Of a stretch of DNA of 39,559 nt, positions 1 to 39,559 are shown in pieces. Below the pieces are notes generated by a model. The model was not told the origin of the DNA, did no database searches, and saw only the letters and a list, made by a program, of their open reading frames with translations. Position numbers and translations under genes: made by a program. Source of the stretch: Nitrososphaerota archaeon (GTDB lineage Archaea > Thermoproteota > Nitrososphaeria > Nitrososphaerales > Nitrosopumilaceae); the NCBI GenBank assembly GCA_005877305.1, contig VBPW01000069.1, positions 1-39,559 of the forward strand, in the 5' to 3' direction. Each line of letters starts with the position of its first letter. The stretch's first letter is position 1.

Positions 1-119
1 ACTAAAATGCATATAGGCTTTGATTAAATTTGAATTGAATCTAATTTCCAACAAATCATAACGTTAGTAATAATCTAGTTCTTGGCTAAAATTACGCAGA
101 AGCGGGGGGGATTGCCTTT

Positions 120-1478
120 TTACCAAACATCATCAACCTCATCAAGCTCCTTGAATTCCATAGGTACTTCTCGTGTAAAGATTTTCAACCTGGATATATC
201 TCTGTCAAAGAACAAATCTATGGTCCAATCAAGAAAAATCCTTACTCGTTTGTCAAGCTTTGGTATTTTAGAAAGATAAACCGTCCTCCAAATCCACCAT
301 GCGATATAACCATGCAAATGTAATCCAAAAATGGTGGCAATAGCTGATCTCTTTCCTATTATTGCCATTTGGCCTCTTGAAGAAAACTCAAACTTCTTTT
401 TTTGTTTATTTTTTATCACAGCTTGTAAATTATACGCAACAGTTTTTGCTCCAGCTTCAGCACTTTGTGCGGTAGGAGGATATGGTTTACTGGTTTGTGG
501 ATTTACTAAATAACAACAATCTCCTAGGGCAAAAACTTCGGGAAAATCTGGGGTTTCTAAAAATTCATTTACAACAATTCCACCTCTGTTTGTCTTAAAG
601 ACAGATTTTTTTATTATATCAACCGGAGTTACACCAGCAGTCCAAATCAGAGTTCTTGTAAGTATTGATCCAATGACAGGTTGATTTGTTGAATTTTTAT
701 TTAATTCAGATACATCTTCAATTATCACTTCAGAACCAGAAAAGCTTGAAAGTTTCTTGTTGAGTTTAACTTCTATTCCATGCTGCATTAGTTTTTCTAG
801 TGTAAAGCTAGCTAGCTTCTCATTAAAGCCTGGTAGGATAAAAGAAACTGCTTCTAAAACAATGACTCTAATGTCTTCTTTTTTTATATGTGGATAGTAT
901 TTTTTTGCATCTCGTACAAAGTCATTTAATTCACCAGCTGTTTCAATTCCAGCAAATCCAGCTCCAACTATTACAAAGGTAAGTAAACTTTTCTTAAGAA
1001 TCGGATTGTTTTCATTCTCTGCTTGTTCTAACATATCTATTACTCTGTTTCGCAAAACTACTGCGTCGTTTAGAGTCTTCATTGAATATGCTCTTTCTTC
1101 CATCTTTTCAATTCCAAAAAAGTTTGTTTGACTTCCCAACGCAAGAACAAGAAAATCATAATGTATGGAAATTCCGCGTCGCTCATTAGTTCCAGTAAGA
1201 GTTACAACCTTTCCATAGGGATCAATGTTTTTGATTTGAGCTTCATAAAATTTTGTTTTCTTACACAGAGTCCTAATTGGTATTACAATATGCCTTGTCT
1301 CGATCATTCCAGATGCCACTTGGGGAAGCATTGGGGTAAATAGAAGAAAATTATCCTCGCTTACCAAAACTATCTCGATGTCATTATCATGCATAAAATA
1401 TGACTCTAGGGTTCTCATACATCCAACTCCGGCAAACCCACCTCCCAGAATCAAAATTCTTTTCTTTTCTTCAACCAT
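120..1478 (-). CDS. NAD(P)/FAD-dependent oxidoreductase, type II NADH dehydrogenase-like
   Basis: 452 aa; N-terminal Rossmann motif ILILGGGFAGVGC, second dinucleotide motif FVIVGAGFAGIETAGEL, and VFALGDCC motif typical of NDH-2/sulfide:quinone reductase-like flavoproteins. Confidence 0.9.
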   Translation of the reverse strand: MVEEKKRILILGGGFAGVGCMRTLESYFMHDNDIEIVLVSEDNFLLFTPMLPQVASGMIETRHIVIPIRTLCKKTKFYEAQIKNIDPYGKVVTLTGTNERRGISIHYDFLVLALGSQTNFFGIEKMEERAYSMKTLNDAVVLRNRVIDMLEQAENENNPILKKSLLTFVIVGAGFAGIETAGELNDFVRDAKKYYPHIKKEDIRVIVLEAVSFILPGFNEKLASFTLEKLMQHGIEVKLNKKLSSFSGSEVIIEDVSELNKNSTNQPVIGSILTRTLIWTAGVTPVDIIKKSVFKTNRGGIVVNEFLETPDFPEVFALGDCCYLVNPQTSKPYPPTAQSAEAGAKTVAYNLQAVIKNKQKKKFEFSSRGQMAIIGKRSAIATIFGLHLHGYIAWWIWRTVYLSKIPKLDKRVRIFLDWTIDLFFDRDISRLKIFTREVPMEFKELDEVDDVW

Positions 1479-1597
1479 TTACAATTGAGCACAATTTGCC
1501 GGTTATATCCTATAGGTCTGATTATCAATAGCCTTCAAACATTAAAACAAAAATACTAAGGCGAACAGTAAAATATCATAAAATCTGGTAATACTAT

Positions 1598-1915
1598 ATG
1601 AAGAAAGAGTACATAGTAGTTCGTATTGACGCAGCACCTGATGGTGCTCCATATGTGGTAGTTTCTCTCTCAACTCCTAAGGATTTTAAAGAACAAAACC
1701 AGCCGATGTCTCCATTTGGCTCTAATGTCATGGGTTTTTCAAATATGGATGATATGGTAAAAGGACTAAACAAAATGATGTCTGGTGGGGGATTTGGACA
1801 AGCTGGGGGAATAACCTCAATGAAACTAGATATGCGTGAATACAAAGAACTCGGGCTTTCGGTAGGAGATAAGGTCTTTTTAGAAATTTCAAAACCAGAA
1901 TCTCTTGGTGTTTAG
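1598..1915 (+). CDS. Conserved hypothetical protein with Gly/Met-rich centre
   Basis: 105-aa ORF, ATG start, fills a gap between well-supported genes; no family recognised. Confidence 0.7.
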   Translation: MKKEYIVVRIDAAPDGAPYVVVSLSTPKDFKEQNQPMSPFGSNVMGFSNMDDMVKGLNKMMSGGGFGQAGGITSMKLDMREYKELGLSVGDKVFLEISKPESLGV

Positions 1916-1968
1916 AAAACCTTCATTATCTTTTCAATGTTTGAAATTTAGATAGATATAATCAAATT

Positions 1969-2631
1969 CTATCTTGAAATTTCAGAACGTAAAATTTCAT
2001 AGGCTCTCGCAGCGTCTTTTTCCCGCAATACAATGACAATCTCATCTTGGCCAAAATAGGCATTTACAAGTTCTATTCCATTGTTATGAAGGATTTCAGA
2101 CACGTATGAAACTATGTCGGAACCACCCTGAACTTCTGGAACACGTATGCTTATCTTTGCTAATCCTGTTTGAAATGTGTTTTTTTGAAGTGGCAATGAT
2201 TCCAAAAGCTTCCTTACATCTAGTATATCTTCAGTTAAGACTCTAAACGAATCTGTAAATCTAAAGAACTCATAATCTGGATCTATCTGTGTAAATTTAT
2301 CCATTAAGGTTGCAGTATCATTTATTCCAAATTCTTCCGTTGAAAATTTAATATCTATAACTCCATCTGTTAGTGAAAGTCTAGCATTTTTTAAAACTGC
2401 CTCTTGCTGAATCTCATCTTTTTTCTCAAATGAATCCGCATATCTTTTAATTGCAACAACAATGGTGTTCAAGTTTATGGGCCCGCCAACTTGGGTTTCT
2501 ACATCATTTTGGATTTTTACGGCAAGTGCTGTGTAATTTATCAAGTCCATCTTTATACAATCATAAATTGAACGGTTTCTAGTGATAATATCGCGTACGG
2601 CATCTGGAACCGAAACAGTTGTAACCTTCAT
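1969..2631 (-). CDS. ACT-domain-like regulatory protein
   Basis: 220 aa; C-terminal ISIRVPEVQGGSDIVSYVSEILHNNGIELVNAYFGQDEIVIVLREKDAARAYEIL resembles an ACT fold. Confidence 0.7.
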   Translation of the reverse strand: MKVTTVSVPDAVRDIITRNRSIYDCIKMDLINYTALAVKIQNDVETQVGGPINLNTIVVAIKRYADSFEKKDEIQQEAVLKNARLSLTDGVIDIKFSTEEFGINDTATLMDKFTQIDPDYEFFRFTDSFRVLTEDILDVRKLLESLPLQKNTFQTGLAKISIRVPEVQGGSDIVSYVSEILHNNGIELVNAYFGQDEIVIVLREKDAARAYEILRSEISR

Positions 2632-2704
2632 AGGTAAATAATATTATGTCATATATAATAGTCTTATGTAATAATGCTATATTCTATATCAAAAACTATA
2701 TATA

Positions 2705-2722
2705 ATGTAATACACATTACAT
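2705..2722. promoter_or_regulatory. Palindrome ATGTAAT-ACAC-ATTACAT upstream of hsp20, next to TATA-like CTATATATAA
   Basis: Perfect 7-bp inverted repeat with 4-nt spacer, directly downstream of an AT-rich TATA-like element and 18 nt upstream of the ATG at 2741. Confidence 0.5.
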
Positions 2723-2740
2723 ATTATAAGTGATTATGAC

Positions 2741-3241
2741 ATGTTCCTAAACGACGAATTCGACAACATCTTCAGAAGAATGTCTAGGCCATTTATGGAT
2801 ATAGACTCTTTATTTGAAGAGTTCAAGGATTCAGACAACCTCCAGACCTATGGTCCATTCTACTATGGTTATACCATGACAGTTGGGTCAGATGGAAAAC
2901 CAGTCATAAAAGAATATGGAAATGTAAAACCTGCACTTCTGCCTACAGCTGATGTCAGGGAACCTTTTGTTGACGTTCTAGTTGACGATAAAGAAAAGGT
3001 TCTGAAACTTGTAGCTGAAATGCCTGGCGTAGAAAAGAAAGACATCAAGATCATAGTAGAAGGACGCACAGTAAATCTTGATGCAGAACATGGTGATAAA
3101 AAATACCATGCCAAAGTACCAGTAAGGCAAAAGATAGACGAGGATTCTGTAAAAGCAACCTATGCTAACGGAATTCTTGAAGTAAGGTTCAAACTACAAG
3201 AAGACGAAAAACCAAAAGGAAAAACTGTGGAGGTTGATTAA
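2741..3241 (+). CDS. Hsp20/alpha-crystallin family small heat shock protein
   Basis: 166 aa; core LVAEMPGVEKKDIKIIVEGRTVNLDAE and C-terminal YANGILEVRF typical of HSP20. Confidence 0.9.
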   Translation: MFLNDEFDNIFRRMSRPFMDIDSLFEEFKDSDNLQTYGPFYYGYTMTVGSDGKPVIKEYGNVKPALLPTADVREPFVDVLVDDKEKVLKLVAEMPGVEKKDIKIIVEGRTVNLDAEHGDKKYHAKVPVRQKIDEDSVKATYANGILEVRFKLQEDEKPKGKTVEVD

Positions 3242-3269
3242 ACCCCCCATTTTTTATGGTGATTAATTT

Positions 3270-5408
3270 ATGAGCGAAATAATTTTAAAAATAGCAGAAA
3301 TTTCACAACGCCATGTAGGCAAAGGTATTGCCCTAGTAGATCCAAAAATAGTTGAGGATAACAACTGGGAAACCGGACAAATTTTGGAAATTATAGGTAA
3401 TAGAAAAAGTCATGTAAAGTTATGGGCTGGTTCTGCAGAAGATTATGGTACTGGAATTATAAAGATTGATGGATTAACACGACACAACATTGGTGCTGGC
3501 ATAAATGATAAAGTAACAATCAAAAAAGTAGATGCAAAGGAAGCAGAACAAATAGTTCTTTCTCCAATTGAAAAACTAAGCGAGGAAGGATTACAAGAGT
3601 ACATGCAAACAAATTACGATGGTCATGTTTTAACAAATGGAGATACACTAATTGCAACAACACACCTTGGTGGAAAAACTCAATTAATTGTAACAAGTAC
3701 TACTCCACCTTCAAAACCAGTCATAGTAACAGAGCGTACTAAATTCAAATTGGGAAGTATGACTAAAGCAATAGATCAATCTATTCCTAGAATTACTTAT
3801 GATGATTTAGGAGGACTCAAAAAAGAAGTTCAAAAGATACGTGAAATGGTGGAGCTTCCGATGAGACATCCAGAATTATTCGAAAAATTAGGAGTTGAAG
3901 CTCCAAAAGGAGTATTATTGTATGGTCCTCCTGGTACCGGTAAAACACTTTTAGCAAAAGCAGTTGCCGGAGAAACAAACTCTCACTTCATTTCTCTTAG
4001 TGGACCTGAAATAATTGGAAAATACTATGGAGAAAGTGAAGAACGATTACGCGATATATTCAAACAAGCAGAAGAAAACGCTCCCAGTATAATATTCATT
4101 GATGAAATTGACTCAATAGCTCCCAAAAGAGAAGAGGTTACTGGCGAAGTAGAGAAAAGAGTAGTATCACAATTATTGACTTTAATGGATGGTATGAAAT
4201 CCAGAGGAAAGGTTGTAGTAATTGCTGCGACAAACAGACCTGATTCACTTGATCCTGCTATTCGACGACCTGGAAGATTTGATCGTGAGATTGAAATTGG
4301 AATACCAGATGAAGGTGGCAGAAAAGAAATCTTAAACATTCATACACGTGGCATGCCTCTTAATGACAAAGTCAACTTGGATCAAATTGCAAAAGTAACA
4401 CATGGATTTGTTGGTGCTGATTTAGAAATTCTTGCAAAAGAGGCAGCTATGAGGTCATTACGAAGAATCTTGCCAGAATTAGATCTAGAGGAAGAAAAAA
4501 TTCCAACAAAAATTTTACAAAAAATTGTGATCACCGATGAGGATTTTAGAGATGCGTTAAAAGAAGTAAGACCATCTGCATTAAGAGAAGTATTGGTCCA
4601 AATTCCAAACGTAACATGGGATGATGTTGGAGGATTAGAAACACTTAAAGAAGAATTACTCGAATCTGTTGAATGGCCATTAAAACATAAAGAAGCATTT
4701 GAGCATACTGGAGTTACTCCTCCAAAAGGAATTTTATTACATGGTCCGCCAGGTACAGGAAAAACACTGATTGCAAAAGCTGTTGCACATACTACAGAGT
4801 CCAACTTTATCAGCATAAAAGGTCCAGAGCTTTTATCAAAGTGGGTAGGGGAATCCGAAAAAGGGGTACGTGAAGTTTTCAGAAAAGCAAGACAGGCAGC
4901 TCCATGCATTATATTCTTAGATGAAATAGATGCAATAGCTCCTGCCAGGAGTTCTGGAAGTTCAGATTCACATGTTACCGAAAGAGTGGTTTCACAAATT
5001 CTAACAGAAATCGATGGTCTTGAAGAACTTCATAATGTACTTGTAATTGGTGCAACTAACAGGGTAGATATCGTTGATACTGCTCTATTAAGACCAGGAA
5101 GATTTGATAGAATAATTGAAGTACCATTACCTGATTCCAAAGGACGTGAAAACATCTTCAAGATTCATACCAAGAAAAAACCTCTAGCAGAAGACGTGAA
5201 CTTGACAAAACTTGTGGAAATGACAGAAGGATTTAGTGGAGCAGATATTGAGGGTGTCTGTAATAGAGCAGCAATGACTGCAATAAAACGATACGTAAAC
5301 AATAATGAAAAATTAGTCAAATCCATCAAGATTACACAAGAAGACTTGATTAATGCAATCAAAAAGATAAGACCAGAAAAAACTTCGATGCACGCAGTAA
5401 CGTCATAA
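3270..5408 (+). CDS. CDC48/VCP family AAA ATPase
   Basis: 712 aa; N-terminal double-psi barrel region, two AAA modules ([28 protein letters not shown]) with Walker [13 protein letters not shown] / [12 protein letters not shown]. Confidence 0.97.
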
Positions 5409-5436
5409 GCTTATATGATAATTCAAGTAATAATTA

Positions 5437-6498
5437 ATGACGACCAAAGAAGCCATCCTTTATGAAAAGTTACCAAACGATAAGGTTCGTTGTACAGCAT
5501 GTGCTAGATATTGTGAAATTGGTAATGGGCAGATTGGTCTTTGTGGTATTAGAGGAAACAAAGGCGGAAAACTCGAGTTATTTGTTTATGGCAAAGTAAT
5601 TACCGGCCATATAGATCCTATCGAAAAAAAACCAGTTACTCATTATAGACCTGGTACTAGTATCTATTCAATAGCTACTACTGGCTGTAATTGGTTGTGT
5701 AAATATTGCCAAAACTATGACATCAGTCAGCGAAGAAAGATAGAAGGCACCGAGATGACACCTGAAGAGGTAGTAGATCAAGCTATAAGATATGGTGCCG
5801 ATGGAATTGCTTATACCTATAACCAACCGTCGATCTTCATCGAGTTTGCACGTGATTGTGGGGTTATTGCAAGAAAAAAAGGTCTTTTCAATATTTTTGT
5901 CTCAAACGGTTACGATACACCACAGACAGTAAAGATGATGGATGAATTTCTCGATTGTATCACTGTTGACTTTAAGGGGAACGCTGAACCTGATTTCACT
6001 AGAAAATACATCGGAGTTCCTGATCCAAAACCAATCTTCGATACTCTAAAAGAAATTAGAGATAAAACTAGGATTCATGTAGAAATAACTGATTTAATAA
6101 TTCCAAAAGTTGGTAACAATTTAGAATATGCAAGCAAGCTTTGCAAGTTCATTTATGATGAATTTGGACCTGAAATGCCCATTCATTTCTTACGATTCCA
6201 TCCAGATTACAAAATGATGGAGTTTGAATCAACACCAATCAGGACACTTGAGAAACATTATGAAATTGCTAAAAAAGAAGGACTCACATATGCATATCTT
6301 GGAAATGTCCCGGGTCATCCACTAGAACATACATACTGTTCACAATGTAACAATATAGTAGTCAAAAGATATGGTTTTGATATTCAAGGTTGGAATATGG
6401 ACGAGAACAACAACTGCAAGTTTTGTGGAAACAAAATCCCTATAATTGGAAAATTAGCAGAAAATTATCAACGAAATAGATTCCAATTTGTTTTTTAA
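5437..6498 (+). CDS. amrS: AmmeMemoRadiSam-type radical SAM enzyme
   Basis: 353 aa; radical SAM TGCNWLCKYCQNYDIS; N-terminal CTACARYCEIGNGQIGLCGIRGN; C-terminal Cys motifs. Confidence 0.9.
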   Translation: MTTKEAILYEKLPNDKVRCTACARYCEIGNGQIGLCGIRGNKGGKLELFVYGKVITGHIDPIEKKPVTHYRPGTSIYSIATTGCNWLCKYCQNYDISQRRKIEGTEMTPEEVVDQAIRYGADGIAYTYNQPSIFIEFARDCGVIARKKGLFNIFVSNGYDTPQTVKMMDEFLDCITVDFKGNAEPDFTRKYIGVPDPKPIFDTLKEIRDKTRIHVEITDLIIPKVGNNLEYASKLCKFIYDEFGPEMPIHFLRFHPDYKMMEFESTPIRTLEKHYEIAKKEGLTYAYLGNVPGHPLEHTYCSQCNNIVVKRYGFDIQGWNMDENNNCKFCGNKIPIIGKLAENYQRNRFQFVF

Positions 6499-7166
6499 AG
6501 AGCAATTGCACGCACTGGCGATCCCGTAGCTCCTTTTAGCTTTAGAGGCAAAACAACTAGCTTAAAATGTACTCCTGAAATTTTTTCCAAATTACACAAA
6601 TTTTCTAAAATTAAGATGCCATTGTCTAAAAGTTGATGATGTACTAAAAATCTTGAATCCAAACCCAAATCAATACTGGGTGAATCTATTCCAACTAAAC
6701 TTATCTTCTTTTTTACTAAATATTTTGCTGCAAAAATTGATAATCCTGGATTTTTGGTAAAATAATACTTCTTTAATAAATTCTTGTGCCAACCAGTGGC
6801 AAATATCAGGGTTGAATTAGGCTGTAATTTACCATGTTTGTTCTCAAATTCAATAATATCTTGTTTGGTGATGGCCTTATCTGCTCCTTTTTTTATTCTA
6901 CATAAAACTGCATCAGTAACAAGCCGTTTTAGTGGAATTTTATCAATTTTTAGACCATTTTCTATAAAATGAAATGGTGCATCAATATGGGTACCTGAAT
7001 GTGAACTAAGAAAAATAAGTTCTAGATTGTAGCCGTCATCTTCATTTGTTGCCCATGAAATAAATCGAGGTTGTGGTGATCCGGGGAAGCTTGGAAGTTT
7101 TGTAGAAATTTCTAGTGTAAGATCCAACAGTGGCATTAAATTTGTTTTATCAGTGTATCTAATCAA
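6495..7166 (-). CDS. Cyclase family protein (kynurenine formamidase-like)
   Basis: 223 aa; SSHSGTHIDAPFHF metal-binding motif of the cyclase family. Confidence 0.9.
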   Translation of the reverse strand: MIRYTDKTNLMPLLDLTLEISTKLPSFPGSPQPRFISWATNEDDGYNLELIFLSSHSGTHIDAPFHFIENGLKIDKIPLKRLVTDAVLCRIKKGADKAITKQDIIEFENKHGKLQPNSTLIFATGWHKNLLKKYYFTKNPGLSIFAAKYLVKKKISLVGIDSPSIDLGLDSRFLVHHQLLDNGILILENLCNLEKISGVHFKLVVLPLKLKGATGSPVRAIAL

Positions 7167-7216
7167 TTTTGATATCTCTAATCAAAGGTTAAATATTGTG
7201 CAACAAGAATTAACTT

Positions 7217-7477
7217 ATGCCTACAACCTATATTTTACTAAATTCTGACTTGGGTTCTGACGTAGAAATCATTCAGAAAATTAAAGAAATACTGGATAAA
7301 GAGGGTAAAGCTGTTCACTATGAAGTCCAAGGAGTATATGGTGTGTATGACATAATTGTAAAAATTACCGCAGACAACATGGATCTTTTACGAAACATCA
7401 TAACAAACAAAATTAGAAAAATCGATAAAGTATATTCCACCTTAACAATGATGGTTATAGAAGAACAAGAACAATAA
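7217..7477 (+). CDS. Stand-alone Lrp/AsnC ligand-binding (RAM) domain protein
   Basis: 86 aa; VQGVYGVYDIIVKITADNMDLLRNIITNKIRKIDKVYSTLTMMVI matches Lrp/AsnC effector domain, no HTH. Confidence 0.85.
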   Translation: MPTTYILLNSDLGSDVEIIQKIKEILDKEGKAVHYEVQGVYGVYDIIVKITADNMDLLRNIITNKIRKIDKVYSTLTMMVIEEQEQ

Positions 7478-8626
7478 CTAACTTTTTTTAATTGCCTCTA
7501 CAACCTTAAGGATTTGGGATTCTGTATTAAAAAAGTGCATTGAAGCCCTAATCACTTTTTGAGTAAAGATTTCCCGTACTGCAAGAATCATATTCTCTTT
7601 CTCAAGCCGTTCTACAACAATTTTTAGATCTTGGTTTAGAAGTGAGAAAGAGACTATGCTTGTTCTTTTCTCCTGTTCTTCAGGTCCATACAAAATAACC
7701 CCTGGAATTCTTGATAGCTCTTCACGCATCAGATTCGCAAGCTTGAGGTTCTTTTTTCTAATATTTTCAAGACCTAATCGTAAGAGATAGACAATAGATG
7801 CTTCAAGGCCAGCTATGCCAGCCCAATTACGAAACCCTGCTTGGAATTTAGCTGGCATTTCCTTGTAAGCAATTTTACCTTCATGAAAAATTGCTGACTC
7901 CCCACCTACTTGGAGCGGTTCTAGCATTTCATTTGATTCATTTTTACAAAAAAATATCCCAGTTCCCATTGGACCACAAAGCCACTTTGAACCATTAAAA
8001 GACATAAAATTGCATTTGATTTTATTCACATCAACATCTTCAAGACAACCCACTGTTTGTGCCGCATCTATAAAATAAGGAATGTTTTTTTCAGCTAGAA
8101 TATTTCCGATCTCTTCCACAGGTAAAATTGCACCTGTATTAAAGAGAGCATGACTTAGTACAACAAGACCCGTGTTATTATCAACCATTTTTTTTAATTC
8201 TTCAAGATCAAAATAGCCAACATTGTTGACTTTCAAACTCCTTACTTCTAATTTTCCAGCCAGACGTACCCATGGATAATGATTTGCTGGGTGTTCATGA
8301 TTTGAATCACGAATTATGATGTTTGATGTCTGTTTTAATTTTAGGCCACTAGCAACCATATTAACTCCATCCGTAGTGCTTTGAGTAAAGATTACTTCAT
8401 CTGGCTTGCATTTTATTAAATATGAAATTGCCTTTCTTGCAAGAAAAAACTTTTCTCTGACGTAATTGTCTGCTTTTTTTGAATCAGGTCCCATTTCATT
8501 ATAACTTACAAGGAAATCAGTCATTGCCTTTATGCTAGAAATAGGCATTAGTGAAGTTGATGCATTGTTAAGATAGATTGTATCTTTAAACGGAAAATCT
8601 TGAGAAACATCATAATCTAAATTCAT
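7478..8626 (-). CDS. Aminotransferase class V (cysteine desulfurase-like)
   Basis: 382 aa; YLNNASTSLMP, FIDAAQTVGCLEDVDVNKIKCNFMSFNGSKWLCGPMGTG (PLP-lysine region). Confidence 0.9.
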   Translation of the reverse strand: MNLDYDVSQDFPFKDTIYLNNASTSLMPISSIKAMTDFLVSYNEMGPDSKKADNYVREKFFLARKAISYLIKCKPDEVIFTQSTTDGVNMVASGLKLKQTSNIIIRDSNHEHPANHYPWVRLAGKLEVRSLKVNNVGYFDLEELKKMVDNNTGLVVLSHALFNTGAILPVEEIGNILAEKNIPYFIDAAQTVGCLEDVDVNKIKCNFMSFNGSKWLCGPMGTGIFFCKNESNEMLEPLQVGGESAIFHEGKIAYKEMPAKFQAGFRNWAGIAGLEASIVYLLRLGLENIRKKNLKLANLMREELSRIPGVILYGPEEQEKRTSIVSFSLLNQDLKIVVERLEKENMILAVREIFTQKVIRASMHFFNTESQILKVVEAIKKS

Positions 8627-8651
8627 TATTATATTACAACCTATCCTATGT

Positions 8652-9275
8652 ATGGTGTTGTTTAAAAATCATGATAATAGTTCAAAGGCTGAAATTATTT
8701 TGAATTTACAAAACATACTTGCACAAAACAAAATTAATTCAGTTTTGTATTCAGATTCTTTCCTTAAGACTGGCTTCATTGCAAAACTTGTAGAGGATCT
8801 TAAAATGGATGTTTTGTATTTGGATCTTGATTTATTGTATAGTGGATATTTGGTATCTGGTATACTTAAAATTCCTCATAACCTTACCTTATTCCAACCT
8901 ACCTCTGAATTATTAATTGAGATAATGACAAAAATTTTGGTAAATTTAAGCACTAAAAAATCTGTAGTAATTGTTGATTCCCTTAATGGACTTTTTAACA
9001 TGTTAAACAAGAAACAGGAAATTGGCAAGATTGTCACCTCATATGTGATGTTGCTGGCAAGCATTGCACATAGTACTAATTCTTATGTTGTCATAGCTAG
9101 CATGGTTAGATTCAAAAAAGAAGAAGGCTGGATTCTCTCTCCTACCGGAAAACGTCTAATAGAAGCAAAAAATGGAGAAAAGATTCTACTTGAAAAAAAT
9201 GATCAAGGGATAGTTTTGAATTTTTTAGGTAAGAATGAAAAATTTGTTATTCCGTCTGATTCAATTCCACTTTAA
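8652..9275 (+). CDS. RecA/KaiC-like P-loop superfamily protein with apparently degenerate Walker A
   Basis: 207 aa; Walker B-like KSVVIVDSLNGLF and RecA-like order of strands; no GxxxxGK[ST] present. Confidence 0.55.
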   Translation: MVLFKNHDNSSKAEIILNLQNILAQNKINSVLYSDSFLKTGFIAKLVEDLKMDVLYLDLDLLYSGYLVSGILKIPHNLTLFQPTSELLIEIMTKILVNLSTKKSVVIVDSLNGLFNMLNKKQEIGKIVTSYVMLLASIAHSTNSYVVIASMVRFKKEEGWILSPTGKRLIEAKNGEKILLEKNDQGIVLNFLGKNEKFVIPSDSIPL

Positions 9276-9547
9276 TCCAATCTTTTTATGACATGATATC
9301 CAAATTGAGTTTTTACAATATCTGAAACTTGGCCCTTTTCTAAGGAAAATGCAGCTTTTTCAAATTCTGGTACCATCATACCCCTACTAAAATATCCTAG
9401 ATCACCACCTCGTTTTTTTGAAACATCTATCGAATATTGTTTAGCGAGATTTGCAAAGCTCTCGCCTTTTACAATTCTTGTTTTTAGTTCTTGAGCAAGG
9501 CTTAGCTTTTCAACTAAAATATGTGCACAATGAACTTTGTTTGCCAT
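9272..9547 (-). CDS. Parvulin-type peptidylprolyl isomerase
   Basis: 91 aa; AHILVEKLSLAQELKTRIVKGESFANLAKQYSID...GGDLGYFSRGMMVPEFEKAAFSLEKGQVSDIVKTQFGYHVIK. Confidence 0.95.
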   Translation of the reverse strand: MANKVHCAHILVEKLSLAQELKTRIVKGESFANLAKQYSIDVSKKRGGDLGYFSRGMMVPEFEKAAFSLEKGQVSDIVKTQFGYHVIKRLD

Positions 9548-9742
9548 GATTTTAAAATAAAATTAAATTATAAAAAAACGTCGATCAGCTATTAACAATA
9601 AACTTTTCTTATTCTAAATTTTTAGAATGAATTCATAATGTTAAATAAAATTTTAACACTGTTATAAAAATCCCAAACGCCGTTATAACTCCATTTTTTT
9701 GAGCAAGTTATATTAAGATCTATTAGGGAATTAATACTGAAT

Positions 9743-10042
9743 ATGCCAGTTGGAATAATACCCGATATAGGCGAACAAATGTGTATAGGTTGTGCACTCT
9801 GTGTAGAGATTTGTACATCACTAGGCCCAGACGTATTAAGAGTAAAACCAGTTGAGGGCTGGAAGAGAGGTAAAGCATTTGTCTTTTATCCAGAAAGATG
9901 CATCTCAGACGGTGCATGTATAGGAGTTTGCCCAACAAAAGCAATCTTTTGGATGAGACCAATGGACTTTACAGTAGGTCAACCAGTTCCATTATACAGG
10001 AACTCTGTATTCGTCAAAGGTTGGACTGAACTAGCAGAATAG
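9743..10042 (+). CDS. 4Fe-4S ferredoxin (two-cluster type)
   Basis: 99 aa; CIGCALCVEICTSLGP and CISDGACIGVCPTKAI. Confidence 0.9.
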   Translation: MPVGIIPDIGEQMCIGCALCVEICTSLGPDVLRVKPVEGWKRGKAFVFYPERCISDGACIGVCPTKAIFWMRPMDFTVGQPVPLYRNSVFVKGWTELAE

Positions 10043-10137
10043 GTAGTCCGACAATTAACTTCTTTTTCTACAAACTTTACTAGTAGAAACTATGTAACTT
10101 CGTTGTCTAAATATATGGAAAAATTCAACCATAACTG

Positions 10138-10632
10138 TTGAGCAAACCTGGTAACTTCTGGCGTCGTGTACACGGTAAGATAACAAAAAAACCAACCAAC
10201 TTTAGCTGGTTAATTAACAATAAACTTGCAGGAAGTGGAATGCCAACATCTGTAACTGAACTTGAATGGGTCAGAAAACAAGGTGTGAAATCTATTATTA
10301 CAATGACTGAAAATCCTCTTCCAGAGTCATGGGTCAAAAATGTCAAATATCTTCATGTACCTACAGAAGATTTTTCTGCACCAGACATGAATCAACTAGA
10401 TCAGACTGTTGATTTTATTCAAGAACGGATCAAAAATGATGAGCCTATAATGGTTCATTGTGCAGCTGGAGTTGGCAGAACAGGAACTATACTAGCTTGT
10501 TATCTGATAAAATATCATAACTTGTCTGCAAAGGATGCAATTGAAAAAATACGGAAAGAAAGACCAGGTTCCATACAATCTGAATCGCAAGAAATAGCAA
10601 TAGGTCTTTATCACAAATTTGTCCACAAATAA
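10138..10632 (+). CDS. Dual-specificity protein phosphatase
   Basis: 164 aa, TTG start; VHCAAGVGRTGTILACYLI signature (CX5R). Confidence 0.92.
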   Translation: MSKPGNFWRRVHGKITKKPTNFSWLINNKLAGSGMPTSVTELEWVRKQGVKSIITMTENPLPESWVKNVKYLHVPTEDFSAPDMNQLDQTVDFIQERIKNDEPIMVHCAAGVGRTGTILACYLIKYHNLSAKDAIEKIRKERPGSIQSESQEIAIGLYHKFVHK

Positions 10633-10779
10633 CTATTCAGGTATTGAAGTAGTTACCATTTTTCCATTTTCAAGCTTGATAAACAGAAATCTGTTATCCT
10701 TGAAGATCAAAGTTATTTCATTATTCTTTTCTTCTACTTCAAGTAGTTCTTGTCCTCTAAGTCCATCAAATTTTACCAT
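10633..10779 (-). CDS. 48-aa hypothetical protein, absent from the supplied ORF track
   Basis: Translates as MVKFDGLRGQELLEVEEKNNEITLIFKDNRFLFIKLENGKMVTTSIPE with ATG start; fills the gap between flanking CDS. Confidence 0.55.
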   Translation of the reverse strand: MVKFDGLRGQELLEVEEKNNEITLIFKDNRFLFIKLENGKMVTTSIPE

Positions 10780-10808
10780 AGTCTATCTCTAATAATTCCA
10801 TTTATATC

Positions 10809-11351
10809 CTATTTGGTAATCTCAATCTCTATTTCTTTAGAATGTGTTTTTCCGTCAAATGGATCAGTATAATCATGTTTAAGCCAAGAAACAAAAACCT
10901 CTGCACCAATCTTATGTTTTCCATTCCCAAGCTCAGATGCTTTGAATTCAATTTTTTCATTAAAATTAAGAAGCATCTCTTGTGCTTCTGCCTGATTTTT
11001 TGGAATAAATGGTTCAAAATTTTTTGCTATTTGGACCCAGATCTTTTTTTCTGCCATCTGAGTAAGTTTAGGGTTACGTGTCCAAAACAGCGCAGCCTTT
11101 CTGTAGGTATCTATTGGTTTTCCTATCTCACGTTTTCGTAGTCCGCCTGTATAGAGCCTGACTCCGTATTTTAGCTTAAAAGTATTATCATGTTTATTGT
11201 ATGCTCTTTCCCAGTTTTTTTCATTAAAGGTTTGACGAAACGCACCCATGATAGCAAATTTTACATTTATTGTGACATTTTCTTCGGTTCTAAATTTATC
11301 ATTTGATTTCTCTAATTCAACATCAGTGATGAAGGTCTTTTCAGTAGACAA
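10809..11351 (-). CDS. Conserved hypothetical protein
   Basis: 180-aa ORF with no overlap to confident genes. Confidence 0.7.
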   Translation of the reverse strand: MSTEKTFITDVELEKSNDKFRTEENVTINVKFAIMGAFRQTFNEKNWERAYNKHDNTFKLKYGVRLYTGGLRKREIGKPIDTYRKAALFWTRNPKLTQMAEKKIWVQIAKNFEPFIPKNQAEAQEMLLNFNEKIEFKASELGNGKHKIGAEVFVSWLKHDYTDPFDGKTHSKEIEIEITK

Positions 11352-11397
11352 TTAATCGTAATGGTTTATATCCTCAATAAGTATTTTTTTTATTTAC

Positions 11398-11679
11398 ATG
11401 GATGCTAAGATAACAAAATCTTCTCCAAAGGAAGTTTCACTAGAGATAACAAAATCCGATATTAGTACATTGTACATAGTACAACACGAACTTCTCCAGG
11501 AATCTAGTATAGAATTTGCAGGTGTAATAATGAAGCACCCACTTACTAAAGAATATTGGATGCGTGTGAATACCTCAAAAGGAAATCCACTAAAAGAGAT
11601 AGAAAAGGCAGCAAAAACTGCAATTGAATATACAAATGAATTAAAAAAAGCAGTACAATCAAAATTAAAAGGTGTTTAA
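11398..11679 (+). CDS. rpo11: DNA-directed RNA polymerase subunit L (Rpo11)
   Basis: 93 aa; EFAGVIMKHPLTKEYWMRVNT...AIEYTNELKKAV; followed immediately by TFS. Confidence 0.85.
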   Translation: MDAKITKSSPKEVSLEITKSDISTLYIVQHELLQESSIEFAGVIMKHPLTKEYWMRVNTSKGNPLKEIEKAAKTAIEYTNELKKAVQSKLKGV

Positions 11680-11991
11680 ATGAAATTTTGCCCAAAGTGT
11701 GAGGTGCGTTTAAAGCAAGATAGCTCCAACTCTTTTATTTGTCCCAAATGTAGTTACAGTGAAAAAGGTGGAAAAGACAGAAAGCAAGTAAAAGGAGAGA
11801 GCAGCTCTATCATTGATGTTTTAGATGAAAACGAAAAGACGGAAACATTACCTGTAATAAAAATGGATTGTGAAAAATGTGGACACACCGAAGCAGTCTG
11901 GTGGATGCTACAAACTAGAAGCGCAGATGAACCAACGACTCAGTTTTATCGTTGCATTAAATGTAACTATACATGGCGTAACTACGCATAA
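11680..11991 (+). CDS. tfs: Transcription factor S (TFIIS/RpoM-like)
   Basis: 103 aa; N-terminal Zn ribbon FCPKCEVRL...FICPKCSY; C-terminal CEKCGHTEAVWWMLQTRSADEPTTQFYRCIKCNYTWR with acidic DE tip. Confidence 0.95.
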   Translation: MKFCPKCEVRLKQDSSNSFICPKCSYSEKGGKDRKQVKGESSSIIDVLDENEKTETLPVIKMDCEKCGHTEAVWWMLQTRSADEPTTQFYRCIKCNYTWRNYA

Positions 11992-12027
11992 CGTTTAACT
12001 TGAAGATGTTTAGACATCTGATTAAGT

Positions 12028-12774
12028 TTGGTATTTTCTGCAAAAACTAGTGGTTCAGATGAATGGAAAGCAGTCATTTCCGCAATTTCTACGCTTGTAG
12101 AAGAAGCTACCTTTGAAGCAACAGGAGAAGGAATTGCATTCAGAGGAATGGATCCATCCCACGTTGCACTAATAGACATCGCATGGCCCAATTCTGCATT
12201 TGAAAAATATGAATGTGATAACGATGCTAAGTTTGGTGTAAGAATTGATGAATTTTCTAAGTTGATTAAAAGAGCTGATAAAAAGGACAGCATTGAGATC
12301 AGTATCTCAGAAGAAAACCTATTACTTGTTACAATAGGGAAAAATAAAAAATACAAAATGAGACTGATTGAGAGCTCTGCAACAGACACACCTCTTCCAA
12401 AAATTTCGTACAATGCAAGAATTGGAGTTACCTCAACAGAGTTTGATAAAATTCTAGGCGATATTCAAGTTGTATCAGAATATCTTTCAATAAGTGCAAC
12501 TGCATCCAAAGCTGAGTTTTCTGGAAGAGGTGATTCTGGAGAAGCAGTGATAACCTTAGAAAAAGGAATGGCAGAAATGCCTGAAATTGAAGTAAAAGAA
12601 GAAAGTACGGCAACCTATAGTTTGGAATATCTTAATAGCATTGTAAAAGCTGTGGGAACTGTTGCAGGTACAGTAATTTGTGAATATTCTACTAAGATGC
12701 CTCTAAGACTAGAATTCAAAGTAGCAAATGTAGGTCGGATTCATTTCTATTTGGCACCTAGAGTAGAAAGTTAA
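12028..12774 (+). CDS. pcn: DNA polymerase sliding clamp (PCNA)
   Basis: 248 aa, TTG start; AISTLVEEATFEATGEGIAFRGMDPSHVALIDIAWP and C-terminal MPLRLEFKVANVGRIHFYLAPRVES. Confidence 0.95.
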   Translation: MVFSAKTSGSDEWKAVISAISTLVEEATFEATGEGIAFRGMDPSHVALIDIAWPNSAFEKYECDNDAKFGVRIDEFSKLIKRADKKDSIEISISEENLLLVTIGKNKKYKMRLIESSATDTPLPKISYNARIGVTSTEFDKILGDIQVVSEYLSISATASKAEFSGRGDSGEAVITLEKGMAEMPEIEVKEESTATYSLEYLNSIVKAVGTVAGTVICEYSTKMPLRLEFKVANVGRIHFYLAPRVES

Positions 12775-12809
12775 AGCATTTAAGGACAATCAAGACAGGT
12801 ATTACTGAA

Positions 12810-14213
12810 TTGAAACTAGTGCTGAAGTTCGGCGGAACATCAATCTCTTCTGCTGCAAACATCAGACACGTTGCTAATTTTATTAATTCATTATCAAAAC
12901 AACACAAAATAGTTTGTGTCTTTTCTGCAATCACTGGTGTTACAGATGATTTGATAAGAATAACAACTCTAATTCAAAATAGAAACAACGATGCTGTAAA
13001 TAATCTTGCAAAAAAAATAATCAAAAATCATATGCAAATTTCAAATGAATGTGTCAAGAATCCCAAGATAAGAAAGGAACTAGTCAACAAGATGACAGTA
13101 GATCTTTCTGAATTACAGGAATTATTACATGGAATGCTTTTACTTGGCGAAGTAACACCACGCTCTTCGGATTATCTAATCTCATTTGGTGAAAGATTAT
13201 CTATCAATCTAGTTGCAGCTGCTCTAAATGATTTAGGTGCTAAAGCAGTAGCCCTTACTGGAAAAGATGCAGGAATAGTAACTGACTCGAATTTTGGTGA
13301 GGCAAAACCCCTTATGGACACAACAAGGTTACATGTTTCCCATACAATAGATACGCTCTTGGAAAAAAAGACCTTACCTATCATTGGAGGATTTGCAGGA
13401 GCTGATCAGCACGGGAATATCACCACTTTTGGAAGGGGAGGCTCAGATTATACTGCAACAATCATAGCTTCCAGTATCAAGGCCGATGAGGTCTGGCTTA
13501 TGAGTGATGTAGATGGTTTGATGACAACTGATCCAAAAATTGTGAAAAACGCCAAGGTCCTAAAAGAGGTTTCTTACATCGAGGCAATGGAGATGGCACT
13601 CTTTGGTGCAAAATACATACATCCAAGAGCACTTGAACCACTAGTTACAAAAAAAATTCCACTTCGAATAAAAAGTACATTTAATGTTAAAAATCCTGGA
13701 ACTCTTGTAACTGCCACTCCACAAGCTGATGCTCAAAAAACAGTCAAATGCGTTAGTGCAATACGACACACTGCGCTGATAGATGTTAGAGGGGGAAGTA
13801 TGGTTGGTGCACCAGGAACCGCTGCTACAATATTTTCTACACTTGCAAAAGCTGGAATTAACATTATGATGATCTCACAAAGTCCATCAGAATCAAGTAT
13901 CTCAATTATTGTAAAAAAGAATGATCTTGACAAAGCTGTTAATGCACTTGAAATGAATCTGTTAGGTAAAATAATAAAAAAAGTAGATGTGACAGTTGAC
14001 GTTGCAATCATTGCACTAATTGGATCAGGTATGAGAGGAATCGTTGGTGTTGCATCTAAAGTATTTGCTGCTGTTGCAAAAAAAGGAGTCAACGTAGTTA
14101 TGATTGCACAGGGCTCATCTGAGCTTAATTTGGCATTTGTAGTAAAAGATGCTGATTGCAATACAGCGGTACAGGCACTACATAATGAATTTGAACTTGC
14201 AAAAATAAATTAA
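12810..14213 (+). CDS. Aspartate kinase
   Basis: 467 aa, TTG start; LKFGGTSISSAANI, TTFGRGGSDYTATIIA, two C-terminal ACT repeats. Confidence 0.95.
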   Translation: MKLVLKFGGTSISSAANIRHVANFINSLSKQHKIVCVFSAITGVTDDLIRITTLIQNRNNDAVNNLAKKIIKNHMQISNECVKNPKIRKELVNKMTVDLSELQELLHGMLLLGEVTPRSSDYLISFGERLSINLVAAALNDLGAKAVALTGKDAGIVTDSNFGEAKPLMDTTRLHVSHTIDTLLEKKTLPIIGGFAGADQHGNITTFGRGGSDYTATIIASSIKADEVWLMSDVDGLMTTDPKIVKNAKVLKEVSYIEAMEMALFGAKYIHPRALEPLVTKKIPLRIKSTFNVKNPGTLVTATPQADAQKTVKCVSAIRHTALIDVRGGSMVGAPGTAATIFSTLAKAGINIMMISQSPSESSISIIVKKNDLDKAVNALEMNLLGKIIKKVDVTVDVAIIALIGSGMRGIVGVASKVFAAVAKKGVNVVMIAQGSSELNLAFVVKDADCNTAVQALHNEFELAKIN

Positions 14214-14278
14214 TTTCATAATAATGACTCTGACCATCATTCGAAAAAGCATTTATGTAAAACAATGATTCAGACCTT

Positions 14279-15733
14279 ATGAACAAATACATCCTTTTAA
14301 TTACAATCTTTGCTGTTGCTGCTGTTATACTTTCTATACCATTACTAGCAGATCAATACGCTAATGCAGGAATGATAAAAAAAATTCAATTCACACAAAC
14401 CTTGACTTCATCACAAGATCCTGGTCAAGGTCATGAAAATGAACAGATGGCGTTTGTTCTCTCTCCAAATAATGGAACTCTATATCATGGTTCATTAACA
14501 TTTACCGCAAGTGAACCAGTACAAATCGTAATTCTTCATCAGATTGAAAAATCTGATGCAAAAGGCCAACCTACTTGGACAGTTGATGGCAATACGATTT
14601 TTGCTGAAACCGTCGTAGATATTGGTACAAATGCTGGTTCTTATGATTTCACAGGTGCAGCAGTTGGTTTGCACTCTACAAACTCTGCAACAGTTACTGC
14701 AACAGTCAGCGTCGATGGTTGGATACGAGGACAAACACCTGAAGCAATGCAACACTATACGGGATCAACGGTAACAGGAACGTCACTAAAATTATCAAGT
14801 GCAAGCGTTCCTGCAAAAATCCCATTACACTTTGGATTCTTTAATGGTAGTCCTGTTTACTATATTGTAACTGACACTAACGATAAAAAAAGTGCCAATG
14901 TGATATCAGAAAAACAAAAATGGAAAGTTGGAAATGCACCAACTTTAAGCAACCTACCAAAAGGATCGTTAGGCAAAGTCTATTTCTTCCATAATGGAAT
15001 TACGGGTAATGGAACTGATGGATTTCAAAACGATGTCTTTTCAAATACTCCTGCACAAAAAGATCAGTACACCCCCCTTAGAACTATAATCGATGTAACT
15101 TGGAATATAGGCAAAGTTCCAGAAATTTTAGACTCTGAAAAAAAAATTCTTAATGCAAACATGACAGGCAAAGTAAGACTTACCAATACTAACATAATCA
15201 TGAACATGCCACAGATTATGTGGCCAGGTGGTCAAATGTCAGTTCGAGAAGATAAAGACTTGGAACAAAAACCGTTTGAAGGAGGACAGATTCTTGATAT
15301 TAATACCAATAACATGGCTGTTACCTTAATAGCTCACAGAGGCTGGGGGCCAGACGGTAGAACCATTTACTATATCATAACTGATGCCACAACAGAAGGG
15401 CCTGCTAAAATGATGGGCGTAACTAATACACCTTCACTTATCTCACTAAGCTCTGCATTCATAGATCTCTATCACTTTACAAATGGACTAAAAGGTCCGG
15501 GACCTTTTGGTTTCCAACCAGGAATTAGCAGTGCATCTGCTGGAGACGATACATATGGACCACTTTGTAAAATATCTCTAGTTTCATGGAACGTTCCAAC
15601 TCAAGCGACCCTTCTTGAAAATATGAAAGATATCAACGCAAAGAAATCTGCAGGAGACATAACAGTGGAATCTGCAAGAGTTTTAGATACTGAATACCTA
15701 TTAGATTGTCCATTCGTGGATCCATTTCAGTAA
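14279..15733 (+). CDS. Secreted hypothetical protein with duplicated C-terminal domain
   Basis: 484 aa; N-terminal signal-like hydrophobic segment; two internally similar segments (GSPVYYIVTD...VTWN and GRTIYYIITD...VSWN). Confidence 0.8.
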   Translation: MNKYILLITIFAVAAVILSIPLLADQYANAGMIKKIQFTQTLTSSQDPGQGHENEQMAFVLSPNNGTLYHGSLTFTASEPVQIVILHQIEKSDAKGQPTWTVDGNTIFAETVVDIGTNAGSYDFTGAAVGLHSTNSATVTATVSVDGWIRGQTPEAMQHYTGSTVTGTSLKLSSASVPAKIPLHFGFFNGSPVYYIVTDTNDKKSANVISEKQKWKVGNAPTLSNLPKGSLGKVYFFHNGITGNGTDGFQNDVFSNTPAQKDQYTPLRTIIDVTWNIGKVPEILDSEKKILNANMTGKVRLTNTNIIMNMPQIMWPGGQMSVREDKDLEQKPFEGGQILDINTNNMAVTLIAHRGWGPDGRTIYYIITDATTEGPAKMMGVTNTPSLISLSSAFIDLYHFTNGLKGPGPFGFQPGISSASAGDDTYGPLCKISLVSWNVPTQATLLENMKDINAKKSAGDITVESARVLDTEYLLDCPFVDPFQ

Positions 15734-15788
15734 ATAGTTCTTTTTTATGAAAACGGATAAATCTCCTTAAACAACGGTTTATTGTAAC

Positions 15789-16577
15789 ATGACAGGAAAA
15801 TTATACATTGTAGGAGTTGGTCCAGGTCATCACGATCACATGACTTTTCGTGCAAAACAAGTGATCGAAGAAAGTAACACAATTGTTGGATATGAAACCT
15901 ATGTCAACTTAGTAGAGGATCTTATTGCTGAAAAGGAAGTTTACAGGTATGCAATGACTCAAGAGGTAGAACGAGCTCATCAATGTATTGATCTTGCCAA
16001 ATCAGGAAAGATAGTCTCACTTGTTTCAAGTGGAGATCCAGGAATTTATGGAATGGCTGGTCTTATCTATGAGATACTTGCAGAAGAAGGATGGGACAGA
16101 AAAAATGGTCTTTATGTTGAAGTAGTACCCGGTGTATCTTCACTCAATTCCTGTGCTGCTCTTGTTGGTTCTCCACTCATGACAGATTTTGCCGTTGTAA
16201 GCATGAGCGATTTACTGGTTCCATGGGAAATCATAATAAAAAGAGTAGAAGCAGCTGCGCAAGGAGATTATGTGATAGTTATCTACAATCCTTCTAGCAA
16301 AAAAAGAATCCATCAACTTCAGGACACACGAAAAATTTTATTAAAATATAGATCTCCGACTACGCCTGTTGCAATAATAAAAGGAGCATTTAGAGAATCA
16401 CAAACAATAATTCTAACAGATCTAGAAAACCTTGAAAACCATTCAGATCAGCTTGGCATGATTAGTACAGTAATAGTTGGAAACTCATCCACATACAGAT
16501 ACCAAGATCTGATGATCAATCCTCGTGGATATACATCAAAGTACAACATAATAGATCCACAAAAAAACAAAAACTAG
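15789..16577 (+). CDS. cobJ: Precorrin-3B C17-methyltransferase
   Basis: 262 aa; LYIVGVGPGHHDHMTFRA, VSLVSSGDPGIYGMAGL, VVPGVSSLNSCAALVGSPLMTDFAVVSMSD typical of SAM-dependent corrin methylases. Confidence 0.92.
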   Translation: MTGKLYIVGVGPGHHDHMTFRAKQVIEESNTIVGYETYVNLVEDLIAEKEVYRYAMTQEVERAHQCIDLAKSGKIVSLVSSGDPGIYGMAGLIYEILAEEGWDRKNGLYVEVVPGVSSLNSCAALVGSPLMTDFAVVSMSDLLVPWEIIIKRVEAAAQGDYVIVIYNPSSKKRIHQLQDTRKILLKYRSPTTPVAIIKGAFRESQTIILTDLENLENHSDQLGMISTVIVGNSSTYRYQDLMINPRGYTSKYNIIDPQKNKN

Positions 16578-16578
16578 T

Positions 16579-17559
16579 ATGAAATCAATCCAGGTAGGCC
16601 TTACCTTACCACAAGGATGGCTTGATGAATTTCCTGGCAACAATGCTTATGATCAATTTCTTTTTTCAAAATCTGTTGCACTAAAGGCAGAACAACTAGG
16701 ATACAATGCAGGTTATGTCTATGATCATTTCATTCCGTATTATGGAGATAAGAGAACCATGCCCTTTTTTGAAGCCTATGTACTTCTTTCCGCAATTGCA
16801 GGTGTCACATCAAAGATTAGGATTGGCCAAGTGGTAACTTGTAACTCGTATCGTTCACCTGCACTTTTGGCAAAGATGTCTTCTACTTTAGATGCAATAA
16901 GCAATGGAAGGCTAGAGTTTGGCATAGGTGCTGGGTGGTTTGAGTACGAATACAAATCATACGGATATCGCTTTGAGAAAGCCTCAACAAGAATAGAGCA
17001 GCTCGATGAATCCATATCTATAATTAAAAAAATGTGGCAAAAGGAAAAATCAACTTTTAATGGAAAACACTATTCAGTCAAAAACGCAATATGTAGTCCA
17101 AAACCATTACAAAAACCACATCCTCCAATAATGGTAGGAGGTGCTGGTCAAAAACTCATGGCAGTAGTAGCAAAATACGCTACACGCTACAATCATCCAT
17201 TTGGGACCCCTGAAATTCTACAAAATAAAATTGAAATGCTCAAAACACAATGCAAAAAAATTAAACGTGATTATAATGAAATTGAAAATTCTGTTTTACT
17301 AAGAGTACTGGTTGGTAAAGACAATGATGATGTTAAACAAATCGTATCTAAACTAAAAAAGAAAAATGAATCCATAGCAGAGTTTGTTACACGTTCAAAA
17401 GATAGTATAGCACTTGGTACTTCAGAAGATGTAATTAATCATCTTAGACAGTACATAGACATTGGTATACGTTACTTTATTGTTAACTTTATAGGACTTT
17501 CAAATTCACTTGAAATGCTTTCGTTATTTTCAGAAAAAGTAAGACCACAACTTAGGTAG
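16579..17559 (+). CDS. LLM class (F420-dependent-type) oxidoreductase
   Basis: 326 aa; IAGVTSKIRIGQVVTCNSYRSPALLAKMSSTLDAISNGRLEFGIGAGWFE. Confidence 0.9.
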   Translation: MKSIQVGLTLPQGWLDEFPGNNAYDQFLFSKSVALKAEQLGYNAGYVYDHFIPYYGDKRTMPFFEAYVLLSAIAGVTSKIRIGQVVTCNSYRSPALLAKMSSTLDAISNGRLEFGIGAGWFEYEYKSYGYRFEKASTRIEQLDESISIIKKMWQKEKSTFNGKHYSVKNAICSPKPLQKPHPPIMVGGAGQKLMAVVAKYATRYNHPFGTPEILQNKIEMLKTQCKKIKRDYNEIENSVLLRVLVGKDNDDVKQIVSKLKKKNESIAEFVTRSKDSIALGTSEDVINHLRQYIDIGIRYFIVNFIGLSNSLEMLSLFSEKVRPQLR

Positions 17560-18652
17560 TTTGTCTTATTGCGTTAACAAGCTCTTCACTTAAGACGAGT
17601 TTATGACGAATAGGCTTGATAATCTCTACGATGTATCTAGAAACAGTTTCTTTAAGATCAGAGGGATGCAATTTCTTTTCTGAAAATTCTTTTTCTAGTT
17701 GTTGATAACTGGTAAACGTTATATTTCCGCCAAACTTTGAAGGTCTCTCAACAATAATTTCCTTAAATTCATGAAAAATCAAACATCTTGAAATTTCTAA
17801 AAGCGGATTGTTTTCAACAACTCCCTCAGGGCACCAAGCTTTTTTGAACTTTGATTTTATCTCATCATCTGAGTCGTGAATAAAAATTCCTGAATCTGAT
17901 TTGGATTTACTCATCTTGGTACCACTCAAGGTTGTATCAGTATCGAGTGTACTAGAATCGCTTGGATTAAGAACGCTTGAATCTTTAGTCGTACTAGTTT
18001 GTGGTTCCGATAAACCTGGAAGAATGTGATGATGAACAGCTACAGGAACCTTCCATTTCATCTTTGGAAAAATTTCTCTTACAAGCATGTGTATTTTTCT
18101 TTGATCCATGCCTGCATGAACAATGTCAAGATCCATAGCATGTATATCGACTGCTTGCATAGGAGGATAAAGTAACTGGCCCAAGTCTATTTTTTCTTCT
18201 TCTGCAGTTCTACCCATAATTGTAAGCGATCTCTTTGCACGTTCAAGTGACATGTGTTTTGCAAATTTTACTAGTTCCAACCAATACTCTTTTCTTGACT
18301 CGTAAAGTTCAGAACCTTGAATTATTTTTACGCCAGGGCAAAAAAGCTTGAAGGCATTAGCATAGTATTTTGAAACACTTCTAATCTTCTCCCAATCCCC
18401 ACCGAGTTTATTATTGATAAAAGTATGCCAATCGGCTAAAAAAACGGTACACTTGACTCCAGCCTTGATAAAATCATTAATCTTAAAGCCTGTTAGGATA
18501 AGGCTCCCAAGATGTAAGAAACCAGAAATTTCTAATCCAATGTAGTGCTTTGGATGTGAATTTGTCCTGAAAAGATTTTCAAGTTCTTCATTGGTTACTA
18601 CTTCTTCAGTAGGATCTTTTTTAACAAGTGCTATTTTCTCTGTAACATCCAA
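17552..18652 (-). CDS. tyrS: Tyrosine--tRNA ligase
   Basis: 366 aa; HIGH-like HLGS context (YIGLEISGFLHLGSLIL), HMLVREIFPKMKWKVPVAVHHHILPGL, KMSKSKSDSGIFI. Confidence 0.92.
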   Translation of the reverse strand: MDVTEKIALVKKDPTEEVVTNEELENLFRTNSHPKHYIGLEISGFLHLGSLILTGFKINDFIKAGVKCTVFLADWHTFINNKLGGDWEKIRSVSKYYANAFKLFCPGVKIIQGSELYESRKEYWLELVKFAKHMSLERAKRSLTIMGRTAEEEKIDLGQLLYPPMQAVDIHAMDLDIVHAGMDQRKIHMLVREIFPKMKWKVPVAVHHHILPGLSEPQTSTTKDSSVLNPSDSSTLDTDTTLSGTKMSKSKSDSGIFIHDSDDEIKSKFKKAWCPEGVVENNPLLEISRCLIFHEFKEIIVERPSKFGGNITFTSYQQLEKEFSEKKLHPSDLKETVSRYIVEIIKPIRHKLVLSEELVNAIRQTT

Positions 18653-18686
18653 CGCGAGTCAAATTTTCCTTTGTAACCCTATAAAG

Positions 18687-19250
18687 TTACGCATCAAGTT
18701 CATGCTGTTGTTTTCTTGGTCTGGTACTAAGATAAAGTGCGTGCAAGCTAATTATAAAAGCAGCAAGAAACATCTTTGTTGCAAAAATAAGATTCCATGG
18801 CCTATGTGGATCAGGATAAGCAATAGTTAACGAATCTATATCTGGTACCTTTCCACCTACGATCCCTGCAGTAATTTGTGCATTAAGAACTAAAAAATTA
18901 TAAATTGTTTCATAAAGACAGATTGCTGAAAATCCTACTAACATCAACTGAGTAAGTGATAACCTCCACGATGGAATACTAGTAGTTTTCTTCCATCCTA
19001 TTCTTGTTACGCAGTACCATCCTACTATAGTTGAAAAGAATAACCATGTTGTAAGTTTAGCAAAATGACTAGTGGGAAATTCAGTTTTTACAAGAACCTC
19101 TCCCAACACATACGTGCCTTTTGTTGACCACTCTTCTAGCGTAGCGTAGATGCCAAATAGAGTAATTGATGCCATTATTACTGCACAAGCATAGAAAATA
19201 TACAGAAATACCCTATATCCTGATTCATTTTCGTGTAAGTGTACTTTCAT
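18687..19250 (-). CDS. Four-TM integral membrane protein
   Basis: 187 aa with four clear hydrophobic segments; family not recognised. Confidence 0.8.
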   Translation of the reverse strand: MKVHLHENESGYRVFLYIFYACAVIMASITLFGIYATLEEWSTKGTYVLGEVLVKTEFPTSHFAKLTTWLFFSTIVGWYCVTRIGWKKTTSIPSWRLSLTQLMLVGFSAICLYETIYNFLVLNAQITAGIVGGKVPDIDSLTIAYPDPHRPWNLIFATKMFLAAFIISLHALYLSTRPRKQQHELDA

Positions 19251-19342
19251 TTAATTCCGATTGTTTTCATCTGAAATATAAGAATTGGTTTTAATTAATT
19301 TCCAGAGGTTTATTATACTATTTATAATCATAATTTCTGCAG

Positions 19343-20431
19343 TTGAAAATCCCGATAAATGTTCCAATAATTAACAAAGAAGAAATCGATGAAGTAAGAG
19401 CAGTACTCGAAGAAAAATCTCTTACATCTGCTGCAAACTCAGGCGGTAAAAGAGTGCAAGAATTTGAGAAGCTTCTTTCATCCTTTGTTAAGTCAAAATA
19501 TGCAGTAGCAGTAAACTCTGGTACTGCTGCACTACAAGCTGCACTATATGCACTTGATATCAAACAAGGAGACGAAGTAATCCTTCCATCATTTACATTT
19601 GTTGCAACGGCAAACTCAGTAGTATCGGTTGGAGCAAAGCCCGTTTTTGTTGACATATTAAAAGAAAATTACACAATGGATCCTGATGATTTGAGAAAAA
19701 AAATTACAAAAAAATCTAAGGCAATAATTCCTGTTCATATGTATGGAAATATGGCATACATGAATGAGATATCTGATATTGCAAACAAATACAATCTAGA
19801 AATAGTTGAAGACGCAGCACAATCACTTGGTACAACCTACAAGGAAAAACATTCAGGTACCTTTTCTAAACTTGGATGCTTTAGCTTGTATGCTGCAAAG
19901 GTAATGACATCAGGTGAAGGTGGAGTCATTGTCACCGATAATAAAAATCTCTTTGAAAAACTACGTAAGATAAGAAATCATGGTATGTTACATGGTTATG
20001 ATACAAGAATTCTTGGTTTGAACTTGAGGCTCCCTGAAATTAATGCGGCAATAGCAAAAATACAGATGAAAAAAGTAGGTAAATTCCTACAACAGAGACA
20101 AAAGAATGCCAGAATTCTTACTGAACTTTTGGCTGACTTGGACATTGTTATTCCTCACGAAAGAAAAGGTGAGAAAGTCAATTGGTATCTTTTTACAATT
20201 GCCACTAAAAACAGAAATAAGATAATGAAAAAGCTAAACTCTGAAGGAATTGGTGCAGCAGCTTACTATTCAATTCCTGTACACAAGACCCCATTTTATA
20301 ATACAAAACAAAATCTTGCTGTTACGGATTGGGCTGCCTCTAATGTCCTAAGCTTGCCAGTTCATCCACTAGTAAGTAAGCAAAATCTCGATCACATCTC
20401 AAAGGTTATGCATCAAGCTGTTAAAGCATGA
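19343..20431 (+). CDS. DegT/DnrJ/EryC1/StrS family aminotransferase
   Basis: 362 aa, TTG start; YAVAVNSGTAALQAALYAL, VEDAAQSLGTTYKEKHSGTFSKLGCFSLYAAKVMTSGEGG. Confidence 0.95.
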   Translation: MKIPINVPIINKEEIDEVRAVLEEKSLTSAANSGGKRVQEFEKLLSSFVKSKYAVAVNSGTAALQAALYALDIKQGDEVILPSFTFVATANSVVSVGAKPVFVDILKENYTMDPDDLRKKITKKSKAIIPVHMYGNMAYMNEISDIANKYNLEIVEDAAQSLGTTYKEKHSGTFSKLGCFSLYAAKVMTSGEGGVIVTDNKNLFEKLRKIRNHGMLHGYDTRILGLNLRLPEINAAIAKIQMKKVGKFLQQRQKNARILTELLADLDIVIPHERKGEKVNWYLFTIATKNRNKIMKKLNSEGIGAAAYYSIPVHKTPFYNTKQNLAVTDWAASNVLSLPVHPLVSKQNLDHISKVMHQAVKA

Positions 20432-20913
20432 ATTTAATAGAAAACTTGACTGGTGAACTTTGCAAAATCATTCTTCCTATAAACGAGGAAGTATTTTTTG
20501 GAAATCCTAAATCTCCACTTGCCGTTTGTACTCTCTCAAGTATGAAACTACTAAAAGAAATTGCCAATACTAATCTGATGTCAAAAATTGCTCTTATAGG
20601 AAGACTATTTTCTGAAAACAAAGGAATAGATTCATTGGTTAGATATGTAATATCAAATAAAAATTTAGAAACAATTCTACTATGTGGAAAAGATACTCCA
20701 GGACATAGACCAGGGCATTCCCTTCTAAATCTCTATAAAAATGGAATAGACAATGAAAGAAGAATAATAGGCTCATGCAGTCCAGATCCTGTACTGACCA
20801 TAACAAAATCTGAGGTTCTTAAATTTCAAAAACAGGTAAAACTTGTTGATAAAATTGGCGAAACCAATATTTCCACAATTAAGCTTTCAATTGATACTGC
20901 AGTAAAAATTTAG
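20428..20913 (+). CDS. MtrA-like protein (tetrahydromethanopterin S-methyltransferase subunit A-type corrinoid domain)
   Basis: 161 aa; SPLAVCTLSS, NKGIDSLVRYVISN, ILLCGKDTPGHRPGHSLLNLYKNGIDNERRIIGS, FQKQVKLVDKIG follow the MtrA motif order; 4-nt ATGA overlap with upstream gene. Confidence 0.82.
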   Translation: MNLIENLTGELCKIILPINEEVFFGNPKSPLAVCTLSSMKLLKEIANTNLMSKIALIGRLFSENKGIDSLVRYVISNKNLETILLCGKDTPGHRPGHSLLNLYKNGIDNERRIIGSCSPDPVLTITKSEVLKFQKQVKLVDKIGETNISTIKLSIDTAVKI

Positions 20914-21242
20914 TAACCGTTTTTCTGTCGTTCTTGATTAACTTTATTTTTCTTTTGATATTCATTTAAGATGTCATCAGGTGTCATATTCAATTCCAGA
21001 GAAGCCTGGATGACAAAATGCCATATGTCTACGAGTTCCTCACGAGCAGCAGCTTGATCAAAAGTAGTTGGTTTTTTCCACCACTTCCAGTTTGTCGTTC
21101 TTTGTAATTCTATTGCTTCATGAACTATGGCTGTACAAAGAGCAGAAATTTTTCCCTCTACATCTTTTGGATATCGATCTAAACTCATCATTTTTTCTAG
21201 GTTCTTTTGTAACTTGAATATGGTTTCTAGCCTATCTTCCAT
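20910..21242 (-). CDS. Dimeric dUTPase/MazG-like all-alpha NTP pyrophosphohydrolase
   Basis: 110 aa; ALCTAIVHEAIELQRTTNWKWWKKP...REELVDIWHFVIQASLELNM (ExxE...ExxD-like all-alpha NTP-PPase). Confidence 0.8.
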   Translation of the reverse strand: MEDRLETIFKLQKNLEKMMSLDRYPKDVEGKISALCTAIVHEAIELQRTTNWKWWKKPTTFDQAAAREELVDIWHFVIQASLELNMTPDDILNEYQKKNKVNQERQKNGY

Positions 21243-21276
21243 GGGTTTGATTTTGGTTTGATATCTATAACCTTTG

Positions 21277-22170
21277 TTAGAATCTAACCATCTTTCTGTA
21301 TTTTTTGAATCTCTTTTGAATCTGTGATTTTTTCAGATTTGTTAAGCCATATACTCCGTATCTTTCAACGGCAAATGATCCCATGATATTTCCATAGACT
21401 GCAGCCTCACGAACAGTTGATATTTTTGTACTATTCTTGCTTGCCATATATCCAATCATGCCTCCTGCAAACGAGTCACCTGCTCCTGTAGGATCCACGA
21501 TATTTTCCATGGAAAACGCTGGTGATGGGAAAACTATATCGTCATAAAAAAGAAGAGAGCCATGCTCACCTTTTTTAATAATTACATATTTTGTTCCCCA
21601 CCCCATAATCTTTTTTGCACATGTTATGAGGTTATGAGTTTTAGTCAGAAGCTTTGCTTCTTCGTCATTTATTACAACAGAATCTACTACTCCCATCATT
21701 TTTATGACATCGCTTCTTTTACCGGAGATCCAAAAGTCAATCGTATCACACATTGAAAACTTGACTTTGTCAAATTCTTTTATGATTCTTGTATTCTGGG
21801 CAGGGTCGTTGTTTGCAAGATAGACATATTCTGATTTTCTGTACTCTTCTGGTACAGTAGGTCTAAAACCACCAAGAACATTAAGTTCTGTTTTATTTGT
21901 GGTTCTATAGCTTAGCGTCTGGTCATAACTTCCATCATATCTGAATGTTCTTCCATTTGCACGTACTACACCTTTCAAATCAGCAAATTTGTTTAGAATA
22001 TTGTGATAGTTTTTTGGAAAGTCTTGACCTATTACAGCAATCAATCCAGGTTTTACAAAAAAACTTGCCGAGATTGATGCGTAAGTAGCAGCCCCCCCAA
22101 GTGCATTTTTTAGAATTTTTGAAGGCGTCCTTATGGTATCGAGGGCAACAGAACCAAAAACTGTCAGCAT
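21277..22170 (-). CDS. PfkB family carbohydrate/nucleoside kinase
   Basis: 297 aa; GGAATYASISASFF and DPTGAGDSFAGGMIGYMA signature. Confidence 0.95.
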   Translation of the reverse strand: MLTVFGSVALDTIRTPSKILKNALGGAATYASISASFFVKPGLIAVIGQDFPKNYHNILNKFADLKGVVRANGRTFRYDGSYDQTLSYRTTNKTELNVLGGFRPTVPEEYRKSEYVYLANNDPAQNTRIIKEFDKVKFSMCDTIDFWISGKRSDVIKMMGVVDSVVINDEEAKLLTKTHNLITCAKKIMGWGTKYVIIKKGEHGSLLFYDDIVFPSPAFSMENIVDPTGAGDSFAGGMIGYMASKNSTKISTVREAAVYGNIMGSFAVERYGVYGLTNLKKSQIQKRFKKYRKMVRF

Positions 22171-22182
22171 ATTTTGCTGATT

Positions 22183-22704
22183 TTACCTACCGTGTATAAA
22201 TTCTCTGGCTTCTTCTTGAGTGGGATAATATGTAAAGGGAATATTAATTGACGCAAAGAAAAAATCGTATTTTGTTGTTCCAGTCAGTTTTATAGATGGA
22301 GTGTTGTCATTTTTGTTATATTTATCAAGAATTGCATTATCAGCAAGAAATGGTGTCTTTTCAACAGTCTTTCCCATAGCAGGTATTGTAGATGGTTCTA
22401 GTATGCCACTGCCAAGATCTTGATCTTCGACAGATATGACAAAGTCAGTTTTTCCTACATTTAGAATCATTAATGATGGATTCTTAAATTCAAGCTGCAT
22501 GTTGTAAAGCGTACCGTCATTAGTTCTTTCTACAATTTTGCTGTCTACTATCGCTACATGAAGGTGAGTGACAGAAACATACTGAAAGTAACCAAAAGCA
22601 CCAATTGCACCTACAATTGCTATTATCATAATTATCTTAGGATTCTTCTGCATACTATCTCGAGTAAAAAATTCCTTTTTAGCACACGTAGGAAAAAAAA
22701 CCAA
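22183..22704 (-). CDS. Membrane-anchored LEA14/WHy-like protein
   Basis: TM segment IIMIIAIVGAIGAFGYF then beta-rich NMQLEFKNPSLMILNVGKTDFVISVEDQDLGSG; true start may be the internal MQKNPK. Confidence 0.65.
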   Translation of the reverse strand: MVFFPTCAKKEFFTRDSMQKNPKIIMIIAIVGAIGAFGYFQYVSVTHLHVAIVDSKIVERTNDGTLYNMQLEFKNPSLMILNVGKTDFVISVEDQDLGSGILEPSTIPAMGKTVEKTPFLADNAILDKYNKNDNTPSIKLTGTTKYDFFFASINIPFTYYPTQEEAREFIHGR

Positions 22705-22780
22705 ATAATTTGTGTAAAAATTTTGATCTCTTTTCTAAGCTACTTAGAGCTAGTAGAATAAATGAAAATACTCAAATGGA

Positions 22781-23278
22781 TTGATACGAATGGCAAAAAT
22801 TAGACTAAAATTTGGTGAAAATGAGATAGAGGTAGAATCTAAGGACTTTTACGTAGACAATAAGAGCGTAGATGAAGTTGTATACTATCTTTCTAGGTTT
22901 GTAGCTAGAAACCAAACAGAAGAACAAAGAACAAACGAACAAGTAGAAATCATAAGAGAAGCAATAAACAATGACTCAAAAACAAATTATCTAAGCTCGC
23001 TTGAGGATGTTGAAATTCATGAACCGGAATTCGTACAACCAGTATCTGTTGATATGAATCAGATAAGAAGCAAAATACACATACTTGCACGGGACTCTTT
23101 TTTTGAGCAACCAAGAACAGTTTCAGAAGTTGTGGCACAACTTCGTGAATATGGGTGGGCCGCTATACCTCTAGATGTTTCAAAGGTACTAACTAATATG
23201 GCCATGAAAAAAGAACTACAAAAAGACCTGCGAGAAAAGCGTAGTTATTACTCAAATAAGATAGTACAATTCAACTAG
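22781..23278 (+). CDS. Conserved hypothetical protein
   Basis: 165 aa; C-terminal DSFFEQPRTVSEVVAQLREYGWAAIPLDVSKVLTNMAMKKELQKDLREKRSYYSNK looks like a winged-helix/HTH-type domain. Confidence 0.75.
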   Translation: MIRMAKIRLKFGENEIEVESKDFYVDNKSVDEVVYYLSRFVARNQTEEQRTNEQVEIIREAINNDSKTNYLSSLEDVEIHEPEFVQPVSVDMNQIRSKIHILARDSFFEQPRTVSEVVAQLREYGWAAIPLDVSKVLTNMAMKKELQKDLREKRSYYSNKIVQFN

Positions 23279-23465
23279 ACTCGTAACCACAAACTTTGCA
23301 GGAATCAAATACATCTCCTCCCAGGTGGTCAAAATGAGTATCACATTTTCCACATGTGTGGTGCATGTCAAAATACCCATCACTTTCGATCTCTCCTACT
23401 TGTTCTGATTTTAGTTCAGTGCTTCCACACTTGATACAATGACAGCCACATTGCATGAAATCCAT
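23271..23465 (-). CDS. Small zinc-ribbon protein
   Basis: 64 aa; four Cys pairs CGCHC, CIKCG, CGKCD, CKVCG; 8-nt tail-to-tail overlap with the upstream CDS. Confidence 0.75.
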   Translation of the reverse strand: MDFMQCGCHCIKCGSTELKSEQVGEIESDGYFDMHHTCGKCDTHFDHLGGDVFDSCKVCGYESS

Positions 23466-23486
23466 CTAGAAAGTATTCCTAATAAT

Positions 23487-24404
23487 CTAGTTGAAATTTA
23501 AGCGGTTTCTAAACTGTAAAGTAATAACTGCTGAGATTCCTATAACTAAAGGAATAAACAACGGAAATTCAGAAATTGCCGTGGTTCCTGTTAATTGTAT
23601 TGTACCAGTTTTGGGGGGTGTCATTCCAATCCATACATGAGTTCCATTATTATGGAATACCGTGTATAGAGTTCCATTTCCATTAAGCTTTACCTCATAA
23701 GGTCCCCACAGGAGTTCTTGTGGCATAACTACAATAACATGCGTGTTTGCCTTGTTTATATCAAAAGCATAGGACTTTATTGATTGATCAAAAGCATATT
23801 GACCTACATCGGATAGAGTTCTAATCCCAACTATGAAATTTTTATCTGTCCACTGGATATTTTGTGAAATCACTGGTTCATTGATAATATACTCCAAAGT
23901 CATCCCATCACCGTGCTGTCTAAGTCCTTGTTCACCAAGATAAACTGGTCTGTCATTAGCCCAGATCATATCCACTCCTTTTGGGAAGTAAAAATCAGTA
24001 AAAGTTGTATCTGTTGGTGTATAATAATTCCATTTCCATACTCCATTGTTTAAGGAAACAACTTGTGGTAGATCATATTTAATCAAAGTAATATTTCTTT
24101 GAGCAGGAAAAATCAATACTGCTTCTTTTTTAAGATTATTGATAGTAGAATATTGTACAGAGATACCATTTTTGTCTGTAACAGACAAGTCAGTCACGTT
24201 ATTTTTTATCAACTCAGCTTGTACTGGAGCAACTGAATTTCCTTTAACATAATGTGTTACATGAGCTGTTCCACTTTCATCAATTCGAACTTTGATATCT
24301 TCTACTGGAGGTTGCCCGATAGTTGACTGTTGGGCAAAAACTTGTGACATTGAAAAAAGCATTACAGATATTATTAAAATTGAAAGTAATTTTCGCAAAT
24401 TCAT
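23487..24404 (-). CDS. Secreted/membrane-anchored hypothetical protein
   Basis: 305 aa; signal peptide LLSILIISVMLFSMSQVFAQQ and C-terminal TM FPLFIPLVIGISAVITL. Confidence 0.8.
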   Translation of the reverse strand: MNLRKLLSILIISVMLFSMSQVFAQQSTIGQPPVEDIKVRIDESGTAHVTHYVKGNSVAPVQAELIKNNVTDLSVTDKNGISVQYSTINNLKKEAVLIFPAQRNITLIKYDLPQVVSLNNGVWKWNYYTPTDTTFTDFYFPKGVDMIWANDRPVYLGEQGLRQHGDGMTLEYIINEPVISQNIQWTDKNFIVGIRTLSDVGQYAFDQSIKSYAFDINKANTHVIVVMPQELLWGPYEVKLNGNGTLYTVFHNNGTHVWIGMTPPKTGTIQLTGTTAISEFPLFIPLVIGISAVITLQFRNRLNFN

Positions 24405-24412
24405 TTTCCCTA

Positions 24413-24898
24413 TTATGATATGATTACATGAAGCATTTTTGCTTCTTGATGTGGACAGTCATTTTTGTCTCGTGGCAGATTCACTATCTTGTCTGCTACA
24501 TCCATTCCCTCTGTTACTTTGCCAAAGACTGTGTATTGTTTATCAAGAAAAGTACTGTCTTTCGTTACAATGAAAAATTGTGAGCCAGCACTGTTAGGAT
24601 CCATTGCACGAGCCATTGAGACTATTCCACGAAGATGTGATTTGGAATTAAATTCTGCCTTAATATTATAACCAGGACCCCCTATTCCCCACTTGCTTTT
24701 ATCTGGTTTTTTTGTATTAGGATCTCCGCCTTGAATCATGAATCCTGGAATAACCCGATGAAATAAAGTGCCATCATAAAAGGAACGTTTTGCAAGTGTT
24801 ATGAAATTTCTTACTGTCTCGGGAGCAATATCTGGTAAAAGCTCAAAAACCATCTTGCCAAAATTCGTTTCTATTGTAGCCCTAGACATTTTCTTCAA
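24413..24898 (-). CDS. Cyclophilin-type peptidylprolyl isomerase
   Basis: 161 aa; GTLFHRVIPGFMIQGGDPNTKKPDKSKWGIGGPGYNIKAEF; GSQFFIVTKD. Confidence 0.97.
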   Translation of the reverse strand: MKKMSRATIETNFGKMVFELLPDIAPETVRNFITLAKRSFYDGTLFHRVIPGFMIQGGDPNTKKPDKSKWGIGGPGYNIKAEFNSKSHLRGIVSMARAMDPNSAGSQFFIVTKDSTFLDKQYTVFGKVTEGMDVADKIVNLPRDKNDCPHQEAKMLHVIIS

Positions 24899-25191
24899 GC
24901 TGAGTTATTTAATCATAAGAACCTTTCTTCACAATTATTTATGTTAGATGTTTTTACTATTGAAAATACCGGTCATACTATTGAATCCTGAAGAAATTAT
25001 ATCAAATAATCTAATTATCACAAAAATATACCCAAAAAATCTAAGACTTTTAATTTCCAAAATCAATCAACCTAGCAATAAATAAAGTCTAGCATGTTAT
25101 CTTTTGATAAATTATACACCAAGAGATTCAATTTTATTTGAATTAAAGAAAAATCTTTTTATGCAATCAAAATTTTTTCCTTTTTTAATAT

Positions 25192-25204
25192 GTAGTAATA
25201 CTAC
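25192..25204. promoter_or_regulatory. Perfect palindrome GTAGTA-A-TACTAC upstream of small HTH gene
   Basis: 13-nt inverted repeat about 50 nt upstream of GTG start at 25253 and close to TATA-like CTTATATAG. Confidence 0.4.
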
Positions 25205-25252
25205 AAGAAAGATAGTAACAGTCTTATATAGAAGATCTGAAAAATACAAAAC

Positions 25253-25489
25253 GTGAATCGCTCTACTCAAAGCACAAGTATTAAACAAGCCATAAACTCG
25301 TTGCTTGATAAGGGCCTTACAGATAAACAAGATATCTATACCAAAGTGGTTGAAGAGCTTGGTGTTCCAAGACCAACAGTAAGGCGAGTAGCACGAGATC
25401 TACGAAATGAACTTTTACAAAAAATTCAGATTTTGCAGTCTGAGATTCCAAAACCTGGATCAGGCAACAAAGATACTAGTACTGACTAG
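25253..25489 (+). CDS. Small HTH-type DNA-binding protein candidate
   Basis: 78 aa, GTG start; KQDIYTKVVEELGVPRPTVRRVARDLRNELLQKI resembles helix-turn-helix. Confidence 0.75.
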   Translation: MNRSTQSTSIKQAINSLLDKGLTDKQDIYTKVVEELGVPRPTVRRVARDLRNELLQKIQILQSEIPKPGSGNKDTSTD

Positions 25490-25572
25490 CAAAATCTTTC
25501 CTTTTTATAACACGCATTTTAGATCTGATAATTTTCATTACTGTTATATTCTAGGAATCGTGAGGTAAAATT

Positions 25573-25782
25573 ATGGGCCACATCCCTACCATCGTAGTTG
25601 CTTGCCTTGCTTCAGTTCTTACAGGGCTATATTTCGTTCTTCCTGATGTAGTACACTTTACTTTAATAGTCTTCATCTCAGCCGCGTGGTTCCTTGTTGC
25701 AATATGCTGGCTTGCACAAAAGAGTGCTGACTATATGCACAAGATTGGTGGTGGCCATGAACATGAAGAAAAAAAAAGCTAA
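25573..25782 (+). CDS. Small two-TM membrane protein
   Basis: 69 aa; two hydrophobic segments, basic/His-rich tail HKIGGGHEHEEKKS. Confidence 0.65.
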   Translation: MGHIPTIVVACLASVLTGLYFVLPDVVHFTLIVFISAAWFLVAICWLAQKSADYMHKIGGGHEHEEKKS

Positions 25783-25792
25783 TCAGCACTAG

Positions 25793-26031
25793 CCATCATC
25801 AACAAACAGTCAGGTAACCTCAAACCAAATCAAACAAGCCAAAGTCGAACTTGGCGCATCATTAGATGAGATAGGAAATATGGTAAAAAATAAGGACAGT
25901 GAGATTGAAAGCCTAAAAAATGAGATTGCTAGCCTCAGACTCTTGTCCAAATAGAAGCCCTCAAGACAGATCTTGCAAATCTAAAAGCACTAGCAGCTAA
26001 AGAAGGCTTGAAAAGTAAGAATAAGAAATAA
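25793..26031 (+). pseudogene. 5'-truncated, frameshifted coiled-coil ORF remnant
   Basis: Open frame ...QIKQAKVELGASLDEIGNMVKNKDSEIESLKNEIASLR ends at TAG 25952; heptad-like continuation QTLVQIEALKTDLANLKALAAKEGLKSKNKK* lies in the -1 frame from 25936 to TAA 26029-26031; no start codon at the 5' end. Confidence 0.55.
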
Positions 26032-26033
26032 AC

Positions 26034-26153
26034 CTACTTGCAATGTTGGCAGTGATGCTTTCCGTGATTTTGTTTACAGCCAGGACAGCTTATTGCACCA
26101 CCGAAATGGCAATTACAGCGACACCCATCATTTAGTTTCTCTTTTGATATCAA
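26034..26153 (-). CDS. 39-aa Cys/His-rich putative metal-binding mini-protein
   Basis: TTG start; MISKEKLNDGCRCNCHFGGAISCPGCKQNHGKHHCQHCK; absent from ORF track because shorter than 60 aa. Confidence 0.5.
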   Translation of the reverse strand: MISKEKLNDGCRCNCHFGGAISCPGCKQNHGKHHCQHCK

Positions 26154-26208
26154 TTGATATAGACTAATTATACGTCATCTTAATATGTAACTTTTTCAAA
26201 GAAAATTT

Positions 26209-26622
26209 ATGAAGTATATAATTGGTATGGCAGTTGGAATCCTTTTACTTCTAATACCAAGTTTTAGCTCATCTGTATCACAAGGAGTTCAATGGAATCC
26301 GAAATTAATTGCAGATGACAATGTTCAATTAGAAAAATCAATAGTATACATGCATATTCCAGCAGACAACAAACTTCCATTTGGTTCTGTGTGGGGCGAA
26401 GTGATAAATGGAGCACCTGGATATCCTGTCATAATTCAGATTTATCAAAACGGAAAACCAGTTCATTTTGCACAAGTTGATGTGAAAAATGATGGTTCAT
26501 ACGATTACTACTTTAGAATTAGAGATGTGGAAGGTGATAAAGTGATTAACATTTTCCAGGGAGATTATACTGTTTACGTCTTCAAAACAGTTTACCTTAC
26601 ACCTACTCCAACTGTAACCTAA
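26209..26622 (+). CDS. Secreted hypothetical protein, beta-sandwich-like
   Basis: 137 aa; signal peptide IIGMAVGILLLLIPSFSSSVSQG; GEVINGAPGYPVIIQIYQNGKPVHFAQVDVKNDGSYDYYFRI. Confidence 0.75.
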   Translation: MKYIIGMAVGILLLLIPSFSSSVSQGVQWNPKLIADDNVQLEKSIVYMHIPADNKLPFGSVWGEVINGAPGYPVIIQIYQNGKPVHFAQVDVKNDGSYDYYFRIRDVEGDKVINIFQGDYTVYVFKTVYLTPTPTVT

Positions 26623-26661
26623 GAAATCTTCAAAATTTCATCAACAAGAATAGTAATTAGG

Positions 26662-26754
26662 CGGGCTCGGAGGGCTTCGATCCCTCGACCTGTAACTTAG
26701 GAGGCTACCGCGCTATCCATGTTGCGCGTCAATAAGACTCTGCGCCACGAGCCC
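26662..26754 (-). tRNA. tRNA-Arg (anticodon CCU) with predicted 18-nt D-loop intron
   Basis: Acceptor GGGCTCG/CGAGCCC, D stem GCGC/GCGC, anticodon stem GTAGC/GTTAC with loop CTCCTAA, T stem GAGGG/CCCTC, discriminator G; D-loop 28 nt becomes 10 nt after removing 26722-26739. Confidence 0.88.
26722..26739 (-). other. Predicted noncanonical archaeal tRNA intron AGTCTTATTGACGCGCAA
   Basis: Bulge-helix-bulge by hand: 5' bulge AG^A, 4-bp helix GCGC/GCGC, 3' bulge AA^C; spliced product restores a regular 75-nt tRNA. Confidence 0.75.
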
Positions 26755-26779
26755 AGAAAAAATCATCCATCGTAACAAT

Positions 26780-27490
26780 TTAAGCGTAATCAAGATTTGA
26801 GACTATCATCTGTCTGATTTGATTCCAAGTTGGATCATCTGCGTTGTTCCATTTCTCATAAAATACAACATCTTTCAAATCAAGTCGTGGAAGCCAACCA
26901 GCTGTTTCTAGATCTGGTTTTTCTGCAAACTTTGAAACATGACCAAGACACAAGTATGCAATAGGAACAATATGTTCTGGTATTTCAAGAATTTTTTTCA
27001 GATCATCATTTGAAAGTATGCTAACCCAACCAAGTCCGATTCCCTCTGTTCTTGCTGCAAGCCAAAGATTTTGTATTGCACAACAGACACTGTAAATTCC
27101 TGTTTCAGGTATACTTGATCTTCCTATAACAAAGGGACCAAATTTTGTAGGGTCATATGTTACACATACGTTTACTGCCGAAGCCAAAATTCCTTCTAAC
27201 CTTAAGGAAAGATATTTTGATCTCTTTGGATCCTCGATAAGAGTTGCAGAACGTTTTCTTTCATTATCAAAAGATTCTTTTACTTTACTTCTAGTCTCAA
27301 TGTCTTTTATTAGAATAAAGTTCCATGGTTGAGAAAAACCAACAGAGGGTGCATGATGTGCAGCATTTAGAATTCTAGACAAAGTTTTGTCATCAATTGG
27401 TTCTGGTGTAAAATGAGATCTCACATCACGCCTTGAAAAAACTGCTTTGTAAAAACCATTTTTTTCTTCTTGGGAAAAATCTCCATTCAT
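26780..27490 (-). CDS. bluB: 5,6-dimethylbenzimidazole synthase
   Basis: 236 aa nitroreductase fold; RRDVRSHF, HHAPSVGFSQPWNFILI, GRSSIPETGIYSVCCAIQNLWLAARTEGIGLGWVSI. Confidence 0.9.
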   Translation of the reverse strand: MNGDFSQEEKNGFYKAVFSRRDVRSHFTPEPIDDKTLSRILNAAHHAPSVGFSQPWNFILIKDIETRSKVKESFDNERKRSATLIEDPKRSKYLSLRLEGILASAVNVCVTYDPTKFGPFVIGRSSIPETGIYSVCCAIQNLWLAARTEGIGLGWVSILSNDDLKKILEIPEHIVPIAYLCLGHVSKFAEKPDLETAGWLPRLDLKDVVFYEKWNNADDPTWNQIRQMIVSNLDYA

Positions 27491-27576
27491 AAAATACTCA
27501 CCAGAAACAATGCATATTATTCTTGTTTTCTGAAATTAAACGTTAATAACGCCTACAAGAAGAGTCGTATTTTAAC

Positions 27577-27650
27577 GGGCCGATCGTCTAGTTGGTTAGG
27601 ATACCGCCCTGACACGGCGGTGGTCGAGAGTTCAAATCTCTCTCGGCCCA
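27577..27650 (+). tRNA. tRNA-Val (anticodon GAC)
   Basis: GGGCCGA...TCGGCCC acceptor, anticodon arm CCGCC CTGACAC GGCGG, T arm GAGAG TTCAAAT CTCTC, discriminator A. Confidence 0.96.
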
Positions 27651-27672
27651 TCTATTTTTATTCTATAATCTT

Positions 27673-28083
27673 ATGACTAAACCCATGATAGAGTTTACTC
27701 AAAAGGAAATAGAATTTTTGCAAAAAAATGAGGCATGTAGAATAGCAACCTCTCATGACAATATACCGCATGTAACTCCAGTTACATATTATTTTGAAGA
27801 TGGTTTTTTTTATCTGGCAACAGATTATGATACCAATAAATATTCCAATCTTAAAAAAAATAACAAAATAGCAATAACTGTCGACATTTACTTATCTGAA
27901 AAACACAAGGCCATAATAGTACAAGGAACAACAGAATTTATCGAAAAGGGGCCAGAATACAGGCGGTTGTATGAAATTTTTTATAAAAAATTTTCATGGG
28001 TTAGGGAAAATCCTTGGAAAGAAGGGGAAGCGCCCTTTGTTAAAATAAAACCAAAAACAAAGACAAGCTGGGGCCTAAACTAG
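27673..28083 (+). CDS. Pyridoxamine 5'-phosphate oxidase family (FMN-binding split barrel) protein
   Basis: 136 aa; CRIATSHDNIPHVTPVTYYFEDGFFYLATDYDTNKYSNLKKNNKIAITVD. Confidence 0.88.
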   Translation: MTKPMIEFTQKEIEFLQKNEACRIATSHDNIPHVTPVTYYFEDGFFYLATDYDTNKYSNLKKNNKIAITVDIYLSEKHKAIIVQGTTEFIEKGPEYRRLYEIFYKKFSWVRENPWKEGEAPFVKIKPKTKTSWGLN

Positions 28084-28577
28084 CCAAGCATAGATTCAAA
28101 ATCTTTTATGATAAGAGTCCATGCTGACTCTATTGTTACCTGACCTGCTACCTTGTAGCTGACTGGTTGATTGCTTGTGATAGCTTGATATTCATTAGAA
28201 ATTTTATCAGTATCTACAAGTTCGAATGTGTTGGTGAGTGTAACTGTACTACCAGAAAATAATGGTGCTCTTCCAGCCATCGCAACATCTTCTGTGCTAT
28301 AATGACCACTTCCCAGATCCTTCCCATTTACAAACAAATCATAAGTAATAGAAGGAATAGTAGCCGTTATAGTTGTAGGATTTGTCACATTAAACGCCAC
28401 TTCAAGATGAGCTCGATTGTTTATCTTGTTTACATCAAGTATTTTTACACCAACCAAATCTATGTTTATTTTTTTAAGAACGTCTTGACCAGAGTTTGCA
28501 AACATTACTAAAGAAAGCAACAAAATACCCAAGCCAGCAAATGCACCAAGTATAACGACTCTCCCTCTGCTAACCAA
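28080..28577 (-). CDS. Membrane-anchored LEA14/WHy-domain protein
   Basis: 165 aa, TTG start; N-terminal TM then VGVKILDVNKINNRAHLEVAFNVTNPTTITATIPSITYDLFVNGKDLGSG. Confidence 0.8.
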   Translation of the reverse strand: MVSRGRVVILGAFAGLGILLLSLVMFANSGQDVLKKINIDLVGVKILDVNKINNRAHLEVAFNVTNPTTITATIPSITYDLFVNGKDLGSGHYSTEDVAMAGRAPLFSGSTVTLTNTFELVDTDKISNEYQAITSNQPVSYKVAGQVTIESAWTLIIKDFESMLG

Positions 28578-28628
28578 TTCAACAGCTAACGGGTTCTATA
28601 GAACTAAAAAACCTTCTCAGAACTACTA

Positions 28629-28649
28629 CTGTTAATTTTACGGGAGTTT
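28629..28649 (+). repeat. 21-bp motif copy 1: CTGTTAATTTTACGGGAGTTT
   Basis: Direct read; inverse-complement partners at 28680-28700 and 29676-29696. Confidence 0.85.
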
Positions 28650-28679
28650 GTTCTACGTGTTAACTAGCGGGAGTTTGAA

Positions 28680-28700
28680 AAACTCCCTCAAAATTAACAG
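28680..28700 (-). repeat. 21-bp motif copy 2 (inverted): AAACTCCCTCAAAATTAACAG
   Basis: Direct read; reverse complement CTGTTAATTTTGAGGGAGTTT differs from copy 1 at 2 positions. Confidence 0.85.
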
Positions 28701-28738
28701 AACTTGATAAGATTTATCTTATAAATCAAGAAAGTTTT

Positions 28739-29191
28739 GTGATGAAAGAAAAAAGAAGTAAATGCACAGAGTACCTAAAACTAAACAAAAATCTCTTTAT
28801 TGCTTATACTACAGCATTCATTATTGCTACCATAACAGCACAGTTGCTTTCAAACTCGATTAACTATCTTAATACATCTGTTACAATGCTAACGGAGAAT
28901 TCGGCGTATTTTTCTGCTTTTGGCTTACTGCATTCTATTGATAATAGGAAAAAATACCGGATTGAAACAGGGGAAATAGACTGGTCTAGATTAAGAAAAG
29001 ATCTAATCAAGATCTTAACATCCCTTGGTATTGGAGAAATTGTTTATACTATACTGCGATGGTTTTCGCAATATTACCTGCTAACTCTAAATTACCAACC
29101 ATATCTTGCTTCCATGATATCAGACTCTATCTCTTTTATGATTTACTTGGTAGTAGTTAATTTGTCTGTTAAAATGACGAAGCTTTTCTAA
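28739..29191 (+). CDS. Hypothetical membrane protein carried between inverted repeats
   Basis: 150 aa; hydrophobic segments LFIAYTTAFIIATITAQLL, ISFMIYLVVVNLSV; no family recognised. Confidence 0.65.
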   Translation: MMKEKRSKCTEYLKLNKNLFIAYTTAFIIATITAQLLSNSINYLNTSVTMLTENSAYFSAFGLLHSIDNRKKYRIETGEIDWSRLRKDLIKILTSLGIGEIVYTILRWFSQYYLLTLNYQPYLASMISDSISFMIYLVVVNLSVKMTKLF

Positions 29192-29283
29192 TTTGATAAT
29201 ATTGCAAAAGTAGTGATCCTGAACTAGCGGGTGTTGGTTGCAACATACTCCGCACTTAAATAACTTGTATACGATAATGCGCT

Positions 29284-29660
29284 ATGAGTCAAACAACTCA
29301 ATCGTCAAATATAGAGAAGAACAAGCAGTTGGTTCGCAACTTTGTAGAAGATGTCTTTAACAGACACGACATGGCAGCAGTTGACAAGTACATGGCAGGA
29401 GGAGAAGGCTTCAAGCAGTATCTTGGTGGATTCTTTCCAGGGCATCCAGATTCTCGAACTACAATAGATCATATTGTTGGCGAAGGTGACAAGGTGTTTG
29501 TAATGTTTACTAAAGCCACGAATAAGCAAATAGACAAAAGAATTACTATAAAATCTGCCGACCTATATAGAATTGAGAATGGATGTTTGCAGAACATTGG
29601 GATGTAGTAGAAGCTTCAGGATTCCCTATAGAAAAATCTCTGAACTATAAACAACCGTAA
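29284..29660 (+). pseudogene. SnoaL-like/ester-cyclase family gene, frameshifted near the 3' end
   Basis: Frame 1 MSQTTQSSNIEKNKQLVRNFVEDVFNRHDMAAVDKYM...LYRIENGC; the expected continuation AEHWDVVEASGFPIEKSLNYKQP* lies in the -1 frame (29589-29660). Confidence 0.7.
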
Positions 29661-29675
29661 GTTAACACCTCACAA

Positions 29676-29696
29676 AAACTCCCATAAAATTAACAG
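29676..29696 (-). repeat. 21-bp motif copy 3 (inverted): AAACTCCCATAAAATTAACAG
   Basis: Reverse complement CTGTTAATTTTATGGGAGTTT differs from copy 1 at 1 position. Confidence 0.85.
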
Positions 29697-29750
29697 TAGT
29701 TCAGAACTTCAGAACCGAATAGATATTACTTGTAATAGTAGAATACCAAC

Positions 29751-30245
29751 ATGCCAATTTTTGATGCACTACTAATGTGGGCACATCTTGTTTCTGCTTC
29801 CATTTGGGTGGGAGGTTCGATTTTTATTGGAATTGTCTTAGCACCACTACTGAAGACAATCTCAGAGTCAGTAGAAGAAAGAGTAACAATAATGATCCGG
29901 GTGGGAAGAAAATTCAATAAGATTGCAATTCCTTCCTTGGCAATTTTGATTGTCACAGGACTTTACAACTCATCTAACATTCTAAGCAGACCACAATTCT
30001 TGCTTTCTACAAATTATGGGATAATACTTGTGATAAAGATAATTCTTGTAGTTTCCTTGATTGTGATGTTTATTATTCATGTTAGGATGGTTCGATCTGA
30101 AATTGAAAAAAAGATTGAATCAAAACAAATGTTGCCAGAAATAGTCCAGAAACTTCGTTCAAAAATAATTTCACTTGGCAGAATTATGGTGTTTGTATCT
30201 GTAGCTATACTGTTTATGGCAGCATTACTGCGCTCTGGCATCTGA
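29751..30245 (+). CDS. CopD-like multi-TM membrane protein
   Basis: 164 aa; MWAHLVSASIWVGGSIFIGIVLAPLL, LAILIVTGLYNSSNIL and later TM segments resemble CopD family. Confidence 0.75.
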   Translation: MPIFDALLMWAHLVSASIWVGGSIFIGIVLAPLLKTISESVEERVTIMIRVGRKFNKIAIPSLAILIVTGLYNSSNILSRPQFLLSTNYGIILVIKIILVVSLIVMFIIHVRMVRSEIEKKIESKQMLPEIVQKLRSKIISLGRIMVFVSVAILFMAALLRSGI

Positions 30246-31256
30246 ATTTCCCTTTATTCTGACCTCAAAACCATCATCTAGCTTTCCTATTCCGTACTTG
30301 CAGTTTGTAATGTTTGAAGTTACAAAGAGGTTTGTCTCTAAGTGTTTTGTAATTTTTTTTACTCTAAAAACAGAGGTCTCACTAGTCAAAGCCAATGGAA
30401 TTACTAGCATATCTGAAAGAAAGAGGTCTACTCCTAAATCTGACTCTAAAAATCTGTTTGCTACAATCTGGCCGATTCCTTTCATACCTTTGTTATATAT
30501 CGCATCAGAACCTATAATCGAGTTACCGTCATGTGCAAAAGCTAAAAGTGAACATCCTTTGTCTAACGCTGGCTCTTCTTTTATCTCATAATTACAACAA
30601 AGTCCGTGGTTTTCAAGAATTTTTTTGACTTCACTTACCTCATCTTCTATTGATTCTTTTGAGATCATAGAATATGAACAGAGAATCTTTACAGAACTTG
30701 TAGTTCTTTTTAGCAAAGAAATAGGTTTGATTTTTTTACAAGGCGAAACTTGGACATCCACAAGACCACCACCTTTTGGATAATATCCTCGTTTTTTAAT
30801 ATCAATGGTAAAATTAATTCCAATTCTGGAATAAGCTTCCCGTAAAACAAATTTGGTATAGTTACTTGTAGGACTCCATGCAACGTCTGTGCCACCCACT
30901 ATTGACAATTTCAAATTTTTTTTCGAGATAGCTACTGCCGGAATTAAGACCTGTAAAATTAATGGAATGCTTCCTGCAGTTCCAACATTTTCTTTTAAAG
31001 CGGTGTCACTAATCTTAGAAGGAAAAAATCTAAACGCAGTTGATCCAATATGTAATCCATCCACTTTGGCATTACAAATTTTTGCAAGAATTTTAATCCC
31101 AGTAAGATGTTGTGGTCTTAAACCAGGAACATCTCTGTTTTTGCGTATGTTTTCAATCTCTATTGGTTTTCCAGTTATTGATGAAAGTGTTACAGCAGTT
31201 CGAATTATCTGTCCCCCGCCTTCTCCATACGACCCATCTATTTTTAGCGGCTCCAT
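30225..31256 (-). CDS. rtcA: RNA 3'-terminal phosphate cyclase
   Basis: 343 aa; IDGSYGEGGGQIIRTAVTLSSITGKPIEIENIRKNRDVPGLRPQHLTGIK. Confidence 0.96.
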   Translation of the reverse strand: MEPLKIDGSYGEGGGQIIRTAVTLSSITGKPIEIENIRKNRDVPGLRPQHLTGIKILAKICNAKVDGLHIGSTAFRFFPSKISDTALKENVGTAGSIPLILQVLIPAVAISKKNLKLSIVGGTDVAWSPTSNYTKFVLREAYSRIGINFTIDIKKRGYYPKGGGLVDVQVSPCKKIKPISLLKRTTSSVKILCSYSMISKESIEDEVSEVKKILENHGLCCNYEIKEEPALDKGCSLLAFAHDGNSIIGSDAIYNKGMKGIGQIVANRFLESDLGVDLFLSDMLVIPLALTSETSVFRVKKITKHLETNLFVTSNITNCKYGIGKLDDGFEVRIKGNSDARAQ

Positions 31257-31322
31257 AACAGTTGAATTACCTAGAAGTATAAGTAATGATAGTTTTTTAA
31301 AGAATTAAAATCAATTTTTGTC

Positions 31323-31820
31323 ATGAATGGTCTTTTAATTGGCAGGTTTCAACCTTTTCATAAAGGACATCTTACGGCAGTAAATTTTGGGCTGTCTCAA
31401 GTAGAAAATCTTTGGATAGGAATAGGCAGCTCAAATAAAAGCAATGAAAAAAGAAATCCGTTTTCTGATGATGAAAGAAAGGAAATGATCCTATCTTCTT
31501 TAGATAAATCAGTCTTAAGCAGAATTCGGGTATTTTACATTCCAGACATAGGCGATCATGAAAAGTGGACATATTATGTTGACTCTATTGTGCCAAAGTA
31601 TGATATCGTATTCTCAAATGACGATTTTACTACAACGCTTTATCAAAAGCGTGGAATCAAGGTAATTCAAGTACCTCTGTTACAAAGAGAAGTGATCTCT
31701 GGAACCAATATTCGTGAAATGATCGCAATGGGAAAAAATTGGATGGAACTTGTGCCAGAGGGAACTAAAAAAGTACTATTAAAAATAGATGCAGAAAGAC
31801 GACTCTCAAAAATTCTTTAA
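31323..31820 (+). CDS. Nicotinamide-nucleotide adenylyltransferase
   Basis: 165 aa; GRFQPFHKGHLTAVNFGL and ISGTNIREMIAMGKNW. Confidence 0.95.
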   Translation: MNGLLIGRFQPFHKGHLTAVNFGLSQVENLWIGIGSSNKSNEKRNPFSDDERKEMILSSLDKSVLSRIRVFYIPDIGDHEKWTYYVDSIVPKYDIVFSNDDFTTTLYQKRGIKVIQVPLLQREVISGTNIREMIAMGKNWMELVPEGTKKVLLKIDAERRLSKIL

Positions 31821-31863
31821 TTATAAATAGCGGTTCCTAATCGTTAAAGATTGGAGAATTTAT

Positions 31864-33006
31864 TTGGAATATTTGGTTATGTTGCCGGGCCCAACAAACG
31901 TTCCGGAAAGAGTTACCCGTGCAATGTTTACTCCTATAATAAATCACAGGAGCAAGGATTTTGTTAAACTATACACTGATGTTATAGAAAAAACACAGAA
32001 GGTCTTTCAAACCTCAAATGACATTGTTGTACTTACTGCATCAGGAACTGGAGCAGTAGAAGCATCAGTTGTAAACCTAATAAAAAAAGGAGACAAAGTA
32101 ATAATTCCTGTAAATGGAGAATTTAGCAGCAGACTAGCAACAATGCTAGAATGGCAGGGAGCAAACGTTATCAGACTTACAACTCCTTTTGGAGAGAATG
32201 CAAGTTTTGATCAAGTAAAAGAGGCCTTTGACAACAACAAGGACGTAAAGGCATTCTATGTAGTCTATAATGAGACATCAACCGGAACACAGGTAAAATA
32301 CCTAGACAAGATCTCAAAACTTACCTCAAGAAATGACTCGTACTTTATAGTGGATGCTGTCTCAATACTTGGTGGCGAAGAATTACCTGTAGATAAATGG
32401 GGGGTAGATATCTGCATTGCAGCAGGACAAAAGGCAATGGCTGCACCTCCTGGAATTTCACCAATATCAATTAGTCCAAAGGCAAAAAAACACATGATTG
32501 CAAATCCGCCTCCAACTTTCTACTTTAACTTGGCAAGATACTTCAAATATTATGATGATAACAAAGAAACTCCATTTACACCAGCACTTCCACTTCTTTA
32601 CGCATTCAGAGAAGCACTTGACATTATTCTAGAAGAGGGAACGGAAGCAAGAATAAAAAGACATAGAATTTGTTCTGATGCATTTTATTCAAGCCTCAGT
32701 GCAATGGGTCTTAGTCCATTTGCAAAACCAGATGCAAGATCTACTGTTGTAATTGCACTAAACTATCTGCAAGGACTAGAAGACAAAACATTTAGATCAA
32801 CACTTTCAGAAAAATTCCGGGTACTTGTAGCAGGTGGATTTGGCGAGCTAAAAGGAAAAGTATTCAGAATAGGATGTATGGGTGAAGTTCACAGATATCA
32901 CGTCATGAGAACAATCTCTGCAATCTCTTCAACTCTTGATATGATGGGATACAAGACAAATCCAGAAGCACTCAAAGTAGCTGAAGAAAAACTAAAAGCG
33001 CTTTAA
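31864..33006 (+). CDS. Class V aminotransferase (alanine-glyoxylate/serine-pyruvate type)
   Basis: 380 aa, TTG start; MLPGPTNVPERVTRAM, LTASGTGAVEASVVNLI, CIAAGQKAMAAPPGISPISIS. Confidence 0.92.
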   Translation: MEYLVMLPGPTNVPERVTRAMFTPIINHRSKDFVKLYTDVIEKTQKVFQTSNDIVVLTASGTGAVEASVVNLIKKGDKVIIPVNGEFSSRLATMLEWQGANVIRLTTPFGENASFDQVKEAFDNNKDVKAFYVVYNETSTGTQVKYLDKISKLTSRNDSYFIVDAVSILGGEELPVDKWGVDICIAAGQKAMAAPPGISPISISPKAKKHMIANPPPTFYFNLARYFKYYDDNKETPFTPALPLLYAFREALDIILEEGTEARIKRHRICSDAFYSSLSAMGLSPFAKPDARSTVVIALNYLQGLEDKTFRSTLSEKFRVLVAGGFGELKGKVFRIGCMGEVHRYHVMRTISAISSTLDMMGYKTNPEALKVAEEKLKAL

Positions 33007-33049
33007 CTCCATGTTAACTTAATATAAGGAATTCCAAGCACCGATCACA

Positions 33050-33817
33050 TTGACTTTCCAAAAGGGTACACTAGTCTTAGTGGATTACACTGCAAAGGTA
33101 AAAGACACTAACGAAGTTTTTGAAACAACTAGAGAAGCTGATGCCAAAGCAAATTCAATCCATGACACTAATAAAAGATATCAACCAAGACTAATCTCAG
33201 TTGGAGAGTCATGGGTTCTCAAGGGACTAGATGACGCATTACTTGACACCAATGTTGGCGACAAGCTCACTGTAGAGGTTCCACCCGAAAAGGGATTTGG
33301 CTCAAGAGATCCTGCTAAGGTTCGCATGATTCCACTTCGAAAGCTTGGTGATGATGCCGAAAAAGTTTCAGTTGGTGATACAATAGAAATTGATGAAAGA
33401 ACTGGAATTATTAGATTTATTGGGTCTGGCAGAGTTCAAGTAGATTATAACCACAGATTTGCTGGCAAGACAATACTTTATGATGTTAACATAGTAAAAT
33501 CTCTTAACACTGACGAAGAAAAGATCATGGGCCTCTTAAAGAGAAACATACCAGTTGAGGACTCTAAGTTGAAATTTGAAGTAAAAGGTTCTGTACTTGA
33601 TGTAACCGTTCCAGAGGAGATACTTATGGCCGAAGGACTAAGTACAATAAAACGCATTATAGCAAACGATATTTTCAAGTTCGTAAATAAACTAGAAAAG
33701 ATCAACTATATCGAAACGTACAACAAGAAAACCGAAAAACCAGAAGCCAAACCTGCTGAAGCAAAGCCAGCTGAAGCTAAACCAGCGGAAAAGCCAGCAC
33801 AACCAAAGGCTGCCTAA
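33050..33817 (+). CDS. FKBP-type peptidylprolyl isomerase with Lys/Pro/Ala/Glu repeat tail
   Basis: 255 aa, TTG start; LVDYTAKVKDTNEVFETT, GLDDALLDTNVGDKLTVEVPPEKGFGSRDPAKV, VDYNHRFAGKTILYDVNI. Confidence 0.95.
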   Translation: MTFQKGTLVLVDYTAKVKDTNEVFETTREADAKANSIHDTNKRYQPRLISVGESWVLKGLDDALLDTNVGDKLTVEVPPEKGFGSRDPAKVRMIPLRKLGDDAEKVSVGDTIEIDERTGIIRFIGSGRVQVDYNHRFAGKTILYDVNIVKSLNTDEEKIMGLLKRNIPVEDSKLKFEVKGSVLDVTVPEEILMAEGLSTIKRIIANDIFKFVNKLEKINYIETYNKKTEKPEAKPAEAKPAEAKPAEKPAQPKAA

Positions 33818-33819
33818 AT

Positions 33820-34881
33820 CTACAAAACACCAGTACTCTTTGCAAGTGCAATAGCTTTTTCTTTAGTCATTTTTACTTGGTTTAAAATTGTATATCGTTC
33901 TGGTCTAAGTGACTGTGCAATAGAAAGAGCTTGTGCAAGAGTTTTTGGTTTTAGACCTATTTGCTTTGCAGTAGTTGGTGCTCCTACATTTTTTAGCATT
34001 TGAACAATTTTTTTCCAATCCTGACCTTGCAATTTCGAAATCAAAATAGATCCAATTCCACATTTTTCTCCATGTAATCCAACACCAGGTTCCAAATAAT
34101 CAACAGCATGAGAGAAGAGATGTTCTGCACCAGAACAGGGTCTGCTACTTCCAGCAATACAAGCAGCAACACCAGAACTAATCAAAGCTTCTACTATCAT
34201 TCTGACATCTGGTCTTTTTTTGAAATTCTTTGAATTTTCAATTACTATCTTTGCACTCATTGAAGCAAGATTTGCAGCATAAGTGCCAAAATATTCTCCA
34301 ACATTATCTCTTGCAAGTTCCCAATCCCTTACCGCAGTAACTTTTGCCATCAAATCTCCACATCCACTAGCTAAGAGTCTTCTTGGCGCCTTCTTTAGGA
34401 TCTCAATATCAACAAAGACTCCAAGAGGAGCTGTTGCTATAATAGAATATGGTTTGTCTCCACGTATTGAAACAAAGGGACTTGCGATTCCGTCATGTGA
34501 TGCCGAGGTTGGAATGCTGACAAAAGATTTTTTCAAAGTAAATGCAGTCATTTTTGCAATATCGACTGATCTCCCCCCACCAATTCCTATTATTAGATCA
34601 CTTTTGTCCTTCTTTATTTCATTTATTGTTTTTTGAACAGCTTTTGTGTCATTGCTTATGCTAATATGCCAGATATTTTTTATTTTAGAAGCTGCAAGCG
34701 AGTCTGCAACTTTTTTGTATGTTATTTTTCTTACTCGGTCACCAGAAACCACTGAAACCTTTTTTGGATTAGCAAGATCAGCTACAAACTTTCCAATATC
34801 TTCAATGTTATTTTCACCAATGACTATTTTTCTTGGAAGCTCCATTACATGGGAAGGCATGGACTTTTGATGAAATCTCAT
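33820..34881 (-). CDS. egsA: Glycerol-1-phosphate dehydrogenase [NAD(P)+]
   Basis: 353 aa; IIGIGGGRSVDIAKMTAF, FVSIPTSASHDGIASPFVSI, CSGAEHLFSHAVDYL. Confidence 0.95.
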   Translation of the reverse strand: MRFHQKSMPSHVMELPRKIVIGENNIEDIGKFVADLANPKKVSVVSGDRVRKITYKKVADSLAASKIKNIWHISISNDTKAVQKTINEIKKDKSDLIIGIGGGRSVDIAKMTAFTLKKSFVSIPTSASHDGIASPFVSIRGDKPYSIIATAPLGVFVDIEILKKAPRRLLASGCGDLMAKVTAVRDWELARDNVGEYFGTYAANLASMSAKIVIENSKNFKKRPDVRMIVEALISSGVAACIAGSSRPCSGAEHLFSHAVDYLEPGVGLHGEKCGIGSILISKLQGQDWKKIVQMLKNVGAPTTAKQIGLKPKTLAQALSIAQSLRPERYTILNQVKMTKEKAIALAKSTGVL

Positions 34882-34970
34882 TATTTATCAATCTCCCGTT
34901 TTGCCTAACACAAAGTTATTTAAACGGGTATTATCCTATTCTAGTCATCTTAAATTAAGGAGAATGTTAT

Positions 34971-35603
34971 TTGTCAGACTATGTTGAACAGCATACATTA
35001 CATGGAACAACTACGGTAGGAATTTCCTGTACCGACGGTGTAGTATTGTGTGCAGACACGAGGGCAAGCGCAGGTTATTTTATAGCAAATAACAACACCA
35101 TGAAGATACAAAAAATCGACAAGCATGCAGGAATGACAATTGCTGGTGGTGTTGCAGATGCGCAAAATGTTACTGACATGCTAAGATATCATTCTAACAT
35201 ACACAGAATAGAAAAACAAGAATATCTTCCGATAAAGTCTATTGCAAGACTTGCTTCACTGATATTTTTCCAGAACAGATACTATCCCTTTATTGCAGAC
35301 ATTCTTGTTGGAGGATATGATAATCTTGGACCATCACTATACAACATAGACATGTTTGGTTCCCTTGACAAGAAAACCTTTGCGACCACAGGAAGCGGTT
35401 CTCCAGTTGCATACGGCCTTTTGGAAAACGAGTACCGAGATGGACTTTCTGTTGAAGAAGGCAAGGTAATTGCTTTACGAGCTGTAAAAGCTGCAATAAC
35501 AAGAAACATTGGAACAGGAGACGGAATAAATGTAGCAATAATAGATAAGAATGGATATCGTCTCTTAACAAAAGAGCAGAAAAAAGCCATCATTACACTT
35601 TAG
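34971..35603 (+). CDS. psmB: Proteasome subunit beta
   Basis: 210 aa, TTG start; HGTTTVGISCTDGVVLCADTRASAGYFIANNNTMKIQKID. Confidence 0.96.
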   Translation: MSDYVEQHTLHGTTTVGISCTDGVVLCADTRASAGYFIANNNTMKIQKIDKHAGMTIAGGVADAQNVTDMLRYHSNIHRIEKQEYLPIKSIARLASLIFFQNRYYPFIADILVGGYDNLGPSLYNIDMFGSLDKKTFATTGSGSPVAYGLLENEYRDGLSVEEGKVIALRAVKAAITRNIGTGDGINVAIIDKNGYRLLTKEQKKAIITL

Positions 35604-35613
35604 TGAATTTTAG

Positions 35614-37545
35614 TTGCAAAGAAAACAACAACAACGTGAGATATCGTCAGCCTCAAACATAATGGGCACAATACTGCAAAGTATCCCAAAAGAGGCCGAT
35701 GTTACCAAGATAGATTATGAGGGTCCACGAATTGCAATCTATACAAAAAAGCCCCGTTATCTGATGGAACACAACGAAGTAATCTCAAACATGGTAAATG
35801 TGATAAAAAAGAGAATCGTTGTAAGAACAGAAGAATCCATAAGAAAATCCGAAGAAGAAGCAAGACAAATTCTAACTCAAGCAATGCCAAAAGACGCAGA
35901 TCTGCGTGGTACCTTTTTTGATACTGCCATAGGCGAGGTCACACTTGAAGTAAAGCGACCGTGGCTTTTGTACAATACTGAAGCATTCAACATGGCCGAC
36001 GTTGTTGAAAAGACTGGTTGGAGATTGCGAATAAGAAAAGCTACTGCCAATCAATCACAAACAATACAAACCATAAACTATAACCTGAAGATCTCATCTT
36101 CAGAGCGAAGTAAGCACCTCAAACAAGTTGGCGAAGAAATTTTTAGACCAAAACTTTCAGAGGCTGCCGAAGTTTCTCTTCTTACATTGGGTGGATTTAG
36201 CCAAGTTGGCAGATCTTGCATGCTTTTGACAACACATGAAAGCAAAATTTTGATAGACTGTGGTGTCAACCCAGGTGCCAGAAATCCACAAGAAGCATAT
36301 CCAAGACTTGATTGGACTAATATTACACTAGATGAGCTTGATGCAGTTGTAATCAGTCATGCACATCTTGATCACACAGGTTTCTTGCCAGCGCTTTTCA
36401 AATATGGTTACAAAGGGCCAGTTTATTGTTCTGAACCAACTTTACCCATGATGAATCTAATCCAGCTTGATGCAATCAAGGTCGCCGCTGCCCAGGGAAA
36501 AATCCCATTATACTCTGAAAGAGATGTCAAGCAGCTCATGAAACAGACCATAACACTCCCATATGGAACGGTAACCGACATTTCTCCAGATATTAAACTC
36601 GTTCTATCTAATGCAGGCCATATCTTGGGTTCTGCTTCTTGTCACTTCCACATAGGAAACGGTGACCACAACTTTGTCTACACTGGAGACCTAAAGTATG
36701 GTAAGACAATACTTCTTGAAAGCGCCTCCTGGAACTTCCCGCGTGTTGAGACCCTTCTAATAGAGAGTACCTATGGTGCAAAAGAGGACATACAGCCAAC
36801 ACGAGAAGAAGTCGAGGCCGTATTTATCAAATCGGTTAATGAGACACTACGAAATAGCGGCAAGGTACTAATTCCAATACCGGCAGTTGGCCGTGCACAG
36901 GAACTTATGATGGTAATAGATCAATACATGAAAGCAGGGCAAATAGTAGAATCTCCTGTGTTTATGGAAGGAATGATCCAAGAAGCAACCTCAATTCATG
37001 AAGCCTATCCAGAATATCTTGCACGTGAATTAAGACAAAAGATCTTGGAAACAGATGACAATCCATTTGATTCTGAATATTTCACAAACATTGAACATGC
37101 AGATGCAAGAGAAGAACCATTGCGTGAAGGTCCGTGTATAATAATTGCAACATCTGGAATGCTTGAAGGAGGACCTGTCTTAGAATATTTCAAAAACATT
37201 GCACCTATTCAGAAAAATAAAATTTTGTTTGTTTCATATCAGGTTAACGGAACCATGGGAAGAAGAATACTTGATGGGGCAAGACAAGTTTCAGTTGTTG
37301 GAAAAGAAGGAAAGATCGAAGTAATTAACATAAACTGTTCTACAGAAAAACTAGATGGTTTTAGCGGCCATAGCGATTACAATCAGTTAATGTCATTTGT
37401 ACACAAGCTGCGACCAAAACTGCGAAGAGTGATCGTAAATCACGGCGAAAGAAGAAAATGTGAAAACCTTTCTGCATCAATTCACAGAATGTTTAGAATT
37501 GCTACTGCTTGTCCTCAAGTGCAAGAAGGAATAAGACTACTTTAG
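35614..37545 (+). CDS. fttA: aCPSF1/FttA beta-CASP metallo-beta-lactamase ribonuclease with N-terminal KH domains
   Basis: 643 aa, TTG start; HAHLDHTGFLPALF, STYGAKEDIQPTREE, SGHSDYNQLMSFVHKLRPKLRRVIVNHGERRKC. Confidence 0.97.
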   Translation: MQRKQQQREISSASNIMGTILQSIPKEADVTKIDYEGPRIAIYTKKPRYLMEHNEVISNMVNVIKKRIVVRTEESIRKSEEEARQILTQAMPKDADLRGTFFDTAIGEVTLEVKRPWLLYNTEAFNMADVVEKTGWRLRIRKATANQSQTIQTINYNLKISSSERSKHLKQVGEEIFRPKLSEAAEVSLLTLGGFSQVGRSCMLLTTHESKILIDCGVNPGARNPQEAYPRLDWTNITLDELDAVVISHAHLDHTGFLPALFKYGYKGPVYCSEPTLPMMNLIQLDAIKVAAAQGKIPLYSERDVKQLMKQTITLPYGTVTDISPDIKLVLSNAGHILGSASCHFHIGNGDHNFVYTGDLKYGKTILLESASWNFPRVETLLIESTYGAKEDIQPTREEVEAVFIKSVNETLRNSGKVLIPIPAVGRAQELMMVIDQYMKAGQIVESPVFMEGMIQEATSIHEAYPEYLARELRQKILETDDNPFDSEYFTNIEHADAREEPLREGPCIIIATSGMLEGGPVLEYFKNIAPIQKNKILFVSYQVNGTMGRRILDGARQVSVVGKEGKIEVININCSTEKLDGFSGHSDYNQLMSFVHKLRPKLRRVIVNHGERRKCENLSASIHRMFRIATACPQVQEGIRLL

Positions 37546-37815
37546 ATCGTATTCTGCTCTCCAGATCTTAACACCTGGAGGAGTTACAATAATTCTTTCT
37601 TCTCCCAATCTTGCAATGTCTGCATCATGAGTTTTTGCTATTGCATAAATTTCTTCAACAACCTTTCGTAGATCATCTACATTTTTTTGTGCAAGTGGGG
37701 TGACCCTTAACACCAGAATCATATTTTTTTCAATGTCCTCTTTTACTGAATGGACATCGCTAGTGTCCCTTAGTGTAATGGCCTTCAAGTAAGTGGGTGC
37801 CTTTTGGGTCTGCAT
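37537..37815 (-). CDS. sepF: Cell division protein SepF
   Basis: 92 aa; YLKAITLRDTSDVHSVKEDIEKNMILVLRVTPLAQKNVDDLRKVVEEIYAIA...LGEERIIVTPPGVKIWR. Confidence 0.92.
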   Translation of the reverse strand: MQTQKAPTYLKAITLRDTSDVHSVKEDIEKNMILVLRVTPLAQKNVDDLRKVVEEIYAIAKTHDADIARLGEERIIVTPPGVKIWRAEYDLK

Positions 37816-37887
37816 CTAGAAGTAATGTGATGTACTCCCTCAAAAAGTCTTGTCTGTAAAACGCAATTGACTAGCAAGCTTGTACGG

Positions 37888-38982
37888 CTAAATTCTGTAC
37901 TGTTGATAAGAAGACTCGTTTACTGGCATTACTGAAATTTCTGATTTTGCGTCATTTTTTTGTGTTACCACAACACTAGCAATATCTTTTGGCGCATCAG
38001 AGTATCGTAGTGTGATAGCTGCAGCTAATTCAAGAAAGTTTTGAGAATTTTCTCCTCGTACCAGTGAAACAGGTCCAACATGGTCTCTTGTTTCAAGTAA
38101 TACATTACCATCAAGTGCCAAAGCTTTTAGCAATTCATTTTCGTCTTGGTTTCTTCCAACAACAAATTTTGTTTTTTGATCAAACCTGAAATGTCTTCCA
38201 ATTTTTAGCAGATCAATATCATTTGTAGTAGGAGTCTCTACATGTTTGAAGAGATCTTTAGCTCGAATTGCAAACTTTGGATCTGTTAAAAGACAGCCCC
38301 CACCTGCATTTGGCGGATTTTCAATTCCAAACTCTTGTGCCATCTTTAACTGATCCTTTCTTGATCGACCTCTGATTTTTCCAAGATCTTCTCTTTTTAT
38401 CAAACCATTTAGTTCTGGTTCAGTTGGTGGAAGTAATGCTGCTGAAAGCGGTCTTACTATTTTTCCTTCAAGACCTGACTCTTTTTCAATTGTTCTAAGA
38501 GCTGGACCGTGTTGACTCATTGGCCTCTGGCCTAAAACTTCACCTGAAATTACAAATTCTGCACCGATCTCTTTCATGCGCTTTTTTCCTACCTCAAACA
38601 TCATTGCTCTGCAATCAATGCATGGATTCATCCCTGATCCGAATCCATGCTTTGGATGCTTTAACATCTCAATGTATTCGTCGCCAAGATATACTGTTTT
38701 TAGATTTACACCTAGATTCTCTGCGGTTTCTCTTATTTCAAATCCGCATCCTCTTCCACAATCAAAATCACAAAATGGTGTCTTGATCGCTACAGCTTCC
38801 ACTTCAAATCCTTGCTTTTGCATCATTTTTATCGCTAGTCTACTGTCCAAACCGCCTGATAACAATGCAACAACTTTCTTTTTTTCTTCCACGCAAAAAA
38901 CACCCGTTTCCGGATATCTAAACCTTCCAGCAAACATAAATGGAGAATTTGTTGATTTTTTGTATTGCAAAAACGTAGGCAA
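37888..38982 (-). CDS. PP-loop ATP-pyrophosphatase, ThiI/MnmA-like tRNA thiolation-type protein
   Basis: 364 aa; VVALLSGGLDSRLA PP-loop; NPCIDCRAMMF; start may be downstream of 38982. Confidence 0.8.
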   Translation of the reverse strand: MPTFLQYKKSTNSPFMFAGRFRYPETGVFCVEEKKKVVALLSGGLDSRLAIKMMQKQGFEVEAVAIKTPFCDFDCGRGCGFEIRETAENLGVNLKTVYLGDEYIEMLKHPKHGFGSGMNPCIDCRAMMFEVGKKRMKEIGAEFVISGEVLGQRPMSQHGPALRTIEKESGLEGKIVRPLSAALLPPTEPELNGLIKREDLGKIRGRSRKDQLKMAQEFGIENPPNAGGGCLLTDPKFAIRAKDLFKHVETPTTNDIDLLKIGRHFRFDQKTKFVVGRNQDENELLKALALDGNVLLETRDHVGPVSLVRGENSQNFLELAAAITLRYSDAPKDIASVVVTQKNDAKSEISVMPVNESSYQQYRI

Positions 38983-39559
38983 AACCTTCTGAAGTTTTGT
39001 AACAAAATCGGGTGTGATACTATAGTAGCATTTGAGCCTGAGAACCTCTTTTACATGACTAGCTTTTGGGGTGAGGTCATAGGGGTACTGGACAAGAATG
39101 GTGCTACCATTGTATCTCCGGAACTTGAGATGGGTCGTGCCAAAGAAGAGTCAACTGACTGTAAGATAGTAAAATCAGAGCGTGGCAAGGGCGCACTTTC
39201 TACCCTTGTTGGACTGCTAAAGGGCAAGAAGGTATGCACAGACAGTAACAATTATGATGTTATCAAGACACTCAAAAAATCTATTCCTAGTGTGAAATCA
39301 ACTACTGACCCATTTTACCGTGTAAGAGAGGTAAAAGATTCCGGCGAAATTAACATACTAAAGAAAGCATCATCAATTCTTGATGAAATGTATGAGCTTT
39401 GCGTTGATGAAATCAAAATAGGAAAGTCAGAGTCTGAGCTTCAAACCATCTTGATGTCATATGCAATGGAAAAAGAAGCCTTTGCAACTGGATACAAGTC
39501 AACCCTTAACCCACTGATAATAGCTGGTGGACCAAACAGTGCACTACCACATGCTCAAG
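38965..39559 (+). CDS. M24 family metallopeptidase (Xaa-Pro dipeptidase-like), truncated by window end
   Basis: Open to the window edge: MQKRRQNLLKFCNKIGCDTIVAFEPENLFYMTSFWGEVIG...SELQTILMSYAMEKEAFATGYKSTLNPLIIAGGPNSALPHAQ; start uncertain (TTG 38965 or ATG 39055). Confidence 0.8.
   Translation, partial: MQKRRQNLLKFCNKIGCDTIVAFEPENLFYMTSFWGEVIGVLDKNGATIVSPELEMGRAKEESTDCKIVKSERGKGALSTLVGLLKGKKVCTDSNNYDVIKTLKKSIPSVKSTTDPFYRVREVKDSGEINILKKASSILDEMYELCVDEIKIGKSESELQTILMSYAMEKEAFATGYKSTLNPLIIAGGPNSALPHAQ

Follow-up and report, generated by a model that had tools for sequence, protein, structure and literature searches.

The tRNA-Arg(CCU) locus

The window, by which we mean the whole 39,559-nt stretch of DNA analysed here, carries on its minus strand a tRNA-Arg(CCU) gene with an insert in the D-loop and, upstream of it, a BluB-like gene (Table 1). 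Read 5' to 3', the tRNA gene is GGGCTCG TG GCGC AG / AGTCTTATTGACGCGCAA / CATGGATA GCGC G GTAGC CTCCTAA GTTAC AGGTC GAGGG ATCGAAG CCCTC CGAGCCC G; on re-reading, its coordinates and sequence were as given in a preliminary description of this DNA. The anticodon CCT is the one assigned by ARAGORN in orthologues that lack the insert. The acceptor, anticodon and T arms are standard and the D-loop is 28 nt long. The two predicted exons are contiguous and in order, so this is not a split or permuted tRNA gene.

Table 1 Features of the tRNA-Arg(CCU) locus (positions in the window)
Feature	Position	Strand	Remarks
tRNA-Arg(CCU) gene	26662..26754	-	93 nt with intron; predicted mature tRNA 75 nt including discriminator G73; from sequence and conservation
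Exon 1 (predicted)	26740..26754	-	tRNA positions 1-15, ending ...GCGCAG; boundary set by intron-less alleles
Intron (predicted), 18 nt, AGTCTTATTGACGCGCAA	26722..26739	-	D-loop, between positions 15/16; exactly absent in orthologues
Exon 2 (predicted)	26662..26721	-	tRNA positions 16-73, beginning CATGGATAGCGC
GCGC, D-stem 5' strand (positions 10-13) of the mature tRNA; central-helix strand in the bulge-helix-bulge form	26742..26745	-	
5' bulge AG^A	26739..26741	-	Predicted cut after second base
Inner-helix 5' strand GTC	26736..26738	-	Pairs with GAC; covaries
Inner-helix 3' strand GAC	26728..26730	-	
Intron-borne central-helix strand GCGC	26724..26727	-	In relatives GCG nearly invariant, fourth base A, C, T or G
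3' bulge AA^C	26721..26723	-	
BluB-like gene (5,6-dimethylbenzimidazole synthase-like)	26780..27490	-	Name from reading of the translation; syntenic marker for the intron-loss tree

ARAGORN missed this gene, its sole call in the window being tRNA-Val(GAC) at 27577-27650, and it also missed the gene in the other intron-containing loci tried. The Rfam tRNA model gave a truncated match at threshold (29.0 bits, model positions 10-63), with the GCGC of the insert standing in for the D-stem 5' strand; this is a direct indication that the insert carries a copy of that strand. Intron-less orthologues matched RF00005 over its full length at 55.2-58.9 bits and were called as tRNA-Arg(cct) by ARAGORN. 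Once the insert is taken out of the window gene, the remaining 75 nt fold as the cloverleaf of a standard tRNA.

Boundaries of the insert in related genomes

To locate the ends of the insert, we compared the gene with its counterparts in the family to which the window belongs (f1), a lineage of ammonia-oxidising-type archaea. Among 63 distinct family sequences that were parsed, cutting at AG^N ... A[AG]^[CT] leaves exons of 75 nt and an insert of 16-22 nt; in a few lineages (L093-L095) the D-loop beside the 3' site is slightly altered. The junction predicted for the window, GCGCAG|CATGGATAGCGC, is present in natural intron-less orthologues, namely L092/L166 (genome G019) and, in a sister family, L132 (G201). 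Other intron-less orthologues have GCGCAG|TATGG or GCGCAG|CTTGG. The cleanest pair consists of L228 (genome G071) and L302 (Marine Group I strain G13), which have highly similar flanks and identical exons and differ at the gene by a single 17-nt gap, exactly at AG^A ... AA^T. The comparison strongly supports AG^A...AA^C as the splice sites, the very cuts and junction that the preliminary description had predicted for the window. That description had also called for a comparison of syntenic genes, which revealed relatives with constant exons and a variable insert, and orthologues that lack exactly the insert.

A side observation concerns L227 (G052), which shares its tRNA and intron with G071 and has upstream DNA quite different from that of L228/L229; this suggests a rearrangement breakpoint just upstream of the tRNA in G052.

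Conservation across the family

BLAST with the 93-nt query found a match in 196 of 201 family genomes, some of these matches being intron-less copies or other tRNAs. A pattern search, in which a spacer of 12-30 nt was required between GCGCAG and GGAYARCGYRGY, picked up the intron form in 203 of 252 genomes of the family, spread over 21 of 22 genera; the listed matches include some chance ones, few in number. Given these two results, the D-loop insert that had been noticed from the window sequence is not a chance feature. Named records with the intron or the empty site include Nitrosopumilus, Nitrosotalea, Nitrosarchaeum, Cenarchaeum and Nitrosopelagicus. The intron-less pattern misleads when used alone, since an intron ending in GCGCAG looks like the exon, which is so in G001, G010, G013, G047, G106, G195, G198, G200 and G303; the listed hits that became loci were therefore read individually.

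A relaxed bulge-helix-bulge motif

In the window the precursor can form two 3-nt bulges around a 4-bp helix (AG^A / GCGC-GCGC / AA^C), flanked on the intron side by the inner helix GTC/GAC. The inner helix was paired in 229 of 231 cells (77 distinct intron sequences), against a mean of 214.7 and a maximum of 219 in 1000 shuffles, a count that ignores kinship and is inflated by related sequences. Its types are GTC/GAC, GCC/GGC, GTT/AAC and ATC/GAT, with the compensatory types recurring in several genera, and the sole misfit is a lineage with an altered exon. The hairpin loop differs in length among relatives.

Three pairs of the central helix, those with D-stem bases 11-13, hardly vary among the 77 distinct relatives; opposite G10 stands A in 40 of them, C in 26, T in 6 and G in 5. 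The 4-bp GCGC/GCGC helix of the preliminary description is thus correct for the window but does not extend to most of its relatives: the outermost pair is G.A in 40 of 77, a relaxed form of the motif. The outer exon-exon helix of the strict motif is not conserved in the family, and we therefore assign the motif to the relaxed type.

In the window, the computed energy of the bulge-helix-bulge form is 3.7 kcal/mol better than that of the unspliced cloverleaf, and in three other sequences the advantage is 6 to 11 kcal/mol; the window precursor has its global energy minimum in a third fold. The same GCGC strand serves in the bulge-helix-bulge form and in the mature D-arm, and the two are mutually exclusive, as expected from the competing fold that had been proposed for the unspliced RNA. 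A54 in the T-loop, singled out in the preliminary description as a deviation, also occurs in the Thr(CGT), Thr(GGT) and Met(CAT) tRNAs of the same genome; it is ordinary there, and we rejected a special role for it.

Splicing machinery

The genome of the window encodes, on contig C55, an EndA alpha subunit (E = 1.6e-31 to PF01974), with the catalytic Tyr, His and Lys in the motifs KFGCDFAVY, IDHAP and TVRKQ. Its best relatives of solved structure are mostly archaeal splicing endonucleases, of the short two-subunit type. The lysine in its GITKP motif aligns with residue 44 of 3p1z_B, as counted from the alignment; we take 3p1z to be the A. pernix enzyme and the aligned residue to be the lysine of the crenarchaea-specific loop. 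This loop has a role in broad specificity (PMC6379350). The sister genomes G005 and G027 encode another EndA-like protein (full reading in G005), which lacks the catalytic His and fits a beta subunit; a clear beta subunit was not found in the window's own genome, which is 87% complete. Reviews place an (alpha-beta)2 EndA in Thaumarchaeota (PMC4090602, PMC3218864). An RtcB ligase is present as well. The parts of a broad-specificity endonuclease and a ligase are thus encoded in the host group.

Interpretation of the insert

We interpret the insert, which lies at position 15/16 of tRNA-Arg(CCU), as a noncanonical archaeal tRNA intron, and give this reading a probability of about 0.96. In the precursor, the D-stem 5' strand GCGC would pair with the copy near the intron 3' end and GTC/GAC would close a small hairpin, leaving two 3-nt bulges (AGA and AAC) around a helix of 3-4 bp. 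A heterotetrameric EndA would cut after the second base of each bulge, RtcB would join the exons, and the D-stem 5' strand would then re-pair with its normal 3' partner to give the 75-nt tRNA. Gene anatomy, boundaries, covariation and the enzymes' genes are observed here; cleavage by EndA and joining by RtcB in the cell are inferred. The exact boundaries in intron-less alleles and the covarying hairpin support the intron reading of the preliminary description.

The intact acceptor, anticodon and T arms would also suit a tRNA that keeps the insert and functions with an enlarged 28-nt D-loop. This we consider very improbable: a normal D-loop with A14, G15, G18G19 and A21 appears only after removal of the insert, the bulge-helix-bulge geometry is conserved, the covarying hairpin has no evident role in an enlarged loop, and several losses fall exactly at the predicted splice boundaries. 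Even less credible is a silent or decaying copy, with tRNA-Arg(CCU) supplied by another gene. Room for such a gene is left by an assembly that is 87% complete, and Arg(UCU) could read AGG through wobble, yet AGG is in use (34 of 8,235 codons in 24 window ORFs), the exons barely vary within the family, and each single-contig genome examined has just one Arg(CCU) copy. In our survey of the genome's tRNAs by family and pattern searches, the window gene was the only tRNA-Arg(CCU) detected; the second intact gene that, according to the preliminary description, would with a silent window copy have refuted its reading was not found in the 87%-complete assembly, nor was an intron-less copy.

Losses and origin of the intron

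Genera g6, g15 and g19, and a single g11 genome, lack the intron. For a tree of its loss we used the BluB-like neighbour, which tblastn located upstream of the tRNA at 198 of 228 loci. On the tree of this protein, four changes of intron label are required, and well-supported branches force three of these; G13-type and g6 loci, where the neighbour was not found, lie outside this count and add about two. Exact losses within the family thus number roughly five or six. In several genomes without the BluB-like neighbour upstream (L169, L181-L183, L165), a nearby AACCAACTAGACCATCGGCCC resembles the start of an opposite-strand tRNA-Val.

As a route of loss in L228/L302, we considered simple slippage between GCGCA repeats, which predicts GCGCAATATGG, whereas GCGCAGTATGG is observed. 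Slippage alone does not account for this pair unless the ancestral intron ended in AG.

Three other families, f8 (for example, L211-L215), f10 (L200-L204) and f12 (L192), carry an intron at the same site, with the AG^A bulge and the central-helix geometry and a different body. It follows that the intron either predates the family or was gained repeatedly at one site. That f1, f8, f10 and f12 acquired it independently at a hot spot, in place of one ancient intron, has in our view a little less than an even chance. Intron bodies are unalike between families, and f2, f14, f15, f17 and one f10 genome have no intron there, as would be expected of separate gains; against these, the site and the 5' bulge AG^A are identical and the central helix is shared, down to its G.A variant. 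Moreover, because repeated loss is demonstrated inside f1, losses in the other families are plausible. A more elaborate account would make the intron an ancient order-wide feature, kept because its site after G15 (the archaeosine site) and its D-stem copy couple D-arm folding or G15 modification to splicing, with the spliced tRNA copied back into the gene where the intron was lost; this we regard as unlikely.

Other tRNA introns

Introns in further tRNA genes were met along the way. In the same genome, tRNA-Val(CAC) (L011 1501-1593; C49:19492-19584, minus strand) seems to bear a variable-region intron of ~19-20 nt (ATGGATTTAAAATCCCGCAAGGGTC), and ARAGORN places introns in or near the anticodon arm of tRNA-Lys(CTT), Ile(GAT), Tyr(GTA) and Met(CAT) (L013, L018, L028 and L030). 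The tRNA-Arg(CCU) of G202 (family f3; L153/L216) has an insert elsewhere in the D-arm, about 21/22 near AGCAGGTCTCCAGAA, plus one at 37/38. Outgroup tRNA-Arg(CCU) genes have introns at or near 37/38 in f10 (L201-L204), f12 (L192), f14 (L199) and f17 (L145); L200 (f10) has an insert in the variable/T region (CTGTAGAGAGCACGCTCGCAGAAGCCG) instead of the 37/38 intron.

Relation to known introns

The insert belongs to a well-described kind, the short noncanonical tRNA intron. That archaea have D-loop introns within relaxed bulge-helix-bulge motifs is established (PMC6379350), and tRNAscan-SE 2.0, with a dedicated model, reports 107 noncanonical introns in Thaumarchaeota (PMC8450103). Like other such introns from Thermoproteales, Thaumarchaeota and further groups (PMC8450103, PMC4090602, PMC6379350, PMC3218864), it is short, lies outside 37/38 in a relaxed motif and has its predicted cuts within each bulge; its host group has an (alpha-beta)2 EndA, and D-loop positions are on record. 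There is no difference in kind, and what is specific here is the position at 15/16 of tRNA-Arg(CCU), the length of 16-22 nt in the family, the order-wide recurrence at one site and the repeated exact losses.

The bulge-helix-bulge intron of the cbf5 pre-mRNA in Desulfurococcales belongs to the same splicing class and was present in an ancestor; at least two lineages have lost it, and a copy of the spliced RNA was proposed to have taken its place there (PMC2738675). It differs in interrupting a protein-coding gene, whereas here the gene is a tRNA, the losses are more numerous and a near-identical pair of loci exists with and without the intron. The intron-rich tRNA genes of Caldiarchaeum subterraneum have introns in the D-arm as well as at 37/38 (PMC3293823); the window gene, in contrast, has one intron, and it is outgroup families f10 and f12 that carry a second near 37/38 in tRNA-Arg(CCU). 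Our literature search found no paper naming this intron, and GtRNAdb very likely already lists an orthologue in a cultivated species.

What we add is comparative evidence for exact boundaries, recurrence at one site across the order and repeated precise losses, together with the corrections on the fourth pair and A54. The intron is the reason that an ordinary tRNA finder overlooks tRNA-Arg(CCU) in this archaeal family. Loci that match naturally, some with the intron and some without it, offer a clean system for asking how short tRNA introns vanish with single-base precision, and whether they have any function.
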